Below, one piece after another: positions 1-64,000 of a stretch of DNA of 64,000 nucleotides. Origin of the DNA: Pseudomonadota bacterium (GTDB lineage Bacteria > Pseudomonadota > Gammaproteobacteria > Burkholderiales > Burkholderiaceae_C); assembly GCA_020161145.1 (NCBI GenBank), contig JAIUPQ010000001.1, forward strand, positions 124,001-188,000, given 5' to 3'. The notes beneath the pieces were generated by a model. That model did not search any database. It was not told the DNA's origin and saw only the letters and a program-made list of their open reading frames with translations. The position numbers were made by a program, and so were the translations under genes. Numbering within the stretch: position 1 is the stretch's first letter; each line of letters opens with the position of its first letter.

Positions 1-1116
1 TCGGGTGGTGCACTGTCGCGCTTCACGGTGTTTGCGCTGGGCATCATGCCCTACATCTCGGCGTCCATCATCATGCAGTTGATGACGCATGTGGTGCCCA
101 GCCTGGAAGCGCTGAAGAAAGAGGGCGAGGCGGGTCGCCGCGTCATCACCAAGTACACCCGCTATGGCACGTTGCTGCTGGCGCTGTTCCAGTCGCTGGG
201 CATTGCCATGGCGCTGGAAGGTTCGCCCGGCCTCGTGATTGCACCGGGCTTCGGTTTCCGCTTCACGGCGGTGGTCAGCCTGGTGGCGGGCACCATGTTC
301 CTGATGTGGCTGGGTGAGCAGATCACTGAGCGTGGTCTGGGCAACGGCATCTCCATCCTGATCTTCGCCGGCATCGTGGCCGGACTGCCCAGCGCCATTG
401 GTGGTCTGTTCGAGCTGGTGCGCACCGGTGCGATGAGCATCATCGTGGCCTTGTTCGTCATCGTGCTGGTGGTGGCCGTGACCTATGCGGTGGTGTTTGT
501 CGAGCGGGGTCAGCGCAAGATCCTGGTCAACTACGCCAAGCGGCAGGTGGGCAACAAGGTCTATGGTGGCCAGTCGTCGCACCTGCCCTTGAAGCTGAAC
601 ATGTCGGGTGTGATTCCGCCGATCTTTGCGTCGTCCATCATCTTGCTGCCGGCCACGGCGGTGGGCTGGTTTGCCACCGGCGAGCACATGCGCTGGCTGC
701 GTGACCTCTCGGCCGCCCTGTCGCCGGGTCAGCCCATCTACGTGATGCTGTACGCGGCGATGATCATCTTCTTTTGCTTCTTCTACACGGCGCTGGTGTT
801 CAACAGCCGTGAGACGGCGGACAACCTGAAGAAGAGCGGCGCCTTCATTCCCGGCATCCGTCCGGGTGACCAGACGGCCCGCTACATCGACAAGATCCTG
901 GCTCGCCTGACGCTGGCCGGTGCGGTCTACATCACGGCGGTGTGTCTGCTGCCCGAGTTCCTGCATCTGCAGTACAACGTGCCGTTCTACTTTGGGGGCA
1001 CCTCGCTGCTCATCATCGTGGTGGTGACCATGGACTTCTGGGCTCAGGTGCAGTCGTACGTGATGAGCCAGCAGTACGAATCGCTGCTGAAGAAGGCCAA
1101 TTTCAAACCCAGCTGA
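1..1116 (+). CDS. secY: SecY preprotein translocase subunit (5' end missing)
   Basis: SecY is the ten-helix channel of the SecYEG translocon in the inner membrane. The window opens inside the gene: the frame is already open at base 1 ([27 protein letters not shown]), which corresponds to the second transmembrane segment. The remaining 371 codons keep the family hallmarks, including the conserved GLGNGISI loop, the cytoplasmic loop [15 protein letters not shown] and the basic C-terminal tail ending KKANFKPS. Its position at the distal end of the spc operon, followed by infA and rpmJ, is the standard arrangement in Betaproteobacteria. Only the N-terminus is unseen; the identification is secure. 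Confidence 0.97.
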
Positions 1117-1154
1117 GCCCGCAAGGCTCGACCCAAGAGAAACCAACCAAACGA

Positions 1155-1373
1155 ATGGCAAAAGACGACGTCATCCAGATGCAGGGCGAGGTGCTCGAGA
1201 ACCTGCCCAACGCCACCTTCCGCGTCAAGCTGGAAAACGGACACGTCGTGCTCGGCCATATCTCGGGCAAGATGCGGATGCACTACATCCGTATCCTGCC
1301 GGGTGACAAGGTCACCGTTGAATTGACGCCGTACGACTTGAGCCGTGCGCGCATCGTGTTCCGCGCCAAGTGA
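1155..1373 (+). CDS. infA: Translation initiation factor IF-1
   Basis: IF-1 is a single OB-fold protein that sits in the ribosomal A site during initiation. The 72-residue product begins [20 protein letters not shown] and ends with the conserved [13 protein letters not shown], the normal size for the family. An upstream in-frame extension exists, but the ATG at 1155 matches the family N-terminus exactly and lies 38 bases after the secY stop. It is co-transcribed with secY and rpmJ. Confidence 0.97.
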
Positions 1374-1407
1374 CGCGGCGATAGAAAAGTAGGTCTAGGA
1401 GAAGATC

Positions 1408-1521
1408 ATGAAAGTTGCAGCTTCGGTCAAGAAGATGTGCCGTCATTGCAAGGTCATTCGCCGCAACGGCGTCGTGCGCGTGATTTGTACCGATCCGCGT
1501 CACAAGCAGCGTCAGGGCTGA
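1408..1521 (+). CDS. rpmJ: 50S ribosomal protein L36
   Basis: A 37-residue protein, [20 protein letters not shown] and so on. It carries the zinc-ribbon ligands of the C+ form of L36 (Cys11, Cys14, Cys27 and His32), so it is the zinc-binding paralogue. A good ribosome-binding site (AGGAGAAG) lies just before the ATG. It sits between infA and rpsM as in most Betaproteobacteria. It is too short for routine ORF listings but is certain by sequence. Confidence 0.96.
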
Positions 1522-1561
1522 GCCCCCGGCGTTGGCACCTGAGAGCGTATAAGGAAACCCC

Positions 1562-1927
1562 ATGGCACGTATTGCTGGCATCAACATCCCCCCGCACAAA
1601 CATGCGGAAATCGGCCTGACCCACATCTTCGGGATCGGCCGCACGACCGCGCAGAAGATCTGCGACGCGGTGGGGATTGCCCATTCCAAGAAGATCAAGG
1701 ACCTGACCGACGCGGATCTGGAAAAGATCCGTGACGAGGTGGGCAAGCTGACCATTGAGGGCGACCTGCGTCGCGAGACCTCGATGAACATCAAGCGCCT
1801 GATGGACCTGGGCTGCTACCGCGGCTTCCGTCATCGCCGCGGTCTGCCGATGCGTGGTCAGCGCACCCGCACCAACGCCCGCACCCGCAAAGGCCCGAAG
1901 AAGGGCCCCATCGTCGGCAAGAAGTAA
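1562..1927 (+). CDS. rpsM: 30S ribosomal protein S13
   Basis: S13 sits in the head of the 30S subunit and contacts the P-site tRNA and the 50S subunit. The 121-residue product starts [20 protein letters not shown] and ends with the basic tail [21 protein letters not shown], full family length. It is the first gene of the alpha operon (rpsM-rpsK-rpsD-rpoA-rplQ), 28 bases before rpsK. An AGGAAACCCC stretch precedes the start codon. Confidence 0.98.
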
Positions 1928-1954
1928 GCTGCACTGCAAGAGAGCAATTGACAC

Positions 1955-2359
1955 ATGGCCAAATCCCCTGCCAATAACGCCGCGCGTCGCGTCAGCAAGA
2001 AGGTTCGCAAGAACATCGCCGACGGCATCGCCCACGTGCACGCCTCGTTCAACAACACCATCATCACCATCACCGACCGTGCGGGTGGTGCGCTGGCCTG
2101 GGCGTCTTCGGGCGGCCAGGGCTTCAAGGGCTCGCGCAAGAGCACGCCGTTTGCTGCCCAGGTGGCAGCCGAAGTGGCGGGCCGCGCGGCGCAAGAACAA
2201 GGCATCAAGAACCTGGATGTGCGCATCAAAGGCCCCGGCCCCGGCCGCGAGTCGTCGGTGCGCGCGCTGGCTTCGCTGGGCATCCGCATCAACTCGATCT
2301 CGGATGTCACGCCCGTGCCGCACAACGGCTGCCGCCCGCCCAAGCGTCGCCGCATGTAA
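1955..2359 (+). CDS. rpsK: 30S ribosomal protein S11
   Basis: S11 lies on the platform of the 30S subunit near the E site. The 134-residue product carries the family signatures [18 protein letters not shown] and the C-terminal [18 protein letters not shown]. It follows rpsM with a short spacer in the alpha operon. Length and both termini match the family. Confidence 0.98.
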
Positions 2360-2582
2360 TGTGACGGCGGGACGCCGGTCGTCCCGCCTGCATGTGCCCG
2401 ACCGGCCGGGCATGGGGGTAAAACCCTGATACACTAGCCGGTTCCCTAACTGCCGCGTCTGCACTTCCGTGCCGTCGCGGCGTGCGGGTTCTTCCCAAGC
2501 CCACCGTCTGCCGACCTCTCCATTGAGCAGACTTGCGCGTGCCCTTGCTGCGGCGCGCGTCAGACATCACAAGGATTCATCC
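2360..2582 (+). promoter_or_regulatory. rpsK-rpsD intergenic region with a possible extended -10 promoter
   Basis: This 223-base spacer is the longest within the ribosomal block. At 2427-2435 it holds TGATACACT, which reads as an extended -10 element (TG at 2427-2428, TACACT at 2430-2435); no convincing -35 is seen. It may carry a secondary promoter for rpsD-rpoA-rplQ. In other bacteria S4 represses the alpha operon through an mRNA structure near rpsM; no such structure could be confirmed here by eye. Confidence 0.3.
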
Positions 2583-3206
2583 GTGGCACGTTATCTTGGC
2601 CCCAAGGGCAAACTCACCCGCCGTGAAGGCACCGACCTGTTCCTCAAGAGCGCCCGACGCGCCATTGGCGACAAGGTCAAACTCGAATCCAAACCCGGTC
2701 AGCATGGCCGCACCTCGGGCTCGCGCACCAGCGACTTCGGCCTGCAACTGCGTGAAAAGCAGAAGGTCAAGCGCATGTACGGCGTGCTTGAAAAGCAGTT
2801 CCGCCGCTACTTCGCCGAGGCCACCCGCCGCAAGGGCAACACCGGTGCCAACCTGCTGGGCCTGCTGGAAACCCGTCTGGACAACGTCGTCTATCGCATG
2901 GGCTTCGGCTCCACCCGTGCCGAAGCGCGCCAGTTGGTGTCGCACAAGGCGCTGACGGTCAACGGCATCGTGGTCAACATTCCGTCGTACCAGGTCAAGG
3001 TCGGCGACGTGGTCGCCATCCGCGAGACCAAAAAGAAGCAGGTCCGCGTCCAGGAAGCGTTGAAGCTGGCCGAGTCCATCGGCCTGCCGGCCTGGGTCGC
3101 CGTCGATGCCACCAAGATGGAAGGCACCTTCAAGAAGGCGCCTGACCGCGACGAATTTGGCGCCGAGATCAACGAGTCGCTGATCGTCGAACTGTATTCG
3201 CGTTGA
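2583..3206 (+). CDS. rpsD: 30S ribosomal protein S4
   Basis: S4 is a primary 16S rRNA-binding protein that nucleates 30S assembly. The 207-residue product starts at a GTG ([20 protein letters not shown]), preceded by AAGGA at a suitable distance. A longer in-frame extension has no family similarity. The S4 RNA-binding domain ([20 protein letters not shown], then [14 protein letters not shown]) lies around residues 95-150. Fourth-from-first position in the alpha operon, directly before rpoA, is standard. Confidence 0.97.
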
Positions 3207-3305
3207 TGCCGACGCACCGGGCGCGCACGGCGCGCGGCCCGGCCCCCATCAGCCTTATCGGTGTAACGAGCCGAGGGTATTGAGAGCGAAAGCAACAGGA
3301 CATCC

Positions 3306-4295
3306 ATGCAAACCAATCTGCTGAAACCCAAATCCATCGTGGCCGAGTCGCTGGGCGGCAACCGTGCCAAGGTCACGCTTGAGCCCTTTGAGCGCGGCTA
3401 CGGTCACACGCTGGGCAACGCGCTGCGTCGCGTGCTGCTGTCGTCCATGGTCGGCTTTGCGCCCACCGAGGTGACCATTGCCGGTGTGCTGCACGAGTAC
3501 TCCACGCTCGACGGCGTGGCCGAAGACGTGGTGCAGATCATGCTGAACCTCAAGGGTGTGGTGTTCCGTCTGCACAGCCGCGACGAGGTCACGCTTGTGC
3601 TGCGCAAAGAGGGCGAAGGCCCGGTCACGGCGGCCGACATCCAGACCCCGCACGACGTGGAACTGGTCAACCCCGAGCACATCATTGCCAACCTGGCCCA
3701 GGGCGGCAAGATCGACATGCAGATCAAGGTCGAGAAGGGCCGCGGCTACGTGCCCGGCACGCTGCGCCGCTACGCCGACGAGCCCACCAAGGCCATCGGC
3801 CGCATCGTGCTCGATGCCTCGTTCTCGCCCGTGCGCCGCGTCAGCTACGCCGTCGAGAACGCCCGCGTCGAGCAGCGCACCGACCTGGACAAGCTGGTCA
3901 TGGAGATCGAGACCAACGGCGCCATCTCGCCCGAGGAAGCCATCCGTGCCTCGGCCAAGATCCTGGTCGAGCAACTGGCGGCCTTCGCCCAACTCGACGC
4001 CGGTGACATCACCGCCGTCTACGAAGGCGCGTCCAAGCCGGCCACCGCGTTCGATCCCATCCTGCTGCGCCCCGTGGACGAGCTGGAGCTGACCGTGCGC
4101 TCGGCCAACTGCCTGAAGGCCGAGAACATCTACTACATCGGCGATCTGATCCAGCGCACCGAGACCGAGTTGCTCAAGACCCCCAACCTGGGTCGCAAGA
4201 GCCTCAACGAGATCAAGGAAGTGCTGGCCGCACGCGGCCTGACCCTGGGTGCCCGGCTGGAGAGCTGGCCGCCGCAAGGCCTCGACAAACGCTGA
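3306..4295 (+). CDS. rpoA: RNA polymerase alpha subunit
   Basis: Alpha dimerises to start RNA polymerase assembly and contacts UP elements and activators through its C-terminal domain. The 329-residue product has the N-terminal dimerisation motif [20 protein letters not shown] near residue 30. The alphaCTD around residues 250-315 contains [20 protein letters not shown] and [19 protein letters not shown]. Size is as in other Betaproteobacteria. It is followed by rplQ in the alpha operon. Confidence 0.98.
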
Positions 4296-4367
4296 TTGAA
4301 TTCACACCGGTGCCCCCGCCAGTACCTGATCCGGCTGGCGGCCAATTAAACGAAAGGACCATGCACC

Positions 4368-4760
4368 ATGCGCCACCGTAACGGCCTACGCAAGCTCAAC
4401 CGCACCAGCGCCCACCGCGCTGCCATGCTGCGCAACATGTCGGTCTCGCTGCTCACGCACGAGGCCATCAAGACCACCGTGCCCAAGGCCAAGGAACTGC
4501 GCCGCGTCGTCGAGCCGCTGATCACCCTGGCCAAGACCGACTCGGTGGCCAACCGCCGCCTGGCCTTTGCCCGCCTGCGTGACCGCGACGTGGTCACCAA
4601 GCTGTTCAACGAGCTGGGCCAGCGCTACCAGACCCGTCCGGGCGGCTACACCCGCATTCTGAAGATGGGTTTCCGCGTCGGCGACAATGCCCCCATGGCC
4701 TTCGTCGAACTGGTGGATAGGCCCGACACCACCACCGCAGTCGAAGACACGACGGAGTAA
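4368..4760 (+). CDS. rplQ: 50S ribosomal protein L17
   Basis: L17 sits near the exit of the peptide tunnel. The 130-residue product begins with the invariant [20 protein letters not shown] and has the core [25 protein letters not shown]. It ends the alpha operon; a strong terminator follows 27 bases after the stop codon. AAAGGACC precedes the start as a ribosome-binding site. Confidence 0.98.
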
Positions 4761-4787
4761 GCCGGCACCCACATTGCCGCCATGCAC

Positions 4788-4819
4788 AAGGCCAGCCATC
4801 CGCTGGCCTTTTGCTTTTT
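4788..4819 (+). terminator. Rho-independent terminator of the alpha operon
   Basis: A perfect 9-bp stem (AAGGCCAGC at 4788-4796 and GCTGGCCTT at 4802-4810) with a 5-base loop is followed by the T-rich tail TTGCTTTTT. It lies between rplQ and dsbD. It therefore separates ribosomal transcription from dsbD, whose start codon is only 15 bases after the tail. Confidence 0.88.
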
Positions 4820-4834
4820 GGGAACCTTGCACAC

Positions 4835-6667
4835 ATGACGCGAATCGTTCGCTGGCTGCTGCCGGCCCTGTTGATGCTCACGGCGCTGGGCGTGCGCGCC
4901 GATGACTTCCTCGACCCCGAAAAGGCCTTCGTCGCCAGCGCCCAGGCGCAGGATGCGCAGACCGTGGAGGTCCACTACACCATCGCGCCCGAGTACTACA
5001 TGTACCGCGACAAGTTCAAGGTCGCCGCGCGCGGGGCCACGCTGGGCGCGCCGCAACTGCCGGCCGGCCACGTCAAGTTCGACCCCAACTTCAACAAAGA
5101 GGTCGAGACCTACCGCGGCGAGGTGCGCTTCACCGTCGCCTACAGCCAGGCGAACGCCCCCTTCACACTAGAGGTCACCAGCCAGGGCTGCGCCGACGCC
5201 GGCCTGTGCTATCCACCGCAGACGGCCGAGTTGCGCATCACCCCGGTGGGTGGCAGCGCCGATGCCGGCGGTGGCACGGCTGCGGGCGGCGGCCTCATCG
5301 CCGGCGCCATCGCCCAGGCCACGCCGCCCGCCACCGCGCTGCCGTCCACCGCCGCGCCGGCCACCACGTCCAACGACACCGACCGCATCACCCAAGTGCT
5401 GGCCGGCGGCTCATGGTGGGGTGTCATTGGCGCCTTCTTCGTCATGGGCCTGCTGCTGGCATTCACGCCCTGCGTGCTGCCCATGCTGCCCATCCTCTCG
5501 TCCATCATCGCCGGCAGCGGTGCCGTCACGCGCCAGCGCGGCTTCATGCTGGCCTTTGTCTACGCGCTGGGCATGTCGCTGGTCTACACCTTGCTGGGCG
5601 TGGCGGCGGGCCTGGCCGGCGAGGGGCTGGCCGGCGCGCTGCAAAAGCCCTGGGTGCTCATCACCTTTGCGCTGCTGCTGGCGCTGCTGTCGCTTTCGAT
5701 GTTCGGTGCCTACGAGCTGCGGCTGCCTTCCGGGCTCACCAGCCGACTCGACGGCGCCTCGCGCAAACTGCCAGGCGGCCAGTTCGCCGGCGTCTTCCTG
5801 ATGGGCGGCCTCTCGGCCGTCGTCGTCAGCCCCTGCGTCAGCGCCCCCCTGGCCGGCGCGCTGGTGTTCCTGAGCAAAACCGGCGACGTGGCCCTGGGCG
5901 GCTCCGCCCTGTTTGCCATGGCCTGGGGCATGAGCGTGCCGCTGCTGCTGCTGGGTGCGTCGGCCGGCGCCTGGCTGCCCCGAAGCGGCGCCTGGATGAA
6001 CACCGTCAAAGGCCTGTTTGGCGTGCTGCTGCTGGGCGTGGCCTGGTGGATCGTGCAGCCGCTGCTGCCCGCCGGCGTGGCGCTGGCCGGCTGGGGCGCC
6101 TTGCTGCTGCTGGCCGGCTTCATGCTGGACCCCTTCGCCGCCCAGGGCGAGCCCGGCGCCGGCCAATGGCTGCGCCGCGCCAGCGGGGCTGCGGCGCTGC
6201 TGCTGGGCTCGGCCCAGCTGCTGGGCGCACTCTCAGGCGGGCGCGACGCGCTCCAGCCGCTGGCGCACCTGGCCGGCGGGGCTGGCGGCGCGCGTGCCGA
6301 GGCCTCGGCCAACCTGCCGTTCGAATACGTGCGCTCGGTGGCCGAGCTGGACGCGCGGCTGCAAAGCGCCGGCCGCCCGGTGATGCTGGACTTCTATGCC
6401 GACTGGTGCGTCTCGTGCAAGGAAATGGAGCGCTTCACCTTCACCGACCCCACCGTGCAGGCCAAACTGGCCGGCGCCGTGCTGCTCAAGGCCGACGTCA
6501 CCGCCAACAACGCCGACGACAAGGCGCTGCTCAAGCGCTTTGGCCTCTTCGGCCCGCCCGGCACCCTGTTCTTCGACGCCCAGGGGCGCGAGAACACCGC
6601 CGTGCGCGTCGTCGGTTTCCAGGACGCCAAGACCTTCACCGCCTCACTGGCCGCAGCGGGCCTGTAG
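4835..6667 (+). CDS. dsbD: Thiol:disulfide interchange protein DsbD
   Basis: DsbD carries electrons from cytoplasmic thioredoxin across the inner membrane to periplasmic DsbC/DsbG and cytochrome maturation proteins. The ATG at 4835 gives a 610-residue protein with a cleavable signal peptide (residues 1-22, ending GVRA). The frame extends upstream to a TTG, but that lies inside the terminator. The N-terminal alpha domain has its Cys pair at about 119 and 125 (GCADAGLC). The membrane beta domain has its two Cys motifs, FTPCVLPM near 213 and SPCVSAP near 332. The C-terminal thioredoxin-like gamma domain has CVSC at 525-528. All six redox cysteines are present, so it should be functional. Confidence 0.95.
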   Translation: MTRIVRWLLPALLMLTALGVRADDFLDPEKAFVASAQAQDAQTVEVHYTIAPEYYMYRDKFKVAARGATLGAPQLPAGHVKFDPNFNKEVETYRGEVRFTVAYSQANAPFTLEVTSQGCADAGLCYPPQTAELRITPVGGSADAGGGTAAGGGLIAGAIAQATPPATALPSTAAPATTSNDTDRITQVLAGGSWWGVIGAFFVMGLLLAFTPCVLPMLPILSSIIAGSGAVTRQRGFMLAFVYALGMSLVYTLLGVAAGLAGEGLAGALQKPWVLITFALLLALLSLSMFGAYELRLPSGLTSRLDGASRKLPGGQFAGVFLMGGLSAVVVSPCVSAPLAGALVFLSKTGDVALGGSALFAMAWGMSVPLLLLGASAGAWLPRSGAWMNTVKGLFGVLLLGVAWWIVQPLLPAGVALAGWGALLLLAGFMLDPFAAQGEPGAGQWLRRASGAAALLLGSAQLLGALSGGRDALQPLAHLAGGAGGARAEASANLPFEYVRSVAELDARLQSAGRPVMLDFYADWCVSCKEMERFTFTDPTVQAKLAGAVLLKADVTANNADDKALLKRFGLFGPPGTLFFDAQGRENTAVRVVGFQDAKTFTASLAAAGL

Positions 6668-6769
6668 GCCTCGCGCCCCAGAGACCCTGGGGTGCGCTGA
6701 TGACGTTAGTCACGCTGCCTTTGCTGCCCCGCTGACTATGCTTGGGCGCAGCAACCCAGGAGGCAGAAC
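6668..6769 (+). other. dsbD-tssJ intergenic region
   Basis: A 102-base gap. It starts with an imperfect hairpin around 6673-6697 (CGCCCCAG facing CTGGGGTG) without a T-run, so it is at most a weak terminator for dsbD. The T6SS plus-strand operon must start transcription here or within dsbD. A TATGCT hexamer near 6738 could be a -10, but no convincing -35 is seen. AGGAGG at 6759-6764 is a good ribosome-binding site for the GTG start of tssJ. Confidence 0.4.
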
Positions 6770-7285
6770 GTGTCAGCAACCGGCGCAGACCAGGCCCGTC
6801 AGGCCACCCGAAGAGGCGTCCTGCGTCTGGCCCTGAGTGGGGTTTTGCTGCCTGGGCTGACCGCCTGCGGCCTCAAGGGTCCCCCACCGCCGCCTCCGCC
6901 GGCCCGCCTGTCGGGCAGCTTGATCGGCGCCGCCGACCTCAACCCCAGCACCAGCGACCGGCCCTCGCCGCTGCGTCTGCGGCTGTATGAGCTGCGCACC
7001 GTGGCCGCCTTCCAGCAGGCCGACTTCATGGCTCTTTACCAGCAAGACCAGACCACCCTGGGCGCCGATCTGCTGGGCCGCGAAGAGCTGATGCTCAACC
7101 CCGGTGAGACCCGGCCCTATGCGTTGAAGGTGCTGAGCGCCGAGACCCGCTTCGTGGCCGTGGTCGCGCTGTACCGCGACCTGGAGCACGCCACCTGGCG
7201 CGCATTCGCCCCCGTGGTGCCCAGCAAGGCCCACGAGCTGACGCTGCACGCCCGGCGACTGGCGGTCTCCCTCACCCTGGCTTGA
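6770..7285 (+). CDS. tssJ: T6SS outer-membrane lipoprotein TssJ
   Basis: TssJ anchors the T6SS membrane complex to the outer membrane and binds the periplasmic end of TssM. The 171-residue product has a lipoprotein signal peptide with lipobox LTAC, the acylated Cys being near residue 28. A proline-rich linker (LKGPPPPPPPARL) follows. The TssJ-type domain shows RPSPLRLRLYELRTVAAF and FVAVVALYRDLEHATWR. The GTG start is supported by AGGAGG six bases upstream. It is first gene of the plus-strand operon tssJ-tssK-tssL-tssM-tagF. Confidence 0.92.
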   Translation: MSATGADQARQATRRGVLRLALSGVLLPGLTACGLKGPPPPPPPARLSGSLIGAADLNPSTSDRPSPLRLRLYELRTVAAFQQADFMALYQQDQTTLGADLLGREELMLNPGETRPYALKVLSAETRFVAVVALYRDLEHATWRAFAPVVPSKAHELTLHARRLAVSLTLA

Positions 7286-7301
7286 TGGACAGGCCCGGAC
7301 C

Positions 7302-8636
7302 GTGAGCCCTCCGCATCGGATCATCTGGTCGCAGGGCCTGTTTCTGCAGCCGCACCACTTTCAGCAGGAGACGCGCCATCTGGAGCACCTGCTGGACGCG
7401 CGCATTCAGGCTGCCCATCCCTACGCCTGGGGGTTCGAGTCGCTGGTGCTGGACGAGGCCCAGCTCGCCCTGGGTCGCCTGGCACTCACGCGCGCGCGGG
7501 GTGTGCTGCCCGACGGCACCGTGTTCTCCATCCCCGACGTCGACGCGCCACCGCCGCCACTGGAGCTGGGCGCCGACGTGCAGGGCGAGGTCATCGCGCT
7601 GGCGTTGCCGCTGGCCCAGGTTGGCGTCACTCAGGTCGCGCTGGACGCCGGTGTGGCCACCGGCGCGCTGCGTTACAGCGTGGTGGAGACCGCCCTGCGG
7701 GACGAGACCCAGGCTGCCGACGAACCCGAGCCCGTGCAACTGGCCGCACCGCAACTGCGCCTGGCGCGGCCGGCCACCCTTGCCGCCGCCCATGCGGCGC
7801 TGGGCGTGGCGCGCATCGTGGAGCGCCGTGCCGACGGCCAGGTGGTGCTGGACCGCCACTACATCGCCCCGCAAGTCCGCCTCGACGCCAGTGCCCAGTT
7901 GTCGGTCAGCACCGCGCTGCTGCATGGCCTGGTGCAGCAGCGTGCCCAGGCGCTGGCCGCGCAGATGGGTCAACCCGGCCACGGCGTCTCCGAAGTGATG
8001 GACATGCTCACCCTGCAGCTGCTCAACCGCAGCGAGCCCGTGCTCGCGCAACTGGCGGGTGTCCCCGCCGTCCACCCCTGGTACCTGCACCAGGTGCTGC
8101 TGGCATTGGCTGGCGAGCTGACCACCTACCTGGGTACCAGCCGCGTGCCGCCCGCCTACCCGCTCTATCGCCACGACGACCTCCAAGCCGTCTTCAGCCC
8201 GCTGGTGCAGGGCCTGCGCGACTTGCTGTCCACCGTGACCCAGCGCCATGCCGAGGCCATTGAGCTGACCGATCGCAGCCATGGCGTGCGCACGGCCGTC
8301 ATCGCCGACGCCGAACTGCTGCGCAGCGCCGGTCTGGTGCTGGCCGTTCGGGCGCAACTGCCCACCGAGCAGTTGCGCCAGCGTTTTGTCGCCCACGCCA
8401 AGCTGGGCCCCAGCGAGCGCCTGCGCGACCTGGTCAACCTGCAACTGCCCGGCCTGCCACTGCACAACCTGGCCGTGGCGCCGCGCCAACTGCCTTACCA
8501 CGCCGGCAGCCTCTACTTCGAGATCGAACGCCAGGGTGAGTTGTGGCAACAGCTCCAGCGCAGCGGCGCGCTGGCCTTGCACGTGGCCGGGGATTTTCCG
8601 GGCCTGGAGTTGGAGCTGTGGGCCATCCGGCCCTGA
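7302..8636 (+). CDS. tssK: T6SS baseplate subunit TssK
   Basis: TssK is the trimeric adaptor that links the baseplate wedge (TssEFG) to the cytoplasmic part of the membrane complex. The 444-residue product is full length and starts with the hallmark IIWSQGLFLQPHHFQQETRHLE. The C-terminal domain includes ARQLPYHAGSLYFEIERQGELW-like sequence. It starts with GTG, 16 bases after the tssJ stop, and is followed 18 bases later by tssL. Confidence 0.95.
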   Translation: MSPPHRIIWSQGLFLQPHHFQQETRHLEHLLDARIQAAHPYAWGFESLVLDEAQLALGRLALTRARGVLPDGTVFSIPDVDAPPPPLELGADVQGEVIALALPLAQVGVTQVALDAGVATGALRYSVVETALRDETQAADEPEPVQLAAPQLRLARPATLAAAHAALGVARIVERRADGQVVLDRHYIAPQVRLDASAQLSVSTALLHGLVQQRAQALAAQMGQPGHGVSEVMDMLTLQLLNRSEPVLAQLAGVPAVHPWYLHQVLLALAGELTTYLGTSRVPPAYPLYRHDDLQAVFSPLVQGLRDLLSTVTQRHAEAIELTDRSHGVRTAVIADAELLRSAGLVLAVRAQLPTEQLRQRFVAHAKLGPSERLRDLVNLQLPGLPLHNLAVAPRQLPYHAGSLYFEIERQGELWQQLQRSGALALHVAGDFPGLELELWAIRP

Positions 8637-8654
8637 ACCGAGGGAGCAACAGCC

Positions 8655-9998
8655 ATGAGCAGCGACCCCGCCGGCGACCCCTTTGGCGCGTTTGACGACC
8701 AGCGCACCTTTGTGCGCCCCAACCCGGGTGCCTGGGCTGGCGGCAGCCGTGCGCCCGCCGACGACACGCAGCAAGCGCCGGCCGAGGCCGCCCCGCCCGA
8801 GCACGGCCTCAACCCGCTGCTGGCCCAGGCCAACCGCCTGCTGATGCTCGCGCCGCAACTGCGCCAGACCCGTCATGTCGCCGACCCGCTGGCGCTGCGC
8901 GCCACGCTGGTCCATGCCGTGCGCGAGTTCGCCGCCAACGCCCAGGCCGGCGGCATCCCGCCCGAGCGCGTCATGGCCGCCCGCTACGTGCTGTGCACCA
9001 TGCTCGACGAGGCCGCGGCCGACACCCCCTGGGGCGGCACCGGCGTCTGGGCTCGCCACAGCCTGCTGGCCGAGTTTCACAACGAGGCGTTTGGCGGCGA
9101 AAAAGTCTTCCAACTGATGGCCCGCCTGGCCGAGAAACCCGACGCCAACCTCGACCTGCTGGAGCTGATCTACGCCGCACTGGCGCTGGGGTTCGAGGGC
9201 CGCTACCGCGTCATCGACAACGGGCGTGCCCAGCTCGAAGCCGTGCGCGCCCGGCTGGCCCAGATCATCCGCACCCAGCGCGGTGCCTACCCCGCTGCGC
9301 TGGCCGACCACTGGGCCGCCCAGCCGGCGCCCGAGCGCAAGCTGCTGTCCTGGCTGCCGCTTGCGCTCACCGCCGGGGCCGTGCTGCTGGTGCTGGGCGG
9401 GGTGTATGCGGCCTTGAGCTGGTCGCTGGCCGACCGCGCCGACCCGGTCTACGGCGACATGTTGTCGCTGCGCCTGCCGCCGCCCCTGACGCCTGTGGTG
9501 CAGCCCGCGCCCAAGCCCCGGCTGGCGCTGTTCCTGGCCCCGGACGTGCGCGCCGGTCTCGTCACCGTCAGCGACCAGATCGACCGCAGCGTCATCACCA
9601 TCCAGGGCGACGGCCTGTTCGCCAGCGGCAGCGCCAGCATCCTGCCCGAGCGCGAAGCCCTGGTGCAACGCATCGCCGAGGCGCTGCGCCAGGTCGGTGG
9701 CCCCGTGCTGGTCACCGGCCACACCGACAACACCCCCATGCGCAGCGCGCGCTTCCCCTCCAACTGGCACCTGTCGCAGGAGCGTGCCCAGACCGTGCGT
9801 GCGCTGATGCTGCAGGCGGGCCTGCCCGCCGCGCGCGTGCAAGCCGAGGGCCGCGCCGACGCCGAGCCCGTGCAGCGCAACGATACCCCGACCGGCCGGG
9901 CGCAGAACCGTCGCGTCGTCATCACGCTGACCGGTGGCGACGCGCGGCTCACCCAGCCGGCGCCAACGACCCCGGCGGCATCGGGAGCCCTGCCATGA
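8655..9998 (+). CDS. tssL: T6SS membrane-complex protein TssL with a C-terminal OmpA-like domain
   Basis: TssL is an inner-membrane T6SS protein that pairs with TssM. This is a 447-residue extended form. The IcmH/DotU-type cytoplasmic domain spans about residues 50-220 (LNPLLAQANRLLMLAPQLRQ, then ARYVLCTMLDEAAADTPWGG). One transmembrane helix lies near 230-255 (LPLALTAGAVLLVLGGVYAALS). A periplasmic OmpA-type peptidoglycan-binding domain occupies roughly 310-430 (VLVTGHTDNTPMRSARFPSN, then ERAQTVRALML). The built-in domain replaces a separate TagL-type anchor. The stop overlaps the tssM start (ATGA). Confidence 0.95.
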   Translation: MSSDPAGDPFGAFDDQRTFVRPNPGAWAGGSRAPADDTQQAPAEAAPPEHGLNPLLAQANRLLMLAPQLRQTRHVADPLALRATLVHAVREFAANAQAGGIPPERVMAARYVLCTMLDEAAADTPWGGTGVWARHSLLAEFHNEAFGGEKVFQLMARLAEKPDANLDLLELIYAALALGFEGRYRVIDNGRAQLEAVRARLAQIIRTQRGAYPAALADHWAAQPAPERKLLSWLPLALTAGAVLLVLGGVYAALSWSLADRADPVYGDMLSLRLPPPLTPVVQPAPKPRLALFLAPDVRAGLVTVSDQIDRSVITIQGDGLFASGSASILPEREALVQRIAEALRQVGGPVLVTGHTDNTPMRSARFPSNWHLSQERAQTVRALMLQAGLPAARVQAEGRADAEPVQRNDTPTGRAQNRRVVITLTGGDARLTQPAPTTPAASGALP

Positions 9999-12900
9999 AA
10001 AAGCTGCTCGGTCTGGTCTTCAACCGCTGGCTGCTGCTGGGGCTTGCGGTGCTGGTGCTGGCGCTGCTGATCTTCTGGGTCGGCCCGCTGGTGGCCGTGG
10101 GCGACTGGCGCCCGCTGGACACCGCGCGTGCGCGCTGGCTCACCCTGGGCGTGCTGCTGCTGCTCATCGCCCTCGTGGTCGGCTGGCGGCTGTGGCGCGC
10201 GCGCCGGGGCAACGAGCAGGTGGTCCAGCAACTGGCGGCATCCGCGCCCGAGGCCGCCGCCGAAAGCGCCGACCTGCTGGCCGTGCGCGAGCGCTTCGCC
10301 CAGGCCCTCAAAACCTTGCGCCACGCCCGCTTCAGCCCCCAGGGCAGCGTCGCCGCGCCGCGCCGCTGGTGGCAGCGCATCGAGCAGCGCTTCTTCGGCC
10401 GCTTCCTCTACGAGCTGCCCTGGTACCTCATCATCGGCGCGCCCGGCTCGGGCAAGACCACTGCCCTGGTCAATGCGGGCCTGCGGTTTCCGCTGGCCGG
10501 GCAGGTCGCCGACCCCTCGGTGCGCGGCGTGGGGGGCACGCGCGACTGCGACTGGTGGTTCACCGACCAGGCCGTGCTCATCGACACCGCCGGGCGCTTC
10601 ACCACGCAAGACAGCGACGCCGCCAACGACAAGGCCACGTGGGCGGGCTTTCTGGGCCTGCTGCGGCGCGCGCGCCCGCGTCAGCCGCTCAACGGCGTGC
10701 TCATCACCGTGGCCGTGCCCGACCTGTTGACCAAAGGCCCAGCCGAGCGGCTGCGCCACGCGCAGACCGTGCGCGCCCGCGTGCAAGAGCTCTACGAGCA
10801 GCTCGGCGAGCGTCTGCCCCTCTACCTGCTGGTCACCAAGAGCGACCTGATGGCCGGCTTCACCGACACCTTTGCCGGTCTGGACAAGGCCCAGCGCGCC
10901 ACGCCGTGGGGGTTCACGTTCCCGGTGGCGGGCGGTGACGCGGCAGCCCGCGCCCAACTGCTGGACGCCGAGTTCGAGGCCCTCCTCAAACGGCTGGACG
11001 ATGGCCTCGTCGATCGCCTGCAGGCCGAGGCCGATCCGCAGCGCCGCCAGCGCATCTACGGCTTTGGCCACCAGATGGCATCGCTGCGCGCGCCACTGGC
11101 CGAGTTTGCCCAGGCCGTGTTCGCGCCCTCGGCCTTCGAGGCCCAGCCGCTGCTGCGCGGCGCCTACTTCATCAGCGGCACCCAGGAGGGCACCCCCATC
11201 GACCGCGTGCTGGGCAGCGTGGCCCGGCGCTACCAGCTCGAACACATGGTGCTGCCGCCGCAACGCGCCAGCGGCCGCAGCTACTTTCTGCAGCGGCTGC
11301 TGACCGAAGTCGTGTTCGCCGAACAGGGGCTGGCCGGCACCCGCCGCGCCTGGGAGCGCCGCCGCGGCCTGCTGGTGGCCGCCGGCTATGGCGCCCTGGG
11401 CGTGGTCGGCGTCGCCGCCATCGCCGCCTGGTGGGTGAGCTGGCGTGCCAACGCCACTTACATCGAAACCGTGGCCACCCGCACCCAGGCCGTGCGCGAG
11501 CAGGTGCGTCAGGCGCCCAACCGCCCCGATGCCGACGTGGTGGCCTTGTTGCCCGCACTCAACGCCACGCGTGACCTGGCGCTGGCCGAGACCGAGGGTG
11601 GCCGGCCCTGGCGCATGGGCTTTGGCCTCTACCAGGGCGACAAGCTGGGCGGCGCCGCCCGCACGGCCTACGAGCAGATGCTGCGCGATGCCCTGCCACC
11701 GCGCCTGGCCACCCGCCTGGAAGGCCAGTTGCGGGCGCAAGACCAGGCAGACTCGCAGTACGAGGTGCTCAAGGCCTACCTGATGCTGCACGACCCCACG
11801 CACTTCGATGCGGCCGCGCTGCGCAGCCATGTCGATGCCGATTGGGACAGGCTCTACAGCCGCCAGATCGCCCCTGAGCAGCGTCGCGCCCTCGGCGGCC
11901 ATCTGGAGGCGCTGCTGGCCCTGGGGCCGGTCGTCTCGCCGCAGCCCGAAGACGCGGCGCTGGTGGACGGCGCGCGCGCCACGCTGGTCCGCGTGCCGCT
12001 GCCGCAGCGTGTCTACCAGCGCCTGCGCCAGCGCGGCCTGGGTGAGGGCTTTGCCGCCTTCTCGCCGGCCCAGGCCGGCGGGCCCAAGACGCCGCTGGTC
12101 TTCGCCCGCGCCAGCGGCAAGCCGCTGACCGAGGGCGTGTCCGGGCTCTACACCTACAAGGGCTATCACCAGGGCTTCCAGCCTCAGGTGGGCCAGGCCG
12201 CGCGTGAGCTGGCCGCCGAGCAGGGCTGGGTGCTGGGCAACGCCACCCAGGCCACCCCCGCGCTGCCCGAGGCCGAACTCGTCGATGCCGTGCGCCGCGC
12301 CTACCTCATCGACTACCGCGACACCTGGAAAGACCTGATCGCCGACATCAAGCTCATCCCGCCCGCCAGCATCACCCAGGCGCTGGACCGCACCCGCGTG
12401 TTGGCGGCGTCCGACTCGCCACTGCCGCCGCTGCTCAAGGCCATGTCGCACGAAACCACCTTGCTGGCCGAGCCCGAAGGCCAGGGCGAGGCCGTCGGCC
12501 GCGCCACACGGCGCATCGAGGCGGCCGTCGATGCCGCCGTCGATGCAGCCCGAAGTCGCGTCGTCGGCGCCCTGGACGCCGGCGCCGTGCCGGCGGGCGG
12601 TGGCCCCGCCATCGAACACCTCGTCGATGACGAATTCACCGACCTGCGCAACCAGGTGAGCGCCCCGCCGGGCGGCAAGTCCGCCGTCGACGCTGTCGTG
12701 GCCCGGCTGGCCGAGCTGCAGGTGCAACTGGTGGCCGTCGATGCGGCCCTCAAGGGGGGTAGCGCACCCCAGCCCTCGCCCCTGCCCAACCAGATCCGCG
12801 CCGAAGCCGCCATGAGTCCCGAGCCCGTGCGCTCGCTGCTCGACACCCTGGGCGCGACCAGTGCCCGGGTGGCCCAGATGCAGTTGCGGGAGAGTCTGGC

Positions 12901-13576
12901 GCGCGACGTGCGCTCGCAGGTGGGCGAGCTGTGCCAGCAGGCCATCGCCGGGCGCTACCCGTTCAGCCCCGGCGCCACGCGCGACGTCACGCCGGCCGAC
13001 TTCGCGGCCATCTTCGGCCCCGGCGGGCGGCTGGACCAGATGCAGCAGAAGCTGGGCACCTACATCGACACCAGCACCCGGCCCTGGAGTTTTCGCGCCG
13101 TCGACGGCGTGCCGCTGGGCACCGATGCCGGCAGCCTGCCGCAGTTCCAGCGCGGCCAGGTCATCCGCGAAACCTTCTTCGGCGCGGGCAGCGGGCCGGC
13201 GTTTGCGCTGAGCTTCAAGCCGCTGGAGATGGATGCGGCGCTGCGCGAGTTCGTGCTCGACGTCGACGGCCAGATCGTGCGCTACGACCATGGCCCGCAA
13301 CTGATTCAGCCCGTGCGCTGGCCCGGCCCGCGCGGCCAGGGCACCGTGCGCGTCATGGTCCAGCCCACCGGCACCGGCATGGTCGAAGAAGGCCCGTGGG
13401 CATTGCTGCGCCTGTTTGACCGTGTGGGCATCGAGCCATTGGCCGCACCCGAGAAATTCCGCGCCACGTTCGCCATCGACGGCCGCAAAGTGGTGTTCGA
13501 GGTCACCGCCGCCAGCGTGCGCAACCCGCTGCGCCTGCCCGAGTTGCGCAGCTTCTCGTGCCCCGGAGGTCTTTGA
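9995..13576 (+). CDS. tssM: T6SS membrane-complex protein TssM (IcmF family)
   Basis: TssM spans the inner membrane and reaches through the periplasm to TssJ. The ATG at 9995 overlaps the tssL stop by four bases and gives 1193 residues, the usual length; the frame is open much further upstream, but that part lies inside tssL. Two N-terminal transmembrane helices (about 12-34 and 48-66) are followed by a P-loop GTPase-like domain. This has Walker A GAPGSGKT at 148-155 and a Walker B-like VLIDTAGRF. A third membrane helix lies near 460-480, then the long periplasmic region with the conserved C-terminal domain. Walker A is intact, unlike in some TssM proteins. Confidence 0.95.
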   Translation: MKKLLGLVFNRWLLLGLAVLVLALLIFWVGPLVAVGDWRPLDTARARWLTLGVLLLLIALVVGWRLWRARRGNEQVVQQLAASAPEAAAESADLLAVRERFAQALKTLRHARFSPQGSVAAPRRWWQRIEQRFFGRFLYELPWYLIIGAPGSGKTTALVNAGLRFPLAGQVADPSVRGVGGTRDCDWWFTDQAVLIDTAGRFTTQDSDAANDKATWAGFLGLLRRARPRQPLNGVLITVAVPDLLTKGPAERLRHAQTVRARVQELYEQLGERLPLYLLVTKSDLMAGFTDTFAGLDKAQRATPWGFTFPVAGGDAAARAQLLDAEFEALLKRLDDGLVDRLQAEADPQRRQRIYGFGHQMASLRAPLAEFAQAVFAPSAFEAQPLLRGAYFISGTQEGTPIDRVLGSVARRYQLEHMVLPPQRASGRSYFLQRLLTEVVFAEQGLAGTRRAWERRRGLLVAAGYGALGVVGVAAIAAWWVSWRANATYIETVATRTQAVREQVRQAPNRPDADVVALLPALNATRDLALAETEGGRPWRMGFGLYQGDKLGGAARTAYEQMLRDALPPRLATRLEGQLRAQDQADSQYEVLKAYLMLHDPTHFDAAALRSHVDADWDRLYSRQIAPEQRRALGGHLEALLALGPVVSPQPEDAALVDGARATLVRVPLPQRVYQRLRQRGLGEGFAAFSPAQAGGPKTPLVFARASGKPLTEGVSGLYTYKGYHQGFQPQVGQAARELAAEQGWVLGNATQATPALPEAELVDAVRRAYLIDYRDTWKDLIADIKLIPPASITQALDRTRVLAASDSPLPPLLKAMSHETTLLAEPEGQGEAVGRATRRIEAAVDAAVDAARSRVVGALDAGAVPAGGGPAIEHLVDDEFTDLRNQVSAPPGGKSAVDAVVARLAELQVQLVAVDAALKGGSAPQPSPLPNQIRAEAAMSPEPVRSLLDTLGATSARVAQMQLRESLARDVRSQVGELCQQAIAGRYPFSPGATRDVTPADFAAIFGPGGRLDQMQQKLGTYIDTSTRPWSFRAVDGVPLGTDAGSLPQFQRGQVIRETFFGAGSGPAFALSFKPLEMDAALREFVLDVDGQIVRYDHGPQLIQPVRWPGPRGQGTVRVMVQPTGTGMVEEGPWALLRLFDRVGIEPLAAPEKFRATFAIDGRKVVFEVTAASVRNPLRLPELRSFSCPGGL

Positions 13577-13601
13577 GGTGGATCACCCCCAACGCACGCC
13601 G

Positions 13602-13648
13602 TGCTCGCGGTCCCCCAAGGGGGCGCCCCGCGGCTTCGGGCGCCACTG
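13602..13648 (+). repeat. Short GC-rich hairpin element between tssM and tagF
   Basis: Two adjacent dyads lie in the spacer: CCCCCAAGGGGG and GGCGCCC facing GGGCGCC around a GCGGCTTC loop. The layout resembles small GC-rich palindromic repeats found between genes in Comamonadaceae; no second copy is seen in this window. A longer in-frame tagF start would translate it into a low-complexity N-terminus, which argues for the later tagF start at 13651. Confidence 0.4.
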
Positions 13649-13650
13649 AC

Positions 13651-14289
13651 ATGCAACCGCCAGGCTGGTGGGGCAAGTTGGCCGTGCTGGGCGACTTTGC
13701 CAGCCGGCGGCTGGAGCCGGACTGGGTGGCGCGCATGGACGACTGGGTCAGCGGCGGACTCCGCGCCAGCCGCCTGATGTTGGGCGAGCAGTGGCTGGCG
13801 CACTACCTGGGTGCACCCACCTGGCGCTTTGCGATGGCGCCCGGCGTGCTGGATGCGCAGTGGTGGCTGGGCGTGCTCATGCCCAGTTGCGACAACGCCG
13901 GGCGCTACTTCCCGCTGCTGGTTGCCCAATCGGCGCCGGCGCTGCCCGCCGACGGCGCCGCGCTCGATGCCTGGTGGGCGGCATTGACCCAGGCCACCCA
14001 GGCCACCCTGACCCACGGCGCCAGCGTGGACGACTTCGAGGCCGCGCTGGCCGCCTTGCCGCCCTGGCCAGCAGATGCCGCGCCGCCGCTGGTGACGCAG
14101 GTGCTGCCCGGCCGTGAACGCCTGCTGCTGACCGGGACGGGTGAGCTGTTTGGCCTGCTGGGGCGGCATGCGCTGGCGCAGCGGCTGCTCGGCTGCAGCC
14201 TCTGGTGGCTGCCCGGGACGGTGTGCACCCTGACCGCCGGGTTGCCGCAGGCCGAGGACTTCGCGGCGCTGTGGACGGCCCAGTGGTGA
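13651..14289 (+). CDS. tagF: T6SS-associated protein TagF
   Basis: TagF proteins (the BMA_A0400 family) repress or tune T6SS firing post-translationally, acting with or parallel to the PpkA/PppA/Fha pathway. The 212-residue product has the family start GWWGKLAVLGDFASRRLEPDW (here MQPP precedes) and the core FAMAPGVLDAQWWLGVLMPS followed by DNAGRYFPLLV. An upstream start at 13558 would add a low-complexity tail encoded by a hairpin element, so ATG 13651 is preferred. It is the last gene of the plus-strand operon and converges on pppA with an 18-base gap. Confidence 0.88.
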   Translation: MQPPGWWGKLAVLGDFASRRLEPDWVARMDDWVSGGLRASRLMLGEQWLAHYLGAPTWRFAMAPGVLDAQWWLGVLMPSCDNAGRYFPLLVAQSAPALPADGAALDAWWAALTQATQATLTHGASVDDFEAALAALPPWPADAAPPLVTQVLPGRERLLLTGTGELFGLLGRHALAQRLLGCSLWWLPGTVCTLTAGLPQAEDFAALWTAQW

Positions 14290-14307
14290 GGGGCTATCGA
14301 CGGCCGG

Positions 14308-15120
14308 TCAACCCAGTGGCGCCAGTTGCTGTCCCGGTTGGGTGTCGTCGCTGCCCGGCCGGGCCAGCTCGGCCGGGTCACCCACCCACAGCGCCACGGC
14401 GCTGAAGTTGTCCTGGCGCGGGCGGGCCAGCGCGGTGATGCGCCTGCGCAAGGTGTCCAGCCAATGCGCCGGGTCCAGCGTCTGGTCCAGGCTGGTGGCC
14501 AGCTCGTCCAGCGTCAGATCGCCCCACCAGCCGTCGCTGCACAGCAAAAAGGCGTCGCCCGGGAGCACCTCCACCGGCCGCACCACTGTGTGCGGCGTGA
14601 TCTCGCCGTCCATGCCCAGGGCGGCGGTGAGCTGGTTCTTCTGCGGGTGGTGGCGCGCCTGCTCGGGGTTGATCAGGCCCGCCTGCACCATCTGCTGCAC
14701 CACGCTGTCGTCCAGCGTCACCATGTCGGCATGGCCATGGCGGAAGCGGTAGAGGCGCGAGTCGCCCACGTGGGTCCACAGCACGTGGCCGCTGCCGGGT
14801 GCCAGCCACAGCGCCACCAGCGTGCAGTGCATCCGCCCTTGCAGCCCTGCGCTCGCCTGGTGCCGAAGCAACTCGGCCTGGGTCTGGTGCACCATCTGCG
14901 TCAGGCGGTCGGGCGAGAAGTCTGCGGCCGCATCCTCCAGCAACCGCACCATGCAGGCCACGGCCCGCTCGGCGGCCTCGGCCCCGCGCTGGTGGCCGCC
15001 GGCACCGTCGGCCAGCACGGCGTAATGGCCCAGCCCGGCGCGGCCCACGGCCACGGCGTCTTCGTTGGAGTTGCGCGCGCCCTGCTCGCTGGCGGCGGCC
15101 GTGCGGATCAGCGCCGTCAT
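14308..15120 (-). CDS. pppA: PP2C-family serine/threonine phosphatase PppA
   Basis: In T6SS clusters of this type PppA removes phosphate from the FHA protein and opposes the kinase. The 270-residue product shows the PP2C metal-binding motifs in order: ARNSNEDAVAV, VLADGAGGH, HVGDSRLYRF, LLCSDGWWGDL and RQDNFSAVAL. The catalytic aspartates are all present. Its start overlaps the end of tagH by four bases (15117-15120), so the two are translationally coupled. Confidence 0.92.
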   Translation of the reverse strand: MTALIRTAAASEQGARNSNEDAVAVGRAGLGHYAVLADGAGGHQRGAEAAERAVACMVRLLEDAAADFSPDRLTQMVHQTQAELLRHQASAGLQGRMHCTLVALWLAPGSGHVLWTHVGDSRLYRFRHGHADMVTLDDSVVQQMVQAGLINPEQARHHPQKNQLTAALGMDGEITPHTVVRPVEVLPGDAFLLCSDGWWGDLTLDELATSLDQTLDPAHWLDTLRRRITALARPRQDNFSAVALWVGDPAELARPGSDDTQPGQQLAPLG

Positions 15121-16640
15121 GGCGCGAGGGGCGTGCCCTGATTGAGCCGCTCGATCTGCTGGTCATAGGCGCTGAGGAAGGCCTTGCCGAACAGGTTGTG
15201 GAAATCCTCCTGCGCCTCCTCGCGGATGTCGGCGTGGTGGCGCAGGTACAAATCCCACAGCCGCGCCTTGCGGCTCATGGGCAACAGGTTGTCCAGCATG
15301 CCGCCGCCCATCAGCTTGGCCTCCAGCACCGGCGGGTCGAAACGCGACAGCATGCCGTCGGCGGCGGCGCGCATGCCGGCCACGGTGCCGATGGTGTGGC
15401 CCACCAGATCGTGCATGGCCTCGGTCATGGCCTGCGGGCCATCCAGAAACCCGGGCAGCGGGGGCTGCAGCACCTGGGCCAACGCCGAGCTCGCGTCGGG
15501 TGAGAACTTCAGCGGGTTGTTCTCGCGCACCTGGATCACCGTCACCCCGGCGCGCAACTCGTGCTTGGTGCTGGCCCGCACAGCAATCAACTGCAGCGTG
15601 CCCGCCATGGCCTCGCGCAGCAGCAGGCCGGCCCGATGCAGGCGCTCGACGGGTGTGCCGCCCGGAGTGTCGGCGGGCAGGCCCGCGCCGGCGCAGAAGG
15701 CGCGCCATGCGGCCTCGGCGCCATCCAGGGAGGGCGTCGGCGCCAGCGGCGACACGGGGGGTGTGGGCGCCACGGCGGGCGGCGTGGCGGGCGCGGCCCT
15801 GGCCGCCTGGGGTCGGGGCGGGGTCAATGCCGCGTGCAGGGCCGAGACATGGTCGGACTGCGTCGGTGATGGCACTGCAGCCCTGGGTGCTGGCGGCGCG
15901 AACAAGGCCAGGGGGTCGGTGGCGGGCAGCTCGGCGGTGGCCGCCGCGCTGCCGCCCTGCACAAAGGCCGCCAGAGGGTCGCTGGTGGCCGCAGTGCCGG
16001 GCGCCGATGCGGATTCAGGCGCCAGCCCAAACCATTGATCCAGCGTGGCGGAGCCGGCCGCAGGCAGCAGGTCGGCGAAGGGGTCGGTGTCGCGCAAGGG
16101 GGACGGGCTGGCGGCGGGCGGCCGTGGGGGCTCAAAGGGGTCGAAATCGTCGGGCAGCCGGTTGGGTGGCGCCGCCATGACGGGCGGCGGCGGCGTCAGC
16201 GCGCCGGAGTCGGGGGCGATCCCGGCCGGCGGGGCGAACAGATCGGCAAACGGATCGTGCGCGGCCGACGCGGTGACGGGCGGCGGCATGCGCAGGGCCG
16301 TGGCGGCCACCACGCCAAAGCGCACCTGCAGCGCATAGCCACCGATGCGCAGGCTGTGCACGCTGGCGTCCAGCGCGGCCATCTCACCGGGCTGCAGCAT
16401 GCGCTCGCCCATGGCGATGGGGTTGGCCGCCCCCACGTTGCGCAGCATGTAGGTCTCGCCGCTCAGATGCACCTCGGCCTGCTGGCGCGAGATGTGCCGG
16501 CGCGGATCGGGCAGTGCCATGGTGTTGTGATCGGCACGGCCTATGGTGCCGCCGCGAGCGTCGAACACGGCGGTGATGGGTTGCGAGAGGGGCTGTTCGT
16601 CGAGCGAGATGGCGACGAGTGTCAGGCTGGGGACGGTCAT
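15117..16640 (-). CDS. tagH: T6SS-associated FHA-domain protein TagH (Fha)
   Basis: The FHA protein is the phosphothreonine-reading scaffold of the T6SS threonine phosphorylation pathway. The 507-residue product has an N-terminal FHA domain (about residues 20-100: GGTIGRADHNTMALPDPRRH, then ISRQQAEVHL). A long Pro/Ala-rich linker occupies about 120-320. The conserved C-terminal TagH domain follows (LFGKAFLSAYDQQIERL near the end). The conserved FHA residues G-R and S-R needed for pThr binding are present. It is expressed divergently from the LysM lipoprotein gene and coupled to pppA. Confidence 0.93.
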   Translation of the reverse strand: MTVPSLTLVAISLDEQPLSQPITAVFDARGGTIGRADHNTMALPDPRRHISRQQAEVHLSGETYMLRNVGAANPIAMGERMLQPGEMAALDASVHSLRIGGYALQVRFGVVAATALRMPPPVTASAAHDPFADLFAPPAGIAPDSGALTPPPPVMAAPPNRLPDDFDPFEPPRPPAASPSPLRDTDPFADLLPAAGSATLDQWFGLAPESASAPGTAATSDPLAAFVQGGSAAATAELPATDPLALFAPPAPRAAVPSPTQSDHVSALHAALTPPRPQAARAAPATPPAVAPTPPVSPLAPTPSLDGAEAAWRAFCAGAGLPADTPGGTPVERLHRAGLLLREAMAGTLQLIAVRASTKHELRAGVTVIQVRENNPLKFSPDASSALAQVLQPPLPGFLDGPQAMTEAMHDLVGHTIGTVAGMRAAADGMLSRFDPPVLEAKLMGGGMLDNLLPMSRKARLWDLYLRHHADIREEAQEDFHNLFGKAFLSAYDQQIERLNQGTPLAP

Positions 16641-16813
16641 GTTGGGCCAGGCAAAAAAGCCACGTGCCGCCTGATGGTGGGCCGGGGCGGTGCCAGCGCC
16701 TAGCGCCGAAAGTCATACCCGCCGCCAGGGCGGGGCGCGCACAATTTCTGCAGCTTGCACGGCGTTGCCGGTGGGCTGCCCTTGTTCGCCGTGTGTCTGC
16801 ATCGAGGCCTGTC
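16641..16813 (+). promoter_or_regulatory. Divergent intergenic region tagH / LysM lipoprotein
   Basis: This 173-base gap separates two outward-facing genes and must hold the tagH-pppA promoter and probably the lipoprotein promoter. It is less GC-rich around 16730-16760 (GCGCACAATTTCTGCAG). No promoter matching the consensus well on both hexamers could be picked out by eye. Confidence 0.35.
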
Positions 16814-17887
16814 ATGAAGATGCTCCCCGCCTTGCACCCATCCTTTCAAGAAAACGCCGGGCCGTCCCAAGTTTTCTTGTCCCCCTCGGGGGGCGGGCCG
16901 GGCGCAGCCCGGACCTGGGGGCGTTCTCAAGAAAACGCCGGGCCGTCCCAAGTTTTCTTGTCCCCCTCGGGGGGCGGGCCGGGTGCAGCCCGGACCTGGG
17001 GGCGTTCTCAAGAAACCGCCGGGCCGCCCCAAGGTTTCTTGTCCCCTTTGGGGGGCGGGCCGGGCGCAGCCCGGACCTGGGGGCGTTTGACAGCGCACCC
17101 TCTGCTGCGGTGGAGCCCTGTGCTGGTGTTGCTGGCGCTGCAAGCGTGCCAGACGCCGCCCCAGGATTCGGTGCCCGCGCCCGCGCCGGCGGCGGTGCAC
17201 AAACCGGTGGCGCCGTCGCCCCCACCGCCGCCGCCACCACCGCCCAAACTGGTGCCGCGCACCGACGCCGAAATCCGCCAGTTCCTGGACGCGGCGCGCA
17301 ATGCGTTGGACCTGGGCCAGGAAGACGCCGCGCTGACCGAGGTCGACAAGGTGCTGGCGTCCGACCCCGAGCACAAGGTGGCGCTGACCCTACAGCGCCA
17401 GATTCAGGACGACCCGCAAGCGCTGTACGGCACGGCATCGTTCCCCTACCGCGTGGTGGCGGGCGACGGGCTGGCGCTCATCGCCCAGCGCTTCATGGGC
17501 GACCGCGACCAGTTCTATGGCCTGGCGCGCTACAACGGCATCCGCTCGCCGCGCCAGTTGGCGGTGGGCCAGACCATCCGCATCCCCGGCACGGCGCCGC
17601 GCGTGATGCCGCCGCCCGCCCCCGCTCCCGAGCCGGCGCCAACCCCGGCCGCGGCCATTGCGCCCGCACCCGCACCGGCGCCGCCGCCGCCCACGGCCGC
17701 GCAGACCCAGGCGAAGGTGACGGCCGCCTCTCGTCGCGCGCGCGCCGCGCTGGCGCGGCAAGACGTCTGCGGCGCCATTGCCGGCTGGGACGAGGTGCTG
17801 CGCCTGGAGCCAGGCAACCGCACCGCCACGCTGGAGCGTGACCGGGCGCTGGACCTCAAGAAGCGTCTGCCCGATGCCAAGTGCTGA
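16814..17887 (+). CDS. LysM-containing lipoprotein of the T6SS cluster, N-terminus invaded by a repeat
   Basis: Read from ATG 16814 the product has 357 residues: a 12-residue leader, then three 27-residue repeats (each an 81-bp DNA repeat). A lipoprotein signal peptide follows (LLRWSPVLVLLALQAC, lipobox LQAC), then a poly-proline linker, a helical repeat region (EIRQFLDAARNALDLGQEDA), a LysM-like module (YRVVAGDGLALIAQRFMGDR, then GQTIRIP) and a C-terminal helical repeat. A TTG at 17087, just after the repeats, would give a normal lipoprotein start. With the ATG, the signal peptide lies about 95 residues inside the chain and would probably not be exported normally. It is likely a periplasmic peptidoglycan-binding accessory protein; its exact role is unknown. 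Confidence 0.75.
   Translation: MKMLPALHPSFQENAGPSQVFLSPSGGGPGAARTWGRSQENAGPSQVFLSPSGGGPGAARTWGRSQETAGPPQGFLSPLGGGPGAARTWGRLTAHPLLRWSPVLVLLALQACQTPPQDSVPAPAPAAVHKPVAPSPPPPPPPPPKLVPRTDAEIRQFLDAARNALDLGQEDAALTEVDKVLASDPEHKVALTLQRQIQDDPQALYGTASFPYRVVAGDGLALIAQRFMGDRDQFYGLARYNGIRSPRQLAVGQTIRIPGTAPRVMPPPAPAPEPAPTPAAAIAPAPAPAPPPPTAAQTQAKVTAASRRARAALARQDVCGAIAGWDEVLRLEPGNRTATLERDRALDLKKRLPDAKC
16846..17088 (+). repeat. Three tandem 81-bp palindromic elements inside a coding sequence
   Basis: Units lie at 16846-16926, 16927-17007 and 17008-17088. The first two are almost identical (one C/T difference seen); the third has several changes. Each starts TCAAGAAAACGCCGGGCC, contains a dyad (AAGAAAAC facing GTTTTCTT) and a GC-rich second half with further dyads. 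As 81 is a multiple of 3, the frame is kept, giving units that begin SQENAGPSQVFL. Related copies lie on the minus strand at 21767-21847 and, degenerate, at 50299-50334. Confidence 0.93.
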
Positions 17888-17942
17888 CCCGCCTGGCGGG
17901 TACAGCCTGAGCACGCGCCACCGCTGATGTGGACCCGACGCC

Positions 17943-18812
17943 TCAGCGCCCCGCCAACTGGCGCGTCAGCGCGCGGGCGCGGGCGTGGGCGGGGCTGAGC
18001 TTCAGGCATTCGGCCAGTGCGGCCCGCGCCGCAATGGGTTGGCCGGCCTGTGCCTGCCGCGTGGCCTGCTGAAAGTACAGCTCGGCCAGATCCGCGCGCA
18101 GGCGGCGCGGGTCGTCGCCGCTGGCGCGGGCCAGGGCGCCACGCAGCTCGGCAATGGCGGCATCCAGGTCGTCGTCCTGGCGGGCCAGCATCGCGGCGTG
18201 TTCGCGGGCGGCGTTGGCCGGCTGGGGGGTGGGCGCCGAGGGCTCGGTGCGGCGGGTGGCGCGGCGGGTGGCCGGCGCACTGGCCTGGCCATCGGCGGGG
18301 GCATCGGCCAGCGCCTCGGCAGCCGGTGGCGTCATGGCGCGTGGCCCGCGGGCGTTGCCCTGCCGGGTGCGGCGGGCTTCGGCCTCGCGCAGCGCGTCGG
18401 CCGGGGCGGTTGCTGCGGGGTCGATGACCAGGGCCTGCAGGTAGGCGGCCTGCGCCGCGTCGGCGTTGCCCCGGGCGGCGGCGGCGCGCGCCTGCGTCAG
18501 TTGGGTGGCCAGGGCCGCTTGCTGGCGCTGGAGCGTGTCCAGGCGATGGCGCTGCGCGTCGGCGTCGTCGGGGCTCAGGGTCAGCACCACGTCCCAAGCC
18601 CACAGCGCCTGTGCCCATTGCTGGGCGGCCTGGGCGGCCTGGGCGGTCTGGCGCTGCCGCTGCTGCCAGGCCGAGACCACGTCCACCGGGGCGGCCACGG
18701 CCGGGGTGCCCGGGGCCACCGGCGCCGGGGGGGTGGCGCAGCCGGCCAGCGTGGCGAGCACGGCCAGCCCCGCATTCGCGCGGGCCCCGCAGGCCGGACG
18801 GCGCCCGGTCAT
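17943..18812 (-). CDS. TPR-like lipoprotein of the T6SS cluster
   Basis: A 289-residue product with a lipoprotein signal peptide (AGLAVLATLAGC, lipobox LAGC) and two helical TPR-like regions. One is around 60-150 (QWAQALWAWDVVLTLSPDDA, then NADAAQAAYLQALVIDPAA). The other is at the C-terminus (LYFQQATRQAQAGQPIAARA, then LKLSPAHARAR). A basic, low-complexity stretch separates them. The ATG at 18812 overlaps the deacetylase stop by four bases. The C-terminal residues include LARQDDDLDAAIAELRG, similar in style to the LARQDVCGAIAGWDEVL end of the LysM lipoprotein, so the two may work together. No enzymatic motif is seen. Confidence 0.72.
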   Translation of the reverse strand: MTGRRPACGARANAGLAVLATLAGCATPPAPVAPGTPAVAAPVDVVSAWQQRQRQTAQAAQAAQQWAQALWAWDVVLTLSPDDADAQRHRLDTLQRQQAALATQLTQARAAAARGNADAAQAAYLQALVIDPAATAPADALREAEARRTRQGNARGPRAMTPPAAEALADAPADGQASAPATRRATRRTEPSAPTPQPANAAREHAAMLARQDDDLDAAIAELRGALARASGDDPRRLRADLAELYFQQATRQAQAGQPIAARAALAECLKLSPAHARARALTRQLAGR

Positions 18813-19891
18813 GGCTTGGCCTCGCGGCGGGTGCCGGGGGTCTGGCCTTGCACGCGGGCCTGGAAGTCGGCCAGGTCGCGGTCGCCATAAATCATGACCC
18901 GCCGCAGCAACAGCGGCGCGGCATAGAAGCGGTTGGTGCCTGGGTCGACGGTGAGGCCCAGCTCGTAGTCGTTGCGCGTCATGGCAGCCAGAACGGTGTC
19001 GTTGGCGTCTCCGTAGGGGTAGGCCAGGTGACGCACGGGGCTGGCCGGGCCGCCATCCTGGGCCTGGTTGCGCTCCAGCACGGCCCGCGGCACCAGCAGC
19101 TCGCGGTCGATGCGGTGGCGGTAGGCGCTGTCGGCCTCGCCCTCCAGGCGCTCGATCAGGTTGGCGTGGCTTTTGCCGTGGGCCTGCACGTCCATCAGGC
19201 CCGAGGCGGCCATCTGACGCATCTGTGCCGGCGTGACCGCATCGCGCGAGCCCAGAAAGTCGGTGTAGACGAACAGCGTGGCCGGGTAGCCCAGGCGTTG
19301 CAGCACCGGAAAGGCGTGGCGAAAAACCGACTGGTAGCCGTCGTCGAAGGTGATGGCCACGCTGCGTGGTGGCAGCGCACGGCGGCCGGCGAGGAACCCG
19401 GCCACCTCGGCCAGCGAGACCACGCGGTAGCCCGCATCGGCCAGCCACTGCATCTGGGCCTCGAAGCGGGCGGGGGTGATCTCCATGCGCGAGACGGCCA
19501 ACCCCACGCGGTGGTAGCACAGGATGGTGATGCCCTGGGCGCCGGCCGCGGTGACGCCCAGCGGGTTGGGGGGCACCAGCGGCACCACCACGGGCTGACC
19601 CGCCTGGGGCCGGTCGAGGCCGGGGTTGGCCTGGGCGACCTGCCAGCCCTCGCGGGCCTGGCCCAGGAACCGGGCGGCGATGGCGTTCCAGCCTTCGTCG
19701 GCATGGGGCAGGTAGACCAGCATGCGCGCGCTGCGGCCCAGCACGCTGCCGGTCGCGGGCGGCAGGGGCGTGGCGGCCGGGGGAACGGGTGGCGCCACGG
19801 GTGGGCTGGCGCAGCCGGCCAGCACGGCCGCCAGCGCCGCCACGAGCCAGCCGGCCGCGGCCGGCGGCAGGGGCGCCGGTCGGACGTTCAT
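18809..19891 (-). CDS. Polysaccharide deacetylase lipoprotein of the T6SS cluster
   Basis: The 360-residue product has a lipoprotein signal (AALAAVLAGC, lipobox LAGC) and a LysM-like N-terminal segment (GWNAIAARFLGQAREGWQVA). A NodB-type polysaccharide deacetylase domain follows. Seen motifs are ILCYHRVG at its start, AITFDDGY (metal-binding Asp-Asp), and VQAHGKSHANL corresponding to the H-x3-H metal ligands. Such enzymes remove N-acetyl groups from envelope polysaccharides. Here it probably modifies peptidoglycan near the T6SS; that link is inference. It is coupled on both sides by 4-base overlaps with the kinase and the TPR lipoprotein. Confidence 0.82.
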   Translation of the reverse strand: MNVRPAPLPPAAAGWLVAALAAVLAGCASPPVAPPVPPAATPLPPATGSVLGRSARMLVYLPHADEGWNAIAARFLGQAREGWQVAQANPGLDRPQAGQPVVVPLVPPNPLGVTAAGAQGITILCYHRVGLAVSRMEITPARFEAQMQWLADAGYRVVSLAEVAGFLAGRRALPPRSVAITFDDGYQSVFRHAFPVLQRLGYPATLFVYTDFLGSRDAVTPAQMRQMAASGLMDVQAHGKSHANLIERLEGEADSAYRHRIDRELLVPRAVLERNQAQDGGPASPVRHLAYPYGDANDTVLAAMTRNDYELGLTVDPGTNRFYAAPLLLRRVMIYGDRDLADFQARVQGQTPGTRREAKP

Positions 19892-21936
19892 GCGGTGGGT
19901 GCCGGTGCGGCAGGGGGGTCGGTTGGCGCGTCAGCCGGGTGGGTGCCCATGGGCTCGGCCTTGATCTGGCGCTTGAGGGCGGCGATCTCGGTGGCCTGCT
20001 CGGCCTCGCGCCGCTGCAAGGTGTTGGCCATCTGGTCGAAGGCATTGAACAGCAGGCCGAACTCATCCTTGCGCGCCTCGGCGATGCGCACCGACAGTCC
20101 GCCGGCCGCAATCTGACCCATGGCGTGGCGCACCAGGCGGATGGGTTTGGCAAAGCGGTCTCCCAGCACGAACATGGCCACGCCCACGGCGGCAATGGTG
20201 ACCAGCACCAGCACCACCATCAGCGTGACGGCCAGCCGCGCGACCTGGGTCAGTGGTTTCTCGGGGATGCCCAGTGCCACCCGGCCCACCTCGTGGTCCT
20301 GGAACTCGATGGGGGCCTCGAAGCCCAGCACGGGCTCGCCCTGCACCGCGTAGCGCACGGCCTGGGTGTCGCCGGCCAGCTTGCCCAGCGACTCCGTGCC
20401 GGCCGCCTGGTAGGGCTTGCCGACCAGCGCCGGGATGCTGCTGGCGCGCACGGTGCCCTTGGCGTCGATGACGACGATGCGCTCGAAGTTGCCGGTGAGC
20501 ATCATGTCGTCCACGGCGACGCCCACCACCTCCCACTCCTCGCGCAAGGCCTCGGCCGCGTTCTGCCGCGCGATGAAGCGCGCCAGCGAGGCGCCGTAGT
20601 CGGTGGCCTGGCCCATCAGCGCGGCGTACTGGCGCTGGTTGATGAGGGTGGCGGTGATGCCCATGACCACCGCCACCACGCAAGCCATGGCCAGCGCCCA
20701 GCGCACGCGCAACGAGACGATGCGCGGCGCGTGGGCGCGCGCCGCCTTGGCATCGATTTCGGCCAGCACGGCGGTCAAGGCCTCGGCCAGCTCTTCGCCG
20801 CTCTGGTAGCGCTGGCCCGGCGGCTTGGCCAGGCAGCGCTCGATCACGCGGCGCAGCGCCGCCGGTGCGTCGGGCCGCGCCTGGGTGACGGGCGGTGGCT
20901 GCTCGGTGGCGATCCGGGTGGCCACGGCGACCAGGCTCTCGCCCTTGAACGGGCGCTCGCCGGTGACCATCTGGTAGAGCACCACGCCGGCCGAGAACAG
21001 ATCCGAGCGGCCGTCGAGCTTGTCGCCACGCGTCTGCTCGGGCGACATGTACTGCGGCGTGCCGATGACGGCGCCCACCTGGGTGCGCTGGTTGTCGCCC
21101 TCGTCCATGTGGGCGATCCCGAAGTCGGTCACCTTGACGGTTTTGCCGTCGGCCAGCAGCATGATGTTGCCGGGCTTGATGTCGCGGTGGACGACGCCGC
21201 GCGCATGGGCGTAGTCCAGCGCCCGGGCCAGCTGGATGCCGATGGCCACGGCATCGCGGATGGGCATGGCGGGCTTTTTGTCCAGCGCCTCGCCCAGGGT
21301 CTGGCCGTCGATCAGCTCCATGGCCATGTACGGCCGCCCGCCGATCTCGCCCACGTCGTGGACCACCGCAATGTGGGGGTGCGAGAGCCCGCCGGCCGCC
21401 CGCGCCTCGCGCAGAAAGCGGGCATGGCATTCGGCATCCTCGGCCAGCGAGGCGTGCAGGAACTTGATGGCCACGTCGCGCCCGATGGAGGGGTCGGTGG
21501 CGCGGTAAACGGTGGCCATGCCGCCGCGCCCCAGCCGGCCCTGCACCAGGTAGCGGCCCACCTGCTTGACCACGCCCGCATCGGCGGCCCCCGTTGCCTG
21601 CGGCGGCAGCGTGCGCGCGGGCAGGCCCGTCAACGTGCCCAGGGCGCCCAGCGTGGCGGGCGCGGTGGTGGGCGTGCCGGCGACGACGACCGTCTCGTCG
21701 CCCGCAAACGTGGGCGGCGGCACGATGACCGTCTCATCGCCGCCCTGGGGCGGGGCGGCGGATTGTGAGCCCCCCCGGGCCCGGGCTTCGCCCAGTCCGC
21801 CCCCCGCAGGGGTCAAGAAACCTTGGGGCGGCCCGGCGTTTTCTTGAGATGGCGGCAGCGTGGCCGGCACGATGACGGTTTCGTCACCGCCCGGCAAGGT
21901 GGCAGGCTGCGCAGAAGGAGGAGGCACCGGACTCAT
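19888..21936 (-). CDS. ppkA: T6SS serine/threonine protein kinase (PpkA-like) with HAMP domain
   Basis: A 682-residue membrane kinase predicted to phosphorylate the FHA protein. The N-terminal tail has three copies of GDET(V)(I/V)V with Thr at 20, 69 and 82. Between the first and second lies an 81-bp repeat insertion (residues 30-56). The kinase domain runs from about 110 to 380: G-loop GRLGRGGMATVYRA, Lys158 in VAIKF, catalytic loop HRDIKPGNIM with Asp252, then DFGIAHMDEG. Two membrane helices (about 405-425 and 567-590) flank a periplasmic sensor region, and a HAMP-like segment and a coiled coil end the protein. Kinase residues are intact. The gene overlaps the deacetylase gene by four bases. 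Confidence 0.9.
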   Translation of the reverse strand: MSPVPPPSAQPATLPGGDETVIVPATLPPSQENAGPPQGFLTPAGGGLGEARARGGSQSAAPPQGGDETVIVPPPTFAGDETVVVAGTPTTAPATLGALGTLTGLPARTLPPQATGAADAGVVKQVGRYLVQGRLGRGGMATVYRATDPSIGRDVAIKFLHASLAEDAECHARFLREARAAGGLSHPHIAVVHDVGEIGGRPYMAMELIDGQTLGEALDKKPAMPIRDAVAIGIQLARALDYAHARGVVHRDIKPGNIMLLADGKTVKVTDFGIAHMDEGDNQRTQVGAVIGTPQYMSPEQTRGDKLDGRSDLFSAGVVLYQMVTGERPFKGESLVAVATRIATEQPPPVTQARPDAPAALRRVIERCLAKPPGQRYQSGEELAEALTAVLAEIDAKAARAHAPRIVSLRVRWALAMACVVAVVMGITATLINQRQYAALMGQATDYGASLARFIARQNAAEALREEWEVVGVAVDDMMLTGNFERIVVIDAKGTVRASSIPALVGKPYQAAGTESLGKLAGDTQAVRYAVQGEPVLGFEAPIEFQDHEVGRVALGIPEKPLTQVARLAVTLMVVLVLVTIAAVGVAMFVLGDRFAKPIRLVRHAMGQIAAGGLSVRIAEARKDEFGLLFNAFDQMANTLQRREAEQATEIAALKRQIKAEPMGTHPADAPTDPPAAPAPTA
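21767..21847 (-). repeat. Single 81-bp palindromic element inside the kinase gene
   Basis: This is the minus-strand copy of the element found three times at 16846-17088. It starts TCAAGAAAACGCCGGGCCGC and translates in the same frame (SQENAGPPQGFLTPAGGG). It occupies residues 30-56 of the kinase, between the first and second GDETVIV motifs, in a region that looks disordered. The first half is closest to the third unit of the lipoprotein array. Confidence 0.9.
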
Positions 21937-21938
21937 GG

Positions 21939-21968
21939 CATAGGGTGATGACAGTGGGTCACCCTATG
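21939..21968. promoter_or_regulatory. Perfect 10-bp inverted repeat just upstream of the kinase gene
   Basis: CATAGGGTGA at 21939-21948 and its exact reverse complement TCACCCTATG at 21959-21968 are separated by 10 bases. The dyad begins two bases upstream of the kinase ATG (21936). It could be a repressor operator overlapping the start, or an mRNA hairpin that hides the start region. No normal Shine-Dalgarno sequence is seen between the dyad and the ATG. Confidence 0.55.
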
Positions 21969-22024
21969 GTTGCCCGCACGGCCATGGCGGGCAATGAACC
22001 AAGGTCACATTGCGCGCTGCGGGG

Positions 22025-22189
22025 TCAGGCGCCCCAGCGCAGCCAGGCCGCCACCGCGCCGAAGATCAGTGCCAGCAGCCACCAGGTGCGTGCGGCCGGG
22101 CTGCGGCGGCGCGCCAGCGCCAGCAGTGCGAACAACAGCGCCAGCCACGGGAACAGGTGGACGGGTTGCAGCCAGGAGGCGAGGTTCAT
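22025..22189 (-). CDS. Small 54-residue membrane protein
   Basis: ATG at 22189 lies two bases after the stop of the TIGR02270-like gene (TGACCATG), so the two should be translationally coupled. The product is MNLASWLQPVHLFPWLALL and so on, with two hydrophobic helices (LFPWLALLFALLALA and WWLLALIFGAVAAWL) split by a basic RRRSPAART turn. That pattern suggests a small inner-membrane hairpin with the turn in the cytoplasm. Function is unknown; it ends the vgrG effector module. A longer in-frame extension overlaps the upstream gene and looks like shadow sequence. Confidence 0.6.
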   Translation of the reverse strand: MNLASWLQPVHLFPWLALLFALLALARRRSPAARTWWLLALIFGAVAAWLRWGA

Positions 22190-22191
22190 GG

Positions 22192-23418
22192 TCAGCGCCG
22201 CGTGATGGGCAGGCCTAACAGCCGCTGCTGACGCCAGGCCGGCATGGCCACGTTGAACAGCGGCGTGCCCGGCCGGTTGAGTGTCAGCAGCAGCGCGGCA
22301 CCATGGCGCTGGCGCTGGCGGCCATGACGCAGCACCTGCTGCAAGTTGGCCACGTCGGTGGCCGGTGCGCCCATGAAGCAGCGCTGGCCGGGGCCGGGCA
22401 GGCGGTCGCGATGGGCCTGCCACCAGGCGTGAACGCGGGGCGCGTCGGGCCAGGGCAGGCCGTCGTCCTCGTCCAGGCTCACGTCGTCATTGGCCGGGTC
22501 TTCACGCGGGTCGGCCAGCTCGGCCTCGGTGGGCAGGCGCTCCAGTTGCAGCCGGTCCAGCTCGGCGCCGGTGATCCAGGTGAAGGCCTCGCCGGCCAGG
22601 CGGGCGCGTTGGGGGTCTTCCATCTGCTGGATCAGCCAGGGGAGGGCCTGGGTGTCGCCGGCATAGGCGGCGGCCCGGATGGCGAGGCGCAGGTCGGCAT
22701 CCGGCGCGGTGGCCAGGCTGCGCACCAGGGCGCGGGCGGCGTCGGGTGGGGCGGCGAGTTGGTGCAGTTGCAGGGCGGCGGGCTGGTGGATCTGCTCGCG
22801 CAACTGCGCCAGCGCCGCGCCACGGTCGCCCAGCAGCACGGCGGCCTGGGCATCGCCGGCCGCGTACACGGCGGGCAGCAGGTCGGTGCGACCCAGGCGG
22901 GCGGCGGTGCGGGTGGTGCCCGGCTGCGCGGCCAGTGTGGCGGGCGAGATCCAGGCTGCGCCGGGGTCGAGTCGGTGGCTGTCGCAGGTGGCCAGTGCCA
23001 GCCGGTGGCGGCGGGCGTGGGCGTCGGTGGGCTGGCTGGCTTCAAGCCAGCCAACGATCAACCCCTTGAGCGCACCCGCGCTGAGCCAGCCTAGCGCCGA
23101 GACTAGGCCGCGTTGGGCGGCGGCATCAGGCGGCGCATCCACCAGCGCGTCCAGCGCCGCCGCGTCACCACGCTGCAGGGCCAGCACGGCGGCAGTGAAG
23201 GCCGGGCCTACGCCCGGCTCTTCGGCCAGTGCCGCCAGGGCCAGCTGCCAGCCCGCGTCGCCGGCCACCTGCGCACCGTCCAGATGGGCGACCAGGCGCT
23301 GGTCCTCGCGGGCCAGGGCGGGCAGGTCCACATGGGGTGCGCGCAGCAACACGGTGCGGGTGTGGCGCAGGGAGGCGGCTTCTTCGATGTACTGGCGGGC
23401 AACGAGGAATGAAGTCAT
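22192..23418 (-). CDS. TIGR02270-like HEAT-repeat protein of the effector module
   Basis: The 408-residue product resembles the TIGR02270 family, uncharacterised proteins often found beside T6SS genes. It is rich in helical, HEAT-like repeats (GDAAALDALVDAPPDAAAQR, then DADLRLAIRAAAYAGDTQAL). The C-terminus contains GQRCFMGAPATDVANLQQVL and RRQRHGAALLLTL-like sequence typical of the family. No signal peptide or catalytic motif is seen. It overlaps the upstream 274-residue gene by four bases (23415-23418) and is coupled to the 54-residue membrane protein. Function unknown; a structural accessory or an immunity-related role is possible. Confidence 0.65.
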   Translation of the reverse strand: MTSFLVARQYIEEAASLRHTRTVLLRAPHVDLPALAREDQRLVAHLDGAQVAGDAGWQLALAALAEEPGVGPAFTAAVLALQRGDAAALDALVDAPPDAAAQRGLVSALGWLSAGALKGLIVGWLEASQPTDAHARRHRLALATCDSHRLDPGAAWISPATLAAQPGTTRTAARLGRTDLLPAVYAAGDAQAAVLLGDRGAALAQLREQIHQPAALQLHQLAAPPDAARALVRSLATAPDADLRLAIRAAAYAGDTQALPWLIQQMEDPQRARLAGEAFTWITGAELDRLQLERLPTEAELADPREDPANDDVSLDEDDGLPWPDAPRVHAWWQAHRDRLPGPGQRCFMGAPATDVANLQQVLRHGRQRQRHGAALLLTLNRPGTPLFNVAMPAWRQQRLLGLPITRR

Positions 23419-24239
23419 GGTGAGGCCTGAGGCCCACGCGGTGTACGCAGCACATCGATACGGCGTTCGGGTGTCATCAACGCATCTAGGCCGTGCTCAG
23501 TGACCAGTTCAACCGGTGCGACCTGCGTGTTCTCCACCGGCCACCATCTTGGCAGTACGGCCTGGAGGAGGGTCCAAGCATCGTCTTCACGACCATCCCG
23601 CATCAACGCTTCGGCGAGAAAGGCAGCGGTGTGAAAGAGATGTGGCGCTACTTGTGTACGATCAAATAAGGCCACGGCCTCAGCACTTACGCGGTGTATG
23701 TAGGCCAGGGCAAACTGTGCCTGGATCGGATCCTGCGATGCAGCCGCTGCCGCATGCGCCTGCATGGCGTTGAGGTCGACGCGATAGGCATGCCGGCGGG
23801 CGTCGAGCGCGGCTTTCGCGCTTGCCGTAAGACGCAACTCGTCCGAGTGCGCGCCTTCGCTCTGTGCATACGTAAGCAAACGGGCGGCTGTATTGCCGTA
23901 GGCGCGTTGCAGTGTGCTGTCGTGTAGTTGCTTAACGGCAATGGTCGCGATGCGACGAACGTCATGCCAAGCCTCCAGTTGCGGCCCGCATCGGGCCAAC
24001 AGGGCGGCCATATCCACGTAGACATTGCGGGTGGCGACCGTTTGAGGATGAACCAGCATGTGTTGCGCATGCTCGAACACTAGCCGCCATTGCCCCCGAT
24101 AGGCGGCGATCTCAGCAAGGGAGGCATGGGCTGAGGACTGCCCTAGATCAAGCAATCTGTGTAGAGCAATCTCGGCATCCTCGATGTGTCCAGCTAATGC
24201 CAGCGCTTGGGCGGCATCCTGTCCTTTCAGTCTCGCCAT
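23415..24239 (-). CDS. Unknown 274-residue helical protein of the effector module
   Basis: Not recognised. The sequence is almost entirely helical and TPR/SEL-like in feel (HIEDAEIALHRLLDLGQSSA, then FALAYIHRVSAEAVALFDRT), with no signal peptide, membrane helix or obvious active site. It overlaps the SUKH gene by 13 bases and the next gene by four, so it belongs to the same transcript. Its base composition is clearly less GC-rich than that of the T6SS core, like the SUKH gene before it, which suggests the two arrived together. It could be a second immunity protein or a chaperone; neither is shown. Confidence 0.6.
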   Translation of the reverse strand: MARLKGQDAAQALALAGHIEDAEIALHRLLDLGQSSAHASLAEIAAYRGQWRLVFEHAQHMLVHPQTVATRNVYVDMAALLARCGPQLEAWHDVRRIATIAVKQLHDSTLQRAYGNTAARLLTYAQSEGAHSDELRLTASAKAALDARRHAYRVDLNAMQAHAAAAASQDPIQAQFALAYIHRVSAEAVALFDRTQVAPHLFHTAAFLAEALMRDGREDDAWTLLQAVLPRWWPVENTQVAPVELVTEHGLDALMTPERRIDVLRTPRGPQASP

Positions 24240-24799
24240 ATGTCAATGCCAGGGTTGTGTTTACGAGCTATCAATTGGTAGGCGTCATCATCGAACTCAA
24301 GATCGCCTAGAGGATCGATAAAAATGGCACCTTGTTGGTAAGCGGTCACTAATGTCTGCATCATCGCATGAATGCTGAGATACTCAACAACCTGTTCCGG
24401 TTCACCATGGATGAAGCCGATGACGTTGGCTGGTTGTGGCACGCTACAAGGAAGGATATAAAAATCTCCCGCGCCATCTGCTGCAAATGCAAACCACCCT
24501 GGCTCCCACTGTGGTGCATGTTCACGTTCGTGGTAGGTTTGCACAGCCTCCTGCATGGGTAACAGGTGAAAACCAGGGAAGATCTGTAAATCGGTGAGTA
24601 GATCACCGGTGTGTGCATTGACGCCGTCTCGCCAGCGGTAAAGCTGTTCTAGTTCACTAGGTATTTTGAACGGTAGAGAGGCAGCGAGGGCTTTCCACTG
24701 CTCGTATGGCAGCGCAGCACGAAGACGTTCGGCAGCGGGCAATCGCAGGCGTTTCAATTCGATTTCAAGTCGATCCAGGGTGTGATGGAAAGAAGTCAT
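24227..24799 (-). CDS. SMI1/KNR4 (SUKH) family protein, predicted immunity protein
   Basis: The 190-residue product has the SUKH fold signature: KIPSELEQLYRWRDGVNAHT, then LLPMQEAVQTYHER, then the strand-rich WEPGWFAFAADGAGDFYILP and a C-terminal VEYLSIHAMMQTLVTAY. SUKH proteins are common immunity partners of polymorphic nuclease toxins. It starts four bases after the stop of the DUF4150-nuclease gene, the classic place for the cognate immunity gene. It has an AT-richer composition than the T6SS core. Assignment as immunity to the neighbouring nuclease is inference from family and position. Confidence 0.82.
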   Translation of the reverse strand: MTSFHHTLDRLEIELKRLRLPAAERLRAALPYEQWKALAASLPFKIPSELEQLYRWRDGVNAHTGDLLTDLQIFPGFHLLPMQEAVQTYHEREHAPQWEPGWFAFAADGAGDFYILPCSVPQPANVIGFIHGEPEQVVEYLSIHAMMQTLVTAYQQGAIFIDPLGDLEFDDDAYQLIARKHNPGIDIWRD

Positions 24800-24802
24800 A
24801 AA

Positions 24803-25561
24803 TTATCCAATATTCACGACAAAAGCATCACCATCGCCCAGTTTGTGTTCGCGATAAAAAGCGGACATCTTTCCGCCTTGTCGGCATTGCTCGTTAACTG
24901 ATATTGGGCGGACGGCGGCGCCCACCCCACCCTCATAGGTTGATGCGAAAGGAAATTCGTCTAAGGACGTGCCGGGCGGACCCTTGGTTTTTCCCTTTGT
25001 GGCCTGGCGTCGGGTTCGCCTGATCTTTGAGCGTCCAGTTTGACGATGGAGCGTCATTTCGCTCTTGCCATCCATGCCTTCCTCCATAACCCCGGCCTTC
25101 TCAGGAAATTCAGCCCGCGTGAACGTCAAGACCGGTGGTATTACTACCGTTCCCTGAATCGTACCCATCGCATCCACTGTATTCTCATGATTCTGAAACT
25201 TCTTGTCCGTCAGCCGGCATGCCCCTTTGCCCTGCATCTTGACATCGAACGAGTACAGGATCCAGGTGCTTTCCTTCATGAAGGTGGATGACTTGACGCC
25301 GCCGGCCACGCCGGCGTTGTCGCCGTTGGAGAGTGAGAACTCGCTGCCCTGGTTGGCGATCATCATGCCGCCATCGGCCTTGACGGTGGTGGTGCCCTTG
25401 GCCAGGGTGATGGATTGCGAGATGTTGGGGTAGGGGATGGGTACGGGCCCGCCCGGCGACGGGGTCTTGCACACGTCGGGGATGGTGGCCGCCGAGATGC
25501 CGTTGCTGCCTTTGTGCACCAGCGAGTTGCAGACCCCATTGACCTTGATGGTGACCGGCAT
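24803..25561 (-). CDS. T6SS effector: DUF4150 (PAAR-like) protein with C-terminal NucA/NucB-type nuclease domain
   Basis: The 252-residue product begins with a DUF4150 PAAR-like domain (residues 1-120: VNGVCNSLVHKGSNGISAAT, then PNISQSITLAKGTTTVKADG), which should cap the VgrG spike. After a basic linker, residues 195-252 match the deoxyribonuclease NucA/NucB family: DEFPFAST (Asp201, Glu202), EGGVGAAV (Glu210), a following N-E-Q-x-R-Q-G-G segment and the closing GDGDAFVVNI. The catalytic acid residues of NucB are preserved. It should be injected into rivals and cut DNA. It starts two bases after the ketosynthase-like stop and is followed by a SUKH gene. Confidence 0.85.
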   Translation of the reverse strand: MPVTIKVNGVCNSLVHKGSNGISAATIPDVCKTPSPGGPVPIPYPNISQSITLAKGTTTVKADGGMMIANQGSEFSLSNGDNAGVAGGVKSSTFMKESTWILYSFDVKMQGKGACRLTDKKFQNHENTVDAMGTIQGTVVIPPVLTFTRAEFPEKAGVMEEGMDGKSEMTLHRQTGRSKIRRTRRQATKGKTKGPPGTSLDEFPFASTYEGGVGAAVRPISVNEQCRQGGKMSAFYREHKLGDGDAFVVNIG

Positions 25562-25563
25562 GG

Positions 25564-26649
25564 TCAGGCCCCCCCGCCCGCAGGCCTGGCGGGTGGCGCG
25601 CAGGCCAGCAGCGCGGCCGCGCGCTCGCCCGCCTCGGCGCTGGCCCAGGCCAGGGCGTGGCCGCCGCGCGCGTACTGCTTGTGCGCGGCCACGCAGGCCA
25701 GCAGCAGGTGCAGCGGGCCACCGGCCGCGCCCACGTCGCCCCAGCAGTCGGCGGGGGCGTGAAAGTCGCTGAGCGCCTCAAATTGCGCCTTGGTGCGCAG
25801 GGCGGTGAAGCCGAATTCGTCGGCGCGGTAGGGCTCGCCGTTCATGTCGCCGTAGAGGTCGCTGACCTGCACGCCCGCCGGCAGCGCGGTCAGCGCGGCG
25901 TGAAACGCCGCCGTCAAGCCCTCGCCAATGCAGACCGTCTCGGTCTTGATGCGCTTGGCTTCCAGCGCGCTGCCCACGGCCAGCACGGTGGCCAGCGGGG
26001 CGAGGCGCAGTTGCCGGGCCACGGTCTCGCGCACCAGCAGCAGCGCACCGGCCGCCTCGCCGGGGATGAAGCCCCAGGCGTTGTTCAGCGGGCCGGCGCC
26101 GTGGAGCTGGTCGCACGCCTCCAGCCATTCCAGCGTTTCGGGCTCCAGCCAGCTGTCCACGCCGGCCACCACGCAGCCGTCCAGCCCGCCCGCGCGCAGC
26201 TTGGCCAGCGCGGCGTGCAAGGCCATCAGGCCGCCAGCGTGGCCGTTTTCAAAGGTGGCGGCGCTGGCCAGGCGCTGGCCCGCGTGGCGCTTGACGCGCA
26301 CCAGCATCTGGCGCGCCAGGTCGGGCGGCAGACCGGGGCGTGCGCTGGGCAGGCCCAGCGCCAGCGCCCAGCGGCTGGCGTCCAGCGGCTGCTCGCCCAG
26401 CGCGGCCAGCGCCTCATCCAGCGCCGGCAGCAGCAAGGCCTCCAGGCGGTCCGCACCTTGCAAATCGATGGCCAGCCAGGGCGCGATGGCCGCACGCATG
26501 GGCTCGCCGGCGGTGTCGATCATGTAAGGGTGTTGCGTGAAGCCGCTGAGGCCGGCGCGCACGGCGGCGGCGCTGGCCCAACTGCTTCGGCCCACGGCGG
26601 TGCGGGCGCCCAGGCCCACGATGCAGACGGGCTCCAGTGCGCTGGCCAT
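25564..26649 (-). CDS. Ketosynthase/thiolase-fold protein of the effector module (likely pseudoenzyme)
   Basis: The 361-residue product has the thiolase fold of beta-ketoacyl synthases (VCIVGLGARTAVGRSSWASA at the start, GFIPGEAAGALLL near 193-205). At the place of the nucleophile motif (normally a Cys in TACSSG-like sequence) it has FENGHAGG (133-140), with no Cys. The two usual active-site His positions read DLYGDMNG (264-271) and WGDVGAAGG (303-311). All three catalytic residues therefore appear lost. Such proteins recur between DUF2169 and DUF4150 genes in T6SS modules; a role in effector folding or loading is likely but unproven. ATG 26649 overlaps the DUF2169 stop. Confidence 0.8.
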   Translation of the reverse strand: MASALEPVCIVGLGARTAVGRSSWASAAAVRAGLSGFTQHPYMIDTAGEPMRAAIAPWLAIDLQGADRLEALLLPALDEALAALGEQPLDASRWALALGLPSARPGLPPDLARQMLVRVKRHAGQRLASAATFENGHAGGLMALHAALAKLRAGGLDGCVVAGVDSWLEPETLEWLEACDQLHGAGPLNNAWGFIPGEAAGALLLVRETVARQLRLAPLATVLAVGSALEAKRIKTETVCIGEGLTAAFHAALTALPAGVQVSDLYGDMNGEPYRADEFGFTALRTKAQFEALSDFHAPADCWGDVGAAGGPLHLLLACVAAHKQYARGGHALAWASAEAGERAAALLACAPPARPAGGGA

Positions 26650-27701
26650 CAGGCGGGCTCCTCGGTGCGGGCGTCGGCGCGGGCCGCGTTCGTGCCCACG
26701 TCGGTCTTGAGCGTGACCACCGTGCGCTCCAGCTTGTGCGTCTTGAAGTGGCAGGGCAGGCGGCTGTGCCACACCAGCGAGACGCGCGGCAGGTCGGGCT
26801 CGAGGATGACGGTGTGCAGGTGGCGGTGGGTGTGCCGCTCGCGGCTGCCGTCGTAGAAGCGGGTCTCGAAGCCCAGGTGCAGGCGCGGCAGGGTGAAGCG
26901 CAGGTCTTGCCCCGGTGTGAGCTTGAGCAGCACCACGGGCTCGCCGCCCAACAGCCATTGCGGCGCCTGCTGGTCGGCCGGGGCGCACTGGAAGTGGCGG
27001 TCGTCCAGGTCCGCTGCCAGCAGCGGTGCGCGGGTCTGCATCCAGTGGTCGTCGTAGGTGCCGGCCAGCGCCGCGCGGGTCTGCCAGTGGCTGGCGATGG
27101 CGCCAAAGCCGGCCGGCTCGGGGCGGTCGCGCCAGGTGGTGATGGGGTGGGCGGGGTCTTCGAGGTTGGGCAGGGCCAGGCCCAGGGCGTGCGCGGCGGT
27201 GGTGGCAAAACCGGTGCCCACGGGATTGCGCCAGTCCCAGTCGGTCTCGGGCGTGGGGGACTGGGGATCGGTGCCACCAAAGGCGCGCTCCCAGACCAGC
27301 GGCATGCGCTCAAACGGCTGGGGCGCGCTGGCGCCCAGGCTGCCCCAACGGCGGTCGCCCACCACGCGCAGCACTTTTTGCACCGGCCCCACGCGAAAGC
27401 CGCAGTCCAGGTGGGTGACGGCCTTGCCGGGCGGTGCATGGGCGTGGCCCACCACGATGACGTCGGTGGTGGCCTTGGTCAGCACCAGGTCGGCGTCGTA
27501 TTTGATGCTGCTGTGGCCGGGCTCGCCGTGGTGCTCGGGCAGGCGCAGCACCGGGGGCTGCTCGGCGGCCACGCTGAGGTGGCCGTCCGGATGGATGTCG
27601 AAGCTGGCCTTGACGGCCACCAGCCAGATCTCGGTGCCGTCGCGGTCGCGCACCCAGCCGCGCTCGGCGGCAAACGGGGTGCGGTTGTCCACCTGCCACA
27701 T
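26649..27701 (-). CDS. DUF2169 family T6SS adaptor
   Basis: The 350-residue product starts MWQVDNRTPFAAERGWVRDR and has the family motifs WLVAVKASFDI, DADLVLTKATTDVIVVGHAH, PFERMPLVWERAFGGTDPQS and NPVGTGFATT. DUF2169 proteins are found next to DUF4150/PAAR-like effectors and are thought to help load them on VgrG. No signal peptide is seen. It is coupled to the downstream ketosynthase-like gene by a one-base overlap of start and stop. Confidence 0.85.
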   Translation of the reverse strand: MWQVDNRTPFAAERGWVRDRDGTEIWLVAVKASFDIHPDGHLSVAAEQPPVLRLPEHHGEPGHSSIKYDADLVLTKATTDVIVVGHAHAPPGKAVTHLDCGFRVGPVQKVLRVVGDRRWGSLGASAPQPFERMPLVWERAFGGTDPQSPTPETDWDWRNPVGTGFATTAAHALGLALPNLEDPAHPITTWRDRPEPAGFGAIASHWQTRAALAGTYDDHWMQTRAPLLAADLDDRHFQCAPADQQAPQWLLGGEPVVLLKLTPGQDLRFTLPRLHLGFETRFYDGSRERHTHRHLHTVILEPDLPRVSLVWHSRLPCHFKTHKLERTVVTLKTDVGTNAARADARTEEPA

Positions 27702-27711
27702 GGCCGCACCG

Positions 27712-28218
27712 TCAGTTGATGTCGATGGCGGCGCCCTTGATCTTGTTGTAGCCGCTGGCGCGGCTCAAGATGTAGCTGCCTTTGATGAGGACTTTGCCGG
27801 CGCGGGTCAGCGTGATGCTGGCGTCGCCGCAGCGCAGCACGATTTCGCGGTCGGCCTCGATGACGTGCCGGGCTTCATCGGCCTGCACGCGCACGGGCGG
27901 GCGGCCCGGCGCCGGGTGCAGCGGGTGGGGCTCCAGCACACCGGTGATGACGGCCACGTCGCCGGCCCAGACCAGCAGCACCTCGCGCCCCACCTGCTCG
28001 CGGCGCAGCGCCACCGTGCTGCGCGCGGCCAGCACCTGGTGCGGGTGCGGCGCCAGGCCGGTGACCAGCGGCTGCTCCAGCAGGTCGAACCCGTGCAGCC
28101 GGGCCAGGACGGCCGTGGCGGCCGGCGCGGGCGGCGCCAGCGTGGCCGGGCCGTGCAGCAGGGCGTGGCCGCTGGTGGCAGGGCCGGGCAGGGGCTGGAA
28201 GGGGTCGCGCGCGGTCAT
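27712..28218 (-). CDS. DUF6484-like VgrG-associated protein
   Basis: The 168-residue product has a Pro/Ala-rich N-terminus, an OB-like middle (REQVGREVLLVWAGDVAVIT) and a C-terminus like the gp5/VgrG beta-helix end (DASITLTRAGKVLIKGSYIL). It resembles the DUF6484 proteins encoded next to vgrG. It lies 13 bases after the vgrG stop and 10 bases before DUF2169. It may extend or stabilise the VgrG spike for the DUF4150 cap; this is inference. Confidence 0.7.
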   Translation of the reverse strand: MTARDPFQPLPGPATSGHALLHGPATLAPPAPAATAVLARLHGFDLLEQPLVTGLAPHPHQVLAARSTVALRREQVGREVLLVWAGDVAVITGVLEPHPLHPAPGRPPVRVQADEARHVIEADREIVLRCGDASITLTRAGKVLIKGSYILSRASGYNKIKGAAIDIN

Positions 28219-28231
28219 GGGGGGCCTCTTC

Positions 28232-30442
28232 TTAGTTGATGCCGGTCTTGGCGCCCTTGATCACCACGTCGCTCGAGGCCTTGACGTTGATCTTGCCCGA
28301 GCCCTTGAGCGCGATGTCCTTGCCGTCCAGGACGATGGTGCCGTCGCTTTTCATCGTGAGGCTGGCGCTGCCGGTCTTGAGGGTGATGCTGTCGCCGGCC
28401 TCGATGGTCAAGGCCTTGCCCACGTTCAGCGTGTCACTGCCGCCCACCTGGGCGCTTCGGTCGGAGCCCACATCCCACGACTGGTTGGCCCCCACGCTGG
28501 TGGATTGGCTGGCGCCCACCGCCACCACCTGGGCGGCGCCGATGGCCACCTCTTGTGCGGCGCCGATGGCGATGGTCTCGTTGACGCCCACGGTGTGCGT
28601 GCGCTGCAAGGCCACGGTGGCCGTCTCGCTCGCGCCCACGGTGATGCTGCGGTTGGCGCCGATGGTGATGCTCTCGTTGGCGCCCACGGTCTCGGTGCGG
28701 TTGGCACCGATGGTGATGGACTCGTTGCTGCCCACGGTCTCGGTGCGGTTGACGCCAATGGAGATGGACTCGTTGTTGCCCACGCTCTCGGTGCGATCCA
28801 CACCAATGGTGATGGTCTCGTTGTTGTCCACCGTCTCGGTGCGGTCGTGCTTGACGTGGGTGGTCTCGTCATGATCCACGGTCTTGCTGCGGTCGTGGCC
28901 CACCCAGTGGGACTCGTCGTTCTCGACCTCGATGCGCTGGTCTTTCTCGGCGTGCAGCCACAGCTCCTCGGCGCCCTGCTTGTCTTCAAAGCGCAGCGCA
29001 TTGGCGTTGCCGTAGGCGCCGCCCTTGCTGGAGCGGGTGAGGATGCCGCTTTGCGTGGCATTGGCCGGCAAGTCCCAGGGCGGCATCTGCTCGGCGTTGT
29101 AGACGCGGCCGGTGATCAGCGGCTGATCCGGGTCGCCTTCCAGAAAGCTGACCACCACCTCCTGGCCTATGCGCGGGATGTCGATGGCGCCGTAGTTCTT
29201 GCCCGCCCAGGGCTGCGAGACCCGCACCCAGCACGAGGACTTGTCGTCGCGCTGGCCCAGCCGGTCCCAGTGGAACTGCACCTTCACGCGGCCGTATTTG
29301 TCGGTGAACAGCTCGTCGCCGGCGGGGCCGGTGACCACGGCCGTCTGCGGCCCGTGCACGCAGGGCTTGGCCGTGGCGCGCGGCGGGCGGAACTGCTGCC
29401 CGGCCGGTATGGCCTCGAACTGGGCGGCAAAACCCGCCCCGGCCGCGCCGCCGTCGAACACCGCCACCTGGGCCTGGATCTGCACCCGCGTCAGCAGGTA
29501 GCTGGCGTTCTGGTCGTCGCGCGGGTGGCCCGTGAGCGTGAAGGTGCGGCCGGCCTCCAGATGCATGACGTTGCTCTGGCCGCCGTGGCGCAGGTGGCGC
29601 GTCTGGGCGGCGTCCAGCCAGTCGTCGGCCAGTTGCTGGCCGTCGGCTTTTTGCAGGTAGTCGCCCTGCATGTCGAAGCGCTCGGCGCCCGCCTGCGGGT
29701 GCGAGCGGCTGACCTGCGCCGTCACCCGCAGCGAGGCCGAGGGGCGCTCGAAGTCGTAGCTGGTCAGCGCCACCTGCTCGGTCTGGATGTGGGCGTCGTG
29801 CCGCCAGGCCGAGACGTATTGCTGGCCCGGCGCCGCCGTGGCGGTGTCCTCGATGTGGCGCACCTCGGACTCGCCCGCCACCGGGTCGTGGGCGCTGTGG
29901 TCGTCCACCAGCGTCAGCGTGTGCCGCCCGTCCTCATGCGCCGTGTACCAGTAGATGCCCTCCAGTTCCAGCAGCCGGCTGATGAAGTCGAAATCCGTCT
30001 CGCGGTACTGCACGCAATACGTGCGCTTGCGGTAGCTGCGCATCAGCTTGAGGCTGAGCTGGGCCACGCCGGCGTGGTCGTCACAGACCTTGCGCACGAT
30101 CTCGGGCACGGTCATGTCCTGAAAGATGCGGCTGTCCGCCGTGCGGGTCATGAACCACGGCCAGGGCCGCACCTCGGCGTGGTAGGCATGAAAGCGCCCG
30201 CGCGCCGCGCCATGGCCAAAGCGCGTCACGTGGCCGTGAAACCAGCGCTTGAGCCCTTCGCCGTCCTCCAGGCACACGCCCACGGGCTGGCCCAGCAAGT
30301 CGCCGGCCGCCACGTCCAGCCGGGGGCTGAGCAGGTCCAGGTGGATGCGGCCCAGCCGGCTCAGGCCCTCGTCCACCGTCAGCGCCTCGATGAACAGCTC
30401 ATCGGGCGGCAACGCAGAGGCGAGGGTCAGCGCGGCAGGCAT
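28232..30442 (-). CDS. vgrG: T6SS spike protein VgrG (TssI)
   Basis: VgrG forms the trimeric tip of the Hcp tube. The 736-residue product has the gp27-like base (about 1-370: YCVQYRETDFDFISRLLELE, then GIYWYTAH), the gp5 OB region (GDELFTDKYGRVKVQFHWDR, then WVRVSQPWAGKNYGAIDIPR), and IGQEVVVSFLEGDPDQPLIT. A long beta-helix follows from about 500. The beta-helix includes a run of near-identical 14-15-residue repeats around NESITIGANRTETVG. There is no extra C-terminal toxin domain; the cargo is instead encoded by the next genes. It heads the minus-strand effector module. Confidence 0.95.
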   Translation of the reverse strand: MPAALTLASALPPDELFIEALTVDEGLSRLGRIHLDLLSPRLDVAAGDLLGQPVGVCLEDGEGLKRWFHGHVTRFGHGAARGRFHAYHAEVRPWPWFMTRTADSRIFQDMTVPEIVRKVCDDHAGVAQLSLKLMRSYRKRTYCVQYRETDFDFISRLLELEGIYWYTAHEDGRHTLTLVDDHSAHDPVAGESEVRHIEDTATAAPGQQYVSAWRHDAHIQTEQVALTSYDFERPSASLRVTAQVSRSHPQAGAERFDMQGDYLQKADGQQLADDWLDAAQTRHLRHGGQSNVMHLEAGRTFTLTGHPRDDQNASYLLTRVQIQAQVAVFDGGAAGAGFAAQFEAIPAGQQFRPPRATAKPCVHGPQTAVVTGPAGDELFTDKYGRVKVQFHWDRLGQRDDKSSCWVRVSQPWAGKNYGAIDIPRIGQEVVVSFLEGDPDQPLITGRVYNAEQMPPWDLPANATQSGILTRSSKGGAYGNANALRFEDKQGAEELWLHAEKDQRIEVENDESHWVGHDRSKTVDHDETTHVKHDRTETVDNNETITIGVDRTESVGNNESISIGVNRTETVGSNESITIGANRTETVGANESITIGANRSITVGASETATVALQRTHTVGVNETIAIGAAQEVAIGAAQVVAVGASQSTSVGANQSWDVGSDRSAQVGGSDTLNVGKALTIEAGDSITLKTGSASLTMKSDGTIVLDGKDIALKGSGKINVKASSDVVIKGAKTGIN
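28500..28890 (-). repeat. Internal repeats encoding the VgrG beta-helix
   Basis: About eight to ten units of roughly 42-45 bp encode variants of NESITIGANRTETVG (for example NNETITIGVDRTESVG and SNESITIGANRTETVG). The DNA units are close enough to allow slippage or recombination, so the needle length may vary between strains. They are protein-coding repeats, not a CRISPR or tandem non-coding array. Confidence 0.75.
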
Positions 30443-30487
30443 GGTGGCAGTGGAACCCAGTGGCAGGCGGGGGCAAAGCGACCAAAG

Positions 30488-31828
30488 TCATCCGGCGCGG
30501 CGCCATGGCGGCTGCCGGTGCTGCGCCCCCACCAGCCAACCCGCCACCGGCTTGCCGCCCTCTTGCCGCAGCACCACCGCCTCGCGCGCCAGCGGGGCCA
30601 GGCCGGCCGCCGCCAGGGCCGCCTCGATGTGGCGGGCGTGGTGGGCGTAGCGGCCGTGGGGCTGCAACTGGTGGGGCAGGGGGTCGTCGTCGCCCAGCGC
30701 CTCCACCGTGAAGACCAGCGTGCCGCCGGGCGCCAGCGCGCCCGCGGCCGCCGCCAGCACGGCGTGCAGGTCACCGAAATAGCACAGCGTGTCGGCCGAG
30801 ACCATGAGCTGCCACGGGTTGGGCGCGGCACCCAGAAACGCCGTCAGCTCGGCCTTGTGCAGCTCGTCATAGACGCCTTTGGCGCGGGCCACGCCCAGCA
30901 TGTTGCGCGACAGATCCACCCCCGCCAGATGCCGGGCCCAGGGCGCCAGCAAGGGGCCGCACAGGCCTGTGCCCACGCCCGCGTCCAGCACCGTGAACTG
31001 GCGGGCCGGCGGCGGCAGCAGCCGCGCCAGCAGCCCGGCGCACAGCTGCGGCGCCTGGTAGCCCAGGCGCTCGCCCAGCACCTGCTCGAAGCTGGCGGCA
31101 AAGCCGTCGAAGGTCTGCTCCACAAAATCATCGTCGGCCCGCGCCGGCACCGCCTGGCCCGTGCAGGCCGCCAGCAGGTGGCGCGCCTGCGGGTTGGTGG
31201 GCTCCAGCTCCAGCCACTGGCGGTAGACCTCGGCCGCGTCCGCAATGCGGCCCAGCGTGTAGTAGGTGGTGCCCAGCAGCTTGCGCGCGTGGCGGTGGCT
31301 GGGCATCAGCTCCAGCGCGCGCAGGTAGCAGCGGATGGCGCCCTCGCGCTCGCCCAGCTTGGCGTAGAGCAGGCCCAGGTTGTTGATGGCGCTGATGTGG
31401 TGTGGGTTCAGTTCGATGGCGCGCACCAGCGCCGCCTGGGCCTCGGCGGGCCGCTCCAGTGCCTTGTACAGCGCGCCCAGGTTGCTGTGCGCGTCGGCGT
31501 CGGTGGGCGCCAGTGCAATGGCCCGCTCATAGGCCACCGCCGCCGCGTCCAGCGCGCCGCGCTGCATCTGTACGTTGCCCAGGTTGTTGTGAAAGCCGGC
31601 GAAGCCCGGCTGCGCGGCCACGGCCTGCTCGATCAGCGCCACGCCCTCGTCGCTGCGGCCCATCTGGTGGCGGGCCATGCCCAGCAGGTTCAGCGCGTCC
31701 GGGTGGCCCGGCGCGGCGGCCAGGATGCGCTCGTAGAGCTGGGCGGCGCCTTCGATCTGATCCTCACGGTGCATGGCCATGGCCATGCGCAGGGCGTCAT
31801 CCAGGCTGAGGTCGGTGAGGGTGTCCAT
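30488..31828 (-). CDS. TPR-repeat SAM-dependent methyltransferase
   Basis: The 446-residue product has about six tetratricopeptide repeats in residues 10-215 (AAPGHPDALNLLGMARHQMG, AIALAPTDADAHSNLGALYK, AIELNPHHISAINNLGLLYA). A class I methyltransferase domain follows, with the SAM-binding motif TVLDAGVGTGLCGPLL and the motif ELMVSADTLCYFG-like segment LMVSADTLCYFGDL. Similar TPR-methyltransferases act on proteins or small molecules, but the substrate here is unknown. It lies 45 bases upstream of vgrG on the same strand and may be co-transcribed with it. Confidence 0.8.
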   Translation of the reverse strand: MDTLTDLSLDDALRMAMAMHREDQIEGAAQLYERILAAAPGHPDALNLLGMARHQMGRSDEGVALIEQAVAAQPGFAGFHNNLGNVQMQRGALDAAAVAYERAIALAPTDADAHSNLGALYKALERPAEAQAALVRAIELNPHHISAINNLGLLYAKLGEREGAIRCYLRALELMPSHRHARKLLGTTYYTLGRIADAAEVYRQWLELEPTNPQARHLLAACTGQAVPARADDDFVEQTFDGFAASFEQVLGERLGYQAPQLCAGLLARLLPPPARQFTVLDAGVGTGLCGPLLAPWARHLAGVDLSRNMLGVARAKGVYDELHKAELTAFLGAAPNPWQLMVSADTLCYFGDLHAVLAAAAGALAPGGTLVFTVEALGDDDPLPHQLQPHGRYAHHARHIEAALAAAGLAPLAREAVVLRQEGGKPVAGWLVGAQHRQPPWRRAG

Positions 31829-31918
31829 GGCGAGCCGCCAGGGTATGCCGGGTGGGCGGCGGGAGGCAGGTGTCGTTGGTCACCTGGGGTGGCAAGCGGT
31901 CAACTGCCGGACTCAGGG

Positions 31919-32155
31919 TCACTCATCCTCCAGCGCCCGTACGTCCTCCACAGACACCGGGCTGGGTGAGCGAATCGCCGGCAAGCCGGTGCGCGAGTCC
32001 ATCTTCAGCTTGCTGCCGGTGATCCCGGTGGCCGATGCGGGCTCGTTGTTGAGCCTCAACTCGGCCCCCGTCTGGTTCATGCTCTTACGGGCATGGGCAG
32101 CGATGGGCGATATGGCGTGGTGGAGGTCGGCAGGAAGGTCGATGGTGATGCGCAT
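31919..32155 (-). CDS. Orphan ribbon-helix-helix-type antitoxin (VapB-like)
   Basis: A 78-residue product starting MRITIDLPADLHHAISPIAA and ending TGLPAIRSPSPVSVEDVRAL followed by EDE. Start and C-terminus match VapB-type antitoxins, which begin with an RHH DNA-binding strand and end in a toxin-binding segment like PV(T/S)xEDVxxLEDE. The 90 bases downstream do not encode a PIN-domain VapC toxin on either side, so it appears orphaned, perhaps by loss next to the mobile elements. Confidence 0.55.
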   Translation of the reverse strand: MRITIDLPADLHHAISPIAAHARKSMNQTGAELRLNNEPASATGITGSKLKMDSRTGLPAIRSPSPVSVEDVRALEDE

Positions 32156-32167
32156 GATGGCGTCACT

Positions 32168-32413
32168 CTATCGTGGCCATGACGCTTGCTGCGGGCGCCC
32201 TGAACGCAAGGACGCGGTTAGGTTGATGCCCATGAGAGCCGCGTAGACATCGCCAGCGGATGCCGCAAGCCGATCATCTGGCCAAGGCAGGCGCGCAAAA
32301 ATTCGGGAGTGGACATGCGGCAAATCCCTCAGAAATCGAATATATTTGATATTGATTTCACGAAATACATCCAGCAAATCACGCCTGAAATTAAGCATTG
32401 ATGCGGGTCGCAA
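32168..32413 (-). CDS. Small hypothetical ORF of the accessory patch
   Basis: Not recognised. The 81-residue frame starts MRPASMLNFRRDLLDVFREI and lies 12 bases upstream of the antitoxin-like gene on the same strand. Codon use and base composition are less GC-rich than in the T6SS core. No clear ribosome-binding site or domain is seen, so it may be a remnant or non-coding. Confidence 0.25.
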   Translation of the reverse strand: MRPASMLNFRRDLLDVFREINIKYIRFLRDLPHVHSRIFARLPWPDDRLAASAGDVYAALMGINLTASLRSGRPQQASWPR

Positions 32414-32592
32414 GAAAATTGCAGGGGTGACTGATCTAATGGCATTTGATTAGGCCGCCTTTTGGTAAATGCTGCGAAATCTTTGGTGCAAGGAATAATC
32501 TAGTGACTTATGGGCGCCCGTGAGCCAAGTCCAGGATTTGTCCTGTTTTGTTGGCGGAAATTCACCGCTTTTGAAAAGTTGCAGCCCCAAGC
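32414..32592. other. AT-richer gap left of the IS4-family element
   Basis: No gene is seen in these 179 bases. Composition is markedly less GC-rich than the flanking T6SS genes (for example GGCATTTGATTAGGCC near 32440). It is probably part of the acquired patch that also holds the Fic-like and caspase-like genes. Confidence 0.4.
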
Positions 32593-32621
32593 GGTGCCAA
32601 TGCTGCGAACTTTAGCCAATC

Positions 32622-33863
32622 TCACCCCTTGTACGCCAGATGAGGATGGGGTTTGACACGATGGCTGAGACGAGGGGCGGATCGGTCTGGGGGGCGGCGG
32701 CGAGCGGACCGAGCCACAAGGGCCAAGGCCTGCTTGATCAGAGCCAGGACGTTGTCCGTGGCCATCAACACCCGGGGCAGCCAGCGCGGCAGCAATTGAG
32801 CCGCGTAGGCGCGCTGGCAGAGCCTGAGTGGCGGAGTCGGCTTATCCGGCGCAGGCTGGGCGACCGCACACAGCAGCGCCGCGAGGTTGTCGGCCAACGT
32901 CTTGGCCGCCACATCCACCAGCAGCGCCTGCTGGCTCAGCCCCGAGACGGCCTCGATGTGCAGCCGATGCTTGAGCCGCTTGAACGCCTCCTCGATGCGC
33001 CAGCGCCTGTGGTACAGATCGCCAAACGCGGCGGCCGGCGCCTGCGTGGGCAGGAGGTTGGTCATCAACACACGCACCTGACCATTGGGCGCGACATGGC
33101 GCACCAGGCGCACCCCAGGTGCCTGGGCCGAGCAGCCCCAATCCCGCACATCCTGCGCCTTGGGCGGCGACAGCTGCACCTGCGCCTCGGGCGCATCGCC
33201 GCGCATGAACGCGTGCAGCGCGGCCCAGGTGCTGGCCGTGGTGTCGCAGCACATCACGAAACGCACGCCGCGCGTGGTCAGCAGATGCACCAGCCAAGCC
33301 GCCGGATAGCCGCGATCCAGCAGCGGCACGTCATCAGGCCCCAGCTTGTCCAGCGCCTCGGCCAGCATCGCCCGCTCGGACTCGGCCGCCGCATGCACCG
33401 CCGCGTGCAGCGTCGACTCCGCGCCCGGCAGGTACAGCGCAAACTGCCGCTGATCGGCCTGGGCCAGGCCGCGCGTGCGCCGGCACGCCCGAATGGCCGG
33501 TCGCAACACCGAGGCATCGCCTGCGACCAGGCGCAAGCCCTGCCAGCGTGGCACCAGCCCAGCCCCATCGGCACGGGCCGACAACTCGTCATTGAGTCGC
33601 GCCAATGCCGGTGCTTGCAGGTGCGAGCGGGCCTTGGCAAAGGCGCGATCCGAGACGCCCCGCCTCAGGCCTGCCTCACCGCTGAGCGCGCCGTAGAACG
33701 CATCGAGCATGATCTGCTGCGAGCAGGCCTTGGCGCTCAGCAAGGCCGCCACCAGGGCCGCCAGCGGCAAACTGCGCCGGCGTGTGAAGGCGGTGGGGAA
33801 ATCGGGATGGCGCGCACGCTGCGCGAAGGTGTCCGATGCGAGGGTGGCGGACAGATCCAGCAA
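32622..33863 (-). CDS. IS4-family transposase
   Basis: The 413-residue product is full length. DDE residues are seen in VAGDASVLRP, VPLLDRGYPAAWLV and the YHRRWRIEEAFKRLK segment. The last one fits the IS4 signature Y-(2)-R-(3)-E-(6)-K exactly. The N-terminus contains a DUF4372-like helical region. The frame is intact, so the element may still be mobile. Confidence 0.9.
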   Translation of the reverse strand: MLDLSATLASDTFAQRARHPDFPTAFTRRRSLPLAALVAALLSAKACSQQIMLDAFYGALSGEAGLRRGVSDRAFAKARSHLQAPALARLNDELSARADGAGLVPRWQGLRLVAGDASVLRPAIRACRRTRGLAQADQRQFALYLPGAESTLHAAVHAAAESERAMLAEALDKLGPDDVPLLDRGYPAAWLVHLLTTRGVRFVMCCDTTASTWAALHAFMRGDAPEAQVQLSPPKAQDVRDWGCSAQAPGVRLVRHVAPNGQVRVLMTNLLPTQAPAAAFGDLYHRRWRIEEAFKRLKHRLHIEAVSGLSQQALLVDVAAKTLADNLAALLCAVAQPAPDKPTPPLRLCQRAYAAQLLPRWLPRVLMATDNVLALIKQALALVARSARRRPPDRSAPRLSHRVKPHPHLAYKG

Positions 33864-33888
33864 ATACGACTGGATAAATTCACAGTAT

Positions 33889-33914
33889 TGAGTTCATGGC
33901 CCTTAATGAACTCA
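33889..33914. repeat. 9-bp inverted repeat upstream of the IS4 transposase
   Basis: TGAGTTCAT at 33889-33897 and ATGAACTCA at 33906-33914 with an 8-base spacer. It lies 26 bases before the transposase start, where a promoter should be, and could be an operator or an mRNA hairpin that limits transposase expression. Confidence 0.5.
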
Positions 33915-34019
33915 GAAAATCCAATGATATAAATAACTTACGGCAGATGCAAGCTTAAGTTCGGAGCATTGCCTAGCGCATGACCCCTCGCGCAACCTCG
34001 GAACCAGATAAGCGGCCGA

Positions 34020-34634
34020 CTATTGTTCAGACGAGTGAGAGGCTGTTCCGCCCTTGATGCGCATGAATATTCTTCGTTTCTCCCTCCATGCGCGAAGTTC
34101 GAAGTTTTGTGCTCTAAGTTGTTGCTGCATTTCTGTCGTGAACGGCACCCCTTCCCTTGGTTTGGCGGGTGCTTTTGCTACGTTCTTCAATACTTCCTCT
34201 ACAGCGAGTACTTCGGCTTTCGTCCGTCCTATGTACTCTTGTGCCAATTCTGGCCTTTTGGTGAGTTTCATGAATCCGCCGTTGCCGACAAAATCGCAAA
34301 GTGCTTCAACATTGCTCTGCTCACCAGTTTGGAAACGATGGAAACCCTCATCAAGATACGCATAGAGCTGGTATGCCCTCTTTCGTGAGACGAGCAATGC
34401 ATCTCTAATTAGAATTTTGTATATTAGCAGTACTCCGGTGCGATGATTGCCGTCCTGGAAGTATTGGTTGGTGACTACGGAGTGTGCGGCATGGCAGATA
34501 TTGTAAATAGTTGATGATATTCCGCCCTCGCAGTATGTTGAGAGCCTTGTTTGGCCCCTTCTACTGGCGCTGAGCGTCCCGGTTCCGGTTATATCCCGAT
34601 TGCAATCAACGACATCTTGGTAATAGAAGGTCAT
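34020..34634 (-). CDS. Fic/Doc-like protein lacking the catalytic histidine
   Basis: A 204-residue AT-richer gene. The core NQYFQDGNHRTGVLLIY matches the Fic motif HxFx(D/E)GN(G/K)R in its FxDGNxR part, but the catalytic His position is Gln57 and the residue before Arg65 is His64. The preceding helix (SSTIYNICHAAHSVVTNQYF) and the following one fit the Fic fold. AMP-transferase activity is therefore doubtful; phosphotransferase, toxin-remnant or antidote roles are possible. GGAG precedes the ATG. It sits between two IS elements. Removing the right one would place it about 35 bases after the caspase-like gene on the same strand. Confidence 0.6.
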   Translation of the reverse strand: MTFYYQDVVDCNRDITGTGTLSASRRGQTRLSTYCEGGISSTIYNICHAAHSVVTNQYFQDGNHRTGVLLIYKILIRDALLVSRKRAYQLYAYLDEGFHRFQTGEQSNVEALCDFVGNGGFMKLTKRPELAQEYIGRTKAEVLAVEEVLKNVAKAPAKPREGVPFTTEMQQQLRAQNFELRAWREKRRIFMRIKGGTASHSSEQ

Positions 34635-34658
34635 AGGTCAACTCCATTCTGGTAAATT

Positions 34659-35760
34659 TAGGACTTACGCAAAAGCCATCCGAACAGACAGACTACGCAG
34701 CTCCTGACGCAGGTAGTTCGAGAGTATGTCGTGTTTGAGTTTGTACACCGCGATGCAGGCTGTTTTGGCCAAGGCCTTCAGCCGTACCTAAACCAAGACG
34801 GCGCGTGCGATGTGATTTATTTGAATCCTGGCCTTGCGGCATTGGTATTTCTCCACGCCAGTCAATTGTTTGAGTTCTCGATGAAACTGTTCAATCTTCC
34901 AACGCAAGGCGCACGCATCTTGTACGTCCTGTGTCGACTGCTGACCAAGGTCGTTGGTGACGACCCAATCCGTGCGGTTGGTTGAAACCACGACCCGGAA
35001 TAATTTCACCTTGTGTGCTTTGGGAAAACCCTTGATTTTGATGGTCTTGCCATGCTCAAGCTCAGGCGCGTTCCAATCCAGGCTGTCCACCCGCCGATAA
35101 GCGCGCTCGCTGCCGCTGTCGTCGACTTGGCGGTTGCTTTTGAGCGGGCAGCAGTGGCGCTTGCCCAGCGACTCGGCGAACAGCATCAAGTCTTTGGTGG
35201 CGTACCACGTATCGAAGAGCACATGGGAGAGTGTCAGCGCTTTGCTGGCGATGGCCGCCACCAGCATCTCGTGCACATGATCCAGCTTGGTCTTGCCATC
35301 GCCACCGGGGTCAAAGAGGCGGTAGTCCACGATCCAATACTGCCCCGTCTGGGGATTGACGTCCAGGCAATTGACCATGCCAATGCCCTTGATCACCCCA
35401 TGCGCATTGCCACTGTATTGCAGACGAACCAGATCCATGCAATGTGAATGACTCTTGTCCAGAATCGAGTCATCAAAAACCAGGCAACCGCGAGGCGAGG
35501 CCACGATATCGCCTTTGACGTGTTCCCAAATGATCTGCCCTGTCAGCTTGTCGCGACGCAGCAGTCGATTCACTGCGTCGTGGCTGACGCCTTGGGCGTG
35601 ATCAGCGAAGCGGGTCATCGTGTAATTGGTTTGAGTGGAAAGAAGAAACTGGCAGTAGTCAATTCGATTGATGCCCATGTGAGAAATTGAAGTGACACTT
35701 CCAATTATCTCAAATCACGAGCATATTGTCTATTTATTTATATAGTTTTCGCAGATCCTA
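34659..35760 (-). mobile_element. IS of the IS4/IS701 superfamily with a broken transposase, about 1.1 kb
   Basis: The left end TAGGACTTACGCAAAA (34659-34674) and the right end read inward, TAGGATCTGCGAAAAC (from 35760), match at 11 of 16 positions. They bracket the transposase pseudogene. The element lies 11 bases after the caspase-like stop codon and 24 bases before the Fic-like start codon. No clear target duplication is visible. Confidence 0.6.
34665..35678 (-). pseudogene. DDE transposase interrupted by an amber codon
   Basis: The frame from ATG 35678 runs 296 codons to a TAG at 34788-34790, then continues in the same frame to a TAA at 34665-34667, giving 338 codons in all. The part after the stop (VRLKALAKTACIAVYKLKHD, then ILSNYLRQEL) is the normal C-terminus of this transposase type. 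The stop replaces what is usually Trp (TGG to TAG) in AVLVWxRLK. Catalytic residues include LVFDDSILDKSHSH, LFDTWYATKD and RWKIEQFHRELKQ. It is probably inactive unless the stop is suppressed. Confidence 0.8.
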
Positions 35761-35771
35761 TGGCGGAATCT

Positions 35772-36341
35772 TTATACTGTCACTCGATTGCTGTTTGCTT
35801 TGCTAAAAAAATTCTCCCCCCAACGGAAAAATAAATACATGCCGACTCCAACTGTATATCCTTGAATGGTCAGGTTGTGATACCCTCTTGCCACCATATC
35901 ATCCCTGAAATTATGGGCAAAACTATCATTTGCCCCTGCCACTGACGGCATGGCGCTATGGCATGCGTGAATGCGAATTGTGACCTGTGAGGCGTGTGGG
36001 AGGCCGTGGCGCTCGAAGATGCCCCCAAGCTCAATGGCGGTGCATGAGTTGTGAATTGGATTTCCAGATTCTGTGTAAATGATGTGGTCGCCAGCTGCGC
36101 CATGTCCCATAACATATATTCTATGGTCAACATGAGTGTAACCATTAAATAGTGCGGAATGGACCGCATGGCCACCTGGTTCCATCTTGGATAGATATTT
36201 GTATCTGGCTCTTTCGCTTGTGATTGTGGGTGAAATACCGTGAAGCGAGACCTTTGCTGAACGAGTAAATATTGATTTTGGCCCAACGCCAATGTAATGC
36301 AAATTTTCGTGAAAGGGGTGAAGATACAATGGGCGAGGCAT
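35772..36341 (-). CDS. Caspase-like (clan CD) cysteine protease candidate downstream of clpV
   Basis: The 189-residue product, AT-richer than its neighbours, has a His in RIYVMGHGAAGDHIIY (His80) and a Cys in VTIRIHACHSAMPS (Cys127). Each follows a hydrophobic strand and they are 47 residues apart. This is the layout of clan CD peptidases (caspases, gingipains, C80 toxin proteases). No signal peptide or PAAR/Rhs domain is seen. It lies 38 bases after the clpV stop on the same strand, so it may be a T6SS cargo. The protease call is by motif and spacing only; no family match could be checked. Confidence 0.5.
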   Translation of the reverse strand: MPRPLYLHPFHENLHYIGVGPKSIFTRSAKVSLHGISPTITSERARYKYLSKMEPGGHAVHSALFNGYTHVDHRIYVMGHGAAGDHIIYTESGNPIHNSCTAIELGGIFERHGLPHASQVTIRIHACHSAMPSVAGANDSFAHNFRDDMVARGYHNLTIQGYTVGVGMYLFFRWGENFFSKANSNRVTV

Positions 36342-36379
36342 TTAATTCTCCTTCCAAGTTAATTTAAATTTTCTACAAT

Positions 36380-39127
36380 TCAGGCATTGAAATCTGAAAT
36401 TACAGTTTCTACTCTTCCAAACCCATACCCAAAAGTGTCCTTGGTCACCCCCACCTGAACCCCCTCAATCGCCTCCCCCTTGAGCATTCGCTCCAGAAAT
36501 GCCCTTGAGACCTCCGGCAACATGGTGTTGGTCAAGATCGCATCAATCATCCGCCCCCCACTCTCCCCCTCGGTACAGCGCGACACCACCAGCCGCACCA
36601 CCTCGTCCGAGTAGCTGAACGGCACCTGGTAGCGCCCCTCCACCCGCTTCTTGATGCGCTCCAGCTGCAGCCGCACGATCTGACCCAGCATGGCGTCGGT
36701 CAGTGGGTAGTAGGGGATGGACACCAGCCGGCCTAGCAGCGCGGGCGGAAAGACCTTGAGCAGCGGCTCGCGCAGCGCCTTGTTCAGCGCCTCGGGGTCA
36801 GGCAGCAGGTCGGGGTCGGCGCACAGGCCGGCGATCAGCTCGGTGCCGGCGTTGGTGGTCAGCAAAATCAGCGTGTTCTTGAAGTCGATGACGCGGCCCT
36901 CGCCGTCTTCCATCCAGCCCTTGTCAAACACCTGGAAGAACAGCTCGTGCACGTCGGGGTGGGCTTTTTCCACCTCGTCCAGCAGCACCACGCTGTAGGG
37001 CTTGCGGCGCACGGCTTCGGTGAGCACGCCGCCTTCGCCGTAGCCCACGTAGCCGGGCGGTGCGCCCTTGAGCGAGCTGACGGTGTGCGCCTCCTGGTAC
37101 TCGCTCATGTTGATGGTGATGAGGTTGTGCTCGCCGCCGTACATCGCCTCGGCCAGCGCCAGCGCGGTTTCGGTCTTGCCCACGCCCGAGGTGCCGGCCA
37201 GCAAAAAGACGCCAATGGGCTTTTGCGGGTTGTCCAGCCCGGCGCGCGAGGTCTGGATGCGGCGGGCAATCATCTCCATCGCGTGGTCCTGGCCTATCAC
37301 GCGCTGGGCCAGCAACTGCGGCAGGTTGAGCAGGGTCTCGATCTCGTTGGCCGCCATGCGGCCCACGGGGATGCCCGTCCAGTCGCCCACCACGGTGGCC
37401 ACGGCCTGGTGGTCCACGGTGGGCAGGATCAGCGGCGCCTCGCCTTGCAGTGCGGTCAGCTCGGCCTGCACCTGTTGCAACTCGGCCAGCGCGTCGGTGC
37501 GCTCGCCCTCGGTCAGCGGCGGGGGCAGGGCGCCGGCGCCGGCTGCAGCCTGGGTTTCCAGTGCGCTGGCCGTGCCCTCCACGGGCGCCAGGCCCGCGCG
37601 CAGCCTGGCGCGCAGCGCCAGCAGGCGGTCCACCAGCGCCTTCTCTTGCTGCCAGCGCGCGTCCAGCACGGCCAGGCGCGCCTGCTCGTCGGTCAGTTGT
37701 GCGGCCACGGCGGCCGCACGCTCGCCGGTGGCCAGGCCGATGGCGGCCTCGCGGGCGATGATGCCGGCCTCGGTCTCCAGACCAGCGATGCGCTGGCGGT
37801 TGTCGTCCACCGCCGCCGGGGTGGCGTGCAGGCTGACGGCCACGCGGGCGCAGGCGGTGTCCAGCAGGCTGACGGCCTTGTCGGGCAACTGGCGGGCCGG
37901 GATGTAGCGGTGGCTGAGGCGCACGGCGGCCTCCAGCGCCTCGTCGAGGATTTGCACCCGGTGGTGGCGCTCCATGGTGCTGGCCACGCCGCGCAGCATC
38001 AGGATGGCCTTGGCCTCGTCGGGCTCGTCCACCTGCACGCTCTGGAAGCGCCGCGTCAGCGCCGGGTCTTTCTCGATGTGCTTTTTGTACTCGGCAAACG
38101 TGGTGGCGCCGATGGTGCGCAGCTCGCCGCGCGCCAGCGCGGGCTTGAGCAGGTTGGCGGCGTCGCCGGTGCCGGCGGCGCCGCCCGCGCCCACCAGCGT
38201 GTGGGTTTCGTCAATGAACAAGATGATGGGCTTGGGGCTGGCCTGCACCTCGTCGATGACGGCGCGCAGCCGCTGCTCGAACTCGCCCTTCATGCTGGCG
38301 CCGGCCTGCAGCAGGCCCACGTCCAGCGCGCGCAGGCTCACGTCCTTGAGCGTGGGCGGCACGTCGCCGCGCGCGATGCGCTGGGCAAAACCCTCCACCA
38401 CGGCGGTCTTGCCCACGCCGGCCTCGCCGATCAGGATGGGGTTGTTCTGGCGGCGCCGCATCAAGATGTCCACCACCTGGCGGATCTCGTCGTCGCGGCC
38501 CACGATGGGGTCCATCTTGCCGCTGCGCGCGGCGTCGGTCAGGTCGGTGGTGTAGCGCTGCAAGGCCTCTTGCTTGCCCATGGCGGCGGGGGCGATGGCG
38601 CCGCTGGCCTCGCCCGGGGCCGCGCTGCCGTCGCTGGCGGCCTGGCCGGCCTCGGGTGAGCCGCCCAGCAGGTCGTCAAAGCGGTCGCTCAGGTCGTCGA
38701 GCTTGACGCGCTCGAACTGGCGCGAGATGGCCAGCAGCGCGTGGCGCAGCGTGGGTGTCTTGAGCAGGCCCACCAGCAGGTAGCCGGTGCGCACCTGGCG
38801 GTCGCCGAACATCAGCGTGCCATAGACCCAGCCGCGCTCGACGGCGGTCTCCACCAGCGTAGAGAGGTCGGTCACGCTGCTGGCGCCGCGCGGCAGCCGG
38901 TCCAGCGCGGTGGTCAAGTCGGCGGCCAGCAGCGAGGCGTCCAGCTCGTAGTGGCGGGCGATGCGGTGCAGGTCGGAGTCGGCCGTGTTCAGGATTTGCT
39001 GCAGCCAGTGCTGCAACTCCACATAGGGGTTGCCGCGCAGCTTGCACAGCACGGTGGCGCCCTCGATGGCCTTGTAGGCCAGCGGACCCAGCTTGCCAAA
39101 GAGGGCGGTGCGGCTGATTTCGGCCAT
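36380..39127 (-). CDS. clpV: T6SS AAA+ unfoldase ClpV (TssH)
   Basis: ClpV recycles the contracted TssBC sheath. The ATG at 39127 (AAGGAG upstream) gives 915 residues; the open frame upstream is shadow of tssG. It has an N-terminal Clp-N domain binding the TssC helix, then two AAA+ modules: Walker A GEAGVGKT at 234-241 with ILFIDETHTLVGAGG, and Walker A GTSGVGKT at 645-652 with VVLLDEVEKAHPDV. The middle domain coiled coil lies between them. All key residues are present. Last core gene of the tssA operon. Confidence 0.96.
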   Translation of the reverse strand: MAEISRTALFGKLGPLAYKAIEGATVLCKLRGNPYVELQHWLQQILNTADSDLHRIARHYELDASLLAADLTTALDRLPRGASSVTDLSTLVETAVERGWVYGTLMFGDRQVRTGYLLVGLLKTPTLRHALLAISRQFERVKLDDLSDRFDDLLGGSPEAGQAASDGSAAPGEASGAIAPAAMGKQEALQRYTTDLTDAARSGKMDPIVGRDDEIRQVVDILMRRRQNNPILIGEAGVGKTAVVEGFAQRIARGDVPPTLKDVSLRALDVGLLQAGASMKGEFEQRLRAVIDEVQASPKPIILFIDETHTLVGAGGAAGTGDAANLLKPALARGELRTIGATTFAEYKKHIEKDPALTRRFQSVQVDEPDEAKAILMLRGVASTMERHHRVQILDEALEAAVRLSHRYIPARQLPDKAVSLLDTACARVAVSLHATPAAVDDNRQRIAGLETEAGIIAREAAIGLATGERAAAVAAQLTDEQARLAVLDARWQQEKALVDRLLALRARLRAGLAPVEGTASALETQAAAGAGALPPPLTEGERTDALAELQQVQAELTALQGEAPLILPTVDHQAVATVVGDWTGIPVGRMAANEIETLLNLPQLLAQRVIGQDHAMEMIARRIQTSRAGLDNPQKPIGVFLLAGTSGVGKTETALALAEAMYGGEHNLITINMSEYQEAHTVSSLKGAPPGYVGYGEGGVLTEAVRRKPYSVVLLDEVEKAHPDVHELFFQVFDKGWMEDGEGRVIDFKNTLILLTTNAGTELIAGLCADPDLLPDPEALNKALREPLLKVFPPALLGRLVSIPYYPLTDAMLGQIVRLQLERIKKRVEGRYQVPFSYSDEVVRLVVSRCTEGESGGRMIDAILTNTMLPEVSRAFLERMLKGEAIEGVQVGVTKDTFGYGFGRVETVISDFNA

Positions 39128-39140
39128 GGCAAGGGCTCCT

Positions 39141-40175
39141 TCAGGTGAGGCGCAGGTGCAGGGCTGCGCTGTCGGGGTGGGGCTGGCGGCGGCCCAGCCA
39201 GGCGGTCTGGCCCAGGCGGCCGAGGCGGCCATGTGGGCGCTGGCGGCCCAGGTGCAGGCGCGGCACCGCGCTGCCGCGCAGCGTGACGCGCGCGTCCACG
39301 GCCACGGCCAGGCCCAGGATTTCGTGCACGGCATCGCGCAGCGCCAGCCGCGTGGGCTGGCCCGGCAACAGGCGCAGCCACTCGGGCAGTGCCAGCGGCC
39401 CGATGTGCAGCCGCGTGTGCGACTGCCGGTCCCACACCCGGCTGCCCAGCGTGGCGCCACCGCCCAGGCCGGCGTGGGCGCGGCCCAGGCGGCTGCGGTC
39501 GGCCGCGTCCAGCGCCAGCCAGTGGCCGGCGCAAGGCTGCACGCGCACCGGCAGGCCCAGGTAGTGGCCCACGAACTTGGCCAGGCCTTCGGCGCTGCGT
39601 GGCCCGCGCGCCAGCCAGCCGGCGTGCAGGCGCTTGGCGTTGTCGGCCACCCGGCTGCGCTGCACAAACGCGGAGCCGCCCTGGCCGTAGAGGCTGGCCA
39701 GCCAGCGGGCGTGGGCGTCGTCCGCGGGGCGGTCGTGGTGCACCTCGGGGCGGGCCTGGGCCCAGGCCCGAAAGAACAGCAGCAGCGCGCGGTGGTGGAA
39801 GACGTCGGCAAAGCGGGCCAGCGTGGGGTCGCCCGCGTGCTGGGCCCGGCTGCGCGCGTACTCGGTCAGGTGCAGCGGCAGCGCGCCCATGGGGCCGAAG
39901 AGGCCCAGTGCGCGCTGGCCGATGCGGGGAGCACCGGCGCCCAGGGTGACGCTGTGCACGGTGGCGGGGGCAAAGTCCAGCTCGGCGTCCTGGCCCAGGC
40001 GCAGCGGCTCGTCGCGCGGGCGCAGCGCCTGACCCAGCCGGGGCAGCTCGGGGTGCAGGGCCTGGATGCGGCGCAGCAGCGCCAGCAGGTCGTGGGCGTG
40101 GGGCTGGGCGGCCAGCGCGGCCCACAGCCGCTGGCGGTCGGCGGTGAGGTCGGCGGGGCGGTCGGCGGGGCTCAC
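39141..40175 (-). CDS. tssG: T6SS baseplate protein TssG
   Basis: TssG makes the baseplate wedge with TssE and TssF. The GTG at 40175 overlaps the tssF stop (GTGA) and gives 344 residues starting VSPADRPADLTADRQRLWAA. Family features are HDLLALLRRIQALHPELPRL near residue 25 and FGPMGALPLHLTEYARSRAQ. The longer frame upstream lies within tssF and is not homologous. It ends 13 bases before clpV. Confidence 0.93.
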   Translation of the reverse strand: MSPADRPADLTADRQRLWAALAAQPHAHDLLALLRRIQALHPELPRLGQALRPRDEPLRLGQDAELDFAPATVHSVTLGAGAPRIGQRALGLFGPMGALPLHLTEYARSRAQHAGDPTLARFADVFHHRALLLFFRAWAQARPEVHHDRPADDAHARWLASLYGQGGSAFVQRSRVADNAKRLHAGWLARGPRSAEGLAKFVGHYLGLPVRVQPCAGHWLALDAADRSRLGRAHAGLGGGATLGSRVWDRQSHTRLHIGPLALPEWLRLLPGQPTRLALRDAVHEILGLAVAVDARVTLRGSAVPRLHLGRQRPHGRLGRLGQTAWLGRRQPHPDSAALHLRLT

Positions 40176-42097
40176 AGCAGCGGCCCCTGGCCCAGGCGCG
40201 GTGGCCAGGCCATGATGAGGCCGCGCGTGGCGCTGTGCAGCTCGGTCTCGGTGAAGCTGTTGACGGCGGCGTGGCGGGCAAACCAGCGCTCGAGCACGCT
40301 GCCCAGCAGGGCGGCGGCGCTGCCGTGCAGGCCCAGCTCGTCCACCTCGATGCGGATGCGCACGCCGCTGCCGAATGCCAGCCGTCCGGCGCCGGGCAAG
40401 CGGCGGGTGACGGTCTGGGCGCTGACGCCATGCAGGCTCTCCACCTGCTTGCGCCAACCGGCGTCGGCCGGGTGGCCGTGCAGCAGCAGCAGGCTGCGCA
40501 GCGCGGCGGCGGCCCGGGCGGGGTCTTCGCCGGCGATGCTGAGGTGGTTGAGCGTCAACTGGCTGACCAGCGCCCAGCCCTCGTCGCCGCGCGGCAGCCG
40601 TGGCACCACGGGCGTGGGGCCGCGCAGCACCTGCACGGCGGCCACCGGGGCGGTGGCGTCCAGCGTCCAGTTGGCGCGGGCGGCGCCGCCCGCGCCTTGC
40701 TGGCCGGCACCGGGCAGCAGCATGGGCAGGTCGCGGTTGCTGACCAGGGCCTGGACGGCCAGCTGGCGCAGGTCGGCACCGTAGGGCGCGTGCGCCGGGT
40801 CGACCAGCGCGATGAACACTTCGCTGCCCACGTAGGCCGAGCGCGTGCCCTGGTCGCGCTGCTGCTGTGAGGCCAGGCGCGGCTCGCGGCGCAGCGTGTA
40901 GTAGGCGCGGTGCTGCGGGCCTTCGGTGTGGTGGGCGGTGTAGAGCGGGGCGAAGGTCTGCTCGGCCACCGCGCCGGTGCCGTGGCCGGTGACGGCGGTA
41001 ACGGTGTGGACTTCAAAGTCCATGGGCCGGGTGCGGTCGGGCACCAGGTGGTGTTCGTGGGCGGGCGTGCCCAGGCCGCCGCCGGTGTTGGCGCCGACCA
41101 GGCTGACGCGATCCAGCCGCTTGGCGAACAGGTTGATGGCGGGCGTGCAGTACAGCGCCAGGCTGTGGGCATCGACCAGTGCCTCCAGCGCGGCGTCTTC
41201 GCGCGCCAGGGCGATGACGATGTCCAGGCGATCGCCCGCCACCGCGCGCAGGCGCGGCGCCAGACCACGCAACTCGAAGCCCATCAGCCGCTGCGGCATG
41301 GCGGCGTACTCCTGCAGCAGCCGATGGCCCGAGAAGCCGGTGGGGGTTTCGGGCAGCAAAGCCTGGTCGTCGTCAAAGCCTTGCTGGGCCAGGCTGGCGG
41401 CATCGGCCCACTGCCCGGCCGGCGCGGTGGCGGTGGGCACGAAGGTGCCAAGGGTGGCGGTGGCCAGCAGCTCGAACAGGCGCAGCGCGGTGTCGTCGGG
41501 GGCGGCCAGGTAGAAGGGCAGTCGGTCCAGCGGCAGCGCGCGCGCGGCCAGGCCGCCGTGCACACGCAGCGACAGGCGCAGCACGGCGCGGGTCTGGTGC
41601 GCGGGGTGGGCCTGGGGCAGCAGGGCCAGCGGCAGGTCGGTGGCGTGGTTCAGGTAGCGCACGCCGGTCAGCTCCAGCGGCCACAGGGTGACGGCGTGGC
41701 CGGTGCGGAATTCGCAATGCGTGCCCTGGCCGCGCGCGAGCTGGCTGGTGAGGCTGGCGCCGCGTGGCAGCGTGACGCCCTGGGCCAGCGCCGGGTCCAT
41801 CCAGTCGGGTTGCAGCCGGGCCACCAGCATGGCGGGCACGGGGGCCAGGAAGTTGGGCGCCACGGCGGCCAGCAGGCTTTGCACGAAGCGCGGGTATTCG
41901 GCGTCGAGCTTGAGCTGGGTGCGCGCGGCCATGAAGGCAAAGCCTTCCAGCAGGCGCTCGACATAAGGGTCGGCCACCTCCAGGCCGTCCATGGTCAGGC
42001 GCCCGGCGATCTTGGGGAAGGCCTGGGCGAACTCGGCACCGACCTCGCGCAGATGGGCCAGTTCCTGGTTGTAGCGGGCGAGCAGGCCGGGGTCCAT
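40172..42097 (-). CDS. tssF: T6SS baseplate protein TssF
   Basis: The 641-residue TssF starts MDPGLLARYNQELAHLREVG and has the family motifs FPKIAGRLTMDGLEVADPYV, ERLLEGFAFMAARTQLKLDA and ACTPAINLF-like CTPAINLFAKRLDRV. TssF dimerises around TssG in the wedge and holds the VgrG hub. Its ATG overlaps the tssE stop by one base (TGATG). Full length. Confidence 0.95.
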   Translation of the reverse strand: MDPGLLARYNQELAHLREVGAEFAQAFPKIAGRLTMDGLEVADPYVERLLEGFAFMAARTQLKLDAEYPRFVQSLLAAVAPNFLAPVPAMLVARLQPDWMDPALAQGVTLPRGASLTSQLARGQGTHCEFRTGHAVTLWPLELTGVRYLNHATDLPLALLPQAHPAHQTRAVLRLSLRVHGGLAARALPLDRLPFYLAAPDDTALRLFELLATATLGTFVPTATAPAGQWADAASLAQQGFDDDQALLPETPTGFSGHRLLQEYAAMPQRLMGFELRGLAPRLRAVAGDRLDIVIALAREDAALEALVDAHSLALYCTPAINLFAKRLDRVSLVGANTGGGLGTPAHEHHLVPDRTRPMDFEVHTVTAVTGHGTGAVAEQTFAPLYTAHHTEGPQHRAYYTLRREPRLASQQQRDQGTRSAYVGSEVFIALVDPAHAPYGADLRQLAVQALVSNRDLPMLLPGAGQQGAGGAARANWTLDATAPVAAVQVLRGPTPVVPRLPRGDEGWALVSQLTLNHLSIAGEDPARAAAALRSLLLLHGHPADAGWRKQVESLHGVSAQTVTRRLPGAGRLAFGSGVRIRIEVDELGLHGSAAALLGSVLERWFARHAAVNSFTETELHSATRGLIMAWPPRLGQGPLL

Positions 42098-42627
42098 CAG
42101 CGGCGTCCTGAGGCCAGGGGGGCGGGCGCGGCGTCACGCACCTGGACCTGGCCGGCCTCCAGATCGAACGCGGTGCGCAGCAGCAGCTCCAGCGGGATGG
42201 GTTGGGCCCACAGGTGGCCCCGGATGTCGAACTCGATGACGTTGTGGGCGTCGAGCAGGAACTGGTCTTCGCGCACGCCGACGGTCAAGGTGTCGGCCAG
42301 GATGCGCGGCTCGTAGCGCACGATGGCCTCGCGCAGCGCCGCCGCGAGCTGGCCCAGATCGATCTGCGTGGCCAGTTGGCCCGACAACGCGGGAAGGCCG
42401 TAGTTCAGCGTGGAGCGGGCAGCCAGCGGCGCGGCGGCGGCCTCGGCGGGGCGCAGCGGCTGCACGGTGTTGAGCAGCCAGGTCAGGTCGCGCAGCACGG
42501 CGGCGCGCAACTGGGTCTTGTCCAGGCCGCGGTGGTCGTCGGGGTCACGGGCGATGTCGGGCTGGTCGTCGCACAGGCGATCGAGCAAGGCCGGTTGGAG
42601 GCGGGCGCGCGGGTCGCTGGCGGCCAT
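42097..42627 (-). CDS. tssE: T6SS baseplate protein TssE (gp25-like)
   Basis: A 176-residue gp25-like protein that starts the sheath on the baseplate. It has LLDRLCDDQPDI at the N-terminus, LRRDLTWLLN-like VLRDLTWLLNTVQPL, and the conserved TLNYGLPALSG and ILRYEPR-like IVRYEPRILADTL. The Glu-Pro-Arg motif of gp25 is intact. Coupled to tssF by a one-base overlap and 12 bases after tagJ. Confidence 0.93.
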   Translation of the reverse strand: MAASDPRARLQPALLDRLCDDQPDIARDPDDHRGLDKTQLRAAVLRDLTWLLNTVQPLRPAEAAAAPLAARSTLNYGLPALSGQLATQIDLGQLAAALREAIVRYEPRILADTLTVGVREDQFLLDAHNVIEFDIRGHLWAQPIPLELLLRTAFDLEAGQVQVRDAAPAPLASGRR

Positions 42628-42639
42628 GATGGGCTCGCG

Positions 42640-43443
42640 TCAGGGTGCTTCGAGCGCCAGCTCGCGCAGCGCCAGCTGGCCCAGCTCGGTTTGGTCGGTG
42701 ACCCATTGCCGCTGGCCCAGGCCCCGGTACTGGCCGTCGGCCAGCGGCAGCCACTCGGTGCGTCGGGCCAGCAGCAGCATGGGGTCGGCGTCGGGCGGCA
42801 GGGGGGCGTAGCGGCTGGGCATCAAGGCCACGGTCTGGCCGCCATTGGCGAAGGTGAGCGTGGCCGGCTGCCACACCAGGTCGCGCAGGTCGGCCGGTGG
42901 CTCGGTGACCAGGCGCGCCAGGTGGGTCAGGGGCAGCCAGCCATAGCGGCCGGCGACGATGACCTCCAGCAGCGGGCCCAGGCGCGAGTCGGCATCGGCC
43001 AGCCAGGCCATGGGCTGGCCGTTGAGGCTGCCGGTGCTGGCGGGGGCGGCGGTGAGGGCTTCGGCCCGCAACCGGGTGGCCTGCCCGGCCTGGCCCTGGG
43101 CATCGGCGGCGAGGGCTTGCACCAGATGGGCCACCCAGGGCTGTGGCTGGCCCAGCACCAGCGGCGTGGTGCGGCCCTGAAAGACGGCTTCGCGCACGGC
43201 CTCGCAGGCGATGGCCTCGCGGTAGGTGTTGACCATGGGCAGGGTGGCGGCGGACAGCTCGCCGCAGACCTTGAGCTGGGCCAGGGCACGGCCCCATTGC
43301 TGTTGCACGCACAGCAGCTGGAACAGGAAGATGCGCAACCGCACGTCGGCGGGTTGGGCGCGCACGCCGGCCTGCAACTGCTGCAGGGCGCGGGCCAGAT
43401 CGCCCTCGCGCAGGGCGTGTTCGGCGGTGGCGGTGGCGTCCAT
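42640..43443 (-). CDS. tagJ: T6SS accessory protein TagJ (ImpE family)
   Basis: The 267-residue product from ATG 43443 is an ImpE/TagJ protein. The N-terminal TPR-like half contains AEHALREGDLARALQQLQAG and VRAQPADVRLRIFLFQLLCV, and the C-terminal half VIVAGRYGWLPLTHLARL. TagJ binds the N-terminus of TssB and influences ClpV-driven sheath recycling in other systems. An upstream in-frame start at 43491 lies inside the hcp2 gene and is unlikely. Confidence 0.88.
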   Translation of the reverse strand: MDATATAEHALREGDLARALQQLQAGVRAQPADVRLRIFLFQLLCVQQQWGRALAQLKVCGELSAATLPMVNTYREAIACEAVREAVFQGRTTPLVLGQPQPWVAHLVQALAADAQGQAGQATRLRAEALTAAPASTGSLNGQPMAWLADADSRLGPLLEVIVAGRYGWLPLTHLARLVTEPPADLRDLVWQPATLTFANGGQTVALMPSRYAPLPPDADPMLLLARRTEWLPLADGQYRGLGQRQWVTDQTELGQLALRELALEAP

Positions 43444-43447
43444 GGGG

Positions 43448-43936
43448 TCAGGCGGGGGTGACTTCGGTCTCGAACGTGGTGGCGCCGGCACCGCTGCCGG
43501 TGTCGGCCTGGGGCAGGTAGGTGACGCTGACCTTGAGGAAACTGAGGTGAAAGACTTCCTCGTAGGCGTCGCTGCCCGGCGTGGCGGTGAGGCTGTGGGC
43601 GGTGAGGCGGGCCTGTTCGAGCACGATCTTGAGAAAGTCCAGCGCGGTGTCGCCCCCCCCGGCCTTGCGGCCGGTGAGGGTGACGCGCTTGAGCGGCTCG
43701 TTGTTGCGCAGCGCGGCCATCAGCGCGGTGGTGGCGCGGTCGGTGCGCTTGTGCAGCACCATTTCGCGCAGGCTGGTGTTGACGGCGCCCTTGGCGTAGG
43801 CGGCGGTCGTTGCGTCCATGCCCCAGCTCCAGCCGGTCAGCTCGATGTCGTCGAGATGGCCGGGCTCGCTGGCCTCGCCCTTGATGGGGCCCTGACGTGC
43901 GCCCTCGATCTTCAGGTAGCTGTTGAGCTGCGACAT
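43448..43936 (-). CDS. Second Hcp-family tube protein (TssD)
   Basis: A 162-residue Hcp-like protein (MSQLNSYLKIEGARQGPIKG, then IELTGWSWGMD, ATTALMAALRNNEPLKRVTL, and LSFLKVSVTYLPQ). It keeps the Hcp fold motifs but is clearly divergent from the upstream Hcp. It could be a tube variant carrying a different cargo, or a tube-initiating subunit. It lies 20 bases after the first hcp and four bases before tagJ. Confidence 0.88.
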   Translation of the reverse strand: MSQLNSYLKIEGARQGPIKGEASEPGHLDDIELTGWSWGMDATTAAYAKGAVNTSLREMVLHKRTDRATTALMAALRNNEPLKRVTLTGRKAGGGDTALDFLKIVLEQARLTAHSLTATPGSDAYEEVFHLSFLKVSVTYLPQADTGSGAGATTFETEVTPA

Positions 43937-43956
43937 GGTGCGCGCCTGCCGGTGCG

Positions 43957-44442
43957 TCAGCCGAACGATTTGTTGGCCGGAATGTCCCAGGCGGCGGTGG
44001 AGGTGGCGTCGGCGCCGCCCTCTTTCTTCTGGGCGGTGTACTCGACCTTGACCTTGCCAAAGTTGAGCACCACGTTTTCGGTCAGGCGGTCTTCGCCGCC
44101 CGAACCACCGGTCTGCACCGAGGAGACGATCACCTCTTCCATGGTGATCTTGATGTATTCCAGCGGCGAGTCGCCGGCCTTGCGCACGACGAGCTTGGCC
44201 TCTTTGATGTGGGTGCCCTTGCAGCAGGCGACGATGAGGGCGGTGGAGGCGGTGTCCACCCATTTGGTCAGCGAGAGGTCCTGGATGTTGACCTTGCCGG
44301 CACCGGCGCCGCCGCCAACGTGGGCGGTACCCGACTGCGACAGGCCCCAGCTCCAGGCCAGCACGTCGATCTCCTTGGCGTGTTTGTCGTCCTGCGACTC
44401 GCCACTGATGTCGCCGATCTTGATGAACATGTCCACGGCCAT
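43957..44442 (-). CDS. hcp: T6SS tube protein Hcp (TssD)
   Basis: A 161-residue Hcp: MAVDMFIKIGDISGESQDDK, then IDVLAWSWGLSQSGTAHVGG, WVDTASTALIVACCKGTHIK and VEYTAQKKEGGADATSTAAW. Hexamers stack to form the tube and carry small effectors. A strong AAGGAGAA ribosome-binding site lies before the ATG, as expected for the most abundant T6SS protein. First of two hcp genes in the operon. Confidence 0.95.
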   Translation of the reverse strand: MAVDMFIKIGDISGESQDDKHAKEIDVLAWSWGLSQSGTAHVGGGAGAGKVNIQDLSLTKWVDTASTALIVACCKGTHIKEAKLVVRKAGDSPLEYIKITMEEVIVSSVQTGGSGGEDRLTENVVLNFGKVKVEYTAQKKEGGADATSTAAWDIPANKSFG

Positions 44443-44545
44443 GATGGTTCTCCTTGAGTGTGAACGGGTTTGCCCCCTGGGGTTGCGGTGCCGGTGGGTT
44501 GCGACGCGACTGCGGGGGTGGGCGCAGCCACGTCGCCGGCGTGAA

Positions 44546-46045
44546 TCAGGCGGCTTTCTGCGACGGCAGCTTGGAGACCAGCCGCAACGAGACGGTCAGC
44601 CCCTCCAGTTGGTAGTGCGGGCGCAGGAAGAACTTGGAGCTGTAGTAGCCGGGGTTGCCGGGGATTTCCTCCACCACCACCTCGGCGGCGGCCAGCGGGC
44701 GGCGGGCCTTGGTCTGCTCGGAGGAGTGGGCGGGGTCGCCGTCGACGTAGTTCATGATCCAGTCGTTGAGCCAGCGCTCCATGTCGGTGCGCTCCTTGAA
44801 CGAGCCGACCTTGTCGCGCACGATGCACTTGAGGTAGTGGGCGAAGCGGTTGGTGGCGAACAGGTAGGGCAGGCGCGCCGCCAGGTTGGCGTTGGCGGTG
44901 GCGTCGGGGTCGTCGTATTCGGCCGGCTTTTGCAGCGACTGCGCGCCAATGAAGGCCGCGAAGTCGCTGTTCTTGCGGTGCACCAGCGGCATGAAGCCGT
45001 TCTTGGCCAGCTCGGCCTCGCGGCGGTCGGAGATGGCGATCTCGGTGGGGCACTTCATGTCCACCCCGCCGTCGTCGGTGGGGAAGGTGTGGGTGGGCAG
45101 GCCCTCGACGGCACCGCCCGACTCGATGCCCCGGATGCGCGAGCACCAGCCGTATTCCTTGAACGAGCGGTTGATGTTGACGGCCATGGCATAGGCTGAG
45201 TTGGCCCAGGTGTATTTGCTGTGGTCGGCGCTGGCGGTGTCTTCCTCGAAGTCAAAGGCCTCGACGGGGTTGGTCTTGGCGCCATAGGGCTGGCGCGACA
45301 GAAAGCGCGGCATGGCCAGGCCGACGTAGCGCGCGTCCTCCGACTCGCGCAGCGAGCGCCAGCCCGCGTATTCGGGGGTGGTGAAGATCTTGGTCAGGTC
45401 GCGCGGGTTGGCCAGCTCCTGCCATGAGCCCATCTGCATCAGCGTGGGGCTGGTGGCGGCGATGAACGGGGCGTGCGCCGAGGCGGCCACCTTGGCCATC
45501 TCGCCCAGCCATTCCACGTCGGGCGGGGTGTGGTCGAAGTAGTAGTCGCCCACCAGGCAGCCGAAGGGCTCGCCGCCGAACTGGCCGTATTCCTCTTCGT
45601 AGACCTTCTTGAACAGCGGGCTCTGATCCCAGGCCGTGCCCTTGAACTTCTTGAGCGTCTTGCCCACCTCGGCCTTGGAGATGTTCATCACGCGGATCTT
45701 GAGCAGCTCGTCGGTCTCGGTGTTGTTGACCAGGTAGTGCAGGCCGCGCCAGGCGCTCTCCAGTCGCTGAAAGTCGGCGTGGTGCAGGATGGCATTGACC
45801 TGCTCGGAGAGCTTGGCGTCCAGCGCGGCAATCATGGCTTCGATGGAGCCCACGACGTCGCTGCTGATGAGCGTGGTGTTGGCCAGTGCCTGCTGGGCCA
45901 GCGTGAGCACGGCCTGTTCGACGGCGGACTTGGCCTCGTCGCTCTTGGGCTTGAACTCCTTGTTCAGCAGCGCGGCAAAGTCGTCCTCCTGGAAGGTGAC
46001 GCCGCCCAGTGATGCCGGGCTGGGGGATGTGGTGGCTTCGGCCAT
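44546..46045 (-). CDS. tssC: T6SS sheath large subunit TssC (VipB)
   Basis: The ATG at 46045 (GGAG upstream) gives 499 residues, the normal size. Hallmarks: ADFQRLESAWRGLHYLVNNT, LGEMAKVAASAHAPFIAATS, WQELANPRDLTKIF and the C-terminal GYYSSKFFLRPHYQLEGLTV. With TssB it forms the contractile sheath; its N-terminal helix is the ClpV target. The longer upstream frame runs back into tssB and is shadow. Confidence 0.96.
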   Translation of the reverse strand: MAEATTSPSPASLGGVTFQEDDFAALLNKEFKPKSDEAKSAVEQAVLTLAQQALANTTLISSDVVGSIEAMIAALDAKLSEQVNAILHHADFQRLESAWRGLHYLVNNTETDELLKIRVMNISKAEVGKTLKKFKGTAWDQSPLFKKVYEEEYGQFGGEPFGCLVGDYYFDHTPPDVEWLGEMAKVAASAHAPFIAATSPTLMQMGSWQELANPRDLTKIFTTPEYAGWRSLRESEDARYVGLAMPRFLSRQPYGAKTNPVEAFDFEEDTASADHSKYTWANSAYAMAVNINRSFKEYGWCSRIRGIESGGAVEGLPTHTFPTDDGGVDMKCPTEIAISDRREAELAKNGFMPLVHRKNSDFAAFIGAQSLQKPAEYDDPDATANANLAARLPYLFATNRFAHYLKCIVRDKVGSFKERTDMERWLNDWIMNYVDGDPAHSSEQTKARRPLAAAEVVVEEIPGNPGYYSSKFFLRPHYQLEGLTVSLRLVSKLPSQKAA

Positions 46046-46082
46046 GGTGGGTCTCCGCGTGGTGACTGGGCGACAGAAGGGG

Positions 46083-46583
46083 TCAGTTGGCGGCCGGCTT
46101 GGCGGCGTCGGCCAGGGACTTGAGCAGGGCCTCGTCCTTGATGACCTTGGCCAGCAGCTCTTCGGCGCCGGTCTTGCCGTCCATGTAGGTGACGAGGTTG
46201 GCCAGTTGCTGGCGCGCTTCGAGCAACTGCTTGAGGCCATCGACCTTGGCGGCGACGGCGGCGGGCGAGAAGTCGTCCATGGACTCGAAGGTGATGTCCA
46301 CGGCGATGTTGCCCTCGCCGGTCAGGTGGTTGGGCACCTGGAAGGCGACGCGGGGCTTCATCTTCTTCATGCGGGCATCGAAGTTGTCGACGTCCACTTC
46401 AAGGAACTGGCGGTCGGCCACCGGGGGCAGTGGCTCGGTGGGCTTGCCCGAGAGGTCGGAGAGCACGCCCATGACGAAGGGCAGTTGCACCTTTTTCTCG
46501 GCGCCATAGAGCTCGACGTCGTATTCGATCTGCACGCGCGGCGCCCGGTTGCGGGCAATGAACTTCTGACTGCTCTGGGCCAT
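46083..46583 (-). CDS. tssB: T6SS sheath small subunit TssB (VipA)
   Basis: A 166-residue TssB: QKFIARNRAPRVQIEYDVEL, LPFVMGVLSDLSGKP, FLEVDVDNFDARMKKMKPRV and DGKTGAEELLAKVI. AGGAGA precedes the ATG. It is followed by tssC after 37 bases. Family length and order are standard. Confidence 0.96.
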   Translation of the reverse strand: MAQSSQKFIARNRAPRVQIEYDVELYGAEKKVQLPFVMGVLSDLSGKPTEPLPPVADRQFLEVDVDNFDARMKKMKPRVAFQVPNHLTGEGNIAVDITFESMDDFSPAAVAAKVDGLKQLLEARQQLANLVTYMDGKTGAEELLAKVIKDEALLKSLADAAKPAAN

Positions 46584-46611
46584 GGTGGGTCTCCTGGGGT
46601 GGGGTGTGGGG

Positions 46612-47628
46612 CTATGCGGTCGGCTCGCCGGCGATCACGCGCAACTGGGTCAGGCCGTCGGGGGCCAGGTCACGCAGCAGGTCGATGAAGCCCAGGTCCA
46701 TCAGCCGCAGCGCGCGGCGCAGCAGCAGGGGGGCGGGGTTGCTGGGCTCGTGGGTTTCGAGCCAGACGCAGACGCGCTCGATCTCGCGCGCGGCATCGGC
46801 GCGGTTGGCGATGCCACCGCTGCGCACGCCGGCGGCCGGGGCGTCGCCCGCATCGGTGGCCGCCTCGCCCGGGGCTGCGGCCTCCTCGGGCACGCCGGCC
46901 GCGGCCTGGACGGCCTGGGCCAGCGCGCGCAGGCGCCGCCGCAGCGGGGCCAGCTCGGGCCCCTGGCCCGGCAGGCGGTCGGTCAGCCATTGGTCGATGT
47001 GCTCGGCGTGGGCTGCGGCGGCCCGGGCCCGGGCGACCAGGCCGGCGTCGGCGGCGCAAAGCGCGGCCAGCGCCTGCTGCACGGCGGCCAGGTTGGGCAC
47101 GGCCTCGCCGTCCCGCGCGTTGGCCTTGCCCAATGCCAGCTCCCACTCCCGCACGGTGAGGCTGCCGCGCGTGTTGCTGAGGGCGGCGCCATCGAGGTCG
47201 ACCGCCAGGCCGTCGCCGGCCACCAGCGCGGCCAGTGCATTCAGGCGCATGGTGGGGTCGTTGTCGTCGCTGGCGTCCAGCTCGGGGTGCAAGGTGTCCC
47301 ACCACTGGGTGAGCCAGCCGTCGAGCAGGCGCAGCCCGGCTTCGGCACCGGCCAGGCCGTGCAGCCGGGTGGCGCTGCGCAGCAACCACACGCCAGCGCG
47401 CAGGTCGCGGGTGCGCTCGCACAAGGCCTGCGCCTCATCGTGCAGGCTGCGCCAGTCGGGTGGCTCGGCGGCGATGACGGTGTCGCCATACTGGCGCTCG
47501 GGCTTGCCCAGGGCGGTCTGTTCGGCGGCCATGAAGGCCGCGTCGTAAGACAGGTCCGGCCCGCAGGGCGCGGCGGCGTCCAGCGGTAGGAGCAGGCGGT
47601 CGATGTCGAGGGCGAGGGCGGCGGACAT
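46612..47628 (-). CDS. tssA: T6SS baseplate/cap protein TssA
   Basis: The ATG at 47628 gives 338 residues. It has the ImpA-type N-terminal domain: LLLPLDAAAPCGPDLSYDAA, then PDWRSLHDEAQALCERTRDL and LLDGWLTQWWDTLHPELDAS. The C-terminal region around 270-338 contains NRADAAREIERVCVWLETHE, PSNPAPLLLRRALRLM, fitting the short-C-terminus class (a TagB-like or distal-end-binding form). A start 30 bases upstream is possible but falls right at the predicted transcription start, so 47628 is preferred. First gene of the minus-strand operon. Confidence 0.92.
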   Translation of the reverse strand: MSAALALDIDRLLLPLDAAAPCGPDLSYDAAFMAAEQTALGKPERQYGDTVIAAEPPDWRSLHDEAQALCERTRDLRAGVWLLRSATRLHGLAGAEAGLRLLDGWLTQWWDTLHPELDASDDNDPTMRLNALAALVAGDGLAVDLDGAALSNTRGSLTVREWELALGKANARDGEAVPNLAAVQQALAALCAADAGLVARARAAAAHAEHIDQWLTDRLPGQGPELAPLRRRLRALAQAVQAAAGVPEEAAAPGEAATDAGDAPAAGVRSGGIANRADAAREIERVCVWLETHEPSNPAPLLLRRALRLMDLGFIDLLRDLAPDGLTQLRVIAGEPTA

Positions 47629-47661
47629 GGGGCGCGGGACGCGTGGATCGGGGTTCAATCC

Positions 47662-47690
47662 ACTATAGAAGTCGGCCCGCGCCGGGTCAG
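47662..47690 (-). promoter_or_regulatory. Sigma70-like promoter of the tssA operon
   Basis: Read on the minus strand, CTGACC at 47690-47685 (four of six to the -35 consensus) is followed after 17 bases by TATAGT at 47667-47662 (five of six to the -10 consensus). The predicted start of transcription is near 47655, about 27 bases before the chosen tssA ATG. No sigma54 (GG-N10-GC with flanking consensus) element is seen in the gap. Confidence 0.65.
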
Positions 47691-47700
47691 TAGTCGAAAG

Positions 47701-49500
47701 TCATCTCGCCCGCCCTTCGTCGAGCAGCGCATGCAGCGCGTCCAGCAGGTGGCGCGGCTGCACCGGCTTCATCAGCACGGTCATGTCGGGCTCGCGCACG
47801 TTGGCGCCGGTCAAGGTGTCGCCGGTGATGAGCAGCGCCGGCACCCGGTGGCCGCAGCCGTGGCGCACGCGGCGCACCACGGCGGTGCCGTCGTCGCCGG
47901 GGCCCAGGTGCAGGTCGGTGATGATCAGATCGATGTGGCCTTCCAGCGCCACCACGGCCTGGTCGGCCTGGTCTGCATCGCCGGCGGTGATGGCCTGCAG
48001 GCCCCACTCCTGCAGGAGCAGCCGCAGGCCCTCGCGGATGGGCTCTTCGTCGTCCACCACCAGCACCATGCACGGGCGGCACAGCGTGATGGGCATGGTG
48101 TCGCTGGGGGCCAGGTCGTCTTCGATGCCCGGCAGGCTGCCCAGCGGCACGCTGACGCGAAAAAGGGTGCCGCGGCCCGGCCGCGAGACGACTTCGAGCC
48201 GGTGGTCCAGCAGGGCGGCCAGGCGCTTGACGATGGCCAGGCCCATGCCCAGGCCGTGGGCCCGGTCGCGTTCATTGCGGCCCACCTGATAGAACTCGTC
48301 GAAGATGCGCGGCAAGTCGGCGGCGAACATGCCTTTTCCGGTGTCCCAGACCTCGATGTTGACGCAGGTGCTGGTGCTGCGCGCCACCACCACCACGCCG
48401 CCTTGTTCGGTGTACTTGAGCGCGTTTTGCACCAGGTTGCCGACGATGCGCTCCAGCAGCGCCGGGTCGCTGATCACCGATTTGCCACCCGGCGAAAAGC
48501 GCAAGCCCAGGCCGGCGAATTCGGCGCGGCCGCCGTACTGCATTTGCAGGCGGCGGAACATGTCGCGCAAGGTGAAGGTTTCGGGGTGGGTGGCCATGCC
48601 GCCGCTGTCGAGCCGGGAGATGTCCAGCAGTGCGGTGAACGAGCGCTCCAGCCCGGTGATGGCGCGCATCAGGTTGCGCGCCAGCGGCTCGTCGGGGGTG
48701 TCCTTGAGACGCCGTCGCAAGGTGGCGGCGAACAGGCCCAACGCGTGCACGGGCTGACGCAGGTCGTGGCTGGCGATGGCCAGGAAGCGGCTTTTCTCGC
48801 GGTCGGTGCGCCAGGCCGCATCGCGTTCGGCCGTGCGGCGCTTGAGGCGCGCCTGCTGCAGGATGTGCGCCCAGCGGTCGCGCCGCCAGGCCCGGTGTTG
48901 CGCCCAGGTGGTGGACAGCAGCAGCAGGCTGGCGCCCAGGCCGGTCAGCAGCCAGCCGGCATCCACGTCGTCCGCGCGCCAGACCAGCGGCAGGCTGGAC
49001 AGTGCCGGCACCAACGCCCAGGGCACGAAGGCGGCGGGCGAGGCGACCATGGCCCAGGCGCCGGCGCCGGCGGCCAGCATGACCCAGACCGTCAGCGCCT
49101 GTGGCCAGGGGCCTGGCCACAGCCAGGGCGGCGCGGCGGTGAGCAGCACCGACCAGGCCACCGCCAGCCCCAGGCCGCGCGCGCGCCGCCGGTTGCGGTG
49201 GTGCAGCAGCGAGGCCGAGGTGACGCCGCAGGCCACGGCCCAACCCGCCAGCGGCAGCCAGGGCGCCAGCAGACCGCTGCGCAGCGGCGGGGCGCCCACC
49301 GCGGCGAACAAGGCCAGCACGCCGAACAGCGGCGCCAGCAGCGCCAGCCCCAACAGGTGCTTCTGGGCCGCCGCCGTCTTGCGCGCGGCCAGGTCCAGCG
49401 TCCGGGCGCGCTGGCGGGCGCCGACGGGCAAGGACTGGCCGGCGCGCACGGCCGATGGCTCCAGCACATACCGGGCCGTGGGCGCGTAGAGCGGGCTCAC
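47701..49500 (-). CDS. Hybrid membrane sensor histidine kinase with C-terminal receiver domain
   Basis: Read from GTG 49500 the product has 599 residues. The N-terminal half holds about six membrane helices (LLGLALLAPLFGVLALFAAV through LLTGLGASLLLLSTTWAQH) without a recognised sensor domain. Next come a HisKA domain (FLAIASHDLRQPVHALGLFA), an HATPase domain (LVQNALKYTEQGGVVVVARS, AHGLGMGLAIVKRLAALLDH) and a C-terminal receiver (MVLVVDDEEPIREGL, DLIITDLHLGPGDDG). The start is uncertain as no clear ribosome-binding site is seen. It lies 14 bases after the LuxR-type regulator gene and just upstream of the tssA operon on the same strand, so it may control the T6SS. Confidence 0.85.
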   Translation of the reverse strand: MSPLYAPTARYVLEPSAVRAGQSLPVGARQRARTLDLAARKTAAAQKHLLGLALLAPLFGVLALFAAVGAPPLRSGLLAPWLPLAGWAVACGVTSASLLHHRNRRRARGLGLAVAWSVLLTAAPPWLWPGPWPQALTVWVMLAAGAGAWAMVASPAAFVPWALVPALSSLPLVWRADDVDAGWLLTGLGASLLLLSTTWAQHRAWRRDRWAHILQQARLKRRTAERDAAWRTDREKSRFLAIASHDLRQPVHALGLFAATLRRRLKDTPDEPLARNLMRAITGLERSFTALLDISRLDSGGMATHPETFTLRDMFRRLQMQYGGRAEFAGLGLRFSPGGKSVISDPALLERIVGNLVQNALKYTEQGGVVVVARSTSTCVNIEVWDTGKGMFAADLPRIFDEFYQVGRNERDRAHGLGMGLAIVKRLAALLDHRLEVVSRPGRGTLFRVSVPLGSLPGIEDDLAPSDTMPITLCRPCMVLVVDDEEPIREGLRLLLQEWGLQAITAGDADQADQAVVALEGHIDLIITDLHLGPGDDGTAVVRRVRHGCGHRVPALLITGDTLTGANVREPDMTVLMKPVQPRHLLDALHALLDEGRAR

Positions 49501-49514
49501 GCCGTGCGCCGGTG

Positions 49515-50147
49515 TCAGCGGAACAGGCTGATCATGTGCGAGCGCGATCGCACGTCCAGCGCCAGCAGCAGCGACGACACATAGTTCTTCACGGTGCCCA
49601 GCGACAGCCGCGTGGCGCTGCTGATCTCTTGATTGGTGCAGCCCGACAGCACCAGCTCCAGAATCTCCAGGTGGCGCGGCCCCAGCTCCGAGACGCGGTC
49701 GTAGACGGCCGACTGCGGCATGCGGGGGAACAGCGAGGCGCTGGCCAGCACGGCGGCGCGGGCGGGCACCTGGGGTGCCAGCATGGCCTCCAGGGTGGTC
49801 TGCACGGCTTGGGCCTGGCCGCTTTTGCAGATGTAGGCCTGGGCGCCAAGCAGTCGGGCCTGGCGCATGACGAACTCGTCCTGCGCGCCGCTGAGCACGG
49901 CCACCCGGGCGTCGGCATGGGCGTGCAAAAAGGTGCGCAGGCCTTGCAGGCCTTTGGCGTCCGGCAGGTTCAGATCCAGCAGAACGGCATCGATGGGCTT
50001 GTGAGCCTGGTAGATGCGCAAGCCCTCGTCCAGCGTCGAGGCCTCCAGCCATTCGAGCGGCGTACCCGCCACGTCCGGGTACGCCGCCTTCATGCCTTGG
50101 CGCACCAATTCGTGGTCGTCCACCAACAGCACCTTGTAGGTGTCCAT
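49515..50147 (-). CDS. LuxR/NarL-type response regulator
   Basis: The 210-residue product has a receiver domain (YKVLLVDDHELVRQG, phospho-acceptor Asp in AVLLDLNLPDAKG, Ser of VAVLSGAQDEF, Lys in AYICKSGQ) and a C-terminal LuxR-type helix-turn-helix (LGPRHLEILELVLSGCTNQE, ISSATRLSLGTVKNYVSSLL). The receiver residues are intact. It pairs with the hybrid kinase downstream. Its 246-base upstream gap to the tRNA gene contains a degenerate copy of the palindromic element. Confidence 0.9.
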   Translation of the reverse strand: MDTYKVLLVDDHELVRQGMKAAYPDVAGTPLEWLEASTLDEGLRIYQAHKPIDAVLLDLNLPDAKGLQGLRTFLHAHADARVAVLSGAQDEFVMRQARLLGAQAYICKSGQAQAVQTTLEAMLAPQVPARAAVLASASLFPRMPQSAVYDRVSELGPRHLEILELVLSGCTNQEISSATRLSLGTVKNYVSSLLLALDVRSRSHMISLFR

Positions 50148-50298
50148 TGCAGTCCCCCCAAGACGGCCGCACCTTTGCGTGCGCCGTCAACCCGGTCTAT
50201 GTGATGTGAAGGGCCATCATGACAGAAGCCGGCACGACGTGGGCCGTGTGTTGAGAAGCACCCCTGGTCAGGGCGTTGTCCCGCCTGCCCCTGCGCGA

Positions 50299-50334
50299 TA
50301 AAGAAAACTGGGGGTGCCCTGGCATTTTCTTGTG
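50299..50334 (-). repeat. Degenerate non-coding copy of the 81-bp palindromic element
   Basis: Read on the minus strand, ACAAGAAAATGCCAGGGCAC followed by CCCCAGTTTTCTT aligns with the first half of the coding units (TCAAGAAAACGCCGGGCC..CCCAAGTTTTCTTG). The AAGAAAA/TTTTCTT dyad and the central GCC and CCC are kept; the second half (towards 50272) is only loosely similar. It lies between the response regulator and the tRNA gene. Confidence 0.6.
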
Positions 50335-50350
50335 GCGCGTACAAAAGTGC

Positions 50351-50380
50351 TTGTGTTGGATTGATGGGCTGTGCCATAAT
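50351..50380 (+). promoter_or_regulatory. Probable promoter of the initiator tRNA gene
   Basis: TTGTGT (50351-50356) and CATAAT (50375-50380, five of six to the -10 consensus) are 18 bases apart. The predicted start is near 50387, seven bases before the tRNA. Confidence 0.5.
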
Positions 50381-50393
50381 CCAATCCTTCAGT

Positions 50394-50470
<77 letters not shown>

Positions 50471-50480
50471 CTTTCAGAGA

Positions 50481-50510
50481 CCCGCCGGTGCTACCGCCCG
50501 GCGGGTTTTT
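50481..50510 (+). terminator. Rho-independent terminator of the tRNA gene
   Basis: CCCGCCGG at 50481-50488 pairs with CCGGCGGG at 50498-50505, with a 9-base loop, and is followed by TTTTT. It lies 11 bases after the tRNA. Confidence 0.85.
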
Positions 50511-50560
50511 ACGTTTGGGCTTCGTGTCTGCGGTTGCCGCTGCAGGCTGAGCCGAAAGGC

Positions 50561-51982
50561 ATGACGATGATGGTGATGCTGACGGCCGTCCACGTGGCCA
50601 TCTTTCTGGTGATGACGCTGCACGCGCTGGCACGGCCAGACGTCAACTCAACCACCCGCATCGCCTGGGTGCTGGTGCTGTTCATCCTGCCCGTCGTGGG
50701 CATCCTGCTCTACTTCATATTCGGAGAAATCCGCTTCAATGGCGCCAGGGGGCGGGCGCACCGGGCCGCCGAAGCGGTGACTCAGCCCTTGGCGGTGGCC
50801 AGCGGCGAGGCGCACGACCTGGTCCGGCAGGGGCCGGCCAGCGGCTTTGCCACCATGATCAACGGCTTTGGCGTGACCCAGGGCAACCGGGCGGAACTGC
50901 TGGCAAGCCCCCATGTGCAACGCGAGCGCATGATTGCCGACTTCGACGCGGCCACGCGGTTCATCAACGTCTTCTACTACATCTGGCTCGATGACGAGAC
51001 CGGCCGCAGCGTGGCTGCCGCCCTGATGCGCGCCGCGAGGCGAGGTGTCACGGTCCGTGCCGGCGTCGACGCGGTGGGTTCGCGCGACTTCCTGGGGTCG
51101 CAGACCTGGCAGGACATGAAAGACGCCGGCGTCCAGACGCAGGTGGCGTTGCCGCTGGGCAACCCCTTCGTCACCATCTACACCCGGCGGCCCGACCTGC
51201 GCAACCACCGCAAGATCACCGTCATCGACGGGCGCATCTGCCACTGTGGCAGCCAGAACTGCGCCGACCCGGAGTTCCGCGTCAAAGCGGCTTACGCGCC
51301 CTGGGTCGACATCATGGTGCGGTTCGAGGGGCCGGTTGCCCGGCAGATGGACTTGCTGTTCGCGCAGTGCTGGTTCGAGGACAAGCCCATCGACCTCGCG
51401 CCGTGGACTTACGAGACCCAGGGCTTTGAGGACGGCATCGCCGCCCAGGTGGTGGGCACCGGGCCCACCCTTCAAAAAGGCGTCACGGCCCAGTTGATTG
51501 CGCGGCTCATTGGGGAAGCGCGGCGGGAGCTCATCATCACGACGCCTTACTTTGCGCCGGGAGACGTGGTGGCCGACGCGATCATGGGCGCGGCGGTTGC
51601 AGGCGTTCGCGTCATCCTGATCGTGCCGCGCCGCAACGACTCCGGTTTCGTCGGCCCCGCGAGCCGCGCCTACTACCCGCTACTGGCCGAGGCCGGTGTG
51701 GAGATCGCGGAGTTCAACGGCGGGCTGATGCATGCGAAAACCCTGACCGTCGATGGCGAGATGACCTTCCTGGGGGCGACCAACATCGACTACCGCAGCT
51801 TCGACCTGAACTTCGAAAACGACATCCTGCTCAGAGACCGGCAGCTCACCCAGGCGATTCGCGCCCGGCAGATGGACTACCTGGCCGATTCCACGCGGGT
51901 GGATACCCAGGATATTGCGGGCTGGCCGGTCTGGAAGCGGATCTGGCACAACGCCTTCACGACCATGGTCCCCTTGATCTGA
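50561..51982 (+). CDS. cls: Cardiolipin synthase-type phospholipase D protein
   Basis: The 473-residue product joins phosphatidylglycerol molecules to make cardiolipin. Two N-terminal membrane helices (LTAVHVAIFLVMTLHALA and RIAWVLVLFILPVVGILLYF) precede two phospholipase D domains with HKD motifs: NHRKITVIDGRICHCGSQN near residue 220 and MHAKTLTVDGEMTFLGATN near 400. ClsA-type features such as FGEIRFN and YFAPGD are present. ATG 50561 is preferred over a TTG 27 bases upstream because of the GAAAGG before it. Confidence 0.9.
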   Translation: MTMMVMLTAVHVAIFLVMTLHALARPDVNSTTRIAWVLVLFILPVVGILLYFIFGEIRFNGARGRAHRAAEAVTQPLAVASGEAHDLVRQGPASGFATMINGFGVTQGNRAELLASPHVQRERMIADFDAATRFINVFYYIWLDDETGRSVAAALMRAARRGVTVRAGVDAVGSRDFLGSQTWQDMKDAGVQTQVALPLGNPFVTIYTRRPDLRNHRKITVIDGRICHCGSQNCADPEFRVKAAYAPWVDIMVRFEGPVARQMDLLFAQCWFEDKPIDLAPWTYETQGFEDGIAAQVVGTGPTLQKGVTAQLIARLIGEARRELIITTPYFAPGDVVADAIMGAAVAGVRVILIVPRRNDSGFVGPASRAYYPLLAEAGVEIAEFNGGLMHAKTLTVDGEMTFLGATNIDYRSFDLNFENDILLRDRQLTQAIRARQMDYLADSTRVDTQDIAGWPVWKRIWHNAFTTMVPLI

Positions 51983-51999
51983 GCCGGGCGGGCCGGCGG

Positions 52000-53106
52000 C
52001 TATTTCTCGCCCAGGTATTTGTAGACCGCGTCTGACCACCAGTCGCTTTCGATCGTCTCCAGGAGCGCGACGTTGACGGCCCTTCGATGCGGGTTGCCGT
52101 CTGCCATGGCAATGGCGTAGGCCTGAAGGTTGTAGTCGGCATCAAGAACCTCGATGGAGCCTGAGTAATGCCGGCCGACCGTCCAGTCCAGAATGGGCTT
52201 GTCGTATACAAATGCGCCGATCTTGCCGTTTCGCAGCGCCTCCAGGCCCTCGTCCAGCGTCGGATACGCGGTGTACGACGCCTTGATGAGGTCGAGGTAG
52301 AGGGTGGTGGAGGTGTCTTTGACCACACCGACCTTGACTCTTCGCAGATCGGCTTCGTCGCGGACGTCCCCTTGCAGCTTGGTCACGGTCAGCGACGAGG
52401 TCACACTGGCCGTGAAAACGGCGACGGTGATCACCGAAGCGAACATCCAGACGACGCCGACGATGCGCCCTGGCCCCGTCCGGGGGCTGATGTTGCCTGT
52501 GCTGGATTGTGTGGCGGTCGTCGTCGACCACCAGATGCCCGTCAGCAAGCCGGTCATTCGATTGCCACCGAACTGCTCGTTGTGTGCGCGCTCAACGAAC
52601 CAGACACACAACCCGACCAGCAAGGCGATACCGGTCAGCGCCACTATGGCCTGCAGCAGCCCAAACGACGTCAGGGCATCGAGCAAGGGGCGCCATGAAG
52701 GTTGGTTGTTCCGCTGGACCGCCACGCCGAACCCGCTGCGGTAGTAGGGCTGAGAAAACTCTATTTTTCTTTCTCGTTCGGCGGTCACCGTGATGGCGGA
52801 CACGGCGAAATCGAATCGACCCTTCGCCACGCCGTCAATTTGCTCGGCAACCGTTTTCGCCTCGACAAAGTGAAAGGTCAGTCCGGCACGGTCGGCCAGT
52901 TTCTGCCAGAGTTCGACGCTGAGACCGACCCAACTGCCATCAGAGGATTTGTATGCAAATGGCGGCGAAACCTTCACCGCCACCGCGAGATCCGAGTTGT
53001 GGCGGGCTTCGGTGGCATCTTGCCCCATGGCCGCAGACCCACTCAATGCGCAGGCAATCCACAGGCAGCGTACGAAGAAGCGGCTCCACCAACCCACCTT
53101 GTCCAT
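52000..53106 (-). CDS. Bacterial ionotropic-glutamate-receptor-like channel with atypical pore
   Basis: The 368-residue product has a signal peptide (about 1-28), a solute-binding lobe S1 (AVAVKVSPPFAYKSSDGSWV, GLSVELWQKLADRAGLTFHF), membrane helix 150-171, and a pore loop 188-205 (TGIWWSTTTATQSSTGNISP). A helix at 213-240 follows (RIVGVVWMFASVITVAVFTA), then lobe S2 (VKVGVVKDTSTTLYLDLI). This is the GluR0 layout, a ligand-gated channel in the inner membrane. The K+ selectivity signature (TVGYGD) that such bacterial channels usually carry is replaced by TQSSTGN. ATG 53106 is used; a TTG nine bases upstream is an alternative. Ligand unknown. Confidence 0.8.
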   Translation of the reverse strand: MDKVGWWSRFFVRCLWIACALSGSAAMGQDATEARHNSDLAVAVKVSPPFAYKSSDGSWVGLSVELWQKLADRAGLTFHFVEAKTVAEQIDGVAKGRFDFAVSAITVTAERERKIEFSQPYYRSGFGVAVQRNNQPSWRPLLDALTSFGLLQAIVALTGIALLVGLCVWFVERAHNEQFGGNRMTGLLTGIWWSTTTATQSSTGNISPRTGPGRIVGVVWMFASVITVAVFTASVTSSLTVTKLQGDVRDEADLRRVKVGVVKDTSTTLYLDLIKASYTAYPTLDEGLEALRNGKIGAFVYDKPILDWTVGRHYSGSIEVLDADYNLQAYAIAMADGNPHRRAVNVALLETIESDWWSDAVYKYLGEK

Positions 53107-53191
53107 CTCCCACAACGAGGCTTGCCGCCGTCCGTCGGACGGCTGACAGGTTCACCGCTTCAACGAAACAGCTGTCTCGCAGAGGGCGGTC

Positions 53192-53626
53192 TCAGGCTTT
53201 GGTGGCTTTGGCTCGGGCTTCGGCCGCTGCGGCAATGGCGGCCGTGGCTTCCTGCTCGGTGCGCTTGGCGATGGAGACCATGTTCGCGGCATACGCCTCA
53301 TACCAATTGGCCCGGGTGTCCGCGTCCTTGTGCTCGGCTTCGGCACGCCAGGCTGCGGCCTGTTTGCGCGCCGCCTCCATGTGGGTGTCGAACCCGGTCT
53401 GAAGGTCGGTCCACTGCTTTTTCAAGCCCTCGTCGACGTCGTTGGCATAGACCTTGAACTGTGCCTTCCACTCTTCATCGCGGCGCTCGGCGGCCTGTTG
53501 CCATTCCTTGACTTTCGCCAGCGCCTGGTCACCCTGGGCCGAGAGGCTTTTGTTCCATTCGTCCATTTGGGTCTCGAGGTTTTTTGCACTCCCGGCAAGT
53601 GACGTCAGCAGGTCGGATATCTTCAT
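53192..53626 (-). CDS. Coiled-coil protein of unknown function
   Basis: The 144-residue product is almost entirely amphipathic helix (LLTSLAGSAKNLETQMDEWN, KVKEWQQAAERRDEEWKAQF, ARKQAAAWRAEAEHKDADTR) and ends in an Ala-rich tail. GGAGGTACCC ahead of the ATG is an excellent ribosome-binding site. It resembles phasin-like or apolipoprotein-like helical proteins in composition but no family is recognised. It lies 30 bases after a terminator and 85 bases before the receptor-like gene. Confidence 0.7.
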   Translation of the reverse strand: MKISDLLTSLAGSAKNLETQMDEWNKSLSAQGDQALAKVKEWQQAAERRDEEWKAQFKVYANDVDEGLKKQWTDLQTGFDTHMEAARKQAAAWRAEAEHKDADTRANWYEAYAANMVSIAKRTEQEATAAIAAAAEARAKATKA

Positions 53627-53655
53627 GGGTACCTCCGTGGTTGATGTGTCTCGAA

Positions 53656-53683
53656 CAAAAAAAGGGTTGCAAGCCGTGCAACC
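53656..53683 (-). terminator. Rho-independent terminator after copZ
   Basis: On the minus strand a perfect 7-bp stem (GGTTGCA at 53683-53677 and TGCAACC at 53671-53665) with a 5-base loop is followed by CTTTTTTTT. It ends copZ transcription before the coiled-coil gene. Read on the plus strand the stem has no T-run. Confidence 0.85.
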
Positions 53684-53748
53684 TGATCCGATCTTCTGCG
53701 GGGCGCCTGGGCCTGTCAACCCGCAGATCCGCTCGTTGCCGGAGCGGC

Positions 53749-53955
53749 TCAGCCCGCCAGCGCCACCGGGGTGTAACCCGCCTCTTCAATCACGCGGGCC
53801 AGTGCACTTGCGTCGGCCGTACCGGGCTGGATCTGCACGCGGTGCGTCGGCAGGTCGATCTGCACCACCGCCTTGGGGTCGGCGGCGGCCACCGCCTTGG
53901 TGATGGTGCCGGCGCAGTGGCCGCAGGTCATGTCCTTGACTTCAAAGGCAATCAT
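53749..53955 (-). CDS. copZ: Copper chaperone CopZ (heavy-metal-associated domain)
   Basis: A 68-residue single HMA domain: MIAFEVKDMTCGHCAGTITK, with the metal-binding Cys11 and Cys14 in MTCGHC. It ends RVIEEAGYTPVALAG. It hands Cu(I) to CopA or to CueR. It is transcribed divergently from copA from its own MerR-type promoter and ends at a strong terminator. Confidence 0.92.
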   Translation of the reverse strand: MIAFEVKDMTCGHCAGTITKAVAAADPKAVVQIDLPTHRVQIQPGTADASALARVIEEAGYTPVALAG

Positions 53956-53991
53956 TGGGGGGGGCTCCTTCAGAGCGGTTGCGATGGGGTG

Positions 53992-54022
53992 ACTGTGAAC
54001 CTTGCCACCATGGCAATGTCAA
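53992..54022 (-). promoter_or_regulatory. CueR-type promoter of copZ
   Basis: On the minus strand TTGACA (54022-54017) and CACAGT (53997-53992) are 19 bases apart, the long spacer typical of MerR-family promoters. The spacer holds a perfect dyad TTGCC-ATGGT-GGCAA (54002-54016), fit for CueR dimer binding and DNA untwisting. Confidence 0.75.
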
Positions 54023-54062
54023 GCGCCTGCTTGAAATCATGCCAAACAAGAGGGTTTTGCGC

Positions 54063-54093
54063 TTGACCTTACCATGGTGGGAACCTTCAGCAT
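54063..54093 (+). promoter_or_regulatory. CueR-type promoter of copA
   Basis: TTGACC (54063-54068) and CAGCAT (54088-54093) are 19 bases apart. The spacer holds TTACC-ATGGT-GGGAA, an imperfect version of the dyad at the copZ promoter; the two operators share CCATGGTGG. Their -35 elements are about 40 bases apart and face away from each other. It overlaps the first in-frame ATG of the copA frame (54074), so that ATG is not the true start. Confidence 0.7.
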
Positions 54094-54127
54094 GCGGTGC
54101 TGTCGAATCAGCATGCCCACGCTCGCC

Positions 54128-56596
54128 ATGAATGCTTCAGCATCTTCGCCGTCTTTTCAACTCTCGCTGGCCGTCAGCGGCATGACCTGCGCGTCCTGCG
54201 CCGGCCGGGTCGAGAAGGCGCTGCGGGCCGTACCCGGCGTGGCCAGCGCCAGCGTCAACCTGGCCACCGACCAGGTGACGGTCGATGCCGAGGCGCCAGT
54301 GGCCACGGCGGCCCTGGTGGCCGCCGTGCGCAAGGCTGGCTATGACGTACCCACCCAATCCGTGACGCTGGCCATCGAGGGTATGAGTTGCGCCTCCTGC
54401 GTGGGGCGGGTGGAAAAGGCGCTGGCCAAGGTGCCGGGCGTGGTCGGCGCCAGCGTCAACCTGGCGACCGAGCAGGCCACCGTGCAGGTGCTGCCCACGG
54501 TGGCGGTGGCCAGGCTCACGCAAGCCATCGCGCAGGCGGGCTATACGGCCCGCGACGTGGCCAGCGAGCCCGCCGGCTCGCCGTCCCGCCTGCCCGACTG
54601 GTGGCCGGTGGCGGTGGCCGTGCTGCTGACGCTGCCGCTGGTGGCGCCCATGCTGCTGCTGCCGTTTGGCGTGCACTGGATGCCGCCGGGCTGGGTGCAA
54701 TGGCTGCTGGCCACCCCGGTGCAGTTCTGGCTGGGTTGGCGCTTCTACCGCGCGGGCTGGCGGGCGGTGCGGGCCGGCACCGGCAACATGGATTTGCTGG
54801 TGGCGCTGGGCACGTCGGCGGCCTACGGCCTCTCGCTGTACCTGCTGCTGGCGCATGGCGGCCATGGGGGCGAGCCGCACCTGTACTTCGAGGGCTCGGC
54901 GGCCATCATCACGCTGGTGCTGTTGGGCAAATGGCTGGAGGCGCGCGCCAAGCGGCAGACGGCCGATGCCATCCGTGCGCTCAACGCGCTGCGCCCCACC
55001 ACCGCGCGCGTGCTGCAAGGCAGCGTGGAGGTGGAGGTGCCGGTGGAGGCCGTGCAGGTGGGCGATGCGGTGGTGGTGCGGCCGGGCGACCGGGTGGCGG
55101 TGGATGGTGAGGTCATCGAAGGGCGCAGCCACCTGGACGAGTCGCTGCTCACCGGTGAGAGCCTGCCGGTGGCCAAGGCCGAGGGCGACCGCGTCACCGG
55201 CGGCGCCATCAACGCCGAGGGGCGGCTGGTGGTGCGCACCACGGCCGTGGGCGCCGAAACCACGCTGGCCCGCATCATCCGCATGGTGGAGTCGGCGCAG
55301 GCGGCCAAGGCGCCCATCCAGCGCATCGTCGATCGCGTCAGTGCCGTCTTCGTGCCCGTGGTGCTGGGCCTGGCGCTGCTCACGCTGCTGGGCTGGTTCG
55401 CGGCCAGTGGCGACTGGGAGCGCGCACTCATCAACGCCGTCTCGGTGCTGGTCATCGCCTGCCCCTGCGCACTGGGGCTGGCCACGCCCACCGCCATCAT
55501 GGCCGGCACGGGGGTGGCCGCACGCCACGGCATCCTGATCAAAGACGCCGAGGCGCTGGAGGTGGCCCACGCGGTCACCGTGGTGGCCTTCGACAAGACC
55601 GGCACGCTGACAGAAGGCAAGCCGGCGCTGGCCGCCGTGCAGGCCGCGCCCGGCATGGCGCCGGCCGACGTGCTGGCCCGTGCGGCCGCGCTGCAGCGCA
55701 GCAGCAGCCATCCGCTGGCGCTGGCCGTGCTGGCCCGTGCCGAGGCCGACGGCGTGGCCGCGCTGGCGGTGGTGGATGCCCGTGCGCTGCCCGGCCGCGG
55801 CGTAGAAGGGGTGGTCGCTGGCGAGGTGCTGCAACTGGGCAGCAGCCGGTTGCGCGAGGAGCTGGGCGGCGAGGCCGGCGCGCTGGCGCCCGAGGCCGAG
55901 CGCCTGGCGGCCGAGGGCAAGACCATCTCCTGGCTGCTGCGCATTGAGGACGGGCGCGCCCGGGTGCTGGGCCTGCTGGCCTTTGGCGACACGCTGAAAG
56001 CCTCGGCGCGGCCGGCCATCGCCCGCCTGCAGGCGCTGGGCATCCGCACCGTGATGCTGACCGGCGACAACCAGGGCGCGGCGCGGGCCGTGGCCAACGA
56101 GCTGGGCATCACCGACGTGCGTGCCGAGGTGCTGCCCGGCGACAAGGCCGCCGCCGTGCAGCAGCTGCGGGCGGCAGGCGAGGTGGTGGCCTTCGTGGGC
56201 GACGGCCTCAACGACGGCCCGGCGCTGGCCGCCGCCTCGGTGGGCCTGGCCATGGCCGGCGGTGCCGACGTGGCCACCGAGACGGCCGGCGTCACGCTGA
56301 TGCGGGGCGACCTGCGGCTGGTGGCCGACGCGCTGGACGTCTCGCGGCGCACCTACGCCAAGATCAAGCAAGGCCTGTTCTGGGCCTTTGCCTACAACGT
56401 GCTGGGCATTCCGCTGGCGGCGCTGGGCTTGCTGAACCCGGTCATCGCCGGTGCGGCCATGGCCTTCAGCAGCTTGAGTGTGGTCAGCAACGCGCTGCTG
56501 CTGCGGCGCTGGAAAGGTGCGGCGGATGGACCCGCCAACCCGCCCGCGCCGCCTCGCGTCCCCACCCAACCCGCCACACAGCCCAAAGCGGCCTGA
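54128..56596 (+). CDS. copA: Copper-exporting P-type ATPase CopA
   Basis: The 822-residue product pumps Cu(I) out of the cytoplasm. It has two N-terminal HMA domains (SGMTCASC near 18-24 and EGMSCASC near 83-89). Membrane helices follow, then TGES in the actuator domain, the CPC motif ([12 protein letters not shown]), the phosphorylation loop [15 protein letters not shown] and [11 protein letters not shown]. All ATPase motifs are intact. Starts at 54074 and 54092 lie in the promoter; 54113 (MPTLAMNAS) is possible, 54128 (MNASASSPS) is preferred. No clear ribosome-binding site is seen at either. Confidence 0.93.
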
Positions 56597-56603
56597 GCCC
56601 GCC

Positions 56604-57062
56604 ATGAACCCACCCATGAACATTGGCCAGGCCGCCAAGGCCAGCGGCGTGTCGGCCAAGATGATCCGCCACTACGAAAGCGTGGGCCTGCTGCCCGAAA
56701 CCGCGCGCACCGAGGCCGGCTACCGCCAGTATGGGGACAGCGCCATCGGCACGCTGCGCTTCATCCGCCAGTCGCGCGACCTGGGTTTTTCCATCGAGCA
56801 GATCCGCGAACTGCTCAGCCTGTGGCACAACCGCAAGCGCCCCAGCCGGCAGGTCAAGGCGCTGGCGCAGGCCCATATCGAAGAGCTGGATGCCAAGCTC
56901 ACCGAGCTGGCCGCCATGAAGGCCACGCTGGCCCATCTGGTGCAGTGCTGCCACGGTGACGACCGGCCCGATTGCCCCATCATCGCCACGCTGGAGGCCG
57001 CTGAGCCGGTGCGGCCCTCATCGGCACCGCGGCCCTCCGGCCTGCGGTCGGGCCGCGCCTAG
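56604..57062 (+). CDS. cueR: Copper-responsive MerR-family regulator CueR
   Basis: The 152-residue product has the MerR helix-turn-helix (NIGQAAKASGVSAKMIRHYE), the dimerisation helix and the metal-binding loop with Cys116 and Cys124 (CCHGDDRPDCPI). The eight-residue Cys spacing is that of CueR. It should activate the copZ and copA promoters when Cu(I) binds. It starts seven bases after the copA stop, so it is in the same operon; a second ATG at 56616 is also possible. Its stop overlaps the stop of the diguanylate cyclase on the other strand. Confidence 0.92.
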   Translation: MNPPMNIGQAAKASGVSAKMIRHYESVGLLPETARTEAGYRQYGDSAIGTLRFIRQSRDLGFSIEQIRELLSLWHNRKRPSRQVKALAQAHIEELDAKLTELAAMKATLAHLVQCCHGDDRPDCPIIATLEAAEPVRPSSAPRPSGLRSGRA

Positions 57063-58210
57063 ACGGTGGCTTCCTCTTGCGGCGCCGGTGCCAGGATCAC
57101 GCGGTCGCGTCCCTCGCGCTTGGCGCGGTAGAGCGCATCGTCCAGCCGGTGCAGCAAGGCCTCCACCGTCTCCAGGCTGGTCGGCACCGGCGCCGTGGCG
57201 ACGCCGATGCTGACGGTCACCCCTTGCGGCCCCTCGCGCACCGCCATGCGCATGCGCTGCGCCATGTGCATGGCGCCCTGGGCATCGGTGGCCGGCAGCA
57301 GCACCCAGAACTCTTCACCGCCCACCCGCGCCACGCTGTCCACCTGGCGCACCAATTGGCGCAGCGTGGAGGCCACCTCGCACAGCACGCGGTCGCCGGC
57401 CGGGTGGCCCCGGGTGTCGTTGACGTGCTTGAAGTGGTCAATGTCGATGGACAGCAGCGCGAACTGGCCGCCATAGCGGGCAACCCGCGTGGTTTCGCTC
57501 GTCATCCGCGTCTGCATGGAGCGGCGGTTGAGCAGGCCCGTCAGCGGATCGTGGTCGCTGTGGTGGCGCAGCCGCAGCACGATGCGCGCCACCATCAGGC
57601 CCACCAGGCTCAGATTCAGCGCCAGCATGGTGGCGCACATCACCAACGCGCCGGCCAGGCCGCCGCCGGGCGAGACCTGCAGGCTGTCGTCGTTGGCCAG
57701 CACCAGGGCACGCGGCGCGAACGACAAGGCCACGCCCACCAGCGGCAGCGCACACACGCGCGCCAGCCAGGGGCTGAACTCGATGCGCAGATCGCGCGCA
57801 ATGATCCAGGCCAGGTGCAGCAGGATGACCCCCCACAGCAGCGCGCAGCTGGACGCGAGCAGCGTGTGGTGCCCGTTGCGCTCCAGCGCCGTCATCGTGG
57901 CCAGGAAGACCAGCACCAGCCAGGGCAGGCGCCGACTGTTGGTGGGCCGTCGCACGAACCGCAGCACACCATGGCGCAGCATCAGAAAGGCCAGCAGCAT
58001 GAGGGTGTTGGCGGCCACGAAACTCACCCAGGGGTGAATCTGGCCGCGCAGCGCAATCAGCGTGATGCCCATGGCGATCAGCAGCGACGTGACCGACCAC
58101 ACCAGGCTCGCACGCCGGGCCAGCCGCTGCCAGGCCAGGACCAGCCACATGCCGGCGAAAACGAGTTGCTGTAGGGCAATGGCGAGAAAGACGGCGGCAG
58201 CGGTGGTCAC
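57059..58210 (-). CDS. Membrane diguanylate cyclase (GGDEF domain)
   Basis: The 383-residue product starts at a GTG and has about six to seven N-terminal membrane helices (residues 5-205) and a C-terminal GGDEF domain. Active site is GGEEF at 297-301 (VARVGGEEFWVLL), a working variant. The inhibitory I-site RxxD (RQVD) lies five residues before it, so product feedback is likely. Substrate-binding segments DHDPLTGLLNRRSM and IDIDHFKHVNDTRGHPAGDR are intact. It should make cyclic di-GMP from GTP. Confidence 0.92.
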   Translation of the reverse strand: MTTAAAVFLAIALQQLVFAGMWLVLAWQRLARRASLVWSVTSLLIAMGITLIALRGQIHPWVSFVAANTLMLLAFLMLRHGVLRFVRRPTNSRRLPWLVLVFLATMTALERNGHHTLLASSCALLWGVILLHLAWIIARDLRIEFSPWLARVCALPLVGVALSFAPRALVLANDDSLQVSPGGGLAGALVMCATMLALNLSLVGLMVARIVLRLRHHSDHDPLTGLLNRRSMQTRMTSETTRVARYGGQFALLSIDIDHFKHVNDTRGHPAGDRVLCEVASTLRQLVRQVDSVARVGGEEFWVLLPATDAQGAMHMAQRMRMAVREGPQGVTVSIGVATAPVPTSLETVEALLHRLDDALYRAKREGRDRVILAPAPQEEATV

Positions 58211-58341
58211 AGGGTATAGGCTGGCGTGGCGTTGGTTGCAGGCGCCAGGACTGAGTCGATCCGAGGCGACAAGGTTCCCGCAGGCGGTCGACTGTCTGGG
58301 TCTTCCCTGACAGCCCCGGGGCTACGCCCGGGCCGCCGCGG
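58211..58341 (-). other. gspF-cyclase intergenic region
   Basis: A 131-base gap that holds the upstream region of the diguanylate cyclase. A GC-rich imperfect hairpin (GCCCGGG facing CCCGGGGC, about 58312-58334) lies just after gspF; it has no T-run and is at best a weak terminator. No consensus promoter stands out. Confidence 0.35.
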
Positions 58342-59556
58342 TCATCGGGCCAGGTTGTTCATCTGGATGATGGGCATCAGCACCGCCAGCACGATGAGCA
58401 GCACCATCACCCCCATGGCGACGATGAGCAGCGGCTCCAGCAGCGTGGCCACGGCCATGGCGCGGCGCTGCACCTCGCTGGCCAGTTGGCGCGCGGCACG
58501 GTCCAGCATCTCGGGCAGGCGGCCGGTCTGTTCACCCAGCCGGGCGAACATGGCCAGCAGACCCGGAAAGCGCTTCTTGGCGGCCATGGCCGAGGCCAGT
58601 GGCGCACCCTCGCGCACCTGCACCAGCGCGTCCATGGCATCGGCGCGCATGGCCTGGTTGGCCAGCGTCTCGGCGGCGGCCTGCAAGGCCTTGAGGATGG
58701 GCACGCCCGAGCTGGCCAGCATGGCCAGCGTGCCGGCAAAGCGGGCCGCGTTGTAGCCGCGGGCCAGTCGCCCGATCAGCGGCAGCCGCAGCACGCCGGC
58801 ATCGAAGCGCTCGCGAAAGGCCGGTGACTTCAGCGCCTGGCGCAGCGCCACGCCGCCCACCACCAGCACCAGCGCCACCAGCCAGCCCCAGCTGCGGATC
58901 AGCGCCGACAGGCCCAGCATCACCTGCGTCAGCATGGGCAGCGCCTGCTTGGTGCTGGCAAACACCGAGGCCACCTGCGGCACCACATAGGCCAGCAAGA
59001 AGGTGACGATGATCACCGCAATGACGGTGACGATGGCCGGGTAGAGCATGGCACCCAGCACCTTGGCCTTGAGCGCCTGACGCGCCTCCAGGTCGTCGGC
59101 CAGCTTGTCCAGCACGGCGCCCAGGGCGCCGCTTTGCTCGCCGGCCGACACCACCGCGCGGTAGACGTCGTCGAACTCGCGCGGTGCGCTGGCCATGGCG
59201 CGGGCAAACGGGTGGCCGGCGTTGACCTCGCTCTTGAGGTGAGCCACCAGCTCGCGCTGTTTGGGGGTTTCGGCCTCGTCGGCCAGCGCGGTGAGTGCCC
59301 GCTCCAGCGGCAGGCCCGAGCCCACCAGGCCGGCCAGTTGGCGCGTCCAGACGGCCAGGCCGTTGCTGCTGAACGCACGGCGCGAGAACGAGGCGCGTGC
59401 GCCACCCGTGGCGGCGGGCGCCACGGCCGTCACGGCCAGCGGCGTCAGCCCCTGGCCGCGCACCGCCGCCCGCGCGGCCTTGGCATGGTCGGCCTCAACC
59501 AGACCGGTGCGGGTCTTGCCGGCGGCGTCCAGGGCTTCGTATTTGAAGGCGGGCAT
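58342..59556 (-). CDS. gspF: Type II secretion inner-membrane protein GspF
   Basis: The 404-residue product starts MPAFKYEALDAAGKTRTGLV. It has two GspF domains, each with the family motif style (FTRQLAGLVGSGLPLERALT-like WTRQLAGLVGSGLPLERALT and FAGTLAMLASSGVPILKALQ). Three membrane helices lie near 170-195, 220-240 and at the C-terminal IVAMGVMVLLIVLAVLMPII. It follows gspE with a three-base gap. Full length. Confidence 0.95.
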   Translation of the reverse strand: MPAFKYEALDAAGKTRTGLVEADHAKAARAAVRGQGLTPLAVTAVAPAATGGARASFSRRAFSSNGLAVWTRQLAGLVGSGLPLERALTALADEAETPKQRELVAHLKSEVNAGHPFARAMASAPREFDDVYRAVVSAGEQSGALGAVLDKLADDLEARQALKAKVLGAMLYPAIVTVIAVIIVTFLLAYVVPQVASVFASTKQALPMLTQVMLGLSALIRSWGWLVALVLVVGGVALRQALKSPAFRERFDAGVLRLPLIGRLARGYNAARFAGTLAMLASSGVPILKALQAAAETLANQAMRADAMDALVQVREGAPLASAMAAKKRFPGLLAMFARLGEQTGRLPEMLDRAARQLASEVQRRAMAVATLLEPLLIVAMGVMVLLIVLAVLMPIIQMNNLAR

Positions 59557-59559
59557 GGC

Positions 59560-60981
59560 TTACTCGCGCGTCACGCGCAGCACCTCTTCAAACGAGGTGA
59601 TGCCGTCGCGCACCAGGCGCTCGCCATCCTCGCGCATCGGGCGCCAGCCGCCTTTGCGTGCGGCGGCGGTGATGTCGGCCTCGCTGGCCGAGGCGTGGAT
59701 CAGCTGCTGCACGGCATCGTCCACCACCGCCAGCTCATAGACGCCCGTGCGGCCTTTGTAGCCGGTGTGGCTGCACGCAGGGCAGCCCACCGGGTGCCAG
59801 TGGCCGTCGTCGCCCTGACGCTTGCAGTCGGTGCACAGCTTGCGCACCAGCCGCTGTGCCAGCACGCCCAGCAGGCTGCTGGACAGCAGGAAGGGCTCGA
59901 CCCCCATGTCGATCAGCCGCGCCACGGTGGAGGGCGCGTCGTTGGTGTGCACGGTGGCAAGCACCAGGTGGCCGGTCAGCGAGGCCTGGATGGCGATCTG
60001 CGCGGTCTCGCCGTCGCGGATTTCGCCCACCATGATGACGTCCGGGTCCTGGCGCAAAAAGGCGCGCAGCGCCTTGGCAAACGTCAGCTCGATCTTGGTG
60101 TTGACCTGGGTCTGGCTGATGCCCGGCAGCTCGTATTCGACCGGGTCTTCAATGGTCAGGATGTTGGTGGTGGTGTGGTCGAGCTTGGACAGCGAGGCGT
60201 AGAGCGTGGTCGTCTTGCCCGAGCCCGTGGGGCCGGTGACCAGCACGATGCCGTGCGGCTGCTGCACCAGGCGCGAAAAGGCGGCCAGCACGTCGCCGCT
60301 CATGCCCAGGCCTTCGAGCGAGAAGCGGGCATCGGTCTTGTCCAGCAGGCGCAGCACCGCGCGCTCGCCGTGGGCCGAGGGCAGGGTGGAGACGCGCACG
60401 TCGATGGCGCGCCCGCCAATGCGCAGCGAGATGCGGCCATCCTGCGGCAGGCGTTTTTCGGCAATGTCCAGCTCGGCCATGATCTTCAGCCGCGAGATCA
60501 GTGCCGCGTGCAGCGCCCGGTTGGGCTGCACCACCTCGCGCAGCGTGCCGTCCACGCGAAAACGCACGCTGGAGGCGCGCTCATAGGGCTCGATGTGGAT
60601 GTCGCTGGCGCCGTCACGCGCGGCCTGCGTCAGCAAGGCGTTGAGCATGCGGATGATGGGCGCGTCGTTGGCCGCTTCGAGCAGGTCTTCGACGGCCGGC
60701 AGCTCCTGCATCATGCGCGAGAGATCGACCGCGCTCTCCACCTCGCCCACCACGGCGGCGGCGTTGGACTCGCCGCCGGCATAGGCTTCGGCAATGCGCT
60801 GGGCCAGCGCGGGGCCGGCCTCGGTGTCCACGCGGTCCACCTGGTAGAGCCGCAACACCTCGGCCAGCGCCGCGCGCGACGTGGCCTCGCTGCTTCGCAG
60901 CAGCATCTGCTGGCCGTCGTTTTCCAGCAGCAGCGTGTGGGCCTTGGCAAAGGCGTAGGGCAGGGGGTGGCGCTGCGCCAT
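59560..60981 (-). CDS. gspE: Type II secretion ATPase GspE
   Basis: The 473-residue product powers pseudopilus assembly. It has Walker A GPTGSGKT at 250-257, the Asp box [10 protein letters not shown], Walker [17 protein letters not shown] and the His box [21 protein letters not shown] zinc-binding module with four Cys (CTDCKRQ...[15 protein letters not shown]) follows. Sequence intact. Coupled one base after it to gspD (stop of gspD at 60983). Confidence 0.95.
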
Positions 60982-60982
60982 G

Positions 60983-63193
60983 TCACTGCCCCTGCGGCGG
61001 GGTGTCGGTGGGCGGCAGGGGCTGCGGCTCAGGGGTCGGCGGCGGCACCGGCTGGGGCCGCGCCGGCTGCATCGAGGGCGGCAGCTCGGGCGCCACCGGC
61101 GCCTCGTTGACGGGGTTCAGCACGCTCTCTTCGGGCTGCTGGCTTTGCTGGATGGCGCGGATGGCGTCGTAGCGGTCCACCGTCAGGCGGTCGCTGGCCA
61201 TCTGGTCGCGCATCACCACCGGGCGCAGGAACACCATCAGGTTGCTCTTGATGCGCTTGCGGCTCTGGTTCTTGAACAGGTTGCCCACCAGCGGAATCGA
61301 GGCCAGGCCCGGCACGCGGTCTTCGCCGTCGGTGTACTCGTCGCGCATCAGCCCGCCCAGCACCAGCATCTGGCCGTCGTTGACCACCACGGTGGTCTCC
61401 ACCGCGCTCTTGTCGGTGATCAGGCCCTGGTTGCCGGCGCTGCCCGAGACGTTGGAGTTCTCCTGGTAGATGGTCATGCGCACCGTGCCGCCTTCGCCCA
61501 CCTGGCTCTTGACGCGCAGCGTCAGGCCCACGTCCTTGCGTTCGATGGTCTGGAAGGGGTTGGTCGAGCCGGCGGCGGCGCCGGTGTTGGTGTAGGAGCC
61601 GGTGACGAAGGGCACGTTCTGGCCCACGACGATCTTGGCCTCTTCGTTGTCCAGCGCCATCAGCGTGGGCGTGGACAGCACGTTGGCGCCGGTGGTGTTC
61701 TCCAGGAAGCGCGCCAGCCCGGTCAGCGTGTAGATGCCCTGGATCTTCTGCACCAGGCCCAGGTTGAGGCCGTTGCCGGGCACTTGCAGGCTGCCGGTGG
61801 TGCCGCCCGCGCCGCTGAGCGCCAGGCTCAGGATGTTGTCGCCCTGGGTGCCGAAGTTGGTGCCGGCAATCAGGCCCGCCGTGTTGGCGTTGTTGGCCAG
61901 CAGGCCCTGCCACTGGATGCCCATCTCGGCCGCGCGCTGGGCGTCCACCTTGACGATCAGCGATTCGACGTAAATCTGCGCCCGCCGCGTGTCGAGCTGG
62001 TCGATGACCTGGCGCAGTTGCCGGTAGACGGGCTCGGGGGCCGAGATGATCAGCGAGTTGCTGGACGGGTCGGCCTGGATCTGGCCGCCGGTAGAGGGGC
62101 CGGCCGACTGCGACACCGGCGTGGTGGCGGCCGCGCTGGTGCCGCCCGAGGCGCTGGCGGTGGCGCCGGCGACGCCGCCCATGGGCTGCTGCGGCGCGGG
62201 CCGCTGCGGCGTGGTGCTGATGGGCGACGGGCCACCGGCACCGGCGGCGCCACCGCCCGCCAGACCGCTGGCCAGCGTGGCCCGCAGCACTTCGGCCAGC
62301 TTGACCGCATCGGCGTTGCGCAGATAGACCACCCAGATGCGCCCGGCCGGGCCACTGCCTTCCACCGGGCGGTCGAGCTTGCTCACCAGCGAGCGCACGG
62401 CGGCCATGCGCGTGGGGTTGGCCGCCCGCACGATCAGCGAGTTGCTGCGCGGATCGATCATGATGGTGGTGGCATTGCCCGTGCCCGGTGCCGCGCCGGG
62501 CACGGTGATGCCCGTGCCGCCGTCCGACAGCCGCTGCACCAACGGCGCCACATCCGACGCCAGCGCGTGCTCCAGCGTGATGACCTCCACGTCCGACGCC
62601 ACCGGCTGATCCAGCGCGCTGATCACCTGGGCGATGCGCTGCAGGTTGTCGGCGTAGTCGGTGATGATCAGCGAGCTGGTGGCCGGGTTGGCGTTGATGA
62701 CGTTGTTGGCCGAAATCATCGGCCGCAGGATGGGGATCAGGTTGTTGGGGTTCTCGTGGTTGAGGCGGAAGATCTGCGTCACCACCAGATCACCGCGCTG
62801 CGACGGGGTGCCGATGACCACGGTGCCCGCCTGGAACTTGGCCTCGGCCTCGGGCACCACCTTGAGCAGGCCGCCCACGTCCACCACCGTGAAGCCCAGG
62901 CCGCGCAGCGACGCCAGGTAGCTGCGCCAGGCCTCTTGCGGTGGCTGGGCGCGCTCGTTGGTCAGCGTGATCTGGCCACGCACGCGGGGATCGACCAGGA
63001 TTTGCCGATCCAGCATGGCGCCGATGGCGCGGGTGACCATCTCGATGTCGGCATTGACGAAGTTCAGCGTCACCGGCGCATGGCGTTTGCTGGCCGGCAT
63101 GGGCAGGTCTTGCGCGGCCAGCGGCGCGCCGGTCAACGCCAGGGCAAGCGCGAGCGACGAGAGGGCGAAGCGTTGGAGCGGGTGAGTCGTCAT
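60983..63193 (-). CDS. gspD: Type II secretion outer-membrane secretin GspD
   Basis: The 736-residue product has a signal peptide ([18 protein letters not shown]), N0-N3 domains ([20 protein letters not shown], then [20 protein letters not shown]) and a Gly/Ser/Ala-rich insertion in the third N domain near 320-370. The secretin barrel follows ([61 protein letters not shown]). A Pro-rich C-terminal tail ends the protein. ATG 63193 overlaps the gspN stop by four bases. Confidence 0.95.
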
Positions 63194-63999
63194 GGCGAAC
63201 CGATCGAGATGAGGGACACCGCACCCTGGCGGCGTCCGATGATGTTCAGCAAATTGGCCAGTGCGGCCTCCTGGCCCGGTGCCGCGCTGGCCTGGGCGGT
63301 GAAACGCAGGCCGCGCGGGGTGATCTGCCCCTGGCCATTGAGCAGCAGCGCGCCGCCGAGCGTGCGCAGCGCCAGCGTGGGCGCTGCGCCGGGTGTGCCT
63401 TGCAGCGTGGCTTCGTAGCTGCCCAGCGGCGAGACCACCGCCACCAGCGAGGCGGCGTCCAGCACCCGGAACACGGCACGGCCGCTGAGCTGCCAGGGGC
63501 CCTGGCTGCGTGTCAGCGCCAGGTCATGCGCTTGCAGCAGCAGTTGGCCCTGCGGGCGCAAGGTGTTCAGCGGCGCGCCCAGGCCTTCAAGCACGGCCGC
63601 GGGCCAGACGGCCAGCGTGCCGTCGGGCGCGGTGGTCTGCACCTGCAGCCGCGTTTCGCGCCAGCCGGGCAGCCAGCGCAGCGTGACCTCGCCCGGCATG
63701 GCACCGGGCTGGCTCAGGGTCAAGGCCGCCCCCAGCCAGGTGGGCGACAGGCGCCAGGCCAGACGCTCGGGCAGCCAGACGGCATCACGGCTGCCGGCCC
63801 CGCCGGTCAGCACCAGCAGCGCATCGCCGCGCCAGATGGTGCCGCGCGCATCGGCCAGCAGCACGCGGCCGCCGGTGGCACTGGCCACGCCGCTGGCCAG
63901 CCAGCCAGCCGGTGCCCACAGCAGCACGGCCAGCGCCAGCCCCATCAGCACACCGCCCAGCGCCCAGCGGCGCAGGCGCTGGGCCGGGCGCGGTGGCAC
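63190..63999 (-). CDS. gspN: Type II secretion protein GspN (possibly 5' truncated)
   Basis: The 269-residue frame has an N-terminal membrane helix (WALGGVLMGLALAVLLWAPA) and the periplasmic GspN-like domain (ADARGTIWRGDALLVLTGGA, LAWRLSPTWLGAALTL, PQGQLLLQAHDLAL). The GTG at 63999, at the very edge, gives a sensible basic N-terminus (MPPRPAQRLRRWALGG). It may be the true start, but the frame could extend beyond the window. It precedes gspD with a four-base overlap. Confidence 0.8.
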   Translation of the reverse strand: MPPRPAQRLRRWALGGVLMGLALAVLLWAPAGWLASGVASATGGRVLLADARGTIWRGDALLVLTGGAGSRDAVWLPERLAWRLSPTWLGAALTLSQPGAMPGEVTLRWLPGWRETRLQVQTTAPDGTLAVWPAAVLEGLGAPLNTLRPQGQLLLQAHDLALTRSQGPWQLSGRAVFRVLDAASLVAVVSPLGSYEATLQGTPGAAPTLALRTLGGALLLNGQGQITPRGLRFTAQASAAPGQEAALANLLNIIGRRQGAVSLISIGSP

Positions 64000-64000
64000 G

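What the first reader, a model, noticed from the sequence alone, without database searches (positions are those of the whole stretch)
16846..21847. A frame-preserving palindromic repeat has entered two T6SS genes in the same reading frame
Three tandem 81-bp units (16846-17088) lie in the LysM lipoprotein gene and one unit (21767-21847) lies in the kinase gene on the other strand. All four translate in the same frame as SQENAGP(S/P)Q(V/G)FL... 27-residue units, and all keep the frame. A degenerate non-coding relative lies at 50299-50334. This is reminiscent of Rickettsia palindromic elements, which also insert into proteins in a favoured frame, but I know of no such described family in this group. 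Two independent genes hit in one window suggests a widespread and active coding repeat.
Basis: partly seen in the sequence, partly recalled or inferred. Interest (0 to 1): 0.78.

Follow-up and report, generated by a model that had tools for sequence, protein, structure and literature searches.

The report
Stop-codon-docked palindromic repeat inside genes
An 81-base hairpin repeat that often sits directly after genes in many betaproteobacteria has also landed, without breaking the reading frame, inside conserved proteins of this bacterium and its relatives, so a little-studied DNA family is adding short peptides to enzymes.

Summary
The four units exist as described. They belong to a chromosomal hairpin repeat with 48 covariance-model matches in this 3.5-Mb genome, patchy in its order (26 of 299 other genomes) and in 40 of 41 genomes of a second genus. 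Hot et al. 2011 (PMC3110155) very probably described it as BRE, "Beta-proteobacterial repeat element"; I could not compare letters with a Bordetella copy.

What looks new: (1) 61 of 172 copies in five genomes dock on a convergent gene's stop codon (-5 to +3 bases), in one orientation; 10 docked proteins tested, of G000's 16, end naturally. (2) 26 of the 172, 30 with two uncertain loci, lie in frame inside genes, among them RlmN, LeuRS, LigA, RecQ, ValRS, MurE and UvrA. RlmN has exactly 27 residues that 10 of 10 genus orthologues examined lack. (3) All six frames are used, so the single favoured frame fails.

The kinase copy is a coding insert; the lipoprotein units may be only a 5' leader. Stem 1 covaries. 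How the repeat moves is unknown.

The parts
16846..16926 (+). repeat unit 1 of the tandem array (81 bp)
   Evidence: R1 hit 98.9 bits (this copy is in the model's alignment)
16927..17007 (+). repeat unit 2 (80 of 81 identical to unit 1)
   Evidence: R1 hit 96.7 bits (in the model's alignment)
17008..17088 (+). repeat unit 3 (75 of 81 identical to unit 1)
   Evidence: R1 hit 93.8 bits (in the model's alignment)
16847..16879 (+). stem-loop 1 of unit 1: arms 16847-16855 and 16871-16879, conserved loop between; arms covary across copies
16881..16893 (+). stem-loop 2 of unit 1 (CCCCC/GGGGG)
21767..21847 (-). repeat unit inside the kinase gene, same strand as the gene, in frame
   Evidence: R1 hit 85.0 bits (in the model's alignment)
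19888..21936 (-). Ser/Thr protein kinase gene that carries the insert in its variable N-terminal linker
   Evidence: NCBIfam kinase matches, best 341.7 bits, under that model's cut-off of 450; orthologues without insert
16814..17887 (+). LysM/lipoprotein ORF; ATG at 16814 (GAGG, then 6 bases, upstream) or TTG at 17087 are the candidate starts, so the units are either an N-terminal extension or a 5' leader
50256..50333 (-). weak, degenerate relative of the repeat, not examined for coding, upstream of a tRNA gene (50394-50467)
   Evidence: 29.6 bits; tRNA

Best explanation
The units are copies of a non-autonomous, chromosomal, roughly 80-bp repeat family of Burkholderiales and allied betaproteobacteria, very probably the family named BRE. 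Each copy has three hairpins: stem 1 with a conserved loop and freely changing but complementary arms, a C5/G5 stem 2, and a variable third hairpin. [Shown in five genomes] About a third of copies lie immediately 3' of a gene's stop codon, nearly always in one orientation, so the element becomes the start of that gene's 3' untranslated region. [Inferred] In that orientation the commonest form of stem 1 ends in TTTTCTT and would act as an intrinsic-terminator-like or mRNA-end hairpin. [Shown] Some copies lie inside genes in frame; the unit is 81 bp = 27 codons and several of its six frames are usually open, so an insertion can add about 27 residues without truncating the protein. [Inferred] Frame-shifting genic insertions are removed by selection, and survivors lie in tolerant loops or linkers. 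The kinase copy is one of these. The lipoprotein array is a tandemly multiplied copy at the gene's 5' end, with translation unproven. [Inferred] Spread is recent in some genomes and depends on an unidentified enzyme acting in trans.
For: Copies: 48 hits in G000; 12 of 15 other genus genomes by blastn; 26 of 299 other genomes of the order (15 candidates scored per genome, so a lower bound); 40 of 41 genomes of a second genus; 110 stretches in named genomes, all Betaproteobacteria where the title names a group that fine. Elsewhere: plasmids 1 record of 72,556, phages 0 of 50,697, viral contigs 0 for the exact core. Structure: 96.3% of cells paired and 35 two-sided changes, against 9.6 in shuffles and 3-13 in slid controls. 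Docking: stop codon at -5..+3 of the model's 3' end in 16 of 50 (G000, all TGA) and 23 of 48, 11 of 41, 10 of 29, 1 of 4; at the other end 3 of 50 and 2 of 48, 0, 0, 0. A partly overlapping set gives 68 of 150 at the 3' end and 3 of 150 at the other. Ten docked proteins, of the 16 in G000, each reach within 4 positions of the end of at least one NCBIfam profile. Genic copies; family matches (19 of 21 genic proteins submitted). Empty orthologues: RlmN 10 of 10 examined; LeuS 6 of 10 readable by the motif search and all six empty, RecQ 12 of 12, LigA 5 of 5; kinase 23 of 23 read, 1 more not readable. Mobility: 10 of 16 Thiomonas sp. FB-6 copies compared are letter-identical with different flanks. 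Terminator-like matches on the docked strand of all four units (5 in the region, 1.5 expected).
Against: No mobilising enzyme was found: no Y1 transposase in the genome (no other transposase family was searched), and no clear co-variation of flanks as a target-site duplication would give. In the second genus most stem-1 arms that I read run T...A rather than A...T, so the terminator reading cannot hold for all members. Single units do not fold better than shuffles of themselves (z -1.02 to 0.06); the structural evidence is covariation alone. Genic and docked calls rest on a home-made codon-usage score trained on 23 ORFs of the window. HMM matches of genic proteins were often to partial ORFs and under the whole-protein cut-offs (ValS, MurE, UvrA, copper ATPase, kinase); one submitted protein (L373) had none. 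RlmN, RecQ and some other genic copies are weak model hits (33-60 bits). Docked copies shared by descent between related genomes were not removed, so the 172 are not all independent. For glutamate racemase the best-scoring profile ends 34 positions short, and only another profile reaches the end. No transcription or translation data.
Confidence: 0.7

Rival explanations
1. Rickettsia-palindromic-element-like coding parasite: the element spreads chiefly by entering ORFs in one favoured frame whose peptide is tolerated.
For: Six forward-orientation genic copies read the core in the same AGP(P/A)Q frame: kinase, RecQ, RlmN, acyl-CoA dehydrogenase, CcsB and UvrA; DoxX and the lipoprotein join them if they are translated across the copy.
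Against: Over all genic copies all six frames occur; forward off1 is 8 of 13 (P about 0.03), or 7 of 12 without DoxX (P about 0.07). 142 of 172 copies were not called genic, and 61 of 172 are stop-docked.
Confidence: 0.15
2. REP/REPIN-type element mobilised by a RAYT (TnpA_REP, Y1 transposase).
For: Short imperfect palindromes with covarying stems, tandem arrays, mostly extragenic; a left edge that is mostly CTC without co-varying duplication.
Against: No PF01797 match in the host genome, though the same search rings in 5 of 14 control genomes. The three-hairpin layout and stop docking are not features that I recall for REPs (recall, no call).
Confidence: 0.2
3. Vertically inherited 3'-UTR regulatory RNA rather than a mobile element.
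For: Precise docking behind stops in one orientation; covarying stems; the BRE paper reports transcripts (bprJ1, bprJ2) from a locus that holds a BRE (PMC3110155).
Against: Insert-free orthologues within the genus; identical copies at ten places in one genome; tandem arrays and genic copies.
Confidence: 0.1
4. The window segments are ordinary conserved protein sequence.
For: Open frames across all four units.
Against: The kinase orthologues read (23 of 23 besides the window's) lack the segment; the lipoprotein orthologues whose start region could be read (8 of 22) show a signal peptide and no unit.
Confidence: 0.01

Closest known systems
BRE, Beta-proteobacterial repeat element (Hot et al. 2011, PMC3110155; abstract, passages and section 14 read)
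   Same: About 75-91 bp, GC-rich, chromosomal, mostly intergenic, tandem with no or few bases between, some overlapping ORF ends by a few bases, some inside coding sequences; Bordetella plus Comamonadaceae (Acidovorax, Delftia, Polaromonas, Rhodoferax, Verminephrobacter) and Azoarcus.
   Different: The text that I read gives no sequence, no structure, no stop-codon rule and no list of genes with inserts (its figures and supplements were not seen). Sequence identity with a Bordetella copy was not tested here.
Bor-1 and Bor repeats of Bordetella (PMC2267715, PMC1590033; passages read)
   Same: Structured intergenic stem-loop family of 93-117 bp in Bordetella; Bor stem-loops lie close to coding regions.
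   Different: Described there only in Bordetella; their sequences are in figures not held, so identity is untested.
Rickettsia palindromic elements (RPE), as summarised in the MITE review PMC10969869 (passages read)
   Same: Short palindromic repeats inserted in frame into unrelated genes, adding a peptide.
   Different: Different bacteria and size (about 150 bp); [quoted passage not shown]
ERIC/RU repeats carrying ORFs inside genes (Delihas 2007, PMC2759123; abstract and section list read)
   Same: Intergenic repeats also found intragenically with the amino-acid sequence kept.
   Different: Enterobacterial, 103-168 bp.

Membership tests
BRE | Length 75-91 bp, mean GC about 69% | tested here: met
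   Own full copies 74-86 bp; GC of model hits mostly 0.65-0.77, range 0.56-0.82
BRE | Repeated in chromosomes of Betaproteobacteria, Comamonadaceae and relatives | tested here: met
BRE | Tandem copies with no or few bases between | tested here: met
   (7 in a row in G612)
BRE | Usually intergenic, some overlap ORF ends, some inside CDS | tested here: met
BRE | Sequence homology with the Bordetella reference copy | not testable with these tools
   No named Bordetella genome reachable after the one genome-contig scan; paper figures and supplements not held. A genus that I take for Achromobacter (inference) carries the same architecture
RPE-like coding element | In-frame insertion into unrelated protein genes | tested here: met
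   families
RPE-like coding element | One conserved reading frame and peptide | tested here: not met
   All six frames
REP/RAYT element | Y1 (RAYT) transposase in the genome | tested here: not met
   PF01797 0 matches in G000
MITE | Target-site duplication | tested here: not met
   Flank identity exceeds the expectation from base composition by at most 0.05 in 110 non-tandem copies
Intrinsic terminator | GC stem followed by T-run in the docked gene's sense | tested here: inconclusive
   Four consensus matches in the window units, but most arms differ in the second genus

The most novel reading that the evidence does not exclude
A mobile family that inserts precisely behind stop codons, acting as a portable gene-end module, and that by missing its target has threaded roughly 27-residue linkers through conserved enzymes (two aminoacyl-tRNA synthetases, RlmN, LigA, UvrA, MurE, an FtsY-like GTPase) in several genera of Burkholderiales. 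It would be a natural experiment in protein insertion tolerance and a stop-codon-targeted mobility mechanism without a known enzyme.
Probability: 0.4. Interest if true: 0.78.

Novelty: new variant of a known kind. Interest (0 to 1): 0.58.

Why it matters
Repeats in bacteria are usually read as extragenic. Here one family has a sharp positional rule (the first bases after a stop codon, one orientation) and at the same time adds peptides to conserved enzymes, with insert-free relatives as ready controls. That makes two open questions testable: how short non-autonomous repeats choose sites, and how often protein loops gain length by repeat insertion. It also warns annotators that unexplained 25-28 residue inserts in Burkholderiales proteins can be repeat DNA.

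Tried and rejected
Ordinary conserved protein: rejected. Rfam: at the gathering thresholds the window gives only a tRNA. RAYT-mobilised REP: no Y1 domain in the genome. Target-site duplication, first CTC and then TCA at both ends: looked likely by eye, but flanks do not clearly co-vary. TGA as the target: dropped when the second genus showed docking on TAA, TAG and TGA alike (7, 6 and 7 of the 20 stops found for 29 loci, 16 of the 20 within 9 bases; several of these loci are the same gene in related genomes). Truncation by an element-borne TGA: rejected for the ten docked proteins tested. Single-unit folding energy: uninformative. Confirming BRE by lexA adjacency: no lexA motif in the loci scanned. 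Literature by sequence letters: 2 irrelevant papers. Literature for other descriptions: listings; passages of PMC2755013, PMC7563307 and PMC8386462 added nothing on the repeat itself. My statement that stop docking and the gene list are undescribed rests on those searches of an open-access library and on no wider reading.

Counts and what was left out: one search gave 48 hits; 51 G000 places were carried forward (43 from the blastn lists, some of them fragments, plus 8 weak ones) and 50 had enough flank. One search found 194 matches in four genomes and listed only part of them; I fetched and classified 128, the better-scoring ones, of which 122 had 200 bases on each side. The 165 related copies gave 6 genic ones; they were chosen by an exact core pattern or a top score and partly overlap. 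Frame tally of 32 genic loci: forward off0/1/2 = 1/8/4, reverse = 6/5/8, lipoprotein left out, one Variovorax duplicate counted once, the C-terminal extensions at C11:107736 and C3:245134 left out. It was made by hand; offsets are relative to the start of the model hit, so one or two could shift register (C5:269083 by its peptide belongs to reverse off0), and not every member was HMM-checked. The DoxX copy lies after five codons and a later ATG is possible, so it is counted as uncertain, like the lipoprotein array.
Full report
OBSERVATION. The three tandem 81-bp units at 16846-17088 (+) and the single unit at 21767-21847 (-) are real. Units 1-3 are 80, 75 and 74 of 81 identical pairwise, and the kinase unit is 69 of 81 identical to unit 1. 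Four matches to the 18-base head against a mean of 0.13 in shuffles excludes chance. All four read SQE(N/T)AGP(S/P)Q(V/G)FL. The relative near 50300 is weak (29.6 bits). Five of six frames are open in each lipoprotein unit and four of six in the kinase unit, so an open frame across a unit says little by itself.

THE FAMILY IN THIS GENOME. The window lies in a 3.51-Mb genome. Blastn with the unit found 37 places, and a unit with the alternative third hairpin found 40 (both searches scored only 40 candidates). I aligned 37 fuller copies. The consensus structure has a 9-bp stem 1 around a conserved loop (GCCGGGCCGCCCCAAG), a 3-bp inner stem, a C5/G5 stem 2 and traces of a variable third hairpin. 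On this alignment 96.3% of cells pair, 7 of 19 pairs show two-sided changes, and 35 two-sided cells compare with 9.6 in shuffles. By eye, stem-1 arms may change completely while staying complementary: CAAGAAAAC/GTTTTCTTG usually, ACCCCATC/GATGGGGT in the RecQ copy and TACGGCG/CGCCGTA in the RlmN copy (read). The covariance model R1 finds 48 hits at E <= 0.01 in the genome.

DISTRIBUTION. Twelve of 15 other genus genomes match the unit. R1 hits 26 of 299 other genomes of the order, with only 15 candidates scored per genome, so this is a lower bound; counting the own genus, hits fall in 20 of 135 genera. That the order is Burkholderiales is my inference from the named relatives. In a second genus of another family, 40 of 41 genomes have hits; I take it for Achromobacter from genome size and gene content, no name was given. 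An exact core pattern found 110 stretches in named genomes; where titles are specific they are Xenophilus, Thiomonas, Piscinibacter, Variovorax, Burkholderia, Paraburkholderia, Trinickia, Aromatoleum, Zoogloea and other Betaproteobacteria. Plasmids gave one record, a 3.5-Mb Burkholderia replicon; phages none; viral contigs none for the exact core. Ten of 16 Thiomonas sp. FB-6 copies compared are letter-identical with different flanks, which points to recent spread.

STOP-CODON DOCKING. I scored flanks with a codon-usage model trained on 23 window ORFs. At the model's 3' end a convergent gene's stop codon falls within -5..+3 bases in 16 of 50 G000 copies, all TGA. In the same-genus G003, Xenophilus azovorans, Piscinibacter sakaiensis and Variovorax sp. 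YR216 it does so in 23 of 48, 11 of 41, 10 of 29 and 1 of 4: 61 of 172 in all, of which 59 are TGA, 1 TAA and 1 TAG. A partly overlapping set gives 68 of 150 with 58 TGA, 7 TAA and 3 TAG. At the other end stops are scattered: within -5..+3 there are 3 of 50 and 3 of 150 and 2 of 48, 0, 0 and 0. Copies shared by descent were not removed. Ten of the 16 docked G000 proteins, DnaK, glutamate racemase and MaiA among them, were searched; each matches at least one NCBIfam profile to within 4 positions of its end, so these stops are natural. For glutamate racemase the best-scoring profile stops 34 positions short. In the second genus the stop lies 0-9 bases after the end of the last unit in 16 of 29 loci, with TAA, TGA and TAG alike, though several loci are the same gene in related genomes. 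The docked strand of the window units contains terminator-like sequences, but most arms of the second genus would not, so a terminator role is inferred for copies with the CAAGAAAAC-type arms only.

COPIES INSIDE GENES. In G000, in-frame copies lie in the window kinase, RecQ, RlmN, LeuRS, a GNAT protein and LigA; the lipoprotein array and a DoxX protein are uncertain because the copy lies near the start and a later start is possible. In the four further genomes 20 of 122 copies are in frame with coding flanks: 14 of 41 in X. azovorans, 4 of 48 in G003, 2 of 4 in Variovorax and 0 of 29 in P. sakaiensis. So 26 of 172 copies are genic, or 30 with the four uncertain ones. HMM searches match 19 of 21 genic proteins submitted: ValRS, MurE, UvrA, a copper-type ATPase, TssM, an ABC ATPase and an AMP-binding enzyme in X. 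azovorans; MeaB and HupE in G003; CcsB and acyl-CoA dehydrogenase in Variovorax; an SRP54-type GTPase, FtsY-like by its domain order, in L216; and RlmN, LeuS, LigA, RecQ, GNAT, DoxX and the kinase in G000. Several matches are to partial ORFs and below whole-protein cut-offs; L373 had no match and the lipoprotein only a weak one. RlmN carries exactly 27 extra residues between VFIPE and DRGTLC where 10 of 10 genus orthologues examined (of 15 relatives) have VFIPEDDRGTLC. LeuS: 6 of 10 relatives could be read by the motif search, and all six lack the insert; RecQ: 12 of 12 lack it over the two motif forms used; LigA: 5 of 5 lack it. Of 24 kinase orthologue loci fetched besides the window's, 23 could be read and none has the segment. 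Of 22 lipoprotein orthologues the start region of 8 could be read; all show a signal peptide and no unit.

FRAMES. Genic loci use forward off0/off1/off2 in 1/8/4 cases and reverse off0/off1/off2 in 6/5/8 (hand tally of 32 loci; register could shift for one or two). The window's frame (AGPPQ) is mildly over-represented among forward copies: 8 of 13, P about 0.03 if the three frames were equal, or 7 of 12, P about 0.07, without DoxX. This is not a favoured frame in the RPE sense.

LIPOPROTEIN. The ATG at 16814 follows GAGG and six bases. The residues before the units are MKMLPALHPSF, and after them the frame reads LTAHPLLRWSPVLVLLALQAC. A TTG at 17087, at the edge of unit 3, gives a 20-residue leader before the lipobox cysteine; eight orthologues have 17-26. 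The region before unit 1 does not score as coding. Whether the units are translated stays open.

HOW IT MOVES. There is no Y1 transposase in the genome (no other transposase family was searched) and no clear co-variation of flanks in 110 non-tandem copies. In 133 copies of the main stem-1 type the left edge is mostly CTC (72, 77 and 87% per base) before TCAAG, and the right edge mostly GCTCA (71-86% per base). A trans-acting, unidentified enzyme is my inference.

WHAT IS KNOWN. Hot et al. 2011 (PMC3110155; abstract, passages and section 14 read) named the Beta-proteobacterial repeat element: 75-91 bp, mean GC 69%, tandem, variable in number, usually intergenic, sometimes overlapping ORF ends or inside coding sequences, in Bordetella, Comamonadaceae and Azoarcus. 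Every feature testable here agrees; the letters could not be compared. Cozzuto et al. 2008 (PMC2267715, passages) list Bor-1, a structured intergenic family of Bordetella, perhaps the same. In-frame insertion of short palindromic repeats is known for RPEs (PMC10969869, passages) and enterobacterial RU/ERIC elements (PMC2759123, abstract). So family and behaviour are of a known kind; the stop-codon rule, the covarying arms and the list of conserved enzymes with inserts are what my searches did not show described.

Noticed in passing
window 28623-28891: Tandem array with 24/48/96-bp periods; I did not identify the gene it lies in.
   Followed up: no
L241 (G000 C8, LigA): Beyond the 26-residue repeat-derived segment, LigA carries about 27 further extra residues before the zinc finger that the five genus relatives read lack; possibly a second, decayed insert.
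   Followed up: partly
L392 (Xenophilus azovorans): A copy also sits in frame in a TssM (IcmF) gene, another T6SS component.
   Followed up: partly
L299 (G612:C1:28522-29099): Seven head-to-tail units in the second genus; the unit read and the start of its neighbour share the same stem arm, while arms differ between loci. Not checked for all seven.
   Followed up: no
element right part: The terminal GGGGGC can pair with the 5' arm of stem 2 instead of the adjacent GGGGG, so two exclusive folds seem possible; seen by eye, not computed.
   Followed up: no
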